NCBI GenBank assembly: GCA_030765065.1
Contig: CM060988.1
Location: forward strand, 176,741,065-176,805,064
Length of the DNA stretch: 64,000 nt
Reading direction: 5' to 3'
DNA from: Deroplatys truncata
Lineage: Eukaryota; Arthropoda; Insecta; Mantodea; Mantidae
Program-made: the position numbers and the translations under genes
In this document: in pieces, positions 1 through 64,000 of the stretch
Layout of the letters: each line of letters starts with the position of its first letter
Numbering within the stretch: the first letter of the stretch is position 1
Notes under the pieces: model-generated
The model's input: only the letters and a program-made list of their open reading frames with translations
Told to the model about the DNA's origin: nothing
Database searches by the model: none

Positions 1-96
1 ACTTAAACATTTTTACTGGAAAAAGTTTCAACATTTGTAAGTAAACTGGACCACATTTATGAAGGGATGTCTATTAGAAAATGTGGTATGGTTTTT

Positions 97-931
97 ACTT
101 TCTCTACTACGTATAATGAGTAGTGGAAGTATTGTATTCCACCCAAAAATTCGATACCGAGATTTTGCGGAAATACATGTTTTGAGACCCCCTGAATCCA
201 AAAAAAAAACACTTTTGGAAACATGTCCGTGTGTGTGTGTCTGTGAACAGCATAACTCAGAAACGAACAGTCGGATAAACACCAAACTTGGTATTTAGGT
301 TCAGTATCTTCCAGAGATGTGACACGAAGGTTTTCAAGAAAATCCCCCCACCCCAGACTACCCTTTACATGGAAAATTTTTAGAAAATGTTAATTTTCTC
401 AAAAATGCCTCTTAACGATTTTGATTAAAATATCATATGTTTAAGATATTTTCATTACAAATGAAATGTATATCTCGAATTTTCTGGGAATGTCTCCAAA
501 AGTATTCTTCATTGTGAACGACTTTTGCATAACTGGTAAACCATAAGAGATGGACAAAATTTTACTACACAAAAAATGCAGGTCGCGTTAAAATACATAA
601 TTTATGTCATATAATTTTTTTTTTTGTTGAGTGGACCATTTTCGAGATATTGCTTGTTATTCCCTTAAATTTTCCAATACTTATACTTTTTCTCAAATTC
701 GTTATTCATTTTTTTATGTCCTGGACATGCAAAGAGAATGGAATACTCCACATAGCAACCAGCTCTTAAAATATTTGACTATCGCTTAAGAGCTACCATA
801 TTCCCCTTGCATCTACAAGAAAATTAGCTATAAGATTAACATCTCGATTAACATGAAGCATATGGAGAATAAGGTTTGCAAAAATAGTTTATACAAGAGT
901 AGAAAAAGTCATGTGAGTGTAACACATCAGA
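97..931 (-). mobile_element. HINE-like element, full-length copy
   Basis: This copy runs from ACTTTCTCTAC at 97 to TGTAACACATCAG at 930. It has the family marks: inverted pair ACTTTCTCTAC / GTAGAAAAAGT with 22 extra bp beyond the second half, a hairpin-forming stretch next to the first half, and a GT-rich tract at about 228-245. T runs flank both sides. It pairs with the oppositely oriented copy at 1500. Confidence 0.85.
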
Positions 932-1499
932 TTTTTAAAACTAATTTTGATTCTAAAAATTACTGTTTGATGCAAATTAATTTAACTATATACATGTGGT
1001 TCAGTCTCACTGCAGTTACGAGCGCTACACTGAGGATTTTTAGAAAACTTAACAAGAATATGAGAATTTAAAGCATTTAAGTGATTTTATTGTTTTTCAA
1101 AATATTTCCCTATAACACCAATAGATTTTGCATTTGATGAAACCAGTCTTTAAAGCAATGATGCTACTCTTCCTGAGGCAGCACTTCAGGAACTAGGCTT
1201 TTGTAATGCTCCACTACTTCATCTGATGACGAAAAAGTGATCCCACGCATTTTATGTTTAATTTTTGGAAACAAAATGAAACCACAAGGCGCTAGGTCAA
1301 GGCTGTATGGTGGAGGGTGCATGGTACTCACCTTTAGAGCATCCAGATACTCAGTTGCTAAGTTTTGCTGTATGCGACGATGCGTTGTCATGTAACATTT
1401 TTCCTTTTGGGCGTTTTCACGAAGTTTTTCAAACATTTGTAAACTAATCGGCAGTAACTGTATGTCTAATTTTCTAATCCTATAGTAGCAATAAAAAAT

Positions 1500-2184
1500 T
1501 CTGATGTTACACTCACATGACTTTCCCTCCTCTTGTACAAACTATTCTTACAAACGCTTATTCTCCATATGCTTCATGTTAATCGACATGTTAATCTTAT
1601 TGCTAATTTTCTGGTAGATGCAAGGGGAATATGGTAGGCTTTAAGCGATAGTCAAATATTTTAAGAGCTGGTTGCTATGTGGAGTTTTCCATTCTCTTTG
1701 TATTACCAGGACAAAACAATGAATAACGAATTCCCATTTGAGAAAAAGTATAAGTATTGGAAAATTTAAGGGAATAACGAACAATATCTCGAAAATGGTT
1801 CACTCAACAACAAAAAATGTATATGACATAAATTGTGTATTTTAACGCGATCTACATTTTTTGTGTAGTAAAATTTTGTCTATCTCTTATGGTTTACCAG
1901 TTATGCAAAGTCGTTCACAATGAAGAATACTTTTGGAGACATTCCCAGAAAATTCGAGATATACATTTCATTTGTCATGAAAATGTCTTAAACATATGAT
2001 ATTTTAATCAAAATCGTTAAGAGCCATTTTTGAGAAAATTAAAATTTTCGAAAAACGTTCCATGTAAAGGGTAATCTGAGGTGGGGGGATTTTCTTGAAA
2101 ACCTTCGTGTCGCATCTCTGGAAGATACAGAACCTAAATACCAAGTTTGGTGTTTATCCGACTGTTCGTTTCTGAGCTATGCTG

Positions 2185-2240
<56 letters not shown>

Positions 2241-2266
2241 TATGTTTCCAAAAATGCTTTTTCTGC
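1500..2266 (+). mobile_element. HINE-like element, truncated at the hairpin end
   Basis: The copy starts TCTGATGTTACACTCACATG and runs to CCAAAAATGCTTTTTCTG. The last ~100 bp with the hairpin and terminal repeat are absent. It has a long CA tract at 2186-2237 and is inserted in mariner relic 3. Confidence 0.85.
2186..2237. repeat. (CA)n microsatellite, ~26 units
   Basis: An uninterrupted CA run lies at the fixed microsatellite position of the HINE-like family. Confidence 0.95.
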
Positions 2267-2788
2267 ACGAATCAATCCGTTGTTGGTTTTGATCTGGAGT
2301 CGGTTTATGTGAAATCCATCGACAACGTTTCCTCACGTCCAACTGTTGATGTTGATACCAATGCCGACCTAATAAATTCATAAGATATCCACTGATCTTC
2401 TTCAAAATTGCTAGAACTGCAGCAATACTTTCATCAGTAACAGCAGCTCTTGAGCGTCTACACGGAATTCAACACTACGAAAAAGAAACGGTGTCTTTTC
2501 AATTCGCTGTTCCAATTATGAATTGCGTTAGATGGGCTTCTTTCTCCAACTAAATTTCTAAGCTGATGTTCACATTGTTTAGGCGTTAATGACGATTTAA
2601 AATCGCAAAAAAAAAAAAAAATCATAGCCTGGATATGTTCTCTAGGGAAATTCATTTTTTGGGTGAACACAAAATCTTTAAACTGGGCTCCTATATTACA
2701 AAAATTGTGATTTTGAGAAAGCGGTATTTAAAGGGAGATATGTTAACAAGATTTTGTTGCAACTTGCATACAAATTAAAATCACTTAA

Positions 2789-3912
2789 GGCCGGTTTCAC
2801 CAATCGATGTTACAAATCTTGTATGTTAACAAAGTGTTCAAAGTTTAACAAAAGGTTAAACTTTTGCGTTTCATCAAGCTTTTACAGAAAATTTTTAGCT
2901 AACATTTTGTTAACGTCAAGGACAACAGCGAACGCTAGCTTTCGAGAAGGCGGTGGCCGAACTACATTGCTTCTGAACGTGCTTCGATGCACTTTTGTCT
3001 ACGTATCGCTGCGCTCTCTGTGTCAGTAGCAGACAACTGTTTACATACATGACAATGGCCATGTGATGTTCCTGATTGAGGTTAGACTCGCGATGTGAAC
3101 TGAAATAAATGATTCGCCGTATAAAACGTTAATTAAAATCTGGTTAATAGGTACAGATGCATTATCAAGTGCGAAAAATTGACGGTCATACATTAAAGGA
3201 TGAGATTGCAGCCTGGGACAAAATCGGCGAGAAATTTAATTGGAATGAACGCGTTTCTCTTAAGTCCAGTAAGCCACTGTATAAATTTTATGCTAACATA
3301 AGGTGCAGCACCAGAAATGTTAGGTGCGAAGAATCTTTAAGATGGTTTAAAACTGGTGGTGGACACTGCACTGAAACTAAAGTGGACGAAAATGTGTTAT
3401 CGCTGATTAATCAAGCAGACCCGAAAAAAATACTGTTTGCTTCTTGAAGCAATTCCTTTGGAAACCTTCCGGATAAACCCACAAATAGCTTTGGAAATAC
3501 CAACACTACCACAAGTAAATGAAAAATGTTAGTAGAACAAAATCTAAGAACCTAATTAAACTTAGCTTAGAAGAAAGAGACATGCTTCTGTTGGTAGCAA
3601 TGTAACCTCTCTCATATTTCCCATAAAACCATGTTCATGACCCCTTGGACAGTCTATATTGCTTTAAAAATTCCTCCCTTTGCAGGGTTTTAAATTTATT
3701 ATGACGTACGACTACTCTTCTATTAGGGATAGCATTCAAAAATGCCAACTGTAGCAAACTCGCATCCAAATTCTTAACATTTGTTAAGCCCCTTAACACA
3801 GGGACACTTGACTTAACACCGACTTTAACATTTTGTTAAACGTTAACATTGTTTGATGAAACAGAATTTGTATTAACTTCAGTGTTAAATCAGTTTCACA
3901 CTGTGTTAAAAT
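2789..3912 (+). mobile_element. Probable Harbinger-like element with Myb/SANT-type ORF
   Basis: The left edge GGCCGGTTTCACCAATCGAT and several TTAACA-rich blocks at both ends are typical of PIF/Harbinger-related repeats. The right end near AATCAGTTTCACACTG is only loosely an inverted copy. Inside, the ORF 3157-3447 encodes IDGHTLKDEIAAWDKIGEKF followed by VSLKSSKPLYKFYANIRC, then RWFKTGGGHCTE and DENVLSLINQADPKK. This resembles the Myb/SANT-like DNA-binding proteins that accompany Harbinger transposases, with W and F spacing and a TGGG motif. The first helix is missing, so the protein is incomplete. No transposase was seen. A decayed host gene for a MADF-like protein is possible but less likely. 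Confidence 0.5.
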
Positions 3913-4526
3913 TTAGTATCTGTTGGTCAAACAGTTTAGTATTTTGAAAATACTAAAAATTGGCCAACAAACATAAGTCATACATGAAATTATCATTTAA
4001 TCTCCTCTTAAGGACAAATAATAAACTTGATGCAACTTGACACATGTCGCAGTAAACCACGAGAACAGGCTGCCAGAAACAAGCATCGAACGTTCCGCGT
4101 GTGTTTGGGACAGGTGATCACGTACCATCGGCTAGAAGTGATATGCGATGCGTTTATCTGACCACTCGTGCTACCTATATACATTTGCAAATCCACTTTA
4201 CGCCAGGTGCTTTATCGCCCTTTTATAACGGTTCTGTTTGTTAACATAAAAAGTGGTTTCCAGGGTAATCGCTAGATGTCCCCAGCGCTGATAGTGTCAC
4301 ATGTCCGACAGGTAACTCCGTGGCAGAGATATACAACACCAACTATCCAAATACAGCACTCTACCCCGTGCAAATAAAATTTGCGACCCTTGATCAATAT
4401 GAGTCTGGCTACGGCTGTAACAGTACCGCTGAAGTTATAGGCATAGTATAAAATGAACAGTGCGAAAGAACTACCTTAAATACGGACCGCAAGGTGCGCG
4501 CAAGTAGACGAACCATTCCTACTACA
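3913..4526. other. No recognised feature
   Basis: Mixed-composition sequence between the Harbinger-like element and old HINE-like pieces. A short minus-strand frame at 4196-4008 is not recognisable. Confidence 0.5.
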
Positions 4527-5045
4527 TTTTAATCCAAATAAACCTTGGCAGAAATAGCTACATTACACATTTCGTTATGGATACAAAGAGAACAGCGATA
4601 GTCAAATGTTTAAGAAATGTTTTTAGAACCACACCAAACTACCCTTTAAAAACAAATATTTTCTTTAGTTTTGTTTTTCTCAAAAATTCCTAATGGCTTT
4701 CATTATAATACCAGAGTAATACTTAAGATATTTGAGTGACAAATGAAATATATATTTAGAATCTTCTGCGAATAGCCTGTAAACTCCTCTTCATTCTGAA
4801 TGACTTTTTATAATTGATAAACCGAAACAGAGAGACAAAATCTTACTACACAAGAAATGTGGATCTCGTTAAGGCACAGAATTTACGCCAAATAACATTT
4901 TTTAACCATTTCCGAGATATTCTTTGTTATTGGTTTGAATTTCCAAATACTTACACCACACAGGTTATTGTACCTATGCCTACAAGGGGGCGCCCCGGAA
5001 CCAGAGTGTTGGCACAGCAATGACTACCCATTGAATTGAGTTTTT

Positions 5046-5325
5046 TATTTATGGACGCTCTTTAACTACTATGGTCCTTAGCATCCCATTCTATACTGGG
5101 CGTGAAAGTTCGGTAATTTTATACAAAGGCCTCTTTATCAGGCTTGAGGTTCTTTTACGTGCCGTAAATCTAATACACGTGACCACCGGCTTTACTTACC
5201 TTCCGAAGGAAGCCATGCTAAGATTTTTTACGCCCGAAAAAATTTCATCGTCCTACGCACGGTTTGAACCCGTGAGCTCGGGAACTGGAGGCTAGCATGG
5301 TAACCACTACACCACGGAGGACTAC
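5046..5325 (-). repeat. SINE family A (tRNA-derived)
   Basis: On the minus strand the unit begins CCTCCGTGGTGTAGTGGTTA (box A region) and has box B GGTTCAAACC near 5265. The body contains GATGAAATTTTTTCGGGCG and GTAAAGCCGGTGGTCACGTG. A second copy is at 40973-41394. The head resembles an Ala/Glu/Asp-type tRNA; the exact source cannot be fixed. Confidence 0.8.
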
Positions 5326-5329
5326 ATTG

Positions 5330-5640
5330 AGGCTACCCGACAGTCGGACAGGAATATCGGGGACCCCGCCCCACAAAGACGGCCCAATGCCCCTTTCTGA
5401 TTGGGCGGTTTTGTTATATCCCGGCAACCAGCCAACTGCCTAGGAGAAAGCTTCTCAGACACACCGAAACACCATCGCGGACACTTCTAACCCTGAAAGA
5501 CACCTAACGGAGTGAAGGATGAATGGAGGGATGGGAAATTCAGAGGCTGAAAGAAACCATTCCAGCATTCGCTGACGACCCGGGACCTCCCGAATGCAAG
5601 TCGCACGCGTTACCGCAGCGCCAACTCGCTCGGTGTTTTT
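5330..5640 (-). repeat. SINE family B, shortened copy
   Basis: Read on the minus strand, this copy has a tRNA-like head GAGTTGGCGCTGCGGTAACG followed by GCATTCGGGAGGTCCCGGG and TCGTCAGCGAATGCTGGA, as in the full copy at 27976. The sequence between box B and the body is shorter. It abuts SINE family A at 5046-5325, and together they interrupt an old HINE-like copy. Confidence 0.7.
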
Positions 5641-5916
5641 CAAGCGTAAGTTGCTTGAAATTTGTTGAAAAGTTAAAAAATTTTTGTGTTTTTCTAGTGG
5701 TCATGCAAAGAGCAAAGAATTTGAATGCCATCACATAACGATCCGTTTTTTAAAAATCTGACTATCGGTTTAGCTTAATATATCCTTATATCTGCAACGA
5801 AATACGTAATGAAAGTTTATTTCGATTAAAAAATATATAGAATAGAATAAGCTTTTGCAAGAATTGCTTGTAGAAGAGCGAGTAGAGAAGGTCGTGTGAA
5901 TGTAGCAGATACTTCA

Positions 5917-6462
5917 GTATATTTTATTTTTGTTCTGGATATCGTTTTCGAAAGCAAATGTCTGGTGAGCGGGAACGGAGATGATTAGATGTGCGTGCGC
6001 ACCGTAACGCAGGAAACCTGCTGTTCTGTAAACAGTTTCCATTCACAGCCTACAAGGAGCTGGAGCTGTCGCAGGACACAAAAGTTTCGGGCCGGTTTTC
6101 GATATAAAAGCAGGCCGCGCATGGTTGCGATACGATCGAAAATCGATATCATTTCACGAGGTGAATGGGTGGGCTGACTGCCTGTTGCTTCCTCGCAACT
6201 GGACGGCGGGATCGACCCCAAGACCGCAGCTCCATTAGTCACCGTGAAGTTAGGAATAGCTTCATAACGAGGCAGCATATATGTTCTATCTTGTAACACC
6301 TGACATTGGGCGTATGGGAACACCCGGGACCGACAACACCTGTGCTAACATCCAGTGCGTGCCCGACCAAGCGAATCCGGCGAACCTCTGCCCTCAAAAC
6401 GATTCAGGGGTAGAACCATACTCAGCCAAGAACTAAAACCTATTAACTGAATTTTATAAAAA
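5917..6462. other. GC-richer stretch without recognised gene
   Basis: It contains GGTTTTCGATATAAAAGCAG, which looks like a TATA-type promoter core, in a GC-rich setting. It could be a decayed LTR or another repeat. No ends or coding parts could be defined. Confidence 0.3.
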
Positions 6463-7671
6463 TCTGATGTTTTACACTCGCATGACTTTCTCTACCACGT
6501 TACGCTTATTAGTGTGTATACAAATTTCTCTTACGAAAGTTTATTTTCCTATCTACTTCATTACAATCGAGATGGACATTTCCAGAAATAGCTATATTAC
6601 ACATTTCGTTATAGATACAAAGGGAGTAGTGATAGTCAAATGTTTTAAGAACTGGACTTAAAATTCCAAACTCGTTCCATGACAACACAAGAAATGGCTG
6701 AAAATCGACAGGACTTAAAAAGAATGACCAATTATTGAACAATTCGAAACATTAACAACGGATATTTCGAAAATGGCTTATACCGCAAAATAAAGCTATT
6801 TAAAAAAATGTTGTGTTGCTTTACAAAGATCCACTTTTTTTTTTCCTGAAATAGTTTCATTCTATCGCTTAACGTTTACATAAACAAGATTATACAAAAT
6901 GCCTTCCGAATGTAGAACTCACAAGCTATTCCTAGAAAATGTCACATATAGATTCTTATTTGTCATGTAGATTGGTATTTTAATCAAAATTGTTAAAAGC
7001 CATTTTTTCAAAAAGTAAAAAATTTCGAAAAATGTAAAAGGTAGTTGGGGTGGGGGATTTTCTTGAAAAACCTTCCTGTCGCATCTTTGGAGGACATTGC
7101 GACGAAATGGCTATGGCACGAGGTTATCGGAAGGTCGGCGCCGAGCGGTCCGAGTAAACAACGATAAGATTCCTCCGGTTATATAAGCGAGAGCTCTCGC
7201 GGGCGGGCAGCCAGCCAATCGCGGGTTGACTGCGAGTTGACTGTGAGTTGAGCCGTGTCAGTCAGTGCGAGTTAACTTGCGTCGGTCGGCGAGTGAACAA
7301 GCGGGTTGGGGCAAGTTTCCCGAGCGACATTCTCCCAGCGAGTTGGTGACGGCTCCTGTGAGTGCAGCGGAGCGACGGTTGTGGAGGACATGTGTTTGAC
7401 TCCCAAGCGTAGTGAACCGTCCGGCGTGAAGAGGCTGCGTCACTAAGGAAGTGAAGTGAGGAGAACTGAAGTAGTTCATATCAGTGAAGTGAACCTTATA
7501 AGAACTTAATACAATGATAGTGAGAACTGAGAAAAGTGACAGTTGCAAAACTTGGACTTAATTACCAAGTTTGGTATTCATCAGGCTTTTCGTTTTTGAG
7601 TTATGCGTTCACAGGCATACATAATGACCTTTATCTAAAAATGCTTTTTTTTTTATTTTATACTTTCTCTA
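6463..7671 (+). mobile_element. Old HINE-like copy, interrupted by an LTR-like fossil and ended by another copy
   Basis: It starts TCTGATGTTTTACACTCGCA, continues to 7098, resumes at 7550 (ACTTAATTACCAAGTTTGGT) and stops at a T run near 7650-7671, where the next copy is inserted. It is clearly more diverged than the copy at 97. Confidence 0.75.
7099..7549 (+). mobile_element. LTR-like fossil, probably a solo LTR
   Basis: A GC-rich block of about 450 bp interrupts an old HINE-like copy, which joins in the expected order on both sides. It has a promoter-like core (TTATATAAGC at about 7180) and arthropod initiator-like TCAGT motifs further on. No coding part is present, so it appears to be a lone terminal repeat of a retroelement. 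The family is uncertain, and a flanking duplication was not clear. It looks moderately old. Confidence 0.4.
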
Positions 7672-7779
7672 CTACGTATAGTAAGTAGGGGAAGTATTGT
7701 ATTCAACCCAAAATTTCCATACCGAGATTTCACCGGAAATATGTTTTGAGACCCCTGAATCCTAAAAGAGCATTTCTGG

Positions 7780-7824
<45 letters not shown>

Positions 7825-8046
7825 TGTGTGTGTGTGTGAACAGCATAACTCAGAAACGAACAGTCGGATAAACACCAAACTTGGTATTTAGGTTCAGTAT
7901 CTTCCAGAGATGCGACACGATGGTTTTCAAGAAAATCCCCGCACCCCAGATTACCCTTTACATGGAACATTTTTCGAAAATTTTAATTTTCTGAAAAATG
8001 GCTCTAACGATTTTGATTAAAATATCATATGTTTAAGATATTTTCA
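7672..8046 (-). mobile_element. HINE-like element, half copy (left arm of a palindrome)
   Basis: It begins TACTTTCTCTACTACGTATA and ends abruptly after GTTTAAGATATTTTCA at 8046, where the opposite orientation starts. It holds a GT tract at about 7783-7838. It mirrors 8290-8670. Confidence 0.85.
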
Positions 8047-8670
8047 CCATTCCCTTTGCCACAGATTAATACTCTTTGCATGTCCAAGACAAAAAAAAAA
8101 TGAATAAGGAATTTCCATTTGAGAAAATAAGTATTGAAAAATTTAAGGGGATAACAAGCAATATCTCGAAAACAGTTCACTCAACAAAAAAATGTATATG
8201 ACATAAATTGTATATTTTAACGCGATCTACATTTTTTGTGTAGTAAAATTTTGTCTATCTCTTATGGTTTACCAGTTATGCAAAAGTCGTTCACAATGAA
8301 GAATACTTTTGGAGACATTCCCAGAAAATTCAGATATACATTTTATTTGTCATGAAAATATCTTAAACATATGATATTTTAATCAAAATCGTTAGAGCCA
8401 TTTTTGAGAAATTTAAAATTTTCGAAAAATTTTCCATGTAAAGGGTAATCTGGAGTGGGTGGATTTTCTTGAAAACCTTCGTGTCGCCCAGTTTGGTGTT
8501 TTTCCGACTGTTCGTTTCTGAGTTATGCTGTTCACAGACACACACACACGGACATGTTTCCAAAAATAGTTTTTTTGGAGGGGGGATTCGGGGGTCTGAA
8601 CATATATTTCCAATGAAATCTCGCTATCGAATTTTTGGGTGGAATACTTACTATTAGTAGTAGAGAAAGT
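8047..8670 (+). mobile_element. HINE-like element, 5'-shortened copy (right arm of a palindrome)
   Basis: It starts inside the element at CCATTCCCTTTGCCACAGAT, a variant also seen at 60012, and ends TAGTAGTAGAGAAAGT. It lacks the first ~230 bp of the family consensus. Confidence 0.85.
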
Positions 8671-9225
8671 AATAAGCTTTCGTGTAAGAATAGTTTGCAT
8701 AATCACTAATAAACGACAACAGGGTAGACAAGTATGAGGGAAGTTGTTCGTAATTTTGCACCTGTGTAAGAAAATGAAGAAAGCTTAAATTCCACAAATA
8801 TGTTGAGATCGCATTAACAATTTGAGCCGTACAGCAGTTGCGCTAAAAGGCATATAATAGGGATGTTTTGAACACCTAATGTTACACCAGCAGTTCGGTG
8901 CTGCAAGTGAAGCAGTATATATACACACGTCTTACTTCTCTAACCTTAGAGAAATACTGGCGAGCACAAATTTGGAGAGATCACCGCTCTAAGGCATCTA
9001 TAAACTGGGAAAACCACAAACTACTGGATGTAGATCGATATATACCGGTGGAGGAAAGGGGTAGGAGTAGTGCTGCTGCTTTGCAAATGGGAAAGCCGAA
9101 TGTTACCTTCTTAACGGAACACCTTAGGCTTACATGCGAATGGGAGGCAAGTCCTAAAAGCAAACCAACCTTACCGACATGCGAATAATTCAAACTTCCT
9201 TCAGATTTTCATAATTTCCAGCTTA
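8671..9225. other. Intron sequence before array 1, nothing recognised
   Basis: A 96-residue open frame at 8898-9188 has no recognisable motif. No splice-flanked exon for TM1 or TM2 was found here. Confidence 0.5.
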
Positions 9226-10571
9226 GAAATATACCTACAGATAGATGTCCACGAATCTCATTGTTGTGGATGCAAGTTTCTTTGTGCTGTCATTCATCTA
9301 CTATGACGTGGATCTATCTGGGCGTGCTCCTCTGTACTTTTCTCATAGTCCATGCACTGATTACATTTGGGCGCAGCTAAGGTGATCGCGAATACCACTG
9401 AATACCACCACTACCGCAGATTCCTTCCCACTTCTGTTAATCTACTGCCTGGACGTGCTCCTCTCTACGACCTTAATAATGCATGCATTGATTACATTGT
9501 TTGGACAGGGCTGGATGTTCAGAGTAAGACTGTTGCAGATCTCTTCCTGCTGTCATACAGATTTGCCTGGGCGTGCTCTTCTGTAAGGCTTCATCTAGAT
9601 GTATTGATTACACTGTTTGGACAATGTGGTCAGCAATTCCACTCTTACAGGTTTTTGCCCGCTGCCGTCCATCTTCTGCCTAGCGTGCAAGCAATTTTTT
9701 GGGCAGCCAAAGATGTTCAGGAATCCTACTTTTATAAATTTCTTCCTGACGCCGTCCGTCTATCGTCCGATGTAAATCTGCCTGAACGTGCTCTTTTGAA
9801 CGGCATCCGTGGTTTGTCGATGGCATTGTTTGGGAAGCCAAGATGATGAAGAATCCAGGTTTCTTCTCGCTGTCATCCATCTTGTGCCTGGCGTGGATCT
9901 GCCTGGAAGCGCTCTTCTGAATGGTCTCCATTGTGCAAGTATTGTTCTAATATTTTGGGCAGCCGAGGTTGTTCAGGTTTCTTCCCGCTGCCTGAACGGC
10001 TCCCATCGTCATTTACTGCATGCATTGTTTGGGCATCCAAGGTAATCAAGAAAGGTACAGCTTTCTTCCCGCAGCCAACGTCCATCTACTACCTAACTTG
10101 ACAATCTGGAAGTACGGTCCTCTTGTCATGCAAGCAGTGCATGTGTGTTTTTAGACAGGCCAAAGTGAATATAAATCTTATTGTTGAAGGTTTCTTACTT
10201 CCACCTTTCATATACTGCCTCGAGTGGATCTGCCTTGGATGTGCTGTTTTCTACCCTGCATCATGCATGTATACATTACATTGTTTGGGTAGCCAAGGAT
10301 GTATTGCTTTCTTTCTGCTGCCGTTCATCTAGTCTCTGACATGGATATACCTGGATGTGCTTTTCCGTATGGCGCCCATTATGCATGTATTTAACTATTT
10401 GCATAGCCACGAATGTTCCGGAATCCTACTATTACAGGCTTCTTCCCGATGCCGCCTATCTACTCTCTGAAGTGGGTATACCTGGACATGCCCTTCTATA
10501 TGGTCTCCACAATACATACACTCAGTGCACTGTTCAAGCATTCGAGGTGATCATGAATTCCAATGTTACAG
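9226..10571 (+). repeat. Array 1: degenerate tandem copies of intron end, acceptor and 5' part of exon a
   Basis: Eleven diverged units precede exon a. Their exon-like parts begin near 9276, 9420, 9539, 9651, 9738, 9859, 9977, 10061, 10190, 10306 and 10438, and the true exon is the twelfth at 10572. Each unit holds a piece resembling the first ~80 bp of the exon (hallmarks TTTCTTCCCGCTGCCGTCCA and CTGGCGTGGATCTGCCTGGA). An intron piece follows (like GCATTGTTTGGGCAGCCAAG) and in most units an AG acceptor. Unit spacing runs from about 84 to 144 bp. Most units have stops or shifts in the receptor frame; the unit at 10438 is open over its exon-like part but 134 bp from the true acceptor, so out of frame. 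No unit extends to the exon donor. The copies look old, and some keep AG sites that could act as decoy acceptors. Confidence 0.88.
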
Positions 10572-10804
10572 GTTTCTTCCCGCTGCCGTCCATCTACTGC
10601 CTGGCGTGGATCTGCCTGGACGTGCTCTTTTGTACGGCCTCCATCATGCATCTCTGTACCATCAGCGTGGACCGATATTTGAGTCTGAGGTACCCCATGA
10701 AGTTCGGCCGCAACAAGACCAGGAGACGAGTCACCCTCAAGATCGCCTTCGTCTGGCTGCTCTCCATAGCCATGAGTTTGCCTCTCTGCCTCATGTATTC
10801 GCAG
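10572..10804 (+). CDS. 5-HT2: 5-HT2-type serotonin receptor, exon a (ECL1 end, TM3, ICL2, TM4)
   Basis: This exon encodes the TM3-TM4 part of a class A amine G-protein-coupled receptor of the plasma membrane. The translation contains CLAWICLDVLFCTASIMHL, holding the extracellular disulfide Cys and the amine-binding Asp of TM3. SVDRYLSLRYP follows with the DRY motif, then the basic loop KFGRNKTRRR, then TM4 (VWLLSIAMSLPLCLMYS). This pattern is typical of insect 5-HT2 receptors. The acceptor is TTACAG at 10566-10571 and the donor is CAG|GTAAGC at 10804/10805. The exon starts in phase 1 and ends in phase 0, matching the next exon. TM1 and TM2 are not found upstream, so earlier exons lie outside the window. 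Eleven degenerate copies of its acceptor and first ~80 bp lie directly upstream. The assignment to 5-HT2 is firm; the subtype (5-HT2A or 5-HT2B) is not resolved. Confidence 0.93.
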
Positions 10805-11861
10805 GTAAGCCTCTCAGTCTGTCACACCTACGTAGATTTTTATTGTTATTCAGATGACCAGCTTATCTCTCGTTATCTTATCCGACGTCTGCTTCGGTAG
10901 CAGGACTTCATCCGTAACTTGGCCATAATTATGCAGTCTAAGACAAAGTTTCTAGTTCTTCCGAATATTCCCCATATTCCAGTCCTTAATCCCTTCCTTG
11001 TCTGAGAAAACTTATCTCAGTCAATTAGACCTTCACTACTTTAGTGCATTTCCTATTGTAGACCATCCATTAGCGTTCTTTGTCTGCCTGTACGCATGAA
11101 CCATTCCAGAGTCTGAAAGTTATGACGCATTACAAATATGGTTGAAATCGACACACAGATTTTAAATGGAAAACCTACATAAAATGTGGATTTTTAGGCG
11201 AACCGCTGCATGCACGTAAGAGATACCAACCTTGTAAAGTGCTGGATCCCTAGGGAATATCCGAAACAGTTAATTTGGTTGTATCTGTTTGCTGTGGTTT
11301 TCTCGTGATTGATGAATTAAATAAATTGTGATTGCTTTTATTGGAAGTAATATTTAGTATTCAGCGGGCCCCAAACGGCAACAAAATGGCATTAAACTTA
11401 TAACCGATTACTTTCAGGGCCCACTTTATGAACCTTATGTTCCTCTTCATTTGTACTTTTCATTTTGAAACACACACTATTCTCAAAATTGTTTGTCCAT
11501 ACAATTCAATTTTATGACTATTGCTTTCGTTACTAATTTGCTTTATTTCTCTGTCAGCTGCCATCTCTTAGTTCTCTTAGCGGTCACAGTATGGTGGGGT
11601 CATAGTACGCGTGTATGTATGTTCCGCCTTCACTGTAGTGTCAAGTGATCTCGATATTTTTCCGCTGCGCACTACTGGTAAACGACCCGATCAAGGCTAC
11701 GTTTATCAGCTGTGTTATACCCGTATTGCGTCAGCTGCTACCTTTTGTTCTTCTGTAAGCACTAGAGTTTGTGCATCTCAAAGGTGATCGTTTATTCAAG
11801 ACATCCGTGTTGTGTGTGATTTGCTTTGATGCTGTTCTTGTCTATTTATTAGTCCATTGAA
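10805..11861. other. Intron a, unique-looking sequence
   Basis: Follows the exon a donor. No repeat family or coding segment recognised up to the IS630-like remnant at 11862. Confidence 0.5.
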
Positions 11862-12261
11862 ATGCCTACCAACAAATTCACACAACGAATTTTTATACAC
11901 AGGCATGTAGACAATTTCAGGAGAAATTTCCTAGCATTCCAGTTCCAAGTGGAGAAACTGTTAGACGTTTCAAAAACGTATCAAAATTTTTTAAACTTTA
12001 ATAAGTTTAGGAGAAAGGGATCGGTACACGCTAAACCTAAGAAGAGAAAACGAAATGTTCTCAGGAAAATTTTGGGCGAAATTGTGCATCTTTTTGTGGA
12101 CAAGCCTAAAGAGTAAAGATTATAGAAACAATCCTCATACTATAGACAAACTGAAGGGCAATATAAGAACAGATATGAGAATTACACAAGAACTTACGCG
12201 TGTGAATGAACATTTCATCAGATACCAGGAATGTCTCAGTGCTACTAGACACCACTTATAA
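11862..12261 (+). mobile_element. Internally deleted IS630/DUF4817-like transposon
   Basis: The ORF at 11862-12116 (MPTNKFTQRIFIHRHVDNF, FNKFRRKGSVHAKPKKRKR) resembles the N-terminal helix-turn-helix of a DUF4817-type transposase. Immediately after, at 12120-12261, the sequence NNPHTIDKLKGNIRTDMRI and LTRVNEHFIRYQECLSATRH resembles the C-terminus of the same kind of protein. The catalytic middle is absent. Terminal repeats were not found. This is a non-functional deletion derivative inside intron a. Confidence 0.5.
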
Positions 12262-12446
12262 TGCACGTTACCATCACTTGTGAGTAACACTTAACGCGGG
12301 AGATTTATAACGGAAAATCCCCCAGTGTAATACACAGTGCACGAAGCACGCATACGCGGATTCTGGGTCCCACAAAATAGCGAACGCTCTGTATTTTAAT
12401 ATTAATTTCCTACTTCTAGCTCTAAATTTCTCTTAACTTTTTTTTT

Positions 12447-13278
12447 ACTTTCTCTACTACGTATATTAAGTAGGGGAAGTATTGCATTACACCCAAAAAT
12501 TCGATACCGAGATTTCACAGGAAATACATGTTTTGAGGTGCACCGAATGCATATAAACCACTTTTGGAAACATGTCCGTGTGTGTGTCTGTGAAAAGCGT
12601 AACTCAGAAACGAACAGTCAGATAAACACAAAACTTGGTATTTAGGTTCAGTATCTTCCAGAGATGCGACACGAAGGTTTTCAACAAAAATCCTCCACCC
12701 CAGATTACCCTTTACATGGAAGATTTTTCGAAAATTTTAATTTTATCAAAAATGGCTAACGATTTTGATTAAAATAGCATATATTTAAGATACTTTCATG
12801 ACAAATGAAATGTATATCTTGAATTTTCTGGGAATGTCTCCAAAAGTATCCTTCATTGAGAACGACTTTTGCATAACTGGTAAACCATAAGATATAGACA
12901 AAATTTTACTACACAAAAAATGTAGATCGCGTTAAAATACACAATTTATGTCATATACATTTTTGTTGTTGAGTGAACCATTTTCGAAATATTGCTTGTT
13001 ATTCCATTAAATTTTCCAATACTTATACTTTTTCTCAAATGGGAATTCGTTATTCATTTTTTTTTGTCCTGGTAATGCAAAGAGAATGGAGTACTCCACA
13101 TAGCAACCAGCTCTTAAAATATTTGACTATCGCTTAAAGCCGACCATATTCCCCTTGCATCTACAAGAAAATTAGCAATAAGATTAACATCTCGATTAAC
13201 ATGAAGTAGATGGAGAATAAGCGTTTGTAACAATAGTTTGTACAAGAGTAGAGAAAGTCATGTGAGTGTAACACACCA
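12447..13278 (-). mobile_element. HINE-like element, full-length copy in intron a
   Basis: It runs from ACTTTCTCTACTACGTATAT to GAGTGTAACACACCAG, with only a short GT stretch (GTGTGTGTCTGTG). T runs flank both ends. Confidence 0.85.
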
Positions 13279-13279
13279 G

Positions 13280-13915
13280 GTTTGTTTTTTTATCGTCATA
13301 CTTTTCCATATTCTTTAATCAATTAACCACATTCCCTTATGCTCAACTTGAAATGTTCTTTTATAAATTTTCTTTCAGTTACATCACAAGTGTGTAGGAT
13401 TTGGATGCATTAACTTCTGCTGTGAACAGTTGTTGCTTTGTATATTTCAGTGTGGTAGATTTAGGCCGGGCGTCCGTCAGAATCTTATTCTCATTTGCAC
13501 CAAATTGGAAACCTTGCACAAGGTCACGTTACGGTTAATTTAGAAGACTTAATTGTAACTCTATCAGAATTCCCCGTTATCGCTAAGTTCACATCTAAAT
13601 CCCCACAACTCAATTATACCTCAATTTACACCAACGCAATTATCTCTGACGAGCAGCGCGAGAAAGACAGTCTGTCCGTTTTGGCTTCTTGCCTCTTCCA
13701 CATGCTCCTTCCATTTCAAGCGGGAGAGAAGAGTCGGTCCATAAACGTCAGTGCTTGTTCCGATTCATTGTGTTCCCACCTCCAGGTTTTATTCGTCATG
13801 CTGACAACTTCATCCTCTTTACGAGGGATATCTGGGGAAAATTTCGGGGAAATCCACATTTGGACTGCACGTAGAAAAACCAATATAACTAAAGCTATTT
13901 TTTTCAAAAAACATT
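13280..13915 (+). other. Intron stretch with an open frame of unknown origin
   Basis: A frame from 13495 runs through this stretch (NLAQGHVTVNLEDLIVTLSE, FPVIAKFTSKSPQLNYTSIY) into the HINE-like fragment at 13925. I recognise no family. It ends only because it reads into a repeat, so it is weak evidence for a gene. Confidence 0.2.
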
Positions 13916-13924
13916 TTCATTTTT

Positions 13925-14258
13925 ACTTTCTCTACTGCTTGCCTGTGGTAATTAGCGGAGAATTGCATTCCACCCCAAAAATCGATAACGAAATTTCACC
14001 GGAAATATACATTTTGAGGTTCCTTGAATCAAAATGAAAACCTTTCCAGAAAAAGGTTCGTGTGTGATGTGATCATATCTCCAAAACGAAATTATATAAG
14101 TTCAGTATCTTCTAAGGATGTTTCACGAAGAAAATCGCCAATGGAAACTGCACTTCACATCGGAAAAACTCCTATTGTTTATTTTTCAACAATGCTTCTA
14201 ACGAGTTTGATTAAAATGCATGATATTTGCATCACGAATATAATATATACCAGCTGAG
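13925..14258 (-). mobile_element. Old HINE-like fragment, hairpin half only
   Basis: It starts ACTTTCTCTACTGCTTGCCT and decays after TTTGATTAAAATGCATGATA. The other half is missing. Confidence 0.6.
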
Positions 14259-14924
14259 TCAGCTGCCCCTAGGTATTCATATCTATGCAACCCGCATTTT
14301 ATAGTCTAATGTGAAAACATCAACCCTTTTAGCAAGCAAACTGTTACTGTAGCTCTACTCTTCTACTCGGTATTATACGTAACTAGCATTAATGATTAAA
14401 GGCCTGGACGAGAACCAAGGAGCTGCAAAAGGCTTAAAAAAGGCGACTGTTCACGGATATAATGCTTGCAAGGAGGTAGAGGAATGTTCTCCCAAAGAAC
14501 GGCAGAGACTGAGCTAGCCGAGTGGGTTAGCTGCCGGAATATGGTGAAGCAAAGGTTAGCTTCGGAGTTTCCAATCTACTACAAGCATCAAATTGTTTTG
14601 GTTCTTTTTTTTCTTTCCCCTTGTGTTTATTTTCTGTATTTTAGTATACTAATTTATTTATTTTTGTTATTTGCTCTCCTGTGAGCCAAAGACACAACAA
14701 TTACAAGCAGATAATTGCGTATAATGCTGTAACGTAATAATCTGTACCGTATCTGGTGTTTTAAGCGTGTTACGTAGTTAGCTTTCATTCTTTTGGGCGG
14801 ATACCGACGATATTAAATCCAATAGTTTTTGTTTCATTTTAAAGCTTATGTTTCACTTCTTCTATTGACAAAGGAGTTGTAAATGTGCTAAGTTCACGGG
14901 TAAACAGAATAATAAATTGTTAAA

Positions 14925-15115
14925 GAGCGTGGATTTCATCAACGAAGTAAATGTTCAAAATGATGACGCCCTTCATCAATGCACATTTGTGACGTTGCCT
15001 GAGAGACCTTCTGGCATGCTGTAACATGCGCGGTGTAATCTGCCTGCATTCTTCACGCATGAGTGCTCGTAGATGTTTTGGGCTTTGCGGTGGAAAACAT
15101 GACGATTATTCTATT
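14925..15115 (-). mobile_element. IS630-like transposase C-terminal remnant
   Basis: The minus strand encodes pieces such as HVTACQKVSQAT and QMCIDEGRHHFEHLL. They resemble the end of IS630/Tc3-like transposases (typically ending in CIEVDGRHFEHL). Only this short tail is recognisable, and no ends were found. Confidence 0.4.
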
Positions 15116-15974
15116 TTGTACACACATACAATGTTATAAAAATGTTATTTGTATCAGAATATCAAATTATAGGCCCAAAAGGTAATAAAATGTTTTAACT
15201 TAAACCGAGGGATTTGTACTTGAACTAAAATGGGACAGTGTTAAAGCAACAATGATAATACCATTCGGCTAATTCTACCTTGTGAGCTTAGGTTCCTATA
15301 CGAATTAGTGATCGCAGAACTTGACCCCACCACGAATCTTTACACGTTTTTTGCAGCTTCATACAGTGGTTTGAGCTCGGTTTGGCAGTTTTAACTCAAA
15401 GAGACTGCGTCAGTCATTACAGTTACTGTATGAACTGAAATATGCCATAGTTTATCACAGAAGGGGAATTATCTACCTAATACTTAGCATCTTTTGCAAA
15501 GACTGTACTGTGAACCTTTGTTGACTGACGGCTTAAATCCAATTGGTCGCACTGCGTAGATCTGCCATTTTGTTTTCAAATAGTTTTGTCAACCGATGCC
15601 TGTGATAAGTTGTTGCTTCAGGGGCGTTTTCAAAGGTGTGTAGGAATGTATGCTAAAGAATAACAGTTTGTAAAATCAGCCAAAAGTGCTGCTGCAGCTG
15701 CCAGTGTCAGGGTGGGATGTTTTTGAAATCGACATTCATGGCCATTGCATTCTGTCCCGCAAAACACTTATGCACCGAGTTATCTATCCCTCCTCTATAA
15801 AATGTTATGCAAATCAGCCATTAGAAGGCATTCAAGAAAGGCTTAAGTCACATATGTCGCTTAGCACGTTGCACAAGTTCAAAAATAAATAGGCGCAGCT
15901 GTTCATTTCTGATTCATCTTCGTCGCGGCGTTAAAGTGCTTACCTCCATGATGACCTTTGAGTCAGGGGAACTT

Positions 15975-16128
15975 GTTAAAATCACTTGGGAAAAGATGTG
16001 ATAAATATGGAAGATGCAAGAAAACCTCCCAGTTGAATCTTCTGAGCTCCGCCTGGGCCATGATTCAACTTGGAAGTTTTCTCGTATCCTCCGTATTCAC
16101 CGGAGCTTGCCCCAAGTGATTTTCACAT
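15975..16128. repeat. Fold-back element (imperfect hairpin)
   Basis: The left arm 15975-16038 (AAAATCACTTGGG, then GATGCAAGAAAACCTCCCAG) and right arm 16061-16128 (CTTGGAAGTTTTCTCGTATC, then CCCCAAGTGATTTTC) are inverted copies. They are roughly three quarters alike, with a loop of about 22 bp. No longer element is seen around it. Confidence 0.7.
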
Positions 16129-16790
16129 GTTCCTCCAACTCAAGGGTAAACACTTTTAACACCGATGATGAAGTCAAATCAGTGAACAGCCCGTTGCGAG
16201 CACAGGACACGACCTGGTACAACACTGGTTTGGAAAAACTTATGTCACGTCCCCAAAAATGCTCGGAAACACGTGTTGGCTATGTAGAAAAGTAACAAGG
16301 GTTGCACAATATAAATGAAATTAATTCAGCATGATCAATTGTGTGTAATGCTTTTTTATAAAATAGGGAAACTTACTTATTGGACGCCCCTCGTAATAGA
16401 ATCAAATCTGACTTATGCATATACGCAATCACTGTGCCACAGCGGTGAACAGGCGTTTCACTGCGTAGCTCACGTAGGTATGCATTGCAGCTTCGAGAGG
16501 TGAGCGATCTGACAAGGTAATTATATGCCCTCTGAGTGCTAATGGATTCCATTACGGGCCTCCTGCATACCTCATAATATTTGTGTTGCTGATAGGTTAG
16601 CTGTCGTTTCCAAATGCCTCATTTTTTCTTGCTGACCTGTTCACATGTTTCTACACATCCCATAATCTCTAATATTTAAACAGGTTGGGAGAGATTTAAA
16701 CGTCGGTGTTTTCAGCGGTAATTGAGGCATGTGTTGAACTTATACCCATAACAGATTTTATTTTAAAATATCATCTTGCGAGACATTTTA

Positions 16791-16872
16791 ACTTTTTCTA
16801 CTACCTACCTATAGTACGCAAGAGGAAATATTATTCCACCCCGAATATTCGACGTCGAGATTTCATAGGAGG
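16791..16872 (-). mobile_element. HINE-like terminal fragment
   Basis: ACTTTTTCTACTACCTACCT and the following ~60 bp match the hairpin end, and the sequence then passes into a mariner remnant. Confidence 0.55.
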
Positions 16873-17445
16873 CGTGATTTTATAGCTCGGATATTTTTTT
16901 TAAAAAAACATTATTTTTCAAATACTTTATCATTACCTTACATTACTTCTCCACATAGTCACCACCTTTATTCAGACACATGTCATAACAGGAAACCAGT
17001 TTTTATATGCCTTCGTCAAAGAATGATGCAGTCTGTGTTGAAAGTCAAGTCTGCACTTCTTCTTTCCAACATCTTCATCTTTGAAACGTTTTCCACCAAG
17101 GAATTTTCTCAGATGAAGAAACACATGAAAATCGTTTGGTGCCAAATCCGGACTGTTTCCAACCAAATGGTGCGATCAGATCTTGAATTTGTATGACTCT
17201 GTGTGGCAGGGCATTGTCACTAATTATTGTTTCCCCATAAACCTCACACTATTGGCGATGGATGTCTGCTGGCGTAACATTTCTCGCACTCAAAAACTAA
17301 TCACTGATCTGCCCTCTAACAACAGGAAAACACAAAGTGACGATCGCTCACAGCTGCGTCTGGCTTCCTAATGAATGCAGGAAGTGATCGTGCATGCTTA
17401 AAATCGCGACTGCAGCGCCAAATTATTGAAACGGTACTTATTTAT
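16873..17445 (-). mobile_element. mariner-like transposase remnant
   Basis: The minus strand encodes SPDLAPNDFHVFLHLRKFLG, GKRFKDEDVG and, near the C-terminus, LTKAYKNWFPVMTCV. These match the last third of a mariner-type transposase (third catalytic Asp and the end of the protein). The N-terminal two thirds are not recognisable. It sits between a HINE-like end at 16791-16872 and another old HINE-like copy at 17447, so it may have inserted into one older element. Confidence 0.7.
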
Positions 17446-17446
17446 A

Positions 17447-18060
17447 TTCACATGGCTTTCCCTGCCCACTCGTATACAAACTATTCTTCAAAAGCTTATT
17501 CTACATCTTATTACCTAATCCAGATAAACTTTTAAACATTTACACATTTCGTTGTAGCATACAGTAGGTAAAAGGATAGTCTAGACTTTTAAAGAGCGTG
17601 TCGCTAAGTGATGGCTTTGAAATCTCAAGCTCTTTGCATGAGCACGCGAAAAAAGGACAAAGAAAAAAACAAATAACGATATCCAATTTGAGAAAAGTAT
17701 AAGTATTTGAAAATTCAAACCAATAACAAGGAAATAGTTAACTTCATAGAAATATTATTGCACATAAATTGTGTACTTTAACGAGATCTACATTGTTTCG
17801 TGTGATGCGAGTTGGTCTATCTACCGATTATGCAAAAATCATCCAGAATAACGAGGACTTGAAGGCTATTCTTAGAAATACATTTTATTTGTCCTGAAAA
17901 CATTTTAAACATGACATTAAAATAAAAACAATATAGCCGTATTTGAGAAAATAAAAATTCTCGAATGCGTTTTATTAAATTATTGAGGAGTGCTAAAACG
18001 TGTATTATCAGTGAAATTCTAGTACCGAATTTTTAAGTGAAATACAATACTTTCTGTGCT
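17447..18060 (+). mobile_element. Old HINE-like copy
   Basis: It begins near TATTCACATGGCTTTCCCTG and follows the family order through CGAGATCTACATTGTTTCG to AAGTGAAATACAATACTTTC. It is strongly diverged. Confidence 0.6.
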
Positions 18061-18104
18061 GATTACACTAGTCTGCATGATATCGGATGACTGAAAACTA
18101 ATAA

Positions 18105-18800
18105 GTGATTCTGACTCACTTTTTTATGCTGATTTCAGAACTGCTTTTAGTTTTTTTTTCTATCACGTACAGTTTTTTCACAATTTCACTTCAAAAACAT
18201 AGGGATATAAATATATTGCTTCCGCCACTACACATAAAATTGGGCTTGATGAAGCAATTTGTAAGGGCTCTACCACAGGATGGACCCTGCTTCAAGTGCC
18301 TTTCTAAGAAATTTCCCTTCATTACACAAGACAAATTAAAGGCTGGAATTTTTGTTGCTCCTCAAATAAAGAAATTGATGAAGGATGAAGATTGTGAGAA
18401 GACAATGAATGAGAGAGAAATAGAAGCATGGACCGCCTTCCGATCAGTTACTGAAAATTTCTTAGGCAATAACAAAGATCCTGATTACAAGGCCGTTGTC
18501 AAAACAATGTTGGAAAATTTCAAGATCTGTTGTAACATGAGTGTAAAGGTGCACTTTCTGCATTCACATATCGACTACTTTCCAGAAAATCTGGGACATT
18601 ATAGTGAAGAGCAGGGTGAACGTTTTCACCAAGATATTAAGGAAATGGAGAGGTGGTACCAGGGGAGATGCAATGAAACTATGATGGCCCACTACTGTTG
18701 GATGTTGAGGATGGACAGTCATCTTCAAGGATCTGCAAGGAAATCAAAGAAGAGAAAGTTTGAAAAAAAAATGAAACACTTTGGCTTCTTGTTTTGTTAA
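18105..18800 (+). CDS. Fragment of a recurrent repeat-associated protein of unknown function
   Basis: The open frame gives 231 residues. From about residue 31 it reads KHRDINILLPPLHIKLGLMK, then FVRALPQDGPCFKCLSKKFP, APQIKKLMKDEDCEKTMNER, EAWTAFRSVTENFLGNNKDP and VHFLHSHIDYFPENLGHYSE. It ends with EQGERFHQDIKEMERWYQGR and a Lys-rich tail. I recall similar sequences as unnamed, repeated proteins in many arthropods and in Hydra, but no domain name that I can state safely. The hydrophobic first ~30 residues look like unrelated intron sequence read through. An AATAAA lies shortly after the stop. It sits inside an intron of the receptor, in sense orientation, between old HINE-like pieces, so it is most likely part of a mobile element and not a host gene. 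Confidence 0.6.
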   Translation: MILTHFFMLISELLLVFFSITYSFFTISLQKHRDINILLPPLHIKLGLMKQFVRALPQDGPCFKCLSKKFPFITQDKLKAGIFVAPQIKKLMKDEDCEKTMNEREIEAWTAFRSVTENFLGNNKDPDYKAVVKTMLENFKICCNMSVKVHFLHSHIDYFPENLGHYSEEQGERFHQDIKEMERWYQGRCNETMMAHYCWMLRMDSHLQGSARKSKKRKFEKKMKHFGFLFC

Positions 18801-19124
18801 AATGTAGTCATGAAATAAATTAGGGGAGACCTTGAGAGTATTCTTTAAATGTTTCTTGAATAAAAACTTTCCTTGTGTGAAATGGTATTTGAATACTTTT
18901 CTACACTCATTAGTAACATTGTCAAAACATTACTTCTTATTTTGTGTAAAAACCTGACGTGATAGAAAAAAACGGAAGTTATTTCTGGAATAAGCATAAA
19001 AACTTTATTCAAGAACACCTACTTTTAAGAAATCATCTGACAAAAAGTTTGAAAATGCAGACTAGTGTTATAGGTAAATAGCAAAGAAAGTGACAATTTT
19101 AAAAGTTTCATATGCACTTTTGCG

Positions 19125-19425
19125 TGTCTGTGAACACATGAATTTTGTGTAACTAGCAAATCACAAGAGATATCATTTCCAAGATATTCTTTGATATTGA
19201 TTGAGATTTTCAAATACTTCTTTTTGTTTGGGTTTTTTTGGTTCTTTTTAAACGTGCAGAGTGGCTATTCTCTCTCTCCCTCTCTCTACCTCCCTGAAAT
19301 TTTAAAGCTATCACATAGTCTGTAAAAGTTTATTTCGATTAAAAAGAAGTAGATGCAAAAACAGTTTTGTAAGAGTGGTTTGTAGAAGAATGGGTTACGG
19401 AATATAGTGTGAATGTAACAGTTTA
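19125..19425 (-). mobile_element. Old HINE-like fragment just before array 2
   Basis: Pieces such as CAAATCACAAGAGATA, CCAAGATATTCTTTGATATT and AGTGTGAATGTAACAG follow the family order. The copy is badly decayed. Confidence 0.45.
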
Positions 19426-19934
19426 TTTTAGTTTTTAAGTGTATGACTAGTTGGAAGCCACATTCTTTCTTTATACTGATAAGATTCTTCTCTTTTTCTA
19501 CATTTGTGTTTGTGTTGCTGTAGATTTTCTGACAAATAACCATTCTCACGCTGATGGGCTTTACTGTATTTCTACATTACTCGCTTGCGCTGCAGGAGGA
19601 AATGTGTGACACACTCGACCCGCTCAACAACCTGATAGTTCCACTGTGTTTCTGCATAAATGAAGTCTATGTTGCTGACAGGCTCCATGTTTCTGCCTCA
19701 CTCGTGTATCTAGTGCTGATCGGTTCCAAAGTGTTTATGCATTATTTGAGTTTGTGCTGCTGGTCACGACTCCGGGATGGTACATGAAACCGCTCTACAA
19801 GACGATAGGATCCATTTTGCGTTTCTACGTTACTCGTGTTTGTTTTAAAGGACGAGCCTCCATGCTAGATCGAACGTACAAGATATTCGGCCTCTGCTGA
19901 GGCTGATTAGGTATCATTGTATGTTTCTACATTA

Positions 19935-21287
19935 CGATGGGCACTATTCATATTTTGAGCCTTGGCAACCCTGAATGTTGTACTGTCATCTGACGTTTCC
20001 AATGGAAAGTTTGACATTTTTTACCATAATCTACTTCAAACATTTTGTCAATAGAGCGTCATTTGTTTTGTTTACACTAACTTGAAAATTGTGTGTCAAC
20101 AAAAAGATGGAATTAACTCGTTAACATTTTTTACCATAATCTACTTCAAACATTTTGTCAATAGAGCGTCATTTGTTTTGTTTACACTAACTTGAAAATT
20201 GTGTCAACAAAAACATGGAATTAACTCGTGAAAATGTTCGTGCAATGATTTATTACGACTTTGACGTGGATTATCAAGACAAGAGTGCATCGATCAACTA
20301 ACTTCCACATTTGGCGACGAAGCTCCTCCTTTGCCACTGTGAAACGCTGGTATAACGAATTTAATCGTGGCGGCCGTTCGCTCAATGATGAAGGTCGTCC
20401 AAAACCAGTTGTGCCAGAAAACACTGATGCTGTGCAAAAACTAATAATGAAAGATCGTCATGCGACATATTGTGAGATTGGGGCAACCCTAGGCATTAGT
20501 TCCACTAGCATATTTAAAATATTGCATGTTTATTTAGCCGTGAAAAAGGTTTGCTCTGGTTGGATTCCACATAATTTGACGCAATCTCAAAAAGATGCTC
20601 CTGTCGATTGGTGTACAAAAATGCTCAAGAAATACAATGGCGGTGCCTCAAAACAGGTGATTGTAACAGGTGATGAATCATGGATCTACGCGTATGAGCC
20701 GGAACGTAAACAGCAGTCGACTGTATGGGTGTTTCAAGATGAAGCAAATCCAACAAAAGTTGTTCGCACTCGAAGAACGTCGAAGCAAATGGTCGCCTGC
20801 TTTTTCAACAAAACTGGCCATGTGGCAACAGTGCCTTTAGAGGAACGCAAAACGCTCAATGCCGAATGGTACACAACCATTTGTTTGCCGGAAGTCTTCG
20901 GTGAAGTAAGGAAAACCAACAAGAACCGTAGGATCGTTCATCAAGACAATGCCAGCGCACACACATCTCGTCTAAAAGAGTATTTGAAGGCTCAAAAATC
21001 GAATTGATGGGTCATCCGCCATTCAGTCCTGATTTGGCACCCAATGACCCAAGAATAAATTGCGTGGACAACGATTTACGTTGGCAGAAGAAGCCGTTGA
21101 TGCCTTCAAAAACCATGTTTTGGAGGTGTCTCAAGAAGACTGGAATAAATGCTTTGACAAATGGTTCAAACGGATGCAAAAGTGTATTAATCATAAAGGA
21201 GAATATTCTGAAAAACAATAAAGCAGTTTTCAATCAGAAATTACTTTGTTTTAATTATTAGGCTCAAAATATAAATAGTGCCCCTCG
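19935..21287 (+). mobile_element. mariner transposon inserted in array 2
   Basis: This 1353-bp Tc1/mariner element is flanked by TA on both sides (19933-19934 and 21288-21289). It has inverted ends: CGATGGGCACTATTCATATT on the left and the complement of CGAGGGGCACTATTTATATT on the right. The mariner-type transposase reads from the ATG at 20215 (MELTRENVRAMIYYDF), with VKRWYNEFNRG, the first catalytic Asp in VTGDESWIYAYEPE, the second in HQDNASAHTSR and the third in HPPFSPDLAPND, the DD34D pattern. The longest open stretch is 20261-21007. At least three small shifts break the frame: before GLSRQECIDQ, near the EAP segment, and just before HPPFSPDL. It is therefore inactive. A 110-bp tandem duplication covers the leader and start codon (20014-20123 and 20124-20233). 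Confidence 0.93.
20014..20233 (+). repeat. 110-bp tandem duplication inside the mariner leader
   Basis: The sequence from ACATTTTTTACCATAATC at 20014 repeats at 20124 with a period of 110 bp and very few differences. Each copy ends with an ATGGAATTAACTCG start context (20107 and 20215). Only the second ATG continues into transposase sequence. The duplication is younger than the general decay of the element, because its copies are nearly identical. Confidence 0.85.
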
Positions 21288-21919
21288 TATTAGTGTTTGT
21301 ATTTGCAGGACTATACTCTATGTTGAGTGGAACCCGTCAGCCTACATGCTGATAGGTTCCACTAGTGTTTCTGTATTACTCGTGTTTGTATTGCAGGACA
21401 AGGCTCCATAATGGTGAATGGAACCTATAAGGCCCAACATGGCTCTACATCTGATAAGTTTGACTGTGTTTTTCTACATTACCGATGTTTGTGTTTGCAG
21501 TTCCAGACTCCGTGCTCCTGGATGGAACCTATCAGGTCTCCAACATGGCTCGCATGCTGACAGGTTCCACTATGTATTTCTAGATAACTCGTGGTTGTGT
21601 TTGCAGGAAGAGTGTCCACACTTGTGGATGCAACCTATCAGATCCACAACTAGGTTCTACGTGGTGACAAGTTTTACTGAGAGTTTCTACATTATTCGTG
21701 TTTGTGTTTGCAGAAGTAGAGTCCATACTAGTGGATAGATCTTGTCAAGGCTCAGACACCACCTTATACTTTGTTGGGTTCCATTTAGCTTCTACATAAC
21801 GTGTGTTCGTGTTGCAGGACTACGATTCCCTGCTGATAGATAGTCTGTTAGATACCCGACCTGCTCTACAAGGTGATAGATTACACTGTGTTTCTACATT
21901 GCTCGTGTTTGTGTTGCAG

Positions 21920-22148
21920 GACCACGATTCCGTGCTGGTAGACGGAACCTGTCAGATACCCGACCCGCTCTACAAGCTGATAGGTTCCATTGTGTGCTTC
22001 TACATCCCGCTGGGAGTGATGCTCCTGACGTACGCCCTCACTGTGAGACTGCTGGCAGTGCAACAACAGAACCTGGGCGGGGGGCCCGGAGCAGCCCCTG
22101 CTGGGGGATGGTCTAGTGGCTGGCTGGGCCCCGGTACACCATCTCTCG
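21920..22148 (+). CDS. 5-HT2: 5-HT2-type serotonin receptor, exon b (ECL2, TM5, start of ICL3)
   Basis: This is the second receptor exon in the window. It encodes DHDSVLVDGTCQIPDPLYK, the second extracellular loop with the Cys that pairs with TM3. TM5 follows (LIGSIVCFYIPLGVMLLTYA) and then the cytoplasmic start of loop 3 (VRLLAVQQQNLGGG), rich in Gly, Pro and Ala. The acceptor is GTGTTGCAG ending at 21919 and the donor is CTCG|GTATGT at 22148/22149. It enters in phase 0 and leaves in phase 1, which fits exons a and c. The upstream intron end carries about nine degenerate copies of the acceptor plus exon start. The nearest copy, at 21818, is in frame and open into this exon, so a longer splice form is possible. 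The family assignment rests on the conserved loop 2 and TM5 sequence. Confidence 0.93.
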
Positions 22149-23710
22149 GTATGTCTCCTTGCACATCAATAAATGCTATGTCTCGATAAGCGAACTTCAC
22201 AAACTTGTAATTTTATATAATATAACTAGAGTTGTGTGCGTTTTTGTTAGTACTGTGTTCTGCGACGTTTTAGGTAGTGGGAAGGGTACACAGTATGCTG
22301 AATTCCTTCCGTGCGTGGCACGTAGAGTGGAAAACAGCCAACAGTCTTTCACTATCGTGCGTCTTATCCCCTCACATGCCTCATCCAAGTAAACATTACC
22401 TTCTTACAATACCTAAACCCTCACCGCTTAAAAGGGCTCCCCCACTCCCTAGCTAAACGTCGATGAGCAGACGTAGTTCTCTCTCTTATTGTCTAGGTGA
22501 TATCGCATGTACTCGAAGGAAGTTGCTCGTTTATGTAAGACAGCCTTAGAGATTCTTTCTGTGCTGCTTGCCTCAGTCATATGTTACCTTTTGTAGCTAC
22601 GTAAACTTGGAACTGCAAAAAGTGCACACAATTCCAGCAGTGCTTGTTTCGGTGTTTTCAATCAGATGTATTGCTTTGTATCTGGGTCGATCTCGTTTGC
22701 TTTTACAATTAAAATGTAAACAGTCTAGGAAACTCTGAAATTTAAACGCTTCTATGCCTGTCTACAGAGGCTTGTAATACCACGCACGAAATGAGGCATA
22801 CAGGGCACTGTCACTAAAACATGTGATGAGTAATCGCAGGATGACGCTAACGAGAAGCAGGCGCTTCTTGGGAGTGAAAGCTGTCACCAGCCTAAAATTT
22901 CTCGATCTCCACAGGGTTTGAAACGGAGACCGCGGCAGCCAGAGGCTAGTAACGCACTGCAACACGATGACGACCATTATTACCAACATCCACAACACTT
23001 CTAAAAAGGGCTCATAGAGATCTCTCCACGAGTGTAAATGAAAAAATGCTGACGCTGCACACTTGTGTGCCAATCCTATGCCGTGAATATTGACTTTCTC
23101 TCGACCATATTCTTTTTAACTGCCTAGTGAATTGCAGATACAATTAAATCATATTCCGCAAGGAAAGGCAGCAGAACAATTCACGCTGATTTGACACCAA
23201 CTTTTCTTTCTTTTTGCCTGGTTGCTCTGGTATGCCATTCACGTGGTAACTAAATTAAGATCGTTAACTTGGTATATATTTTAAATTTATGCGATGGAAT
23301 TAAGAGCCAATTACGGCACTGTTGCAACTTTAATGAGGTGCAATTATACCGAGCGTTATCCCATTCACGGGTTGCGGAGGGGGAGAGAGGGAGGAGGCAT
23401 TATTCTCTACTTGGAAAATTTCTTCCTCCCAACCACACGCGAGTTTCCTCCCCTCCCCCTATTCCAATATCTAGATCTGAATGTGTTTCACTTCTGAACT
23501 AGGAATTGGTGTTACAAACTTGAACCAAAGGGACACAAGATGAACTCTTGGCTGATATACAAGCTGTCTTCTTTTGTGCTCCACACTTGGGTTTCGGTTT
23601 GGTTTCTTCCCTCATAGTGATACAAATACCTTAGATAGACTATCTTCCTTTGCGACTTTTTATCAAATTTTATCTAACTTAGACTTTGCTATTTACATGC
23701 ATTTGTACAT
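22149..23710. other. Intron b, mostly unrecognised
   Basis: Starts at the GTATGT donor. The open frames at 22159-22392 and 23073-22762 (minus) have no family resemblance. No third array of exon copies is visible. Confidence 0.45.
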
Positions 23711-25570
23711 ATACTTTGTCTACTACGTAACTAAAGGGTAGAGTAAGTGTAGCACTCCAAACAAAAATTCTATGCCGAGTTTTCACCGTAAATCATGTTT
23801 TGAGACCCCCAAATCCAAAAAGCAGCACTTCAATGTATGCCTGTGAGCAGCATAACTCAAAAATGAAAGGTCTAACAGATACCAAACTTGTTATCTAAGT
23901 TCAGTACCTTCGAAAGAGTGACACGAAGATTTTCAAGAAAATCTACACACCCGAATCCACCCTTTAATTTAAAAAAAATTCCATGTTTATTTTTTCTCTT
24001 AAAAACGCATCTAAAGATTTTAATTAAAATCCGGAAGAAGCCTGTGTAATTTTGTATAACGGGTAAACGGTAATACGAGATAAAACCAAAACGAACTGCA
24101 AAAAAATTGTGGATCACTTTAAACCACACAAGTGATATTAAATAATTTTTCCGCGACATTAGTAATTTCGAAACTTGTTCTTTTGACTTGAATTAAATAC
24201 CAGGGCTGTCCCAGAAGCACCCCACCTGACGTATAGATAGCGGTTGTTTCAAACAAATGACTATGGTAGAGATTACCACCCTTATAAAGCTTAAATTTGA
24301 AGTTTGGCGATGCTACGTTGTTTAGTAATTGTTTGGCAACCATCAATAGTGAACGCTCTCAGCGAATTTGTAAACTGGATAAAACTGGCCAACTAATATT
24401 AAACCTGAGCTAGATTCTACTCTGGCGAAGTCTGCTCCTTCGTTTACAACAGTAAAATATTGAGTGGCACAGTTTAAGATAGGCTGTACGAGGTGCCATG
24501 ATGAACTTCGCAGTGGTCGACCAAATGAGGTGACTACGCCAGAAATTGTAAAGAAAATCCACAAAATGGTATTGGATGACCATTGACAAAGTGCGCGAAC
24601 TAGCAGACATAGTAAGCATTTTAAAAAGGCTGTACATCGCACACTTAACTGAAAATTTAGACACGAGAAAGCTGTACGCAAGATGGGTGCCGCGTTTACT
24701 CACAATGGAACAAAAGCAGCGTCGTGAGGATGTTTCAGTCGAGTGTTTGGTGATGTTTTTCGCTGCAATAAAGCCGAGTTGTTGCGTCAATTGATAACCA
24801 TGGATGAAACATGGGTGCATCACTTCACACCTGAGACGAAGGAACAGTCAAAACAGTGGATTGAAATGGGAGAATCAGCTCCAAAGAAGGCGAAGACAGT
24901 TCCATCTGCAGGCAAGGTTATGGCGTCAGTTTTTTAGGATGCGCGTGGGATAATTTTCATTGATTATCTTCAGAAAGGAAAATCAATTAATGGCGAGTAT
25001 TATGCAAACTTATTGCAGCGTTTGAATGATGAAATCAAGCGAAAAAGAAAGTTCTGTTTCATAAAGACAATGCACCAGTTCACATATCCATTATCGCCAT
25101 TTCCAAAATTAAGGAGTTAAAGTTCGAATTGCTTCTTCATGCACCATATTCGCCAGATTTAGCCCCCTCTGATTATTTTCTGTTTCCAAAGTTGAAGAAA
25201 TAGCTTAGTGGTAAAAGATTTGCCAACAATGAAGAGGTGGAGTCTGCAGTTGATGGCTACTTTGCAGAACTCGACAGTTCTCACTATAAACAGGGTATCG
25301 AAGCTATTGAACATCGCTGGGAAAAGTGTATCGAGCTGAAAGGAGACTATGTAGAGAAATAAAGATGTTTTTTCCCCAATTTTTTTGTGCTTTCTGTGTT
25401 AGGTGGGGTACTTCTGGGACAGCCCTCATTCTGTCTCCTTTTAATGCTGTTGCTATTCTGGTATTTCTTGCGATGTCATTGAAAGAGCAGGATATTTCAA
25501 AGCTGTCGCACAGCGACCCACTCTTGAAAGATTTAACCCTTGCTTTAGCCTGCTGTATCCCTTTGTAGCT
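23711..25570 (-). mobile_element. Old HINE-like copy hosting mariner relic 2
   Basis: The hairpin end TACTTTGTCTACTACGTAAC lies at 23711. The copy runs to 24198, then the mariner follows, then family-like sequence (GATTTAACCCTTGCTTTAGC, then CTGTATCCCTTTGTAGCT) continues to about 25570. Confidence 0.6.
24200..25427 (+). mobile_element. mariner transposon relic 2
   Basis: This 1228-bp element has inverted ends: AGGGCTGTCCCAGAAGCACC on the left and AGGTGGGGTACTTCTGGGAC, running into AGCCCT, on the right. The left flank is TA (24198-24199). The protein shows a helix-turn-helix remnant near MTIDKVRELADI and LYARWVPRLLT. MDETWVHHFTPETKEQSKQW carries the first Asp, HKDNAPVHIS the second and HAPYSPDLAPSDYFLFPKLK the third. 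The C-terminal part GKRFANNEEVESAVDGYFAE and IEHRWEKCIELKGDYVEK are well kept. The frame is broken several times, including a stop after FPKLKK and one after VMASVF. The subfamily differs from the element at 19935. It lies within an old HINE-like copy (23711-25570) that resumes on the other side. Confidence 0.9.
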
Positions 25571-25599
25571 AGAATGAACTGTATTTACTAGTTATATAA

Positions 25600-25918
25600 A
25601 AGCATACCAAATTCATTCAGAACATTCAATATATACATTTTATTGTGGTGAAAATATGTTAAACATCTACACTATTTTAATAAAAATGGTTATGAGCCAT
25701 TGTTGAGAAAATAAACAATTACGAAACATTTTCCACGTAAACATTTTGGGGTGTTCACGTAGCATTCTTGGTATTTATCCGACTTCTGGTTTTTAACTTA
25801 CGCCCTTTTCTATAAGTGACTTTTTTTTGGCACAGATGACCTCACAACACGTATTTACATTTTTAAGCGGACTATAATACTTTCTCTATTTACTACAAAT
25901 GGGTGGTAGAGAAAGGAA
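25600..25918 (+). mobile_element. Old HINE-like 3' fragment
   Basis: It runs from CCAAATTCATTCAGAACATT to GGGTGGTAGAGAAAGG, the hairpin end. Confidence 0.55.
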
Positions 25919-26245
25919 AAAAAAAGTCCCAATAGCATTAGCCGGTACTGAATTAAACCTGGGGCCTTCCGAATGAAAGCCGAAGGCGTTCCATTTTTAA
26001 AATCGTCATACGCTTTAGCCGACATCACCTATCCTCTCATATGCAGAGGCATTTATTGCTGTGGGAATTTTTTATTATTATTTTTATCTCCCTATCGTTA
26101 ATACCACTGTTTCCTTATCCGCCTCGTTAGCTAAAGTTAACGACACACCGCAACGATAAAATCAGTCCCACTCTGACGGTCGTTGTGTTTGTGTGTCCGG
26201 GATTTGCACGCAAGGATGACGTAACCGCTTACTGTTTATTTCCAG
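25919..26245. other. End of intron b before exon c
   Basis: No duplicated acceptor units. The polypyrimidine part (GCTTACTGTTTATTTCCAG) lies directly before exon c. Confidence 0.5.
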
Positions 26246-26564
26246 GACTGGAGAGGAAGTGCACATGGCGTCGACTGCTGACCTCGGCCAACTCCGGGAC
26301 GGTGACCGGACAGGGAAGTCCCAAGGGGAACTTGGTGCCTGCGGGGGGACCTCCCGCTACTCCACAACACTCCACAGACACCGAGCTCACCGCCCTCGAC
26401 ACTCACGAGCTCTGGTTGACGGACTCCACCATCCCTGAACACACGCCTTCCACGATGACTGCGCTGCACCAGTTCGGGGCAGAGATGCTCAAACTGTCAC
26501 GTGGTCTCGAGAACGTGGCCCAGTCCAGCTACCCTCTGTCGGGGCAACCACCCCGGCACACCAG
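26246..26564 (+). CDS. 5-HT2: 5-HT2-type serotonin receptor, exon c (third intracellular loop)
   Basis: This exon encodes about 106 residues of the third intracellular loop. It opens with GLERKCTWRRLL, a segment I recognise from insect 5-HT2 receptors. A Thr, Pro and Ser-rich stretch follows (TSANSGTVTGQGSPKGN, STDTELTALDTHELWLTDS), then a short conserved-looking helix around MTALHQFGAEMLKLSRGLEN. The acceptor is TTATTTCCAG ending at 26245 and the donor is CCAG|GTACAC at 26564/26565. It is read in phase 1 from exon b and leaves in phase 2, matching exon d. The loop faces the cytoplasm and would carry G-protein coupling and phosphorylation sites. Local base composition is clearly more GC-rich than the flanking introns. 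No duplicated acceptor units are visible in front of this exon, unlike exons a and b. Confidence 0.9.
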
Positions 26565-26913
26565 GTACACTTCGAAGTTTAATGAGGCTCGGCCATTTCA
26601 TTATCCTATAGGCGGTTTCGTTAACCTCATAACGATAACGTTCATCAAATATGTTGTGTTTCACCAATCTTCGTTACGACTAACAACCCGCTAAAAGCTC
26701 TTCAATACGTCAATTTGGACACGTTAGCCCAAAAAGCAGTAGAGATAAGTTTTTTACTCCAGGAATCTACAGATTTCAAAGTCTAGGGATATATTTGCGT
26801 GTGTTGAACAGAAATTCATACCGATTCCAACCAAATTTTGCACAAGTAACGTATGACGCAAGGCGAAACTTGGCAGTTTGATATTCCGCCCAATGAACTG
26901 AAATAAAAAAAAA
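26565..26913. other. Start of intron c, nothing recognised
   Basis: Begins GTACAC. No repeat family recognised before the HINE-like copy at 26914. Confidence 0.5.
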
Positions 26914-27710
26914 TCTGATGTGTTACACTCACATGACTTTCTTTACTCTTGTACAAACTATTTTTACAAACGCTCATTCTCCATATGCTTCATGTTAATA
27001 GAGATATCGCGATGTTAATCTTATTGCTAATTTTCTTGTAGATGCAAGGGGAATTGGGAGGCTTTAAGCGATAGTCAAATATTTTAAGAGCCGGTTGCTA
27101 TGTGGAGTATTCCATTCTCTTTGCATTACCAGGACAAAAAAAAATGAATAACGAATTTGAGAAATGGTTCATTCAACAAAAAAAAAAAAAACTGTATATG
27201 ACATAAATTGTGTATTTTAACGCGATCTACATTTTATGTGTAGTAAAATTTTGTCTATCTCTTATGGTTTACCACTTATGCAAAAGTCGTTCACAATGAA
27301 GAATACTTTTGGAGACATTCCCAGAAAATTCGAGGTATACATTTTATTTGTCATGAAAATATCTTAAACATATGATATCTTAATCAAAATCGTTAGAGCA
27401 TTTCTGAGAAAATTAAAATTTTCGAAAAATGTTCCATGTAAAGGGTAATCTGGGGTGGGGGAATTTTCTTGAAAACCTTCGTGTCGCATCTCTGGAAGAT
27501 ACTGAACCTAAATACCAAGTTTGGTGCTTATCCGACTGTTCGTTTCTGAGTTATGCTGTTCACAGACAGACACACACACGGACATGTTTTCAAAAATGCT
27601 TTTTTTGGATGCATGGGGTCTCAAAACAAGTATTTCCGGTGAAATCTCGGTATCGAATTTTTGGGTAGAATACAATACTTCCCCTACTTAGTATACGTAG
27701 TAGAGAAAAT
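26914..27710 (+). mobile_element. HINE-like element, full-length copy in intron c
   Basis: It runs from TCTGATGTGTTACACTCACA to ACGTAGTAGAGAAAAT, close to the consensus. A short CA tract lies near 27568, and A runs flank both ends. Confidence 0.85.
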
Positions 27711-27975
27711 AATAACACAAAAAAGAATTCACGATAATCGCATACTTTACTATAAGTAATTACCAACCTCAAAATTTTGCGAATATAAGAATAGGTAAGT
27801 CCAAGTTAATATCAATACTTCAGTGATCACACTCCGATGTTCGGATATTGTAGTTTGTCCATGAAGTATACGATTATGTTGAATCCTTTGCATTTTTTAT
27901 TTCAAAAGAATAACCAACTACATAAATGCCTATCTCAAAGGCGTAACAGCTAAACAGACAGATGATAAAACTAAC

Positions 27976-28448
27976 ACCGGTCCTACCAGTCGAGATGGCT
28001 CAGGTAGTTACGTCTGTGGCCCGCATTCGGGAGGTCCCGGGATCGATCCTGGCGACTGCCCACTCTGGCCCATGCTTTTTCTTCGGGTATTTTCCTGGGT
28101 CGTCAGGCGAATGCTAGAGTGGTTTATTTCATCCTGCGAATTTCCTGTCCCTCCAGTTCGTTCCATTCATCATTTCATTCATCTTTCACCCGTTGGTTGA
28201 TGGTGTTTCGGTGCAGCGTGGCAGGCGAAAAGGATCCTATTTGTGACTCTCCGTCCCTCGGCTAGCTGCGGGTATCGGTGTGTGTGGGGTGGGGTTCCCG
28301 GTGTCTACCTGAAAACTTAGGGACTCTATCATTGCTGTACTGTCGCTCCTGGTTCCGGCAGCCCGGTGTCTCCTCTCGCCTCAACCTTCTTCCTGGGGCG
28401 TAGGTACAATATCCAATCCAAACACCGCTCCTCCATCCTCTTTTGCTT
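27976..28448 (+). repeat. SINE family B (tRNA-derived), full-length
   Basis: Box A-like TGGCTCAGGTAG and box B-like GGATCGATCC lie in the first 90 bp, followed by a conserved body (GGCCCGCATTCGGGAGGTCC, GGGTCGTCAGGCGAATGCT). The unit is flanked by the 8-bp direct repeat AAACTAAC (27968-27975 and 28449-28456). A shorter related copy lies at 5330-5640 in the other orientation. Confidence 0.85.
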
Positions 28449-28468
28449 AAACTAACGTTAACTATCAC

Positions 28469-28520
28469 AACAGAAATATCTGAAGTGTTACATTCATGAC
28501 TTCCTCTGTACATACTATCG

Positions 28521-28575
<55 letters not shown>

Positions 28576-29344
28576 TAAAAGCATATTCCTGTATCTACTT
28601 TAATTAAGACAAACTTTGCATAAATAGTTTCATTATAACGTTACAGATATAGAGAGACAGCGATAGTCAAATGTTTAAGAACTGGACGCTATATGCTGGC
28701 CTTAAAATTCCATAATGTTTCCATGCAATCGCGAGAAACAACTGAAAACCGACGGGACATAAAAAGGATGACAAAGTTCTCAAGAAAAGAACCATTAATA
28801 GCTGATATCTCGAAAATGGCTGATGCTAAAATTGTTTTTAAGTAAATTGTATGTTTTAAAGAGATCTACTTTTGTATGTGTAGTACGTTTTCGTTTATTG
28901 CTGAACGTTTACCAGTTATACAAGATTATAGGAAGTTCCTACCGAATACAGTGGACTTCACCAGCAATTCCCAGAAAATTCAAGATATATATTTTATTTG
29001 TAATGTAAATATCTTTAACATATGGTATTTCAATCAAAATCGTTAGTCATTTTTTAGAAAATCAAACATTTGGAAAAATCTTCCATGTGAAGGGTAGTCT
29101 GGTGTGTGGGAATTTTCTTGAAAATCTTCGTGTCGCATCCTTGGAAGGTATTGAACCTGAATACCAAATTTGGTGCTTTTTGTTTTTCAGTTATGCTGTT
29201 AACAAACACACGCGGACCGTTTTCAAGAAATGTCCTTTTTATTTCAGGGGGGCTTGAAAACATGTATTTCCGGTGAAATCTCGACATCAAATTTTTGGGA
29301 GGAATGCGACACTTCCCCTACTTACTATACGTAGTAAAGAAAGT
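28469..29344 (+). mobile_element. Old full-length HINE-like copy with an (AT)n insertion
   Basis: It starts TCTGAAGTGTTACATTCATG and ends ACGTAGTAAAGAAAGT. A TA/TATAAATAAA tract at about 28521-28579 interrupts the first part. Confidence 0.7.
28521..28579. repeat. (TA)n and (AAAT)n microsatellite
   Basis: About 22 TA units are followed by AAAT units. The tract is not at the usual CA position of the host element. Confidence 0.95.
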
Positions 29345-29349
29345 AAAAA

Positions 29350-29761
29350 ATTAATTTAAATAAATTGTGTTTTAGAGAGATTTGTATTTTTTGTGCAATA
29401 CGTTTGACTAGTTTACGCAAAATTATACAGAATTACTTCCGAATGAAGAGTACTTTAGTTGCTATGCCCAGAAAATTCTACATATACATTTTATTTGCCA
29501 TGTTAAATATCTTAAACATGTGGTTATTAAAATCGTTAGCCATTTTTGAGAAAATTAAAAGTAACGAAACTTTTTACATGCGAAGAGTAGTTTGGGTTGG
29601 AAGATACAGAAGCTAAAACCACGTTTACTATTTATCGGATTCCTCACACACACCTTTCTTTTTTTTCGGGGGGGGGGACCTCAAAACCTTATTTTGGTGA
29701 AATCTCATCAAATTTTTGGCTGGTATATAAATGTTCCTCTACTTACGGAGTAGAGAAAGCA
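29350..29761 (+). mobile_element. Old HINE-like 3' half
   Basis: Family order from AAATTGTGTTTTAGAGAGAT through ACGTTTACTATTTATCGGAT to GGAGTAGAGAAAGC. Confidence 0.6.
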
Positions 29762-30679
29762 AAGGTTAAGTGAAAATCATCCAAAATACCATCTTGCATC
29801 TTTAAATTTACAATACATGTGTAAAAAAATTCTATGTCGATGTAAAAGCTGTAATTAAATGTTTTAACAGTATTTTTTTCTTAACCTTATTCGCATGCTC
29901 AATAGCGCTCACATCTCAGGCCATCTTATGTGCCTGGGAATTCAATGCCATGCAGCTTTTTATGCTGCTGAGAAATTACTTCCGCGTACTGCATCGTGGG
30001 ATTCGATTTCTGCCGCCATGCGTGATCAGCGCCCCGTAATGTTTCATATTTCCAGTCAGTAGTTGTTAAAAATGCAGGCGCGAGGTATATTTGCATAACA
30101 AACGTTACACACAATTATAAAGGAGACCTTTATAATTTATTTGCATTCACTAACGGTGAAATACACAGTGCAAACCCTTCACAGCGTATTTTTGTAGAGT
30201 TAATGTGAGGTTTAGGACTCAATATTAACAGTACATTGCAGAAGCACTATTTTACGCTAGCCAAGATCTAACGTTGAAACGCCTTATACTTTAGCATTCA
30301 GCTGTTTAAAACCTGAGTCCCCGTGCTGTGTATGAAACTTCTCTGACACGAGTGCGTTGCAGGTTTCCGCTCTTTGCCTTCCACAGGGGATTCCATTAAA
30401 TTTGCCATGGGCGACGAAGATTCATTGCATCATTACACGGAGAGAGAAGTTATTTTAATACTTGATTTATATTACTTGCTTTTCATAAAGATATGAGAAT
30501 GATAAATAAAGCTATTTATTTATGTTATTAATCAGCACGTCTTAAGACAAGCTAAATTAGATATTACGTGACAAAATTGCAAACCTTATATGTAAAGAAA
30601 GTAATAGGACACACCATGGTTTAAGAGGAGAAACAGCACATATCGTAATATCACATAAATGCGCGATTACTCCTATATA
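29762..30679. other. Intron c stretch, nothing firm
   Basis: The minus frame 30114-29926 (WRQKSNPTMQYAEVISQQHK) looks like repeat-derived protein, but I cannot assign it. Confidence 0.35.
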
Positions 30680-31235
30680 CAGTGCGTTTCAAAACTCCCG
30701 CATATTTTCTGCTGCAGCAAAATAGAAATGTTATTCAAAAAACGCTCGGACGCGTCAAATAGGATATTTAAAAAGACACTTTTTCACAGAAACATATTTG
30801 TAATATAATAATTGTGCCAGTTGTCACGTCATCGGAAACTTTTCTTAAATTACACCTATATTTGTTTGTACACCATCTCAAGTATTTATTATGTACGATT
30901 GTTCAAGCTAGCAATTGTTTTATACAACCGTTGCTAAGATTACCAAATAAATAGTGCAGCTTATTTGTAGAAGTTAACACAAAATAACAATGTTTTAAGC
31001 GAAAGTGGGTCACAGGAAGGGGATTTATAGTGTGGCCTGCAGAATCGCCGTATCTTTACACTCGTGATTATTATCTATGGAACTATTTGAAATCTAAGGT
31101 ATTTGCTACACAGGCTGCTGACGTTGGCGAGCTAAACACAAGATACAAGTGGGGTGTAGAGAAATACCACCAGCAGCCAATGAAAATGTTAAAAACGAAT
31201 TTGTTTTGCGTCTTATACATTCCCAGATCGTAAAT
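30680..31235 (+). mobile_element. IS630-like transposon relic, C-terminal part
   Basis: After a TA, the sequence CAGTGCGTTTCAAAACTCCC at 30680 looks like a transposon end. Further on, 31030-31230 encodes WPAESPYLYTRDYYLWNYLK, SKVFATQAADVGELNTRYK and QPMKMLKTNL. This is the last part of an IS630/DUF4817-like transposase, with Tyr where the third catalytic Asp of SPDLT would be. The N-terminal part and the right terminal repeat are missing. Confidence 0.65.
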
Positions 31236-31839
31236 GGTCAACATTTTGAATATTCAACTAATTGAACGTTTGCATTTGTAACTTATTTACCTTAATGTTA
31301 GCGATGTTATTGCTGGGTTGACATACATAAATAAAGGTTCTCTTTCAATTATTTATTTACCAACACAAATTCAGCTGCCGGTTTCAATGTTAAAATTCGC
31401 AATCAAACATACTATCTCCGTACATAACTTCTTTGACATACTATCAATACAGTAACACATTAATGAACATCATTCGAGAATGATCAACAAATTTAGGGAT
31501 CCAGAGCCTACAAGAGAAGATACGCCAACATCTTCCACTTCCATCTCTAATAACAGATATCAGCTGTTGGCAACAAGAAAGAAATTCCATCAACCTTCAA
31601 TTTTAACAATTGTGCATTTCAAAAGTCCCTATTAAATTTAGTTTAACGAAGGTGTATTCTCATTATTCTAGCTAATAATACAAGAACAGAAGCTAAAAAT
31701 AAATCTGAAAACTAACTGCTTACGGATTATATTACATAACCTTAGTTGTTTATTGCCAAATAGGATTTAATTTTGTATAGTTCCAAGGACAATTAACAGT
31801 ACAGATATGCTACTACAGAACGCCTTGCGGGCAAAAATA
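31236..31839. other. AT-rich stretch, nothing recognised
   Basis: Between two IS630-like relics. No ORF or terminal repeats of note. Confidence 0.5.
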
Positions 31840-32494
31840 CAGGGTGACGTTTGGGATGTCTGAAAAGTAAAACGTTATATATAAGAGATCAATGCACAAA
31901 TCTCTGAAAAGTTTGCTGTAATATAAGCAGAAAGGATGGAAGTTAACAATGAGTGATGTTTCAGAGTTCACCTGTGTGGCATGGCAGCACTATCGTGGTG
32001 GTCACGCCACAACAGCGTGCTTAGTGTGTCGTATGGTATGTGAAACGTGTCATATGAGACGTGTGGGTTTTCAGTTATCCAAATAATGCGGCCACGCTTG
32101 TTGACTCGGCCACTCACATGAAATGTGGCTTTGTCCAAGAACATCCATCGATTTAACCACTGATCGTCCGCTTCCTGCCTCTTACACATCATGAGACGGG
32201 CTTCGTAATTATGATGCATGAAAGCTTGCTTTTGCTGAATATGGTATGGTAACATCTTAAGATACTGTCATTCCTCCAATACATTTTGTATGGCGTATTC
32301 TGCTGTGCTCATATTCCATGGGCTCTAGCGCTGTCTCCTATGCACGATAGCGCTGCCATGTCACATGGATGCAGTTTCAAGCATCACTCATTGTTAACTT
32401 CCATCCTTTCCGCTTATATTACAGCAAACTGCTGAGAGATGTGCGCATTCACCTCTTGTTTTACTTCTCTGACATCTCAAAACGGTTCACCCTG
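31840..32494 (-). mobile_element. Non-autonomous Tc1/mariner-like element with ~115-bp inverted repeats
   Basis: Both ends start CAGGGTGA and are flanked by TA (31838-31839 and 32495-32496). The left arm at 31840-31958 and the right arm at 32382-32494 are inverted copies about 115 bp long. They share GCAGTTTGCTGTAATATAAG-like and GGAAGTTAACAATGAGTGAT blocks. The interior on the minus strand keeps a transposase slice: EADDQWLNRWMF, DKATFHVSGRVNKRG and ITENPHVSYD. This corresponds to the region around the first catalytic Asp of an IS630-like transposase, except that the acidic pair reads DKA rather than DEA. Most of the protein is deleted. The element cannot move by itself. Confidence 0.85.
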
Positions 32495-32504
32495 TATACG
32501 TAAA

Positions 32505-32740
32505 CCTATTTAACATTTCGAAAACCTTTCCACTTATAGGGAGTTTTGGGTGGAGTGATTTTCTTAAAATCTTCGTGTCGCATTTTTAGAAGACGCTGGA
32601 CCAATATTTTAAGTTTGGTATACATCCGACATTTCGTTTTTGAGTTATACTGTTCACACCTACACATAAGTATTTTTCTAAACATGCTTTTTTTATTCAC
32701 TTGACCTCAAAACGTGTATTTTCTGTGAATAAGGAAACAT
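32505..32740 (+). mobile_element. Old HINE-like fragment
   Basis: It includes GATTTTCTTAAAATCTTCGT and TTTCGTTTTTGAGTTATAC and breaks off before the hairpin end. Confidence 0.55.
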
Positions 32741-33173
32741 CGTGAAATAAAATTACCTCCATTACTTCGATCACTCTTAGATCAAGTTAGCACACCTTTG
32801 CTGAAATATTACCTTGGCCGTTTACATTGCCGTTATTACTGCATCAAATTAAATTCCGAAGTTCCTGACAGTGTTAAGAGCAAAGGAGGCAAAGCGAGTT
32901 TCGTGTCTTCCATTTAGAAAAGGTTTCCCTTGAATAGCTGCTTGCCTCTGAAATCTCTCACCAAAGCGTTTGTGATTAGGAATATTATCTTGGAGGGGAA
33001 AAAGTGGGGTTCCTTTGAGATTCTAATTTTTCACTGACAAATTTATGGGCGGCATAAATCAAGGTGCACATTATTAAATTAATGTGCTCCTTAAAAGTTC
33101 GTGTTCAGAAATACTTTTGCAGAATTTCAATATAATGGCATACAGATTTACGTGACCAAAAAAAAAAAAAAAT
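32741..33173. other. Intron c stretch, nothing recognised
   Basis: Lies between two HINE-like fragments. No coding or repeat signal. Confidence 0.5.
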
Positions 33174-33400
33174 CTGATGACACATGAGCTTCTCTATCCA
33201 CTCTTTTATAAACTATTCTTCCAAAATCTTTATATTCCAATTTACTTCACGTTAATCGAGATAAATGCTTCTGGAAGTGGTTTTATTACATTTCCTTGCA
33301 GGTACAAGGGGAATACAGTAGGTTTAAGCTATGTGATGGCTTTGAAATTCTCTTCTCTTTGCATGATCATCAAAAAGGGGGGGGGAAGAAACAAAGACAC
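33174..33400 (+). mobile_element. Old HINE-like 5' fragment
   Basis: TCTGATGACACATGAGCTTC is followed by family-like sequence to CTTCTCTTTGCATGATC. Confidence 0.55.
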
Positions 33401-33549
33401 TGGTGTACACTTCTATCTGCATGAGCTTATTGAGGAAACGTTAAGAAATCGCCCTTAAATGATTCTCTAACAAGAATATGTCACCCTCTAATACTACTTT
33501 ATACTCCGAGGCTTTAAGCCTGACCTTCATACATTTTATAGTCTTTGGA

Positions 33550-33960
33550 CAAAGTTATATATAGCTGTTTCAAGGTTTACAACAAGCGCAAGCATGCTCC
33601 ACTTCCATTCGCATCGACCAGCACAACTCGATGAAACTGAACGAACTAAGGGATGTAACGCATCACGTTGACAATAATAATTACACGTCACAAGTCAGGT
33701 GGGATGAAAAAGAATGTAGTGGGACTGAACCTATAATTTATTTAATATTATAAAATGATATAATTTTATAATATACCAAATATTTGGGACAAAGTATTTT
33801 CGAGAACGGTACTCTTATACTTACACTCTAACGAGTTATAACGACTCTCCAGCGATACTCTGCACCACACATTGTTTTTCAAGATTTATAACGAGTGCAA
33901 TCTTTCCTTCCATTTGCCTAGACCAGCACACAATAAAGGGACCGTAAGCTTCTAACTGAG
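33550..33960 (+). repeat. Diverged direct duplication before the last receptor exon
   Basis: CAAGGTTTACAACAAGCGCA with CGACCAGCACAAC (33573 on) resembles CAAGATTTATAACGAGTGCA with AGACCAGCACACA (33880 on), about 310 bp apart. It contains no exon sequence, unlike arrays 1 and 2. Confidence 0.4.
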
Positions 33961-34084
33961 TTTTGGTACCAATATAGGATGCCTAATTACAATCACTCTG
34001 TCGCGCTCGTAGTATTTGTTAAACCACTGCAGGGGCCTAAATGTACCTGATTGTATTTCAAAGACGACGAATTGTTTGTTGCAG

Positions 34085-35339
34085 CGGTCGGAGCAGTGCC
34101 CCGGAGAGCCTCGCCAGTTCCCAGACGTCGCTGTTCCAGACGCACCTCGAGAGCACCTCGCCGCGTCGGAAACCTAGGAGAGCTTCAACTTTCCATCAGG
34201 AGCCTTCTTCTTCCACTACGACCATCACAACCTCGCCGCCCACGTCTCGCAACGCGTCCAGAAGACGCGGCTCCAGTTTCCATGGAATTCAGCGGAACAG
34301 AGCAGCGAGCGACTCCTCCTCAGCTCTGTCGGAAGCCTCGGCTTCCTCGGCAGCACCCCGACACCACAGTCTCACCGGCGTTCCCTCCCCAACATTAACG
34401 GAAGGCAGCGATGAAACGCCGGAGCACACGAGGAGAACCAAAACTACTTCCACGTCCTTCCCTTTGCCACCTCCTTGCACATGTCCTTACTTCGGCGAGA
34501 CCTCCGCCGACAGTCCGAAGAAACCGCTTTCCCCTAGACCCGGAGAAATGATTATCGTGCCGTCACCCGTTGAAGGGTGCAATAAACTGAAAACCCAACC
34601 CCACCTCTGCGTGTCGAGAACAGAAGCAGAAGACGTTCGCTCGACATCCTCGCTTAAAGTGGAGACGGTGTCCACTGGCAGCGGAGGACCAGTGTCGCCA
34701 ATCTCTCAGAGTAGCAAGAGAGGCACGATGTTTGCTAACATCCTGAGAGCTCGGCACTCTTCGGGGGACGGTAGCACCACCGTAGTTACTTGGGATGCTA
34801 CTTCCCGGATGCATAGGAGAGGTTCCAGCTTTGGAGGCTGCAACAACGTCCGAACTGTACTGGCGCAGAAGGAGAAAGGGCCGTTACTGAGACGGTCCGC
34901 CACTCTACGTCAACACAACGGAGCCTCCACGCCCTGCTTGCTGACCAGCGGAACTACGTCAACAACCCCAGTCAGCAGCAGAACAGGCACCATCCGCAGC
35001 CATCATAGTCGCAACTCGAGCGTGATATCCAGGAACTCGTCCCGGCACGGCAGGATCATCCGTCTCGAGCAGAAGGCCACCAAGGTCCTGGGAGTCGTCT
35101 TCTTCACCTTCGTCATCCTCTGGGCGCCTTTCTTCGTCCTCAACCTGGTGCCAAGCGTGTGTCCGGACTGCGAGCGCAATATCGACCACGGCGTGTTCGA
35201 CTTTGTCACGTGGCTGGGTTACGCCAGCTCGATGGTCAACCCCATCTTTTACACCATCTTCAACAAAGTGTTCCGCCAGGCGTTCAAAAAGGTGCTTCTG
35301 TGTAGATATCGCAACCGCAGGTGGCGACCCGCGCGGTAA
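34085..35339 (+). CDS. 5-HT2: 5-HT2-type serotonin receptor, terminal exon d (rest of ICL3, TM6, TM7, C-tail)
   Basis: This is the last coding exon, ending at the TAA at 35337-35339. The first ~325 residues complete a very long, Ser/Thr/Pro-rich third intracellular loop with many basic-Ser motifs ([21 protein letters not shown]). [10 protein letters not shown] then leads into TM6 ([18 protein letters not shown]), where Leu replaces the usual Cys before the WxP motif. An extracellular loop with two Cys (SVCPDCERN) follows, then TM7 ([20 protein letters not shown]) with the NPxxY motif. The tail is [13 protein letters not shown] plus a short basic end; its Cys is a likely palmitoylation site. 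The acceptor is TTGTTTGTTGCAG ending at 34084, and exon phase 2 is satisfied by AG|C. Taken with exons b and c, loop 3 is about 470 residues, long even for this family. The tail ends RRWRPAR, without an obvious PDZ-binding motif. Confidence 0.95.
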
Positions 35340-35700
35340 CAAAAAGTGCTAAATGTGATACAGTGACAATCAGTGTGCTGTGTATGTGGGCGAACAGAGC
35401 GAGCTAATTTCTGTTTGTCTCTCACTGTATCACCCCTCACCTCTTTCGTTTCATCTTCTACTATAGTGGTATTCAACATGTGGTGCGCGAGCTACAGGAG
35501 AACGTTTGCGATTACGAAATTCTTATTTCTGTTACCATGCTGAAGTCTGCTTACCATAAAAAGAAGAAAATTTATGAAAATTTCTGGATAATGTTATTTT
35601 ATTATTTAAATGTGAATTAACCAAAGCGATAAATGCATTTGAACGCACTGAAAGCGAATGTGTTTTTGTGCAGATTAATAAAACCAATTCCTCCATTCTC
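35340..35700 (+). terminator. 5-HT2: Probable 3' UTR with AATAAA polyadenylation signal
   Basis: The sequence after the receptor stop codon is unlike the neighbouring repeats and becomes AT-rich from about 35510. An AATAAA hexamer lies at 35677-35682, about 340 bp after the stop, and is the first canonical signal I see on this strand. A GT- or T-rich downstream element is only weakly visible. The true cleavage site cannot be fixed from sequence alone. Confidence 0.4.
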
Positions 35701-36012
35701 AAGCAACTACAAAAGTCATGACACACAATCTTATTTCCGCCATATTGTTGTGGTTATACCACATAGAGGCTATTCTTTAGTTTCAAATAATTAAAATGTC
35801 AATCTCAAACGTGATATACACAGCGCTAAGTTCCATGTGTGTTCGCTTTGTGGTGTAAACAATGAAGCAGCACTGATAAAATATTTTTATGCAATCCTAG
35901 CATTATAAACACGTTTTCATGGGCACAATCGAGCATAATTCTTTCTATGACTGGTGCAAAATGGTTGCTTAGCAACAATGACGTAGTAACTCTGCTGAAA
36001 TGCATGCATTTA
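35701..36012. other. Downstream of the receptor gene, nothing recognised
   Basis: AT-rich sequence between the putative polyadenylation site and the DUF4817-type element. Confidence 0.5.
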
Positions 36013-37226
36013 CAGTGTGATGAAAATTTGTGTACACATACCTCGAACATACTGTCCCATCCGGTGCTGAAAATTGTCCCCTCCCACATCCAAACACATT
36101 TGTACACGTCGCTCCAAATTCTGGAATACTTTTATTAAGGTCTCCTCGGTAATGACTTCAATCTCTTGACGTATAGCATCTTTCAACTCTCAATTGTACG
36201 TGGTCTATTTCTGTATACCTTTCCCTTTAGCCATCCCCACAGGAAGAAGTCTGGTGGTGTTAGGTCAGGAGATCTTGGTGGCCAAAGAGTTTTTAATATG
36301 ATTCAAGCTTCAAAAAAGCTTTCAATTTCCCTCATGCTTGCACGTGACGTGTGAGTTGTTGCACCATCCTGTTGGAAATATCCGTCAGTTAATTCATCAT
36401 CTGTTAACGATTGACAAACTCAGTGAATATCCTAATGTATTCTTCAGTGTTTACCGTATTCTCATGAAAAATAGGGCCTATAATACGCCTACGTGACACT
36501 GCGCAACAAACTTTAATTTTCTGTGCATGTAGAGGTTCTGCATGTAGGGCATGAGGTTTTGTTTGTGCCCATATACCCGTGTTCCGAGAGTTTATGTAGG
36601 CGCTCAGATGAAACCACGTGAACCAAGTAAGTCCAAAGTCCTAGGATTCTGATTTATAAAGCTTTGGAACCATACACAGAACTCTACACATTTTTCATGA
36701 TCCGTCGGTTGCAGTTCTTGAACACATGTCACACGGTATGCGTGGAGGATTGCTTTCTTAGCAGCTCTTTGGCACGCAGAATATGGAACATTCTTTCCTG
36801 GGAAAGCCGACGCAAGGATTTTGATGGTGACGCCAGTAATCGTTCCTTTACTTCTTCCATTACACCCACATTCATTTTCCGGATGTCTGCATGCTGTGTG
36901 ATCAAGGTTCCAGTCGTCTCCAACTTTGTTACCAATTTCTGAAAACAACATTTTGAGGGCACACATCGCGTACCAAATTCGGCCCGAAATGCCCTTTGAC
37001 ATGATTTAAATGAACCCGTTTGCCAGTAGTTAAGAACGAGAAACACGCGTTCTGCAATTGTGTACGACATTGTCGATGCTGCTTCCAAACCAACACTGGA
37101 GTATAGCGCGTGGAGACATTCGTATGACTAAGCATAGCCAAGGTCAGTGGAACAGTCCAAGCCTATTGGGAGGGGTGTAGCACTACTTACATTGTCTAAG
37201 GTGTGTGTACACAAAGTTTCATCACA
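36013..37226 (-). mobile_element. DUF4817-type Tc1/mariner-like (IS630 clan) transposon
   Basis: The minus strand encodes a transposase that starts near MSYTIAERVFLVLNYWQTGS (37069). A DUF4817-like helix-turn-helix follows (FKSCQRAFRAEFGTR, EEVKERLLASPSKSLRRLSQ). Next come YRVTCVQELQPTDHEKCVEF and WFQSFINQNP, then a catalytic core with GYFQQDGAT and WPPRSPDLTPPDFFLWGWLK and a C-terminus with VFQNLERRVQMCLDVGGDN. The ends form an imperfect inverted repeat: TGTGATGAAAATTTGTGTAC at 36016-36035 against GTACACAAAGTTTCATCACA at 37207-37226. Several frame breaks and at least one stop make it non-functional. This is the most complete member of its type in the window. The family is known from many insects; abundance in cockroaches and termites is from memory. 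Confidence 0.82.
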
Positions 37227-39099
37227 AAACTCACATAAATGGCCAACATATAGGCAAACGTTTGGGTCCTCTAGCGAGAGAATCACACTGTATAATCGGT
37301 TTCATTCTAAAACCTTCTGCAATACTACTCGTTTTATTCCGTTTTATTTGAGTAGGCAATGTAAACGATTACGTTTTGTCTCGAAGAGCAAATATTTGCC
37401 TTACCATCGTATCTAGTAGGCAATGCATATATAAAGTAACAATCCAATACTTCATTAATCGATATACCGACATGAGTTACTACGATTTTAACACTCGTCC
37501 CAGGTATTAACATACGTTACTGTATATTTATGGTAAACAGTAAACAACTGGCTACAAACATACTGGTTTTCCTCTTTTCCACTCACAAAACTCTCAATTT
37601 CTCTCTTACCTACGACTGTTCAGACTTCTGTGGAATTAGTTGTGCTTCAGCTTACTTCAATAATTGAGGAGCAAACATTCAAAAGGTATTTTCTCCAAAA
37701 AAAATCTTTTTAGTTACCCATAACATTGTATTTGTCTTCTTTATGCCCATCTAGTATGACACTTGTTTCATCCAAAAGCGCGTTTTAACCCATTCAAATC
37801 GTGGATTGAAATGCACAATCCAAAACTATTTCCTCCATGGCCTGTTATCAAGCAAATGCCATTTCCTTCATTGAGCCAATCAGCTTTTACCCAATCTAAT
37901 TCCTGATTGGTCAGCCTTTTTGTTTATGCTCGTTCTTTTACGTTTTTAATTATGTTTGGTTCTCTTTTCCTATATATAATTGGAAGACCAGTGGCCGGTT
38001 TAATTAAAATGGAAGAATTGGACGGAGTTCTACTGAAAGTTCCACTGAATCGTCCAATTTCTAATGAAAAAAGTGCGGATGTTATAAAATTACTTGCAGC
38101 TGAATTTGGGGGCTGGGAGAGCTTACCAGGTGACGAAGAACCGGTGTTTTTTTCTTGGTATTCTTTGTTATCTCGTGCCCAAGTCTCAAAGCCGTGTAGC
38201 GGCTCTTTGTGATAGCTGCGCACCGGCCGCGCAATTTCCTCATTTACTCCTTCCACAGTCTCAAAAGACTCTGACAAACAATTAAGGCAGTTTTATACAA
38301 TCATGTTGGGCTAGAGAATAATGACAGTTGTAATTGTCTAGATAGTAATGTAGATGTCACCATTTGAACTTAAATTACATCCAGGCAAAAATAATTTTCT
38401 GCGTTTCTCTTTCATTCACATAGTATTTTTTTTCCCATTTGTTTCAAACCAAATGGATTTTCTACAGGCTTTAACTTAAATTTTAGGAAAGCATTGTGCT
38501 CTCGTGCTCTGGATTTGTGGCTGAAAAAGTGCATTTGGTGGAGAAATTGCCTTTTGTTTCTTTGCTACTTAATTGTATTCTAAAGGAATAACTTCCATTT
38601 CAGACGAATTATTATTCCCTTATTTAATTTATAAGTAAACAAACAAAACACCCCCACAATGTTTTTACTCTTTTCCTAAAGAACTTGACAGGTGCTTGAC
38701 AGAATCAGTTTTTATGCGAATGTATAATACTATAAAAGAGATATAAGCGAATTTCTAGTTGGACAGTATTTTTTCACTGTTTGAAATCTTTATCTATGTG
38801 GTACAACATCGAGATGCCCTTTCCTTTAAACATGATCCAAATGTGTGACTCATTTCATTAAATACAGTACGCTGAATGTACTAATAAAAATATCCTCAAG
38901 ATGATAACCTTGAGATCACAGGAAGTACGTCTGTACGATCAATAACTACGAAGTAATTTCGCGAAATGGCCAAATGGAGTAAATAATTAAAACTGCCCTC
39001 CCCGTAGCCAATTAGACTTAGTGACTTATTTACCACGTACATGACCACGGTAATTGCTTTAATAATGCGCTTTGTGTTACCGAAGCCTGAGTACATTAA
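37227..39099. other. Intergenic, nothing recognised except the frame at 37907
   Basis: AT-rich, with no known repeat family seen in my reading. Confidence 0.45.
37907..38212 (+). CDS. Unrecognised open frame with promoter-like upstream sequence
   Basis: The frame gives 101 residues. The more gene-like part starts at the ATG at 38009: MEELDGVLLKVPLNRPISNE, KSADVIKLLAAEFGGWESLP, GDEEPVFFSWYSLLSRAQ. It is acidic to neutral, without membrane segment or known motif. CCAAT (37876) and an inverted CCAAT (ATTGG, about 37906) lie upstream, and TATATATAA at 37971 is only ~38 bp before that ATG. I do not recognise the protein. It may be a short host exon or a fragment of a mobile element. Confidence 0.25.
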   Translation: MVSLFVYARSFTFLIMFGSLFLYIIGRPVAGLIKMEELDGVLLKVPLNRPISNEKSADVIKLLAAEFGGWESLPGDEEPVFFSWYSLLSRAQVSKPCSGSL

Positions 39100-39176
39100 G
39101 CACAATATGCCCTTGGACAGCTCGGTCCAACTGCAAGGTATGTAGAGTGGTTTGGGTTCGAATCCTGGCAGCAGAC
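39100..39176 (+). repeat. tRNA-like SINE head remnant
   Basis: GGTTCGAATCC near 39151 is a perfect box B, with a weak box A-like GGACAGCTCGG about 35 bp before it. No body resembling SINE families A, B or C follows. The upstream pairing does not give a full tRNA cloverleaf, so a functional tRNA gene is unlikely. Confidence 0.35.
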
Positions 39177-39267
39177 AATTCTTTCAAGACACCATCTTTC
39201 TACCTAGTTTAAGTTAAATCGCAATAAATATTTACAACTACATAAAACACTTCAAATTAATATCGTT

Positions 39268-40792
39268 TATGTTTCTCTCTCTTCTGCAAATTATTGTTAC
39301 AAAAGATTATTTCTCTAACTGCATCACGTTAATCTAGAAATGGCTTCTTTACACGTTGCAAGTACAAGGATACTGAAGGGTTTATGTGTTGGCTTTGATA
39401 ATCCACGCACTTTACATGACCACATGAAACAAACGAATGACAACTTAGCACTTCAATACATATAAAGCATTGAAAATTCCAAACCAATAACGGGAATATC
39501 TTGGAAATGGTTAATGGCGCAGAAAAATAATTTACATAACGACATCCACATTTTTCATGTAGTAAGCTTTTATCCAGTGATGGGAAAATATCACTATTTC
39601 CTGATACCTCGATACCGAGAGTCGATACTCACTTTATAAAAAAAACTATAAATGTTTTCCACTTAATTACGTTCTTATTAGTAGTTTCCTGTGTATAAAC
39701 CCATGTAACCAATTTTGTAGGTTATAGTATACACCATACTGTTAGTCAATAATAATAACAACAATAATGGATTGTCTATCCTATTATGGAAATTATGTAG
39801 TCTTATTAAACACCTATAAGCTACGCTCGTAACCCGAGTGGAGTTTGACTTGAGTAAACACAAGCTAAGATGGAAAGAACAAATATTTCCATGCGCTTTA
39901 TCACGTCTTAACAACTTCTGATTTGTTTTTGCTCGATCCAAATATTTTGGACAACGGAGTAGGTAAATGTATTGGCTGAGAGTGAGTCATCAAGCCAGGC
40001 TGTTGCAGAAACGTGATTTAGTGCGTCAGCTAAATCAACTTCATTCACAACTCAGTTAACACTGCATGTTACATGCCTACATATACTCCTAACCCCATTG
40101 TTCTGAATGTTTTCATTTAGACACAAGATTTTAGGAATGTTACATTGATTCACCCTTAGGAAACACAGTCAAGGTCTATCAAGAACTATAGTCCAGCAAC
40201 TCTTTTGGGCACACGTGCGAGACACTAACATGAAGTCTCGACTACTTTCATTCCTTTATCGAGCATAAACTTAAACGCTACAACTTCCAATAACCTTAAA
40301 AAGTATCGAAGGTTTATCAAAAAGTGTTAAGACATACCTCGATATCACCAAGTATCGAGAGTATCACGGTATCGACGATATTGAGATCCCAATCACTTAA
40401 AACTTACCACTTGCTGAAAATTCTGCAAATTTCATTCAGAATCAATTGGATTTCACAGGCTATTCGAAGAAAATTCAAGATACACATTTTATTTCTGACA
40501 AATATCTTAAACATCCGAGACTTTAAAATCGTTGAGGGAATTTTTTTTTGAGAAAACGCGGCATTTTCTATAAATAACTCTTTCATACATTCAAGGGACT
40601 TGAAAATATTGAAGATGCAAAACTTAAATAGCAAGTTTGGTATTCATCGGACACTTCGAGTAATGCTGTTCTCACACACACACGCACGCACGCACACACA
40701 CACACACACATCGCAGAACCTTTATTTCTAAACATGCTTTCTTTGGGAGGTTCGGTGGGTTCTCAAAACGTGTAGGTGCGATAAGTATTCGA
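39268..40792 (+). mobile_element. Old HINE-like copy hosting the hAT-like element
   Basis: Family order from TTTCTCTCTCTTCTGCAAAT up to the hAT-like insertion at 39575, resuming at 40398 and running past a CA/GCA tract (about 40673-40710) to GGTTCTCAAAACGTGTAGGT. Confidence 0.65.
39575..40397. mobile_element. Probable hAT-like non-autonomous element
   Basis: The left end CAGTGATGGGAAAATATC and right end GATCCCAATCACTT are roughly inverted, and both flanks hold TATCGATAC/ATATCG-rich blocks (CCTCGATACCGAGAGTCGAT, ACCAAGTATCGAGAGTATC). This is a pattern seen in hAT MITEs. It interrupts an old HINE-like copy: sequence before 39575 and after 40397 join to the expected host order. An 8-bp target duplication could not be confirmed. 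No transposase is visible. Confidence 0.45.
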
Positions 40793-40972
40793 AAATTCAG
40801 ACGAACAACATAAAAATCTCGGAAATGGTTAACCCACAAAAATGTATATGGCATAAATTAAGTTTCAACGAGCTCTAACGAGCTTAAGATTTTGTCTAGC
40901 CCTTACGGTTTACAGTTTTACAAGTTTTCCGACTGAAGAGGATTTTTTCACAAGCTATTTCCAGGAAATCAA

Positions 40973-41394
40973 AAAGATTAAACATTAAATTGAATTCTAT
41001 ACATGGACGCTCCTAAACCACTGTGGTTCCTTAGTGTCTCATTCTATATTGGGCGTGAAAGACCGGAAATTTTGCTCAGAGGCCTCTTTATCAGGCTTGA
41101 AGTTCTTTTACGTGCCGTAAATCTACGACACGGGACCACCGGCTTTACTTCCCTTCCGAAGTAAGCCATGATAAGGATTTTTACACCCGAAAAAATCCAT
41201 CGCCCTCCACCAGGTTTGAATCCGTGACATCGGGAACTAGAGGCTAGCATGGTAACACATGGACGACTTCTCATCCGAAGGAAGCCATGTTAAGGATTTT
41301 TACGCCAGAAAAAAATCCATCCCCTTTGTCGGGTTTCAACCCGCGACCTCGGGAGCTAGAATTTGAGTTTATTTTTTCCGGGAACTAGAGGTTA
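40973..41394 (-). repeat. SINE family A, copy with internal partial duplication
   Basis: The copy matches 5046-5325 closely. The end bearing the tRNA head is duplicated: the segment around CCGAAGGAAGCCATG and the box B region appear twice (about 41155-41255 and 41275-41360). It sits in an old HINE-like copy with imperfect direct repeats CCAGGAAATCAAA and CCAGGAAATTAAA at its sides (40961-40973 and 41395-41407). Confidence 0.8.
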
Positions 41395-41504
41395 CCAGGA
41401 AATTAAAGACATGCATTTTATTTCATGCAAATATCTTAAACATATAGTATTTTAATCAAAATCATTACAGAAATTCTTGAGAAAATCAAAGGTATTAAAA
41501 AAAA

Positions 41505-42431
41505 TCTTATGTGTTACACTCCCATAACTTTCTCTACTCTTGTACAACCTAATTTTACAAACGCCTATTCTCCATATGCTTCATGTTAATCGAGATATCG
41601 AGATGTCAATCTTATTGGTAATTTTCTTGTAGATGCAAGCAAAATATGGTAGCTTTTAAGCGATAGTCAAATATTTTAACACTGGTTGCTATGTGACGCA
41701 TTCCATTCTCTTTGCATGTCCAGGACATAAAAAAATCTGATGTGTTACACTCACATGACTTTCTCTACTCTTGTACAAACTATTTTTACAAACGCTTATT
41801 CTCCATATGCTTCATGTTAATCGAGATATCGAGATGTCAATCTTATTGGTAATTTTCTTGTAGATGCAAGGGGAATATGGTAGGTTTTAAGCGATAGTCA
41901 AATATTTTAACGCTGGTTGCTATGTGGCGCATTCCATTCTCTTTGCATGTCCAGGACATAAAAAAAATGAATAACGAATTTGAGAAAAAGTATAAGTATT
42001 GGAAAATTTAAGGGAATAACAAGCAATATCTCGAAAACGGTTCACTCAACAAAAGAAATGTATATGACATAAGTTGTGTATTTTAACGCGATCTACATTT
42101 TTTGTGTAGTAAAATTTTGTCTATCTCTTATGGTTTACCAGTTATGCAAAAGTCGTTCACAATGAAGAATACTTTTGGAGACATTCCCAGGAAATTCGAG
42201 ATATACATATCATTTTTCATGACATTACTCTAAACATATGATATTTTCATCAAAATCGTTAGAGCCATTTTTGAGAAAATTAAAATTTTCGAAAAATCTT
42301 CCATGTAAAGGGTAGTCTGGGGTGAGGGGATTTTCTTGAAAACCTTCGTGTCGCATCTCTGGAAGATACTGAACCTAAATACCAAGTTTGGTGCTTATCC
42401 GATTGTTCGTTTTTGAGTTATGCTGTTCACA

Positions 42432-42469
<38 letters not shown>

Positions 42470-42595
42470 TGTTTCCAAAAATGCTTTTTTTGGATTCAGG
42501 AGGTCTCAAAACGTGTATTTCCGGTGAAATCTCGGTATCGAATTTTTGGGTGGAATGCAATACTTCCCCTACTTACTATACGTAGTAGAGAAAGT
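41505..42595 (+). mobile_element. HINE-like element with its first ~230 bp duplicated in tandem
   Basis: 41505-41735 repeats the first part of the full copy 41736-42595 nearly exactly. The junction lies in an A run after CAGGACATAAAAAAA. The full copy has a CA tract at 42432-42465 and ends ACGTAGTAGAGAAAGT. Confidence 0.85.
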
Positions 42596-42730
42596 AAAAA
42601 ACTTCTTGTAAAAGGTAGTGAACTTAAATACCAACCTTGGTATCTATCTGACATTTCGTTTGAGTAATGCTTGTTCACAGACACACATACTTGGAACTTT
42701 TTCTAAAACTGCTTAATAGGCAGTGGAGAA

Positions 42731-43321
42731 AGCAAAAATTCGGTTATGTATCTCGTATACTTAAATTGTATTCGTCAATATCGTGGTTACACAAGACGAA
42801 CAGAATAAACCCTCTGCAATACCGACTGGGCTGACAAAAGAGAGAAACAAAACACAAACATCTGTTTCTCTGTATCGCCCTTTTTAACAGCATTACCGTT
42901 CCCTAAGCATGCTGGAGATGAATGTAAATCCGGTATTTGCTACACAACCCCTGTGTGAAGTTCAGGGGGGGGGGATCTTCCGATTCCGCACGGCAACCGA
43001 CGGCGCTGTGTTCCTTTGTGCAATGAAACGACGTCCCTTCCAGAAATCCCCCCTCCTCGGCTCTTAACTGAAAAGCTTTGTGAGAATGCGTACCCCATTC
43101 GCCAAAGATTTCCGTTTCAGGCGTTCGCGAAAAACGGAAGCTACAAACTTGCTTGCGATTATTTCATATTTGAGCCATTTTAGGAACACAGGCACGCTTT
43201 AGTGAACATAATATATTTATTTTATAGAAGTATCTCTCTCTGTGTTTGTGCCAAGAGCAACTAACAATAGAATTTAGTTTTATTGCAACAGATATTTAAT
43301 TTAACAACAACAAAAATAGTT
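42731..43321. other. Stretch between old HINE-like copies, nothing recognised
   Basis: Includes a G run at 42964-42973 and a locally GC-rich part. No coding signal. Confidence 0.45.
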
Positions 43322-43690
43322 CCTCCACCACTTAACTATAGTAAATAGAGAAAGTGGTGTAATCTACCAATTTATCCACTGCGGATAAATCCCAAACACC
43401 GAATTTAACTTCAACATACTCCAAAGATGCGACATGAAGATTTTCAACAAAATTTCTCCCTCCCAAATTATCCTTCACATGGAATATTTTTCCAAATGCT
43501 TATTCTCTTAAAAATGGATCTAACGATTTTGATTAAAGAGACCAAACATTTAAGATGTTCACATGACAAACAAAATGTTTATCTTGAATTTTCTGGGAAT
43601 AGCCTCTGAAGTCCCCTTCGTTCAGAAGAAATTTTGTATAATTTTCTACACCAATAAACCATAAGACATAGAGAAACAAACTTAGACTTA
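43322..43690 (-). mobile_element. Old HINE-like fragment
   Basis: Starts near TTAACTATAGTAAATAGAGA and follows family order through ACGATTTTGATTAAAGAGAC to TAAACCATAAGACATAGAGA. Confidence 0.55.
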
Positions 43691-43793
43691 AAAATCTAAT
43701 GTGTTGCACTCACTCATATTCACTCACGCACATGACTTTCTCTACTCCGTCTTTTTGTTTTTGAGTTGTGTGTTCACAGACACACTGTTTTTT

Positions 43794-44621
43794 ACTTTCT
43801 CTACTACGTACAGTAAGTAGGGGAAGTATTGTATTCCGCTCAAAAATTCGATACCGAGATTTCACTGGAAATACATGTTTTGAGACCCCATGAATCCAAA
43901 AAAAGCATTTTTGGAAACTTGTCCGTGTGTGTGTCTGTGAACAACATAACTCAGAAACGAACAGTCGGATAAACACCAAACTTGGTATTTAGTTTCAGTA
44001 TCTTCGAGAGATGCGACACGAAGGTTTTCAAGAAAATCCCCCCACCCCAGACTACCCTTTACATGGAAGAGTTTTCGAAAATTTTAATTTTCTCAAAAAT
44101 GGCTCTAACGATTTTGATTAAAATATCATATATTGTCATGACAAATGAAATGTATATCTCGAATTTTCTGGGAATGTCTCCAAAAGTGTTCTTCATTGTG
44201 AACGACTTTTGCATAACTGGTAAACCATAAGAGATAGACAAAATTTTACTACACAAAAAATGTAGATCACATTAAAATACGCAATTTATGTCATATACAG
44301 TTTTTTTGTTGAGTGAACCGTTTTCGAGATATTGCTTGTTATTCCCTTAAATTTTCCAATACTTACACTTTTTCTCATATTCGTTATTCATTTTTTTATG
44401 TCCTGGACATGCAAAGAGAATGGAACACTCCACATAGCAACCAGCGCTTAAAATATTTGACTATCGCTTAAAGCCTACCAATTCCTCTTGCATCTACAAG
44501 AAAATGAGCAATAAGATTAACATTTTGATATCTCGATTAACATGAAGCATAAGGAGAATAAGCGTTTGTAAAAATAGTTTGTACAAGAGTAGAGAAAGCC
44601 ATGTGAGTGTAACACATCAGA
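43794..44621 (-). mobile_element. HINE-like element, full-length copy
   Basis: Runs from ACTTTCTCTACTACGTACAG to GTGAGTGTAACACATCAGA, close to consensus with a short GT stretch. It is inserted in a T run of an older fragment (about 43691-43793 and 44627-44670). Confidence 0.85.
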
Positions 44622-44670
44622 GTTTTTAATCAGGTGCCTCAAAACATTAATTTCCAGTGCAAGCTTTTGT

Positions 44671-47317
44671 ATGAACAGTCTATTTACAGAAGAGAGGGAA
44701 ATTAAACTACAGTGGATGAAGAAATTAACAAATAATTTGTATTCTAAGGAAATAATGAGACAGAAAGGCAGGTCTGTGGTCAACCAACGAGATATCACAA
44801 AAGGTAAATTAGGAGCGAGAGACAGTCATGTTAGTTTGGAGTTAAATTCTGCAATTATTGGTCGAAAATGGACTTCCATCAGCATGGTGGAAAATCTAAG
44901 ATAATTATAAACAGACTCGATGGTAAACATGTTGAATACCACTTGATATAGTGCCTAAAATATCGTTTTATAAAAATAAAAAAAAACATTTTGATTTACT
45001 GGCACCCCTTAAATATTTATGAATAACAATTTAAGGGTATTCGGTACCGAAATTGCTATCTTCTATAAATTTGAGCCAAATTAGCTGAAATATTTGTCAA
45101 AGATTATTTAAGATAAAATTAATTTGTATGGCGCTTTGAAATAATTTCGAAAGCAGAAATTCGAATTTCATGTGAAATGCTCCACGTAATGACAAACATT
45201 TAAAGGGACAAACCTGTGGCAATTTCAGATTCCGTGTTTCTTACGCGAGTAACTTATTTTTTTAACCACATACTACTACCATTATATGTAACCAATTCCC
45301 AAATTTCTCCCCGAATATAAGAAATAGTCTGAAAAAGATTATTTTTTTAACTGCGCTATAAAGCACAACAGCTTGCAGTGTCGTTTTAAAAGTACAATAA
45401 AACTCACATTTACAGCCCAGGAATAGCACTTTAAAAAGTAATCGAATGTTTTAAATGTAAAAAGTATTAGTGCAGAAAAAATACAAAAGCAATTATTCAT
45501 ACTTTCATATATCTATAGATAATCAAATTCACTTGCTTAATAAATTCCACTGATAACCTTTATTTAGTATAATGTTACGGACCTGTGGTGCAAAAAAAAA
45601 ATAATAAAAAATAAAAAAAACAAATAAATAAAATAAAAAAGAAAACTAATTAGTTGAAACTTGCACCGCAAGGAGCATTTTCAACAATGACGTTAATTGC
45701 AAAAATGCATTATGAAGAACACTACTTTTAATGTTCCAGGAACAAAGACCTTTTTACCTTTAAAACTGCCGTTTAAACGGTCACGTGACAAGTGTAACTA
45801 AGTGAAAATAATTTCGGTATATTAATTTACTAGAACCAAAGTTTATTAGCGAAACAAATCCTAAAATATATATTTTGAAGAACTTTTCATCAATTTCCAC
45901 AGGTTGTTCAGCTTAAATGTTGCAAATATTTTGTTGAATATTTTTTTTATAATCAAAGATTAATTTTTTTTTCAAAAGCGAAACAATACAATGTGTTACA
46001 CCTTCAATTTTCAAAAAAGCAATCATGTATTAAATTATTAAAACTTCTATATACAAAACTTTACTTGATATCAACAACAGGCTCTTCAAGAATCTTCAAA
46101 GAACGTACACTTAAAATCTGAAAGAAATTGAACACAAATTGCAGCATGGAAGGGCGGGCATTTTAAAGAGGAAAAATTTAAGAAAAAAAATTATTGGATC
46201 AAAGAACAAAAGAAAAGAACAACAATGGAGCTGCTTGCTTTAACAAGTTACTACGTGACACAGTTTACCATATCACTACATTGTGTATATAATTTACATA
46301 ATTTGATATTATAAAATACATTTAAAGAATGTTATACACATTCATATAAAAAGAGAAACATACCCACATAGGTGACTAATCATTATTGATATGTGGCTAT
46401 GTTTTATAGATGTGATGATGAATAATTGATATCGAATCACGAATTATATTGATGGTTATAGGTAAAATTCCACTATTAGCACTCCATTTAAACATCGCGT
46501 TAGGGAAGTTAAATACAGTTTGTGCAATTTTATGAAAAATTTAAAAAGTTGCTTTCTAGAAAATGTGTTGAAAATTCGGTATTTAGTGCCCTTAAAGCTT
46601 ATGAATCAAAATGTTTTTTTTCCCTATTGTATTTCATCTAAAACGCAAGGAATGCATCAGATGCTGCAAACATTTACAGCAAAAAGGTTTCAAACATTCC
46701 ACAGTAACAATTCAATAACTTATAACTTAAAGTCGATAATGTTTTGGCGAGTATTTTATATATTTTAAATCTGTATCTCTAGAAACTGCTCTCCAAATAA
46801 AGGTATACGCTTTTATGTGAAATGTTTTATAATGGTTACGAGAATGTCAGTTATTTTAAGATCTGTCCTCTGTAAGAGATATTTTTATTAAGACTGTCAG
46901 TGACAAATTCTTGTGACGCTGAGAAAACCGAAACGCTTGTGGTGCCGAGATTATTAAGTAATGTTTTCAGTAAAGAACATGCAATGGATATTCTAACACT
47001 CGCGTGAATACTGTCTACACGTGATATGAGTGAAGTGTGGAAAATGGTGTGTTAACAGTGGAAGTTCTGTGCCACGTGGATGGAACGAAATGCTAAAACC
47101 ACGTCGTTTGGCGGGAAAATAAATATTTCTGCGTTATTTTCCATGTGCTAAATGTGTTATCGTTTAGTAATTAAATAATCTGCGGCAGAAATGCAATTAA
47201 TTTCCTTTGCAAACTCCGTAACTCGAGGTGTTAGAGGAAAATTCACATTTTTTTATACGCCAAATAAGTCGCAAAAAATAATTTGATTACAGTTCTAGCG
47301 TTGAGATACAAAGCTTT
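44671..47317. other. Long AT-rich stretch without recognised features
   Basis: It contains A-rich low-complexity sequence at about 45593-45652. The frames 44671-44904 and 46520-46768 have no recognisable motif. It is the longest piece here that does not show the HINE-like family. Confidence 0.5.
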
Positions 47318-48570
47318 GTATTCACATGACTTTCTCTTCTTACTCTGCTACAAATTATTTTTACAAAAGACAAAAGCTTATCTACTATATGCTTTATATT
47401 ACTCCAGATACACATTTGCAGAAATGGTTTTATCACACATTTAGTTATAGGTATAGGGGAGTAGAATGGGGACAAGGGTATAGCATTTTAAAACCCTGAT
47501 GTGCTACATTCACATGTTTCTCTACCCTCTATCGCCTATCAGTGGGTATACAAATTACTTATGAAAGTTCATTTTAATCCAGATAAACGTTTCGGAAATA
47601 GCTACATCACACATTTCGTTATAGATACGAAGAGAACAGCGATAGTCAAATGTTTAAGAACTGTACGCTATATGCTGGCCTTAAAATTTCACACTCTTCC
47701 CATTACATCGTGAAAAGCTACTTAAATCGACAGCACTTTAAAACAATGGTCAAGTATTGAACAATTCGAACCATTAATAACGGATTTCTCGGAAATGGCT
47801 AATGCCTAAAACAACGTTAGTTGAAATAAATTGTGTGTTTTAAAGATAGCTACTTTTTTATTCTCCTATGTTTTGCTCTATTGCTTAACGTTTACCAGTT
47901 ATACAAGATTATACAAAATTCCTTGGAATGAAGAGGACTTCAGAGGCTATTCCCAGATAATTAAATATATACATTTTATTTGTCATGTAAATAACTTTAA
48001 GATATAGTATTTTAATCATAATCATTAGAACATTTTTTTATAAAATAAAACATTTCGAAGAACGTTCCATGTAAAGGAGAGTTTAGGGTGGGGGAATTTT
48101 GTTGAAAATCTTCGTGTCGTATCGTTGAAAGATATTGAGCCTAAATATCAAGTTTGGTATTTATCCGACTAAGTTTTTGAGTTATGCTATTCACAGATAG
48201 ACACACACTCACACGAACAAGTTTCCAAAAATGCTTTATTTGGATTTAGGACGCCTCAAAATATGTATTTCCGGTGAAATCTCCGGGTGGAATGTAATAC
48301 CTCCCGTATTTACTATACGTAGTAAAGAAAGTAAAAATGCTTTCTTGGATTCAGGGGTCTTAAAACATGTATTTCCAGTGACATTTTGGTATCGAATTTT
48401 TGGGTGGAATGCAATGCGATCCTTACCTTATATGTAAGTACATGGTATAGAAGGTAAAAATATTTTCGATTCAGGCATCTCAAAACGTTCATTTGCTGTG
48501 TAATCTCTATATAGATTTAGCGTGGACACAATACTTCCCCTACTTACTAGGTCGTGCTAGAGAAAATAAA
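47318..48570 (+). mobile_element. Old HINE-like copies with three tandem 3' ends
   Basis: A 5' fragment (47318-47492) precedes a full diverged copy (47497-48333, ending ACGTAGTAAAGAAAGT). Two further copies of only the last ~110-125 bp follow, at 48334-48460 and 48461-48570. Each begins with GATTCAGG-type sequence and ends with a GTAGAGAAA-like motif. Confidence 0.65.
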
Positions 48571-48639
48571 AAACTGGAATCTCATACCACGCAGCCATAG
48601 ATTGCTAATAAAATAAAATAACTAACGTGAAGGACTTTA

Positions 48640-49420
48640 CTTTACACGTTCACGTCGTCCATTTTTGAATGTCTGCTCCCATTTACTGCAGGTTACTAGA
48701 GATCGCTAGTTGTGCAGTCTAATTTCAAATCCGCGCGCTATGCATTTTGTTGTAGCCCACTGTAGGGTACCATTATCATGATGAAGAATAGACACACAGA
48801 TAAGCCTTAGACCACCATAACACTGTATCAGGTGGCCCAAACAAGACGTCCTTTGCAGTTTTATGTTTCCCGCATACGTAAGTGACAAAGAAGTTGCCGC
48901 ATCACTGCTGTTCAAAGGGGCAGTGCGGGTACAAAGCGAAATGTCACTGAGGTAGTGCTGCTGCATGCAGTTCGAGCCAGGTCATTCAGTCAAAGAGGTA
49001 ACGTTCACCAATAACCAACAAACAGATATGGTTATGATCTGTGTAGAGACGCACCAAAACGCAACTGAGGCTCGAAATTTTTTGGGGGGCGGGGAGGGAC
49101 GTTTTTAGAAATAATATTAAGAAACGATGGAACATTCCAGGTAGACCTTACATCAATTCGTCCACCAAGGTGGGCATGTTTTTGCACATGTTTATTAGGA
49201 ATAATGCACTAATAGAAAGTAATTTAATTCTAATGCGCCTTTGAAGGGTAAATAAATATAATAAAATGAAAGTCTGCAACTCTCTGAATCCACCCACAAA
49301 GCCGTAAAAACTCCTCCTTTACAGTAAAGTCATAAAAGCGACCTCCGGTACCGTCATTTTAAGGAAAAACCAATAAATTTTAGCAAGTATGAAGTCATCA
49401 AATATATGCACATAGATTGT
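48640..49420. repeat. Unclassified dispersed repeat T, copy 1
   Basis: Blocks such as TGTTGTAGCCCACTGTAGGG, CACAGATAAGCCTTAGACC and CCCACAAAGCCGTAAAAACT recur in the same order at 63300-63630. No protein or terminal repeats were recognised. Confidence 0.55.
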
Positions 49421-49564
49421 CAGGTTTTTCACAACCCAGTACTCTTATAGCATATTATGCAACGAGACTGTAATGGTGGTAATTAAACGCGAGTATTATT
49501 ATTAAACGAGCGAGCGAAACGAAGCGAGGTTAATAATTATCATTAATCACCATTATAGTCAAGT

Positions 49565-50100
49565 TTCATACGACTGTTTATGCTCGACCATGTATCTAAA
49601 TTAAAGGATTCATAAGTATTCGTTTCTGGTTCGAGTGATGCCGAGTGATGTTCGAGTTACAACCGTTATTCTTTTATCTATGGTTACAATACAATGACCT
49701 TGTAGCACCTGACATTTTCTGAGAACGAGTTTATACCTTTTGATATTCTCCAATCCATGAATTGTGAATAGAATTTCTCGTACATCTTTCTTGACTTTTG
49801 TAGCAGCAAGTTATTGGTAAGATTGAGTGCTTTTGTCGTAATTTCTGGGGGTGTAAGTTGAATGTCACTGTTACTAGTGTCAGACATTTTGACCTTTTTC
49901 TAAACTCGCGCTAGTACCGTTGTGGATCGAAACGAGAATAATCGATACTTGCGCATTCACAATGTTACGTGGCCACTTCTGATTGATCGAATACCAATAC
50001 TTTAATGAACAGGTGTACTTTAATGAGGCCCATTAAAGTACTGGTACCAGTCGTATAAATACTACATTTTGGCATGGTCGAGCATAAAACACTTTTTACA
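49565..50100 (-). mobile_element. Crypton-like tyrosine-recombinase fragment with inverted ends
   Basis: The minus-strand ORF 49887-49684 encodes MSDTSNSDIQLTPPEITTKA, then NLLLQKSRKMYEKFYSQFMD and WRISKGINSFSENV. This matches the SAM-like core-binding start of a tyrosine recombinase found in many animal repeats, which I would place near Cryptons. The catalytic domain is absent. CTGTTTATGCTCGACCATG at 49574-49592 and its inverted counterpart CATGGTCGAGCATAAAACA at 50076-50094 bracket it. The family name is inference from the N-terminal sequence alone. Confidence 0.5.
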
Positions 50101-50838
50101 AAGTGATAAACCGTTTACATTTGCAGATTACTTCCATAAAGCACCTTCACAACCCGTGTTTGTGTCGTGACTTCAATGGATTATCTGGGGAGCTTTGGTT
50201 TTGCTATTTTGAAGTTCCGACTGTTTGAAATAAATGTGCAATACAACGTTCACGCGCTTTAAAAATACTGGACCGGCGGATGTTGAATGAACAGTACAAA
50301 TATGTGTTTGTAATTGCAAATCGTTTTAGCAGATTAAATTTCCTGCGCACTTCGCTTCAGGATTAAAAATAAAATAATTTTGTTTACATGTATTACACAC
50401 AAGTTACGTATAACGAATGGGGACCCTGTGAAAACAGAGATAATTGTCGGGCAGCTTTAGCAAACAAAAGCCGTTTTTTTTTGTTGTTGTGTGACGCTGT
50501 TTGCTTGATAACCATGCTCAGATTCGATTCTACATCGAAGCAAATCGCCCAAGGGAGCTATTTACGAGGGACTTCAGGCGACAATGTATTCCCTTCTATT
50601 TACGTCATAAATTATTCATTTCGCTATCGGCATGAGAGCTAAAAAGATTCCACAACAACAAGCAACATTATATACTACAACGTTTTGATACTAAAGCTGG
50701 GATTCTATGGTTGATTCCTGTAATGTTTCGTTTATCTTTATGTAAAGTGCTTCAGCGTGAAAACATGCGCTACCGGTGCTTTTTATAGCCGTAATTTTGT
50801 GACGGAGAGGAACTTATGTATTCATTTTATTCTTTGTT
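50101..50838. other. Nothing recognised
   Basis: The frame 50388-50642 (84 residues) has no family resemblance. Confidence 0.45.
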
Positions 50839-50852
50839 AATATTTCTTAAAA

Positions 50853-51223
50853 GGCGGCGCCGTGGCCGAGTGGTTAGACCGCTCGCCTCCCACCGGCCCG
50901 GGTTCAATCCCAGGGACCTGCATGTGGGATTTGTGGTGGACGAAGCGGCGTCTGGGCGGGTTTTCTCCGGGTTCTCCGGTTTCCCCCGCCATTCATTCCA
51001 CCAACTGCTCCATCACCACCTTTCCTTTCATCCATTTCACCAACATTTCGTTTCATCTACTTCCTTCATCCCATACCAGGCATCGGGCTGATCACCCATT
51101 CTGGCTGCTCTGTCTGATCCATGAGTGTCTGCTCCTCGACGGGCCTCTGACCCCAGGCACCCGCTTGTAAGTCCTGGAGGGTGTAAGTCCTACATAGGAG
51201 GGTAAACAGATACTGAATGAATG
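50853..51223 (+). repeat. SINE family C (tRNA-derived), full-length
   Basis: The 371-bp unit starts with a tRNA-like head: box A TGGCCGAGTGG at about 50863 and box B GGTTCAATCCC at about 50900, giving a Ser/Leu-tRNA-like sequence. A tRNA-unrelated body and a tail with GAATGAATGAATA repeats follow. Imperfect direct repeats AATATTTCTTAAA (50839-50851) and AATATTACTTATAAA (51224-51238) flank it as a target-site duplication. RNA polymerase III would read it from the internal promoter. The long open frames across it are shadows. Confidence 0.85.
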
Positions 51224-51403
51224 AATATTACTTATAAACTCAGGAAAGTGTGGTATATCTACTTTGAATGGTATATTATGGGATAAACATGTCTCAACAG
51301 AAACTAAAACTATAATTTTTAAAACAACAGAAGTATTATAAACTATGGTTCCGACGTATGCTCTCTGAACTACCAGTTAAAAAGAAAATTATTGGCAACA
51401 TAA

Positions 51404-51745
51404 ATGGATTCTTGGAGATTTGCTAGGATATCTAAAAGAAAAAAAATTATAAATCAGATAAAAGAAAATATGAATATTCAAAATTCAATTTTACATTTTA
51501 TTAAACGGAAACAATTAGAATGCTATGGACGTGCTGAAAGAATGGAAGATGAAAGATTGCCCAAAAGAATAATGGAGTGGAGGCTATCAGGAAGGAGCAG
51601 AAAAGGAAGACCAGAGCACGTGGATGATTCAAGGTGCAATGATGGATTGGGAAATTGAGAAAAATTTATGGTCCAAAAGTTAGAATGGAGAAAAGTGATA
51701 AGAAGATGTTAAAATCTGCAGTCTTGGATGCTGGAAAACTGTGAA
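51404..51745 (+). mobile_element. LINE ORF2 C-terminal fragment
   Basis: The frame from 51404 reads ISKRKKIINQIKENMNIQNS, then HFIKRKQLECYGRAERMEDE, RLPKRIMEWRLSGRSRKGRP. This is the typical C-terminus after the reverse transcriptase of many insect LINEs (patterns like RKQLQWYGHVQRM and LPKxxMEWxPxGRRKRGRP). The reverse transcriptase itself is not present, as expected for a 5'-truncated copy. No clear poly-A tail or target duplication is visible. It follows directly on a SINE at 50853-51223. Confidence 0.75.
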
Positions 51746-51784
51746 TTTGTAAAACCGGATATATAACTTAAGATGTAACATATA

Positions 51785-52382
51785 CCGGGTGAGTCTTCTC
51801 AGCCTGCGGATTGAGAAGTTATGCAGTCCCGGCATTGTACAGACCATGCCGCAAACACTGTCCACTGCATCGCTCCGTATCAATTTCGGCCTAAATGACT
51901 GCTTTGCACTGCTGTGCGTGCAAAGAGTTGCACTCGTAGTGCAACAGTGTGTGCGTTGGCCTTCAGTGGTGAAGGTCCTAGGTTCAAATACTGCCACTTG
52001 AAGGTACTTTTTATGTTCAGTAAACTTAACGAGAACTGATAGTTTGGCATATAAGTATCGTTTCACTTAATCAGTTTAATTGTGTCAATTTCCTTAAAAC
52101 AAAGTGTTACTTGTTAGAATGTGCTTTAGTGAACATCATAAATAAATGCAAGAAGTGAATAAAAAAAAACTCATTTATTCGCAGGCGTGATTTGAACTTC
52201 CAACCTTCAACAATGCTTTCCAGCACGTTAACCATTGCGCTACCAGAGGACGTTAACAAAGAGCACCACCATAGGCCTAATCAGCAGGCTGGTGAATACG
52301 ATGTCACCACTTGCATTTCGCATCGTCTGTAAAATGCAGGTTTACCTAGTTACCAATCCGCAGGATGAGAAGACTCACGCGG
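51785..52382. mobile_element. TA-flanked inverted-repeat element carrying two opposed tRNA-like segments
   Basis: The ends CCGGGTGAGTCTTCTCAGCC (51785) and the complement of CCGCGTGAGTCTTCTCATCC (ending 52382) form ~29-bp inverted repeats ending in GCGGATTG. TA lies outside both ends. Inside, a + strand tRNA-like piece has box B GGTTCAAATAC near 51973. A minus-strand piece has GGTAGCGCAATGGTTAAC (box A) and GTTCAAATC (box B) at 52250-52185. The size of 598 bp and TA target suggest a non-autonomous Tc1/mariner-type element. No transposase fragment is seen. Confidence 0.7.
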
Positions 52383-52599
52383 TATATATTAGCGTACATA
52401 CAGGATGGACCCATTTAACTTGAGGCTGTACAATATCTCCGTTGTAGAAAGATCTTTAATACAAGTTGCTTGATATTGTGTGGGAAAGTAAATGCCATTA
52501 GCCGTGTTTTGTTTGAAGGGCGTTATGATGCCATTTTATGGTCAATTTAATTTTTTTTAGTGGGAATCTACAATTAGGATCACATGCACCTTCTCAAAA

Positions 52600-52722
52600 T
52601 ACTTTTTGTTTAAATTCAGGGGCCTCAAAACTGTATTTTTTGTGAAATCCCGAGATCGAAATTTTGGGTAGAACATATCATCTTACGTACTATAGGCAGG
52701 CCGTAGAGAAAATAAAAATTAA
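52600..52722 (+). mobile_element. HINE-like 3' end fragment
   Basis: TTTAAATTCAGGGGCCTCAA to GCCGTAGAGAAAATAAAAA. Only the hairpin end is present. Confidence 0.55.
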
Positions 52723-52816
52723 GAATTTTATTGAATTCAAGCCAATAATAATAATGGATATCTCGTAAATGGTTGATGCCACAAAAAGGTAATCTGAAGT
52801 AAATTGTGTTATTTAA

Positions 52817-54184
52817 GGGACACTGGGACGGAGTTTTTAGGTGAAAATGACAAAATATTTGATTTTTGAAGTATATAAATATTCTATAGACACCTGTGAA
52901 TCCTTTTGGCCAAACATTTTACATAATCCACCAATCTTAAAAGCCCAGCGACATTTTAAATTAACTGTGCGCTCCCTTTTAACCCAACTGGACCCTTTCT
53001 GCGTGTGTTTTTTCTCATTTTTACATTTTTACGCATGAAGTTTATGAAACTTATTCTTTACATTTCAGTTTTCCTCTGATTTGTAATAGTTTTTTATATA
53101 TAAAACCCAAAATGTGCTATCTAATGATTTTATGATTGCTATATTAATTCGCTCAAAAAGAGTGTTACACTCTCATGACTTTCTCTACTCTTGAACAATC
53201 TATTTTAACAAACGCTTATTTTCCATGTACTTCATGTTAATCGAGATAAACATATGCATTATTGCTAGTTTTCTTGTAGCTGCAAGGGGGATATGGTAGG
53301 CTTTAAGCGATAGTCAAATGTTTTAAAAGCTGGTTGCTATGTGGCGCATTCCATTCTCTTTGTATGTACAGGATATAAAAAACCAATAACAAATTCCCAC
53401 TTGAGAAAAAGTATAAGTATTGAAAATTTCAAACAAATAACAAGGAATATCTCGGAAATGGTTCACTCAAAAAAAAGAAAAAAAAATATGACAAATTGTG
53501 TGTCAAAACGAGATCTGCGTTTTTTAAAGTAAAATTTTGTCTATCTCTTAGGTTTACCAGTTATGCAAAATTCATTCAGAATAAAGAGGACATTTGGGGA
53601 TATTCCCAGAAAATTCAGGCTATCCATTTCATTTGCCATGAAAGTATCTTAAATATGATATTTTAATCATAATCATTAGAGCCATTTTTGAGAAAATCAA
53701 AATTTCGGAAAAATGTTCTATATAAAGGGTAGTCTGGGGAGGAGGATTTTCTTGAAAATATTCGTGTCGCTTCTTTGAAAGATACTGAACCTAAACACCA
53801 AGTTTGGTATTTATCCGACTTTTCGTTTTTGAGTTATATTATTCAAAGACACATAAGACCTTTTTCTGAAAATGTTTTTTTTTTCATTCAGGAAGCCTAA
53901 AAACATGTATTTCAGGTGAAATCTTGCAATCCAATTTTTGAATGGAATGCAATACTTCCCCTACTTACTATACGCAGTAGAGAAAGTAAAAATGATATAC
54001 AGAAAAACAAGGAACATTTTAATACAATTTTAGTTAAAATGTTTAATTGTATTATATGACGAACTATTTTAACTAGAGCTTTGAGCTTTTGCGCAGTCAT
54101 TTCTGCATTTACTTATATGAAATGTGCCAATTATCAAGTGAATAGCTTTAAACCTTGAAGTTAGAAAATTAATCCCAATGTCCC
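52817..54184. mobile_element. TTAA-flanked inverted-repeat element, interrupted by a HINE-like copy
   Basis: GGGACACTGGGA follows TTAA at 52813-52816, and TCCCAATGTCCC precedes TTAA at 54185-54188. The short inverted ends and TTAA duplication point to a piggyBac- or Kolobok-type non-autonomous element. The interior is AT-rich without a recognisable protein. The HINE-like copy 53158-53989 is inserted in it, leaving about 530 bp of own sequence. It is itself inserted in an older HINE-like copy that resumes at 54189. Confidence 0.7.
53158..53989 (+). mobile_element. HINE-like copy inside the TTAA element
   Basis: Runs from AGTGTTACACTCTCATGACT to ACGCAGTAGAGAAAGT, moderately diverged, with no CA tract. 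Confidence 0.8.
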
Positions 54185-54499
54185 TTAAAGACATCTACGT
54201 TTTTCTGTGGTAGTGTTCGTCTATAACTTAACGTTCACATGTTGTACAGGATTATACAAAATTTCTTCCCAATGAAGAGGACCTATTTCCAGAAAATTCA
54301 AGGTATACGTTTTATTCGTCATGTAAATATTTTAAACGGGATTTTAATAAAAATCGTTGAGAAAATTAAAAATATCGGAAAATCTCCAATGTTAAGGGTA
54401 GTTTGGGGTGGGGCGTTTTTCTTGAAAATCTTTGTGCTGGATCCTTGGAGGATCCTGAACTTAAATACCAAATTATGCATTTATAAAACATTTCTTTTT

Positions 54500-55319
54500 A
54501 CTTTCTCTACTACGTATAGTAAGTAGGGGAAGTATTGTATTCCACCCAAAAATTCCATACCGCGATTTCACCGGAAATATATGTTTTGAGACCCCCTGAA
54601 TCCAAAAAAAGGGATTTTTGGAAACATGTCTGCCTGTGAACAGCATAACTCAGAAACGAACAGTCCGATAAACACGAAACTTGGTATTTAGGTTCAGTAT
54701 CTTCCAGAGATGCGACACGAAGGTTTTTAAGAAAATCCCCCACCCCTGATTACCCTTTACATGGAAGATTTTTCGAAAATGTTAATTTTCTCAAAAAATC
54801 GCTCTAACGATTTTGATTAAAATATTATATGTTTAAGATATTTTCATGACAAATAAAATGTATATCTTAAATTTTCTGGGAATGTCTCCAAAAGTATTCT
54901 TCATTGTGAAGAACTTTTGCATAACTAGTAAACCATAAGAGATAGACAAAATTTTACTACACAAAAAATGTAGATCGCGCTAAAATACACAATTTATGTC
55001 ATATATAGTTTTGTTGTTGAGTGAACCATTTTCGAGATATTGCTTGTTATTCCTTTAGATTTTCCAACACATATTTTTTCTCAACTACGTTATTCATGTT
55101 TTTATGTCCTGGACATGCAAAGAGAATGGAATGCGCCACATAGCAACCAGCGCTTAAAATATTTGACTATCGCTTAAAGCTTACCAATTCCCCTTGCATC
55201 TACAAGAAAATTAGCAATAAGATTAACATCTCGATTAACATGAAGCATATGGAGAATAAGCGTTTGTAAAAATAGTTTGTACAAGAGTAGAGAAAGTCAT
55301 GTGAGTGTAACACATCAGA
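54500..55319 (-). mobile_element. HINE-like element, full-length young copy
   Basis: Runs from ACTTTCTCTACTACGTATAG to GTGAGTGTAACACATCAGA, very close to consensus. It is inserted in the T run of the older copy 52735-55405 and lacks a GT tract. Confidence 0.85.
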
Positions 55320-55405
55320 TTTTTATTCAGGGGGCTCAAAACGTGTATTTAAAATCTCAATATCGAATTTTTGGGTGGAAAGCTTCCTCTACCTACCAGG
55401 TAATT

Positions 55406-55921
55406 GTTGAGACTTCTCGTGAATGTGGTCAGAAGCAGGGCGAGGATAGAGAGATGAGAAAGTCTTTCACCAAGGTAGTACTATAACATATAGCCAGTTT
55501 TGCAGCGGACAGCCTAACCGGGGATCGATGCCCTGCTGCAGCCATCCCTTAAATCAGAGGTTATTGATCCACCTGAGTGCCCCTACAAGTGACGGCTATT
55601 TTGATCATTAGCTCGCCGCCAGATAATAAAAGAGGCAGGAAACAAAAGATACCCTTGTTCTCGTGATAATGAGATCTGCCTCCCAGCGCCTCGTGTTCTT
55701 TACTTCCATGCAGTAATTAACAGAGATAGCGAGGTAATATGCACTAGTGTGCCGTCTTCAAGATGTTTAGCTTGCATTTACATCACTGTGTTGCTGTTAG
55801 AGTAACGTTTAAGCCAGATAGGAATGACAAAACCTAAAAAGCAAATTAATTTTTAATTATCGCTTCATTTTTGACTGAATATTGCTTTTAACACATCTAA
55901 AATAGTTATTTTAAGAAAAAT
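55406..55921. other. Nothing recognised
   Basis: Moderately GC-rich sequence between two old HINE-like copies. A box B-like GGGATCGATGCC is not supported by a box A. Confidence 0.45.
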
Positions 55922-55988
55922 ATTATGATGTACTATATTCACATGACTTTCCCTACACTCTATCGTTTATTAGTGGGTATACAAATTA

Positions 55989-56316
55989 GTGCCTACAGCG
56001 GCGCTGTGTTTGTTTACGAGAAAATGGCGACGCCACAGGAAAAGTCGTTTTGTGTGCTGCATTATACAAAGAGTGAATCCATTGTTTCAGTGCAGCGTAC
56101 ATTTTGTTGTAAGTTCAACAACGAGCCGCCTCGTCAATAAAAAATTTACTATCGATACAACAAATTCGTAGAAGATGGTTGCGTATGCTCTGGTCGTCCT
56201 CACATGACAAATGGTGAACCTCTCTCTATTCAGTGATGTATTGCATGTGTCGCCATCTATTGTCGTTCAATAGAAATAAATATTTAAAGTCTGTTCATTC
56301 TTTTTGAATAGCTCTG
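55989..56316 (+). mobile_element. Short DUF4817-type element, N-terminal part only
   Basis: This 328-bp insertion is flanked by TA (55987-55988 and 56317-56318) inside an old HINE-like copy. It encodes MATPQEKSFCVLHYTKSESI, VSVQRTFCCKFNNEPPRQ and, after a stop, FVEDGCVCSGRP, the DUF4817 helix-turn-helix start of an IS630-like transposase. Removing it restores the HINE-like host sequence across the junction, which supports both boundaries. Everything after the N-terminus is deleted. Confidence 0.7.
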
Positions 56317-56559
56317 TACTTCATTTTAATCCAATAAACCTTTCAAGAAAAGCTACATTACACATTTCGCTATAGATACGCTATACGCTGGCCTTAAAAT
56401 TCCATACTCCTTCCACGTTATTCCGAGAAGCAACTGATAATCGCCTTTAAAAGAATGGCTAAGTATTGAACAAATCGAACCATTAATAACAGATATCTCG
56501 AAAATGTCTTACGTCACAAGAAAAAGTTGTTTGAAATAAATAAAAGATATCTACTTTTT

Positions 56560-57449
56560 ACTTTCTCTACTACGTATAGTAAGTAGGGGAAGTATTGCAT
56601 TCCACCCAAAAATTCGATACCGAGATTTCGCCGGAAATACATGTTTTGAGACCTCCTGAATCCAAAAAAAGCATTTTTGGAAACATGTCCGTGTGTGTGT
56701 CTGTGTGTGTGTGTGTCTGTGTGTGTGTCTGTGTGTGTGTGTGTCTGTGTGTCTGTGAACAGCATAACTCAAAAACGAACAGTCGGATAAGCACCAAACT
56801 TGGTATTTAGGTTCAGTATCTTCCAGAGATGCGACACGAAGGTTTTCAAGAAAATCCCCCCACCCCAGACTACCCTTTACATGGAAGATTTTTCGAAAAT
56901 TTTAATTTTCTCAAAAATGGCTCTAACGATTTTGATGAAAATATCATATGTTTAAGATAATGTCATGGGAAATGAAATGTATATCTCGAATTTTCTGGGA
57001 ATGTCTCCAAAAGTATTCTTCATTGTGAACGACTTTTGCATAACTGGTAAACCATAAGAGATAGACAAAATTTTACTACACAAAAAATGTAGATCGCGTT
57101 AAAATACACAACTTATGTCATATACATTTCTTTTGTTGAGTGAACCGTTTTCGAGATATTGCTTGTTATTTCCTTAAATTTTCCAATACTTATACTTTTT
57201 CTCAAATGCGTTATTCATTTTTTTTATGTCCTGGACATGCAAAGAGAATGGAATGCGCCACATAGCAACCAGCGTTAAAATATTTGACTATCGCTTAAAA
57301 GCTACCATATTTCCCTTGCATCTACAAGAAAATTACCAATAAGATTGACATCTCGATATCTCGATTAACATGACGCATATGGAGAATAGGCGTTTGTAAA
57401 ATTAGATTGTACAAGAGTAGAGAAAGTCATGTGAGTGTAACACATCAGA
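56560..57449 (-). mobile_element. HINE-like element, longest full copy (890 bp)
   Basis: Runs from ACTTTCTCTACTACGTATAG to GTGAGTGTAACACATCAGA. The microsatellite is a mixed GT and CTGT tract at about 56690-56757. T runs flank it, with AGATATCTAC on one side and ATGTAGTACG on the other, as expected for a host copy split at its T run. Confidence 0.88.
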
Positions 57450-57881
57450 TTTTTTATGTAGTACGTTTTCCAGTTATACAAGACTCTACAAAGTTCCTAC
57501 CGAATGAAGAGGACTTCATAGGCCATTCCCATAAAATTTAAGATATATGAGTACATTTTATTTGTCTAAATTTATTTAATACACAGTATTTTAACCAAAA
57601 TCGTGACAGCCATTTTTAGAAAGTTCAAAAGCCTCGAAAAATGTTTAGTTTGGAGGCTAGTTTGGAGTGACGAATTTCCTTGAAAACCTTGGGTTGTATC
57701 TTTGGAAGATACTGGACTTAAATACCAAGTTTGGTGTCTATCCCACTCTTCGTTTTTGGGTTGTGCTGTTCACAGACAAACACACATAATAGCTTTACTC
57801 AGGGACCTCAAAATATGCACTCCGGTGAAATTTTGGTAGAATGCAATACCTTCTCTGCTATGTACGTGGTAGAGAAAGTAA

Positions 57882-58708
57882 AAACGTAATTTTAACTGTT
57901 GGGGAGCCGAACTTGTAGTTGCAACCGCACGTATAGTACCCGCTTTCCGGTAGCCTTCGCCCCAAATGTACTTTCAGGTGGCCTTTACCCCAAGTTTAAA
58001 ACAAATTAACTTTGTAATTTGATTGTTTCTTTAAGTATTGAATATTTATGTTTGCCTCGGCTGTGTCAGTATTATTGTTAGAGACATGGAAGTTTGGCAG
58101 GGTTGTGATACGACTAAGAATGTAGGCTTACACAGATTTAAGTTTTAATTCACTCCTTTTTATTAATCCTTGACACAAATTAAATAGCACTTCACTGATA
58201 TCGAGAGCTGTGAGATTCTTTTATTTAATACGTGCACTTTTTAACATGTATACTGTTTTCGTCTCACACGAATACGTAATTAATTTCTCGAGGACACATC
58301 TCGCGTATGGTTATGAGCACTGTTTGGAGGCAACTGAATTGATTTCAACGGTCTAAACTTGTAAAGTTCTGTATTTTAAGTCTTTGATTGGCTAATCCTA
58401 CCCCAATAGAATACCTTCATTTAACTAAAGCTTTTTCTGGTCGTTGATTGACTATTTTATAAACTGTCACTAAAATTACATTATTTGAGTAACATTTAAA
58501 CTTTATTGCCTCAAGGTTACCTCATTGTTAGCAACTTTTGACCTGTTTCTGACAGCTCTTACATTATTGAATTACGTAATGCATTCACATAACATTATTG
58601 AACATGTTTACAATAATATAAGCATATGCAGATATTGCTTCAAGGTGGGCTGTTACTGAATTTACAATTATATAATTTGACTGAAATCATTTAAGTGTTA
58701 AAAATACT
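57882..58708. other. Nothing recognised
   Basis: AT-rich unique-looking sequence. Confidence 0.45.
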
Positions 58709-58945
58709 GCCTCATGTTACATTCACATGAATTTCTCTCCTATCGTTTATTTTTCTACCTACTTCATGTTAATTGAGATAAAAACTTATAGAAAAGTTTC
58801 ACTGCACATTTCTTTGGGTACAAGGAGGTAACCGGAGACTGAAGTGATAGTTAACTCTTTAAAAAGGGGGTTGCTAATTGCTGGCTTTCACACTACACGT
58901 CCCTTTCATGACCTAATAATACATACCTCGGAAATGATCAATGCG
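58709..58945 (+). mobile_element. Old HINE-like 5' fragment
   Basis: CTCATGTTACATTCACATGA through TTCATGTTAATTGAGATAA to AATACATACCTCGGAAATGA. Confidence 0.55.
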
Positions 58946-59224
58946 TGCTTGGCAACATCCTGACATTGAAAACCGTAGAACTTTTTCTACTCTAGCAAAG
59001 CGTAATAATTTTGGGATGACATGTAAGTTATAATCCGTAAAATGTTCAGTACAGTAGGTAAATGTACAAACATTACACGTGAAACAACTATAAAGGAAAG
59101 AACAGCACTTCCTAGGCAACATACAGATTTCTAGCCCATATTTTACGGTTCATAGCATGAACTATAAACAAAAACTGTCACAAAAATGGAGAACTTATAT
59201 CCCGCAGTCTTAGAACGCGAATAA

Positions 59225-59440
59225 CACAGAGCTAGTTAAATTTCCACGTCCATTACTGAATGTTCGCGCCAATTTACACAGTTACAGTGCATTAACGGTT
59301 GCATGTAACGATTACCAGCAACGATTAAGTTATTTGTTTTCACGGTTATCACGTTCGAAGCTTCATTACATTAACGGTTACAAGTAACGATTAGATGTAA
59401 CTAGTTTCAATATGAACGATGTCGTCGTTTGAGTTTAGCA
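59225..59440. repeat. Unclassified dispersed repeat T, copy 2 (partial), GTAAC-rich
   Basis: CCACGTCCATTACTGAATGT resembles the start of copy 1. ATTAACGGTTGCATGTAACG and ATTAACGGTTACAAGTAACG repeat within it about 95 bp apart. Confidence 0.45.
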
Positions 59441-59680
59441 CCTATAATCGTGCATGAATAGCGATCTTAATACAATGTATGCAGCTTAGTTGCGCGAGTG
59501 TTGACTGACCTGTCACCCATATTCCAAGAGATAAGCAATACGCTGTAATAAACAAATATGTACTCGCAACTCCGTGAGAGGATGACTCAAGTTGTAAACG
59601 AACATTTTATGTAAATGCTATGCCTACGGAGGGGGAAGCTAGGAAGAGATGAAATATTGGTAAAATAAGAAGAGTAGTAA

Positions 59681-60524
59681 TGAATGTATTAAATTATTAT
59701 TCAAATAAAATGAGTGTTAGTAAGGCAGTAAAAGAAACAGCTAAGGCTACAAGGATATTCAGAAACTATAGTGTATAGGATAAAAAATCTGATGTGTTAC
59801 ACTCACATGACTTTCTCTACTCTTGTACAAACTATTTTTACACACGCTTATTCTCCATCTACTTCATGTTAATCGAGATAAACATTTGCAGACTCTATCT
59901 TATTGCTAATTTTCTTGTAGATGTAAGGGGAATATATACTTACAAGGGCAATATAGAAATACAGTAGCCTTTAATCACATACATATCTCTTAATAGCTGG
60001 TTGCTAGGTGCAGCACCATTCCCTTTGCCACAGATTAATACTCTTTGCATATCCAAGACAAAAAAAATGAATAACGAATTCCCATTTGAGAAAATAAGTA
60101 TTGAAAAATTTAAGGGAATAACAAGCAATATCTCGAAAATGGTTCACTCAACAACAATGTATATGACATGAATTGTGTATTTTAACGCGATCTACATTTT
60201 TTGTGTAGTAAAATTTTGTCTATCTCTTATGGTTTACCAGTTAGGCAAAAGTGGTTCACAATGAAAAATACTTTTGGAGACATTCCCAGAAAATTCAAGA
60301 TATACATTTTATTTGTCATGAAAATATCTTAAACATATGATATTTTAATCAAAATTGTTAGTCATTTTTGAGAAAATTAAAATTTTCGACAAAATCTTCC
60401 ATGTAAAGGGTAATTTGGGGTGGGGGATTTTCTTGAAAACCTTTGCGTCGCATCTCTGGAAGATACTGAACCTAAATACCAAGTTTGGTGTTTATCCGAC
60501 TGTTCGTTTCTGAGTTATGCTGTT

Positions 60525-60558
<34 letters not shown>

Positions 60559-60760
60559 CATGTTTCCAAAAATACTTTTTTTGGATTCAGGGGTCTCAAA
60601 ACATGTATTTCCGGTGAAACCTCGGTATTGAATTTTTGGGTGGAATACAATACTTCCCCTACTTACTATACGTAGTAGAGAAAGTAAAAAAGAAAGGAAT
60701 AAAAGGAAAGGGTTAGGGGAAACAAAAAGCACACCAAGTTAACACAATAACTTTAAAAGA
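59681..60760 (+). mobile_element. Helix-turn-helix transposase fragment, copy A, interrupted by a HINE-like element
   Basis: The + strand encodes NKMSVSKAVKETAKATRIF and a basic stretch, similar to the N-terminal helix-turn-helix of DDE transposases (KAxEATGVS-type). The copy stops at 59787 at an A run, where the HINE-like element 59788-60686 is inserted. It resumes at 60687 with AAAGGAATAAAAGGAAAGGG and ends near AACACAATAACTTTAAAAG. An uninterrupted copy lies at 61369-61562. Confidence 0.6.
59788..60686 (+). mobile_element. HINE-like element, full-length copy with a known empty site
   Basis: Runs from TCTGATGTGTTACACTCACA to ACGTAGTAGAGAAAGT, with a CA tract at 60527-60554. It contains the CCATTCCCTTTGCCACAGAT variant also found at 8047. 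The paralogous sequence at 61369-61562 lacks it. Confidence 0.88.
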
Positions 60761-61368
60761 CAGTATGGAGCTAAATGGGGTATTTCTTTCTCTATCTAAC
60801 ACATACATGTTCCCATTAGCATCGTCCTTTTCTACTTTCGTGCTGTCGCCAAGTTGCTAAAAAGTATAAACATTTGTAAATATGCATTTGCTATAAATAT
60901 CAGCTTTGAACACATTATCCTATGTACAATATGTTTTTATGCCAGAACATATCATTTTTAGAGCATTTAGGGATTTTTACGAGCACAAATTTCTAAACAA
61001 AACGAGTTTTTCAGTAAAAGTCCGATATTTGCTGTGTCTATGCTTATCACGTAGTAGCTAATAAACTAAAGGGTAGAATGCAAGAATATTTTTTTCTTAG
61101 CTAGAGTAAAGTACTGTGCTGATATCTGTCCAGTTTGAATTCTCTAATAAGATGAGCGTTATAATGTTTTAAATTAATTATTTTCGGAAAATTCTATACC
61201 TATACAGAAGAAAAATCAGCCAGTGAGAAACTTTTTTGTTATTTAGTTCACAACAGGGACCAAGCGAGAGAAAATGTCGAAGAGGGTTGGAGACAGTTTT
61301 TTAAAAGAAGTCGGAATCCTGTAACTTCTTGCATTCATTGTGTATGACGGACAAAAATCAAGTCATTC
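60761..61368. other. Nothing recognised
   Basis: AT-rich sequence between the two copies of the helix-turn-helix fragment. Confidence 0.45.
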
Positions 61369-61562
61369 AACTTATTCAAGTAAAATCAGTATAAGGCAGT
61401 AAAAGAAACAGCTAAGGCTACAAGGATATTCAGAAACAGTAGTGTATAGGACAAAAAAGAAACGAATGAAAGGACCTCTAGGGACCCATAAAAAAAAAAA
61501 GATGCAAAAAGGGATAGGGGAAACAAATATACTCCTGGTTAACACAATAATTATAATAGAAT
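61369..61562 (+). mobile_element. Helix-turn-helix transposase fragment, copy B (uninterrupted)
   Basis: This is a second copy of the sequence at 59700-59787 plus 60687-60750. It reads AAGGCAGTAAAAGAAACAGC, GCTACAAGGATATTCAGAAA and GGGGAAACAAATATACTCC without an insertion. At the place where copy A has the HINE-like element there is only a run of six A. The reading frame resembles YRTKKKRMKGPLGTHKKK after the helix-turn-helix, a basic segment often seen in such transposases. It is not a host gene. Confidence 0.55.
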
Positions 61563-62039
61563 AGCGCAAAGCGAGTGTGGCGCATTGTTCATTCCTTTGC
61601 TGTTTGTAAACATTCCAACCACTTTGGATGTAACTTTATCAAGAGTAAACAGGGATATAGCCAACCAAATTATAGTTTTTACCATCTTATATCTCCATAT
61701 TTGTTTTACAATATACATTTTCAAGCCTGTAAAATCTTATTTCGAAGTACCAAAAATACAAAGAGGATACAAAGTGTAGGTGAAAATGAAATGCCTTATA
61801 ATTGCCTTAAATAACAGTGCAGATATTTCACTATTTCGTGATGTGTCATTTACAAATGACTTAAATTGGTACATATATCGCAGTTGGGCCAAATTTGGAG
61901 CATATGTAGAGTGCATGTGGCAATAGTGCGCCCCACTTAACCTGTACTGCCTTAAGCGTGAGATCCGATATAGTTCCCGATAAGCGATACCATGTCACGC
62001 ACATGAGTGGACGATGTCATCCAGGCTTAGTAGCAGTGG

Positions 62040-63170
62040 CCTCTTCAGTAACCGATAACGTAATAACTACTGTCCATTCCAAACCAGAGTGCCTTTCACT
62101 GAAAACAAACTCTTTGTATTATCCGCGCGAAAGTAGTTCGCAATCCACGCTCCTCCCATGTGCTTGTTGAACACTATTTAAATCTATAAAAACGCAACCT
62201 GCCTGAGAATTATAGTTCAAAATGCAACCTGAGGTAACAATCTATTTTATAAGTACGCGGAAATGAACATTTTACTTACGTTAATCACAATGCTCGGGCA
62301 AAAGTGCAACACCCAAATCCGAATCCTCCGAAGATGACTCAGCTGCCATATCAGAATCGGAACTACTCTCCAAAATAATGACAAGCTTATCCACAATTCC
62401 ACAGCATTGTCGCACTTAAAACAAGTTCCCACATTTTATCCTCTTCTATATTCTATTATGTCTGTTTATATTCCCTGCTCGCTTTGGTTACACTTCTCAC
62501 TGAAACGCCTGTAAAATCCGATATTAGTTTTGCAATATGCACTATTGCAAGTGTCGGGTATTTTTTTAATAGTAATTGAATATATGAAGAGGTGTTTGTT
62601 TTTCGCCACTTTTTAACTGTTTCCCGCTTTTGTGTTTGAACAGTTTGTTCGTACTACGCACACCTTCCTCTGCCATGAGAACTCTAATACCAACTGACTA
62701 AATCACAAGATTTGACCTGAGCTGAGCATACGTGTACTAGCGCATTATGAATAACTGTTCGTTTATCATATATCCTGTGTTACGCAAAGTGTTTATTGGG
62801 TACTCAGATAGCACCTCTGGGAATTCATTACTGCATTTCTCGTATATGTAAGAGAGTGGCAGTCTGCATACGGTTGGTATTAACAAGCAAGATGCTCTCG
62901 GCATTAGCGCAATAGCAGTCGAAAATCATATTTTGTAATTTCCTAACAGCTAGTATATACCCATTACCTTTAACGACGATTTATAATGATAACCGCAATA
63001 AAATGTGCAGTTCTATACCTTTGCTGCTCTAATATTTCATAATACAATACATGTATTAAGGAACTATTTACGCTAGTGTAAGAGTGTGTTCTTGGTGCAC
63101 GTACTTCTGTTTACCTCAGAGGGAACTCTGGTTTGGAATGGACAATAGCTGATCGTTACGTTGGTAGCCG
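62040..63170. repeat. Region bracketed by ~50-bp inverted repeats
   Basis: TGTCCATTCCAAACCAGAGT near 62069 is inverted as ACTCTGGTTTGGAATGGACA near 63126, with similarity continuing on both sides. The enclosed ~1 kb has a minus-strand acidic reading DKLVIILESSSDSDMAAESS near 62395-62335, without known function. It could be an unrecognised transposon. Confidence 0.45.
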
Positions 63171-63630
63171 TCATTGGGTAACTAGTTACTTTGTATTCAT
63201 TACTTTGGTAACTGTTATTGGATAACTAGTTACTTTGGTAACGTTACATCAAGCTAACCGTTAGAAGCCAATCTTTACGTTATTTTCTGGCCATCCCTAG
63301 CTGGTAACTAGGACACTAGTGGTGCAATCAAATTTTAAATTCGCACGTTACACCTTTTGTTGCAGCCCAGTGACGGGAGACCATGATCTTAAGGACACAA
63401 AGATAACCTCTAGCCTAACATAGCACTATATACCAAGTAGCATGGTACATTCACTCTATAATCCGAAGTTACAATATAATGCTATAGAATTTAATGGTTT
63501 GCCATTTACGTAGTGAAAATCTGTAACACTTTGAATCTGCTCACAAAGCCGTAAAAACGGACTCCGCTCCCGTACACTTTACGGGAAATCGTAAAAGTTG
63601 GCAAGTATGGTCAGTGCTATATGTCAAGAC
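63165..63630. repeat. Unclassified dispersed repeat T, copy 3
   Basis: A GTAAC-rich start with AACTAGTTACTTTG twice (63180-63235) is followed by TTGTTGCAGCCCAGTGACGG and CTCACAAAGCCGTAAAAACG in the same order as copy 1. Confidence 0.55.
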
Positions 63631-63644
63631 TACTTATTTGCATT

Positions 63645-63950
63645 GATTGAACAGTAAGTTTCTGTCTGTACCTTATTTTTACAAAAGAATACAAAATCCG
63701 TTGAGAACGTAGAGGCCTTCACAGTTTATTCTCAGAAAATTCAAGATATACATTGGCATTATTATCAAAATGGTAAGTGATTTTTGAGAATATCAAAAAT
63801 AACGAACACTTTCATGCAAAGGTTAGTTGTCGCATCTTTGGAAAGATTCTGAATTTCGTTTGTATTTCCGGTGAAATCTCGGGATGGAACTTTTTGGTGG
63901 AATGCAATACTTCCTCTACGTATTATAAGGTTTATAGCAGAGAAAGCAAA
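63645..63950 (+). mobile_element. Old HINE-like 3' fragment
   Basis: TTTTTACAAAAGAATACAAA to TATAGCAGAGAAAGC, in family order but with internal losses. Confidence 0.5.
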
Positions 63951-64000
63951 ACTTACACGTCAAGGTGATAAAATGAAAACGATAAAACAGCCGGGTTAGA

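Follow-up and report, generated by a model that had tools for sequence, protein, structure and literature searches.

The window analysed here is a stretch of 64,000 nucleotides from the mantis Deroplatys truncata (contig CM060988.1 of the GenBank assembly GCA_030765065.1), and the positions given below are counted from its first letter. On its + strand lies an insect 5-HT2B-type serotonin receptor gene, of which the window holds the portion from TM3 to the end. Four exons, a, b, b2 and c, were placed by tblastn with the proteins of Periplaneta, Bacillus rossius and Anabrus. These exons and the junction unit of exon a are as follows.

10518-10651: functional junction unit of exon a (Y)
10572-10804, + strand: exon a (TM3-TM4), found by tblastn, with its acceptor AG ending at 10571 and a donor GT at 10805
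21920-22148, + strand: exon b (ECL2 to TM5), phase 0, found by tblastn with insect 5-HT2B, with a donor GT at 22149
from 26245, + strand: exon b2, found by tblastn
from about 34083, + strand: exon c, found by tblastn

The 7tm_1 match of exon b lies under the curated cut-off. In a protein tree of 16 rows, none of which comes from a mantis, the receptor of the window is the sister of the pair formed by Periplaneta and Zootermopsis, and this grouping has a support of 98/97, from which the receptor is inferred to belong to the cockroach/termite/mantis lineage.

The intron upstream of exon b ends in an array of copies of the exon b junction, which we call array 2. A search with nhmmer, whose query consisted of the 30 last bases of the intron and the start of exon b, detects nine upstream copies of this junction within 19571-21891, with E values from 4e-18 to 2e-4. 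When the region was shuffled 200 times with its dinucleotides preserved, no shuffle reached the weakest real score (the best shuffled score is 5.7 bits, versus 14.9 bits), which bears out the first-pass annotation of this DNA, where about nine copies had been counted before exon b. Two further, decayed copies (U0 and U1b) were located by alignment alone. Tandem Repeats Finder reports array 2 in parts. The units were cut as listed here, together with the transposon that interrupts one of them; the bases 19561-19568 fall between the cuts of U0 and U1.

19494-19560, + strand: U0, decayed first unit, TAG ending at 19523, found by alignment only
19569-19641, + strand: U1, acceptor ending at 19595, found by the junction search
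19642-19733, + strand: U1b, decayed, AG of the acceptor lost, found by alignment only
19734-19821, + strand: U2, AG of the acceptor lost, found by the junction search
19822-19921, + strand: U3, weakened acceptor with AAAG ending at 19850, found by the junction search
19922-19934 (5' part) and 21290-21365 (3' part), + strand: U4, split by the mariner, acceptor ending at 21308
19935-21287, + strand: dead mariner-type transposon within U4, with a TA target duplication and a broken transposase frame
21366-21471, + strand: U5, acceptor ending at 21396, found by the junction search
21472-21576, + strand: U6, acceptor ending at 21500, found by the junction search
21577-21682, + strand: U7, acceptor ending at 21606, found by the junction search
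21683-21788, + strand: U8, acceptor ending at 21713, found by the junction search
21789-21889, + strand: U9, acceptor AG ending at 21817, found by the junction search
21890-21995, + strand: X, functional junction unit (30 last intron bases and start of exon b), AG at 21918-21919

A near-constant period of about 104 bp had been attributed to the whole array. This description fits the part below the mariner, where U5-U9 are 101-106 bp long, and not the part above it, where the lengths of U0-U3 range from 67 to 100 bp with the cuts that were chosen; the split unit U4 amounts to 89 bp. The mariner itself is 1,353 bp long and is flanked by TA at both ends, its inverted repeats are identical at 26 of 32 positions, and its match to the Transposase_1 domain is slightly over the curated cut-off, so that the element has the TA duplication, the inverted repeats and the DDE transposase of its class. 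All three of its frames are broken as they stand. Array 2 continues on the far side of the insertion, which is absent from the first-pass annotation. The mariner contains an internal tandem duplication of 110 bp (20014-20229, 97% matches). The intron just upstream of array 2 also holds an open frame of 231 codons (18105-18800), which has no Pfam match at E 0.01 and is perhaps derived from a mobile element.

Exon a is preceded by a similar structure, array 1.

9222-10517, + strand: array 1, with V1-V11 as its eleven upstream copies of the exon a junction

Here the junction search gives ten upstream copies that are significant, with E values from 7e-17 to 7e-6, and one that is heavily decayed, and with the exon a query, too, none of 200 shuffles reached the weakest real score. 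The cut units are 74-136 bp long, and the spacing from acceptor to acceptor is 112-143 bp in 9 of the 11. Array 1 is not reported by Tandem Repeats Finder. The consensus of its units has no relation to that of array 2. The proposal that one gene carries two unrelated arrays, each made of intron end, acceptor and exon start, is confirmed for both of them. Each consists of many head-to-tail copies of one unit, as minisatellites do, and in each the segment multiplied in tandem straddles the acceptor; its length is about 130 bp in array 1 and about 104 bp in array 2. In both arrays the duplication crosses the exon-intron boundary, the repeated unit holds a splice site at the exon edge, in an IFI6-like manner, and no donor is common to the units. 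The AG is present in its alignment column in 8 of 11 units per array, and in 9 of 11 if a shift of one or two bases is allowed. From the conserved protein sequence, the functional acceptor is assumed to be the last, exon-proximal one. We note that the predicted protein P0008 from Timema has 49 additional residues precisely at the junction between exon a and exon b; by eye this insert has no relation to the array units, and it is perhaps an artefact of the gene model.

How unusual these arrays are was assessed by a scan in which 983 segments of 130 bp, covering the window, were each compared with the 1.8 kb on either side, same-strand matches being counted. Three or more nearby matches were obtained for 33 segments, 32 of which are inside the two arrays, the remaining one being at 41406. 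Two matches were obtained for eighteen further segments (one in array 1, seventeen elsewhere). The scan finds no array at exons b2 and c. The segment at 41406 adjoins a two-copy tandem repeat of 231 bp (41498-41966, 94% matches). Both arrays terminate within the first ~85 nt of an exon, and two of the four exons found in the window have one; according to a post hoc calculation in which arrays may fall anywhere, one array has a chance of roughly 0.6% of ending no more than about 90 bases from any one of the four exon starts. Since these are the sole deep arrays in the window scan and both end in an exon, the link between arrays and acceptors does not look like chance, and it deserves to be taken seriously, even though it is based on two arrays.

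The first-pass annotation had also considered that the units might align better to an unrelated dispersed repeat than to exon b. This check does not refute the proposal: outside the arrays and the exons neither query has a match with E below 12, and the two weak matches on the minus strand (E 0.31 and 0.73) are located within array 2 and exon b. A scan of viral contigs gave no relative. Tandem arrays can be assembled wrongly, and one may ask whether what we describe is an artefact of the assembly, or an unrelated dispersed repeat that lies there by chance. However, the units of array 2 differ from one another by 24-55%, which is far above read error, one of them contains a mariner with its target duplication, and there are no copies elsewhere in the window, so we regard both of these explanations as extremely improbable. 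Regarding repeats in general, a dispersed repeat does occur in the window, on both strands (2043-2312, 7653-7982, 27417-27668, 42326-42667, 43862-44083, 56551-56901, 60414-60617 and others). It has a reading frame, NFRKxFHVKGxLGWGDFLENLRVASLEDTEPKYQVWCLSDCSFLSYAV, which is partial in some copies and gives three weak unnamed matches in a protein search.

The mean distance between the units and the functional unit is.294 in array 2 and.317 in array 1, and the mean distance from unit to unit is.389 and.381, respectively; both arrays are old, and their ages look similar. Just 5 of the 11 units in each array have the functional copy as their closest relative, so the star shape is imperfect. U4-U8 share certain differences from exon b. 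The trees of the units have low support, and in these trees the functional copies sit on short branches. It had been suggested that greater similarity between neighbouring units would indicate slippage. There is no order effect in array 2 (Mantel r of -0.09 and 0.02) and a trend that is weak at best in array 1 (r of 0.03 and 0.21, the latter being matched in 481 of 5000 permutations). Ongoing slippage or recent homogenisation is rejected for array 2 on this basis, and the weak trend is all that can be said for it in array 1.

Further information is provided by the alignment columns in which 50% or more of the units share a base that differs from the functional copy. In array 1 such columns amount to 17 of 54 on the intron side versus 2 of 80 on the exon side, which suggests that the exon is held while the intron side drifts, and that the units keep the junction in an earlier form. 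In array 2 they amount to nine of 76 exon columns (five of the nine are third codon positions) and to 1 of 30 intron columns. The divergence of the array 2 units at the three codon positions is.356,.329 and.373; the positions diverge alike, and coding constraint on these units is therefore rejected. In array 1 the corresponding values are.147,.237 and.283, position 1 being the least divergent and position 2 intermediate, a pattern which may come from base composition. The results on codon positions, trees and column permutations were obtained with an alignment of array 2 without the three U4 bases at the mariner junction. These data do not support the earlier idea that the arrays copy parts of the extracellular face of the receptor with its cysteines: the TGT codon of the loop-2 cysteine is kept, in the alignment, in just 2 of the 6 units U4-U9, and the codon-position signature of coding constraint is lacking in array 2.

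The edges of the parent segment of array 2 give a clue to its origin. They are marked by an 8-bp direct repeat.

21892-21899, + strand: intron copy of TTCTACAT
21998-22005, + strand: exon copy of TTCTACAT, which codes for F-Y-I of TM5, presumed seed of the duplication

These two copies, which bound the parent segment, are 106 bp apart, a distance that agrees with the period of the array (101-106 bp in U5-U9). The 8-mer is exact in 6 of the 11 upstream units, including the first (at 19496), and occurs three more times in the rest of the window; U0 begins at this intronic copy of its own. F-Y-I is present, as far as could be read, in all the insect alignments that were printed (at most 45), and since this stretch of TM5 is common to insect receptors, the exon copy of the 8-mer predates array 2.

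We consider that both arrays are probably old minisatellites that span the junction, produced by ordinary tandem duplication and tolerated by splicing, which is the best explanation of the data taken together. The first duplication in array 2 would have resulted from polymerase slippage, or from unequal exchange, between the two 8-mers, and the later copies from unequal exchange. The upstream copies have since decayed, and the functional copy in the exon has been maintained. The array would be tolerated provided the acceptor nearest the donor of the exon stays in use, as exon definition would lead one to expect in a gene whose introns are long; the surplus copies would then be spliced out as intron. 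The mariner would have split array 2 afterwards. The seed repeat can be demonstrated for array 2 alone, because decay has gone too far at the left edge of array 1. The first-pass annotation had invoked a local or gene-specific mechanism that reiterates acceptors; such a special mechanism is not supported, and duplication between 8-bp direct repeats accounts for array 2. It is important to note that pure neutrality does not explain everything: it fails to account for the well-kept acceptor block of array 2, and it leaves unexplained why the deep arrays are at acceptors and none is in the larger intron space.

An unexpected feature of array 2 is its acceptor block, which has changed two to three times less than the exon-derived part (18 mismatches out of 176 versus 127 out of 426 in U4-U9, 25 out of 141 versus 100 out of 271 in U0-U3). 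According to an approximate matrix, the acceptors of U4-U9 rank between the 98.3 and 99.8 percentiles of the AGs of the window, and the true site is at 99.2, while the nine acceptors that remain in array 1 are spread between the 42nd and 99th percentiles. Array 2 could be a device with several acceptors whose surplus 3' splice sites are maintained by selection, either because the acceptor of U9 is an alternative that preserves the frame, or because the sites are decoys that divert splicing towards unproductive mRNA, or because they form a landing pad that aids the recognition of exon b. The block from -30 to -1 evolves at 0.54 of the expectation adjusted for base composition, which is the lowest value among the 106 circular positions, and in the alignment without the three U4 bases its conservation was reached in 1 of 10000 column permutations. 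When the decay of U4-U9 is simulated at the rate of the exon part, the chance of retaining acceptors of that strength is about 5e-5 to 2e-4; for the whole of array 2, 7 of 11 units have a strength in the top 2%, versus.23 per unit under the null (binomial tail.005). Use of the U9 acceptor (21817) would lengthen exon b by 102 nt, that is, 34 stop-free codons in frame, in loop 2. In array 1, the loss of the AG in 2 of 11 units is under the 44% that was simulated.

On the contrary, array 1 has no conserved acceptor block (observed/expected ratio of 1.07, with 88 of 134 shifts equal or lower), and in array 2 the block is T-rich, T being the slowest-changing base overall, so that a mutational cold spot in the T-rich tract is a plain alternative to selection. 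The statistics are also sensitive to what is assumed: half the decay rate lifts the chance of the strength observed in U4-U9 to 0.02, and the circular shifts are not independent of one another. The AG pair itself is unexceptional, since as many units keep 21 of the 105 neighbouring base pairs in array 2, and 17 of 133 in array 1. In array 2 the AG has been lost in 2 of 11 units, and after each of the other eight upstream AGs a stop is met within 189 nt (in array 1, this is so for 9 of 9, within 306 nt). We conclude that selection on the surplus acceptors of array 2 is possible but unproven, and on balance rather unlikely. The complete version of this proposal, in which array 2 would be a natural splicing device with some ten 3' splice sites in tandem, of which selection keeps six at the strength of the real site while the exon-derived parts rot, appears slightly less likely still.

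A different function for some of the units would be that of alternative cassette exons, of either the productive or the poison kind, since every unit began as an acceptor followed by exon-like sequence. Donor-like GTs occupy equivalent positions of the array 1 unit at 9382, 10042 and 10547 (percentiles 98.1-98.5), and U7 (92.5) and U9 (97.8) of array 2 likewise share the position of a GT. In U9, a C-to-G change at 21873, relative to exon b, creates the donor-like AAG/GTGATA (97.8 percentile). The best candidate for a small extra exon, judging from its sequence, is bracketed by good splice sites in V11.

10438-10546, + strand: V11 stretch between an acceptor (98.0) and the donor-like GT at 10547 (98.1), 109 nt, free of stops

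However, a stretch of 109 nt would shift the frame, and the recurrent GT of array 1 sits in the intron part of the unit and is also found just before exon a. The GT at 10547 is about 25 bases before the end of the acceptor of exon a itself. Array 2 has 2 of its 94 GTs in the top 5% and array 1 has 6 of its 83, about as expected by chance. When 18 upstream units were tested for their best mini-exon, 9 of these mini-exons contained a stop, and the codon positions of array 2 diverge alike, as described above. The best 120 of 545 hits to related proteins were also tested, and at the score that was set neither exon start is duplicated in any of them. Cassette exons are therefore a very unlikely reading of the arrays. 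A Dscam-like exon cluster was rejected: there are no common donors, the AG is lost in 4 of 22 units and stops occur in 9 of 18. A few units of array 1 could nevertheless pass for small exons, and a single small or poison exon, V11 being the foremost candidate, may exist.

The arrays are real and unusual, and they are most likely the product of ordinary tandem duplication tolerated by splicing, even though array 2 behaves as though its spare acceptors mattered. The choice of the spliceosome among equally strong acceptors is usually studied with minigenes that are built for the purpose. Here, as many as ten homologous acceptors precede one exon of a natural gene and show graded decay, and array 1, whose sites are weaker, is a built-in contrast to array 2. 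If selection holds the surplus acceptors, tandem arrays are a route by which the number of splice sites can evolve; if the device existed as such, it could tune the output of full-length receptor or insert 34 residues in the ligand-facing loop. If there is no selection, the arrays are a fossil record of the past sequence of the junction, and they indicate that duplication anchored in an exon is tolerated on the acceptor side.

Regarding known systems, internal gene duplications are said to have given new introns in the work of Gao and Lynch in 2009 and of Hellsten in 2011, reportedly with one or two copies in most cases. Like the duplications of those studies, the arrays are short intragenic tandem duplications that copy splice signals; no gain of an intron is shown here. 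Tandem duplication has been reviewed as a source of introns (PMC3443670). In the RdRp gene of potato, a single tandem duplication of the 3' side of an intron and the 5' side of the next exon made a new intron (PMC4974935). The duplications span an intron-exon boundary in that gene and in ours; however, in the potato gene there was one duplication, whose upstream copy gave the donor, whereas here there are about ten copies, twice in one gene, and no common donor.

A human minisatellite described in a 1995 paper, which PMC2572611 and PMC2915984 cite, supplies several splice donors, judging from the title. As far as the title tells, it resembles the present arrays in that a tandem repeat gives several splice sites to one transcript; the difference is that it acts on the donor side, whereas the arrays are on the acceptor side, with units of ~104 and ~130 bp and strong decay. 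The unit of that minisatellite is reportedly 26 bp long.

In the honeybee, 5-HT2 is alternatively spliced, and when the exon for TM3-TM4 (exon III, 225 bp) is skipped a shorter receptor results (PMC3855752). This is also alternative splicing of an insect 5-HT2, but it consists in exon skipping, and the portion of that paper available to us mentions no array. In the open-licence literature we found no description of acceptor arrays, while single duplications that span a junction are published; PMC7605655 and PMC3152781 yielded no closer case. The present arrays differ from those cases by the number of copies, by their position on the acceptor side, by the occurrence of two arrays in one gene and by the strength that the acceptors of array 2 have kept.
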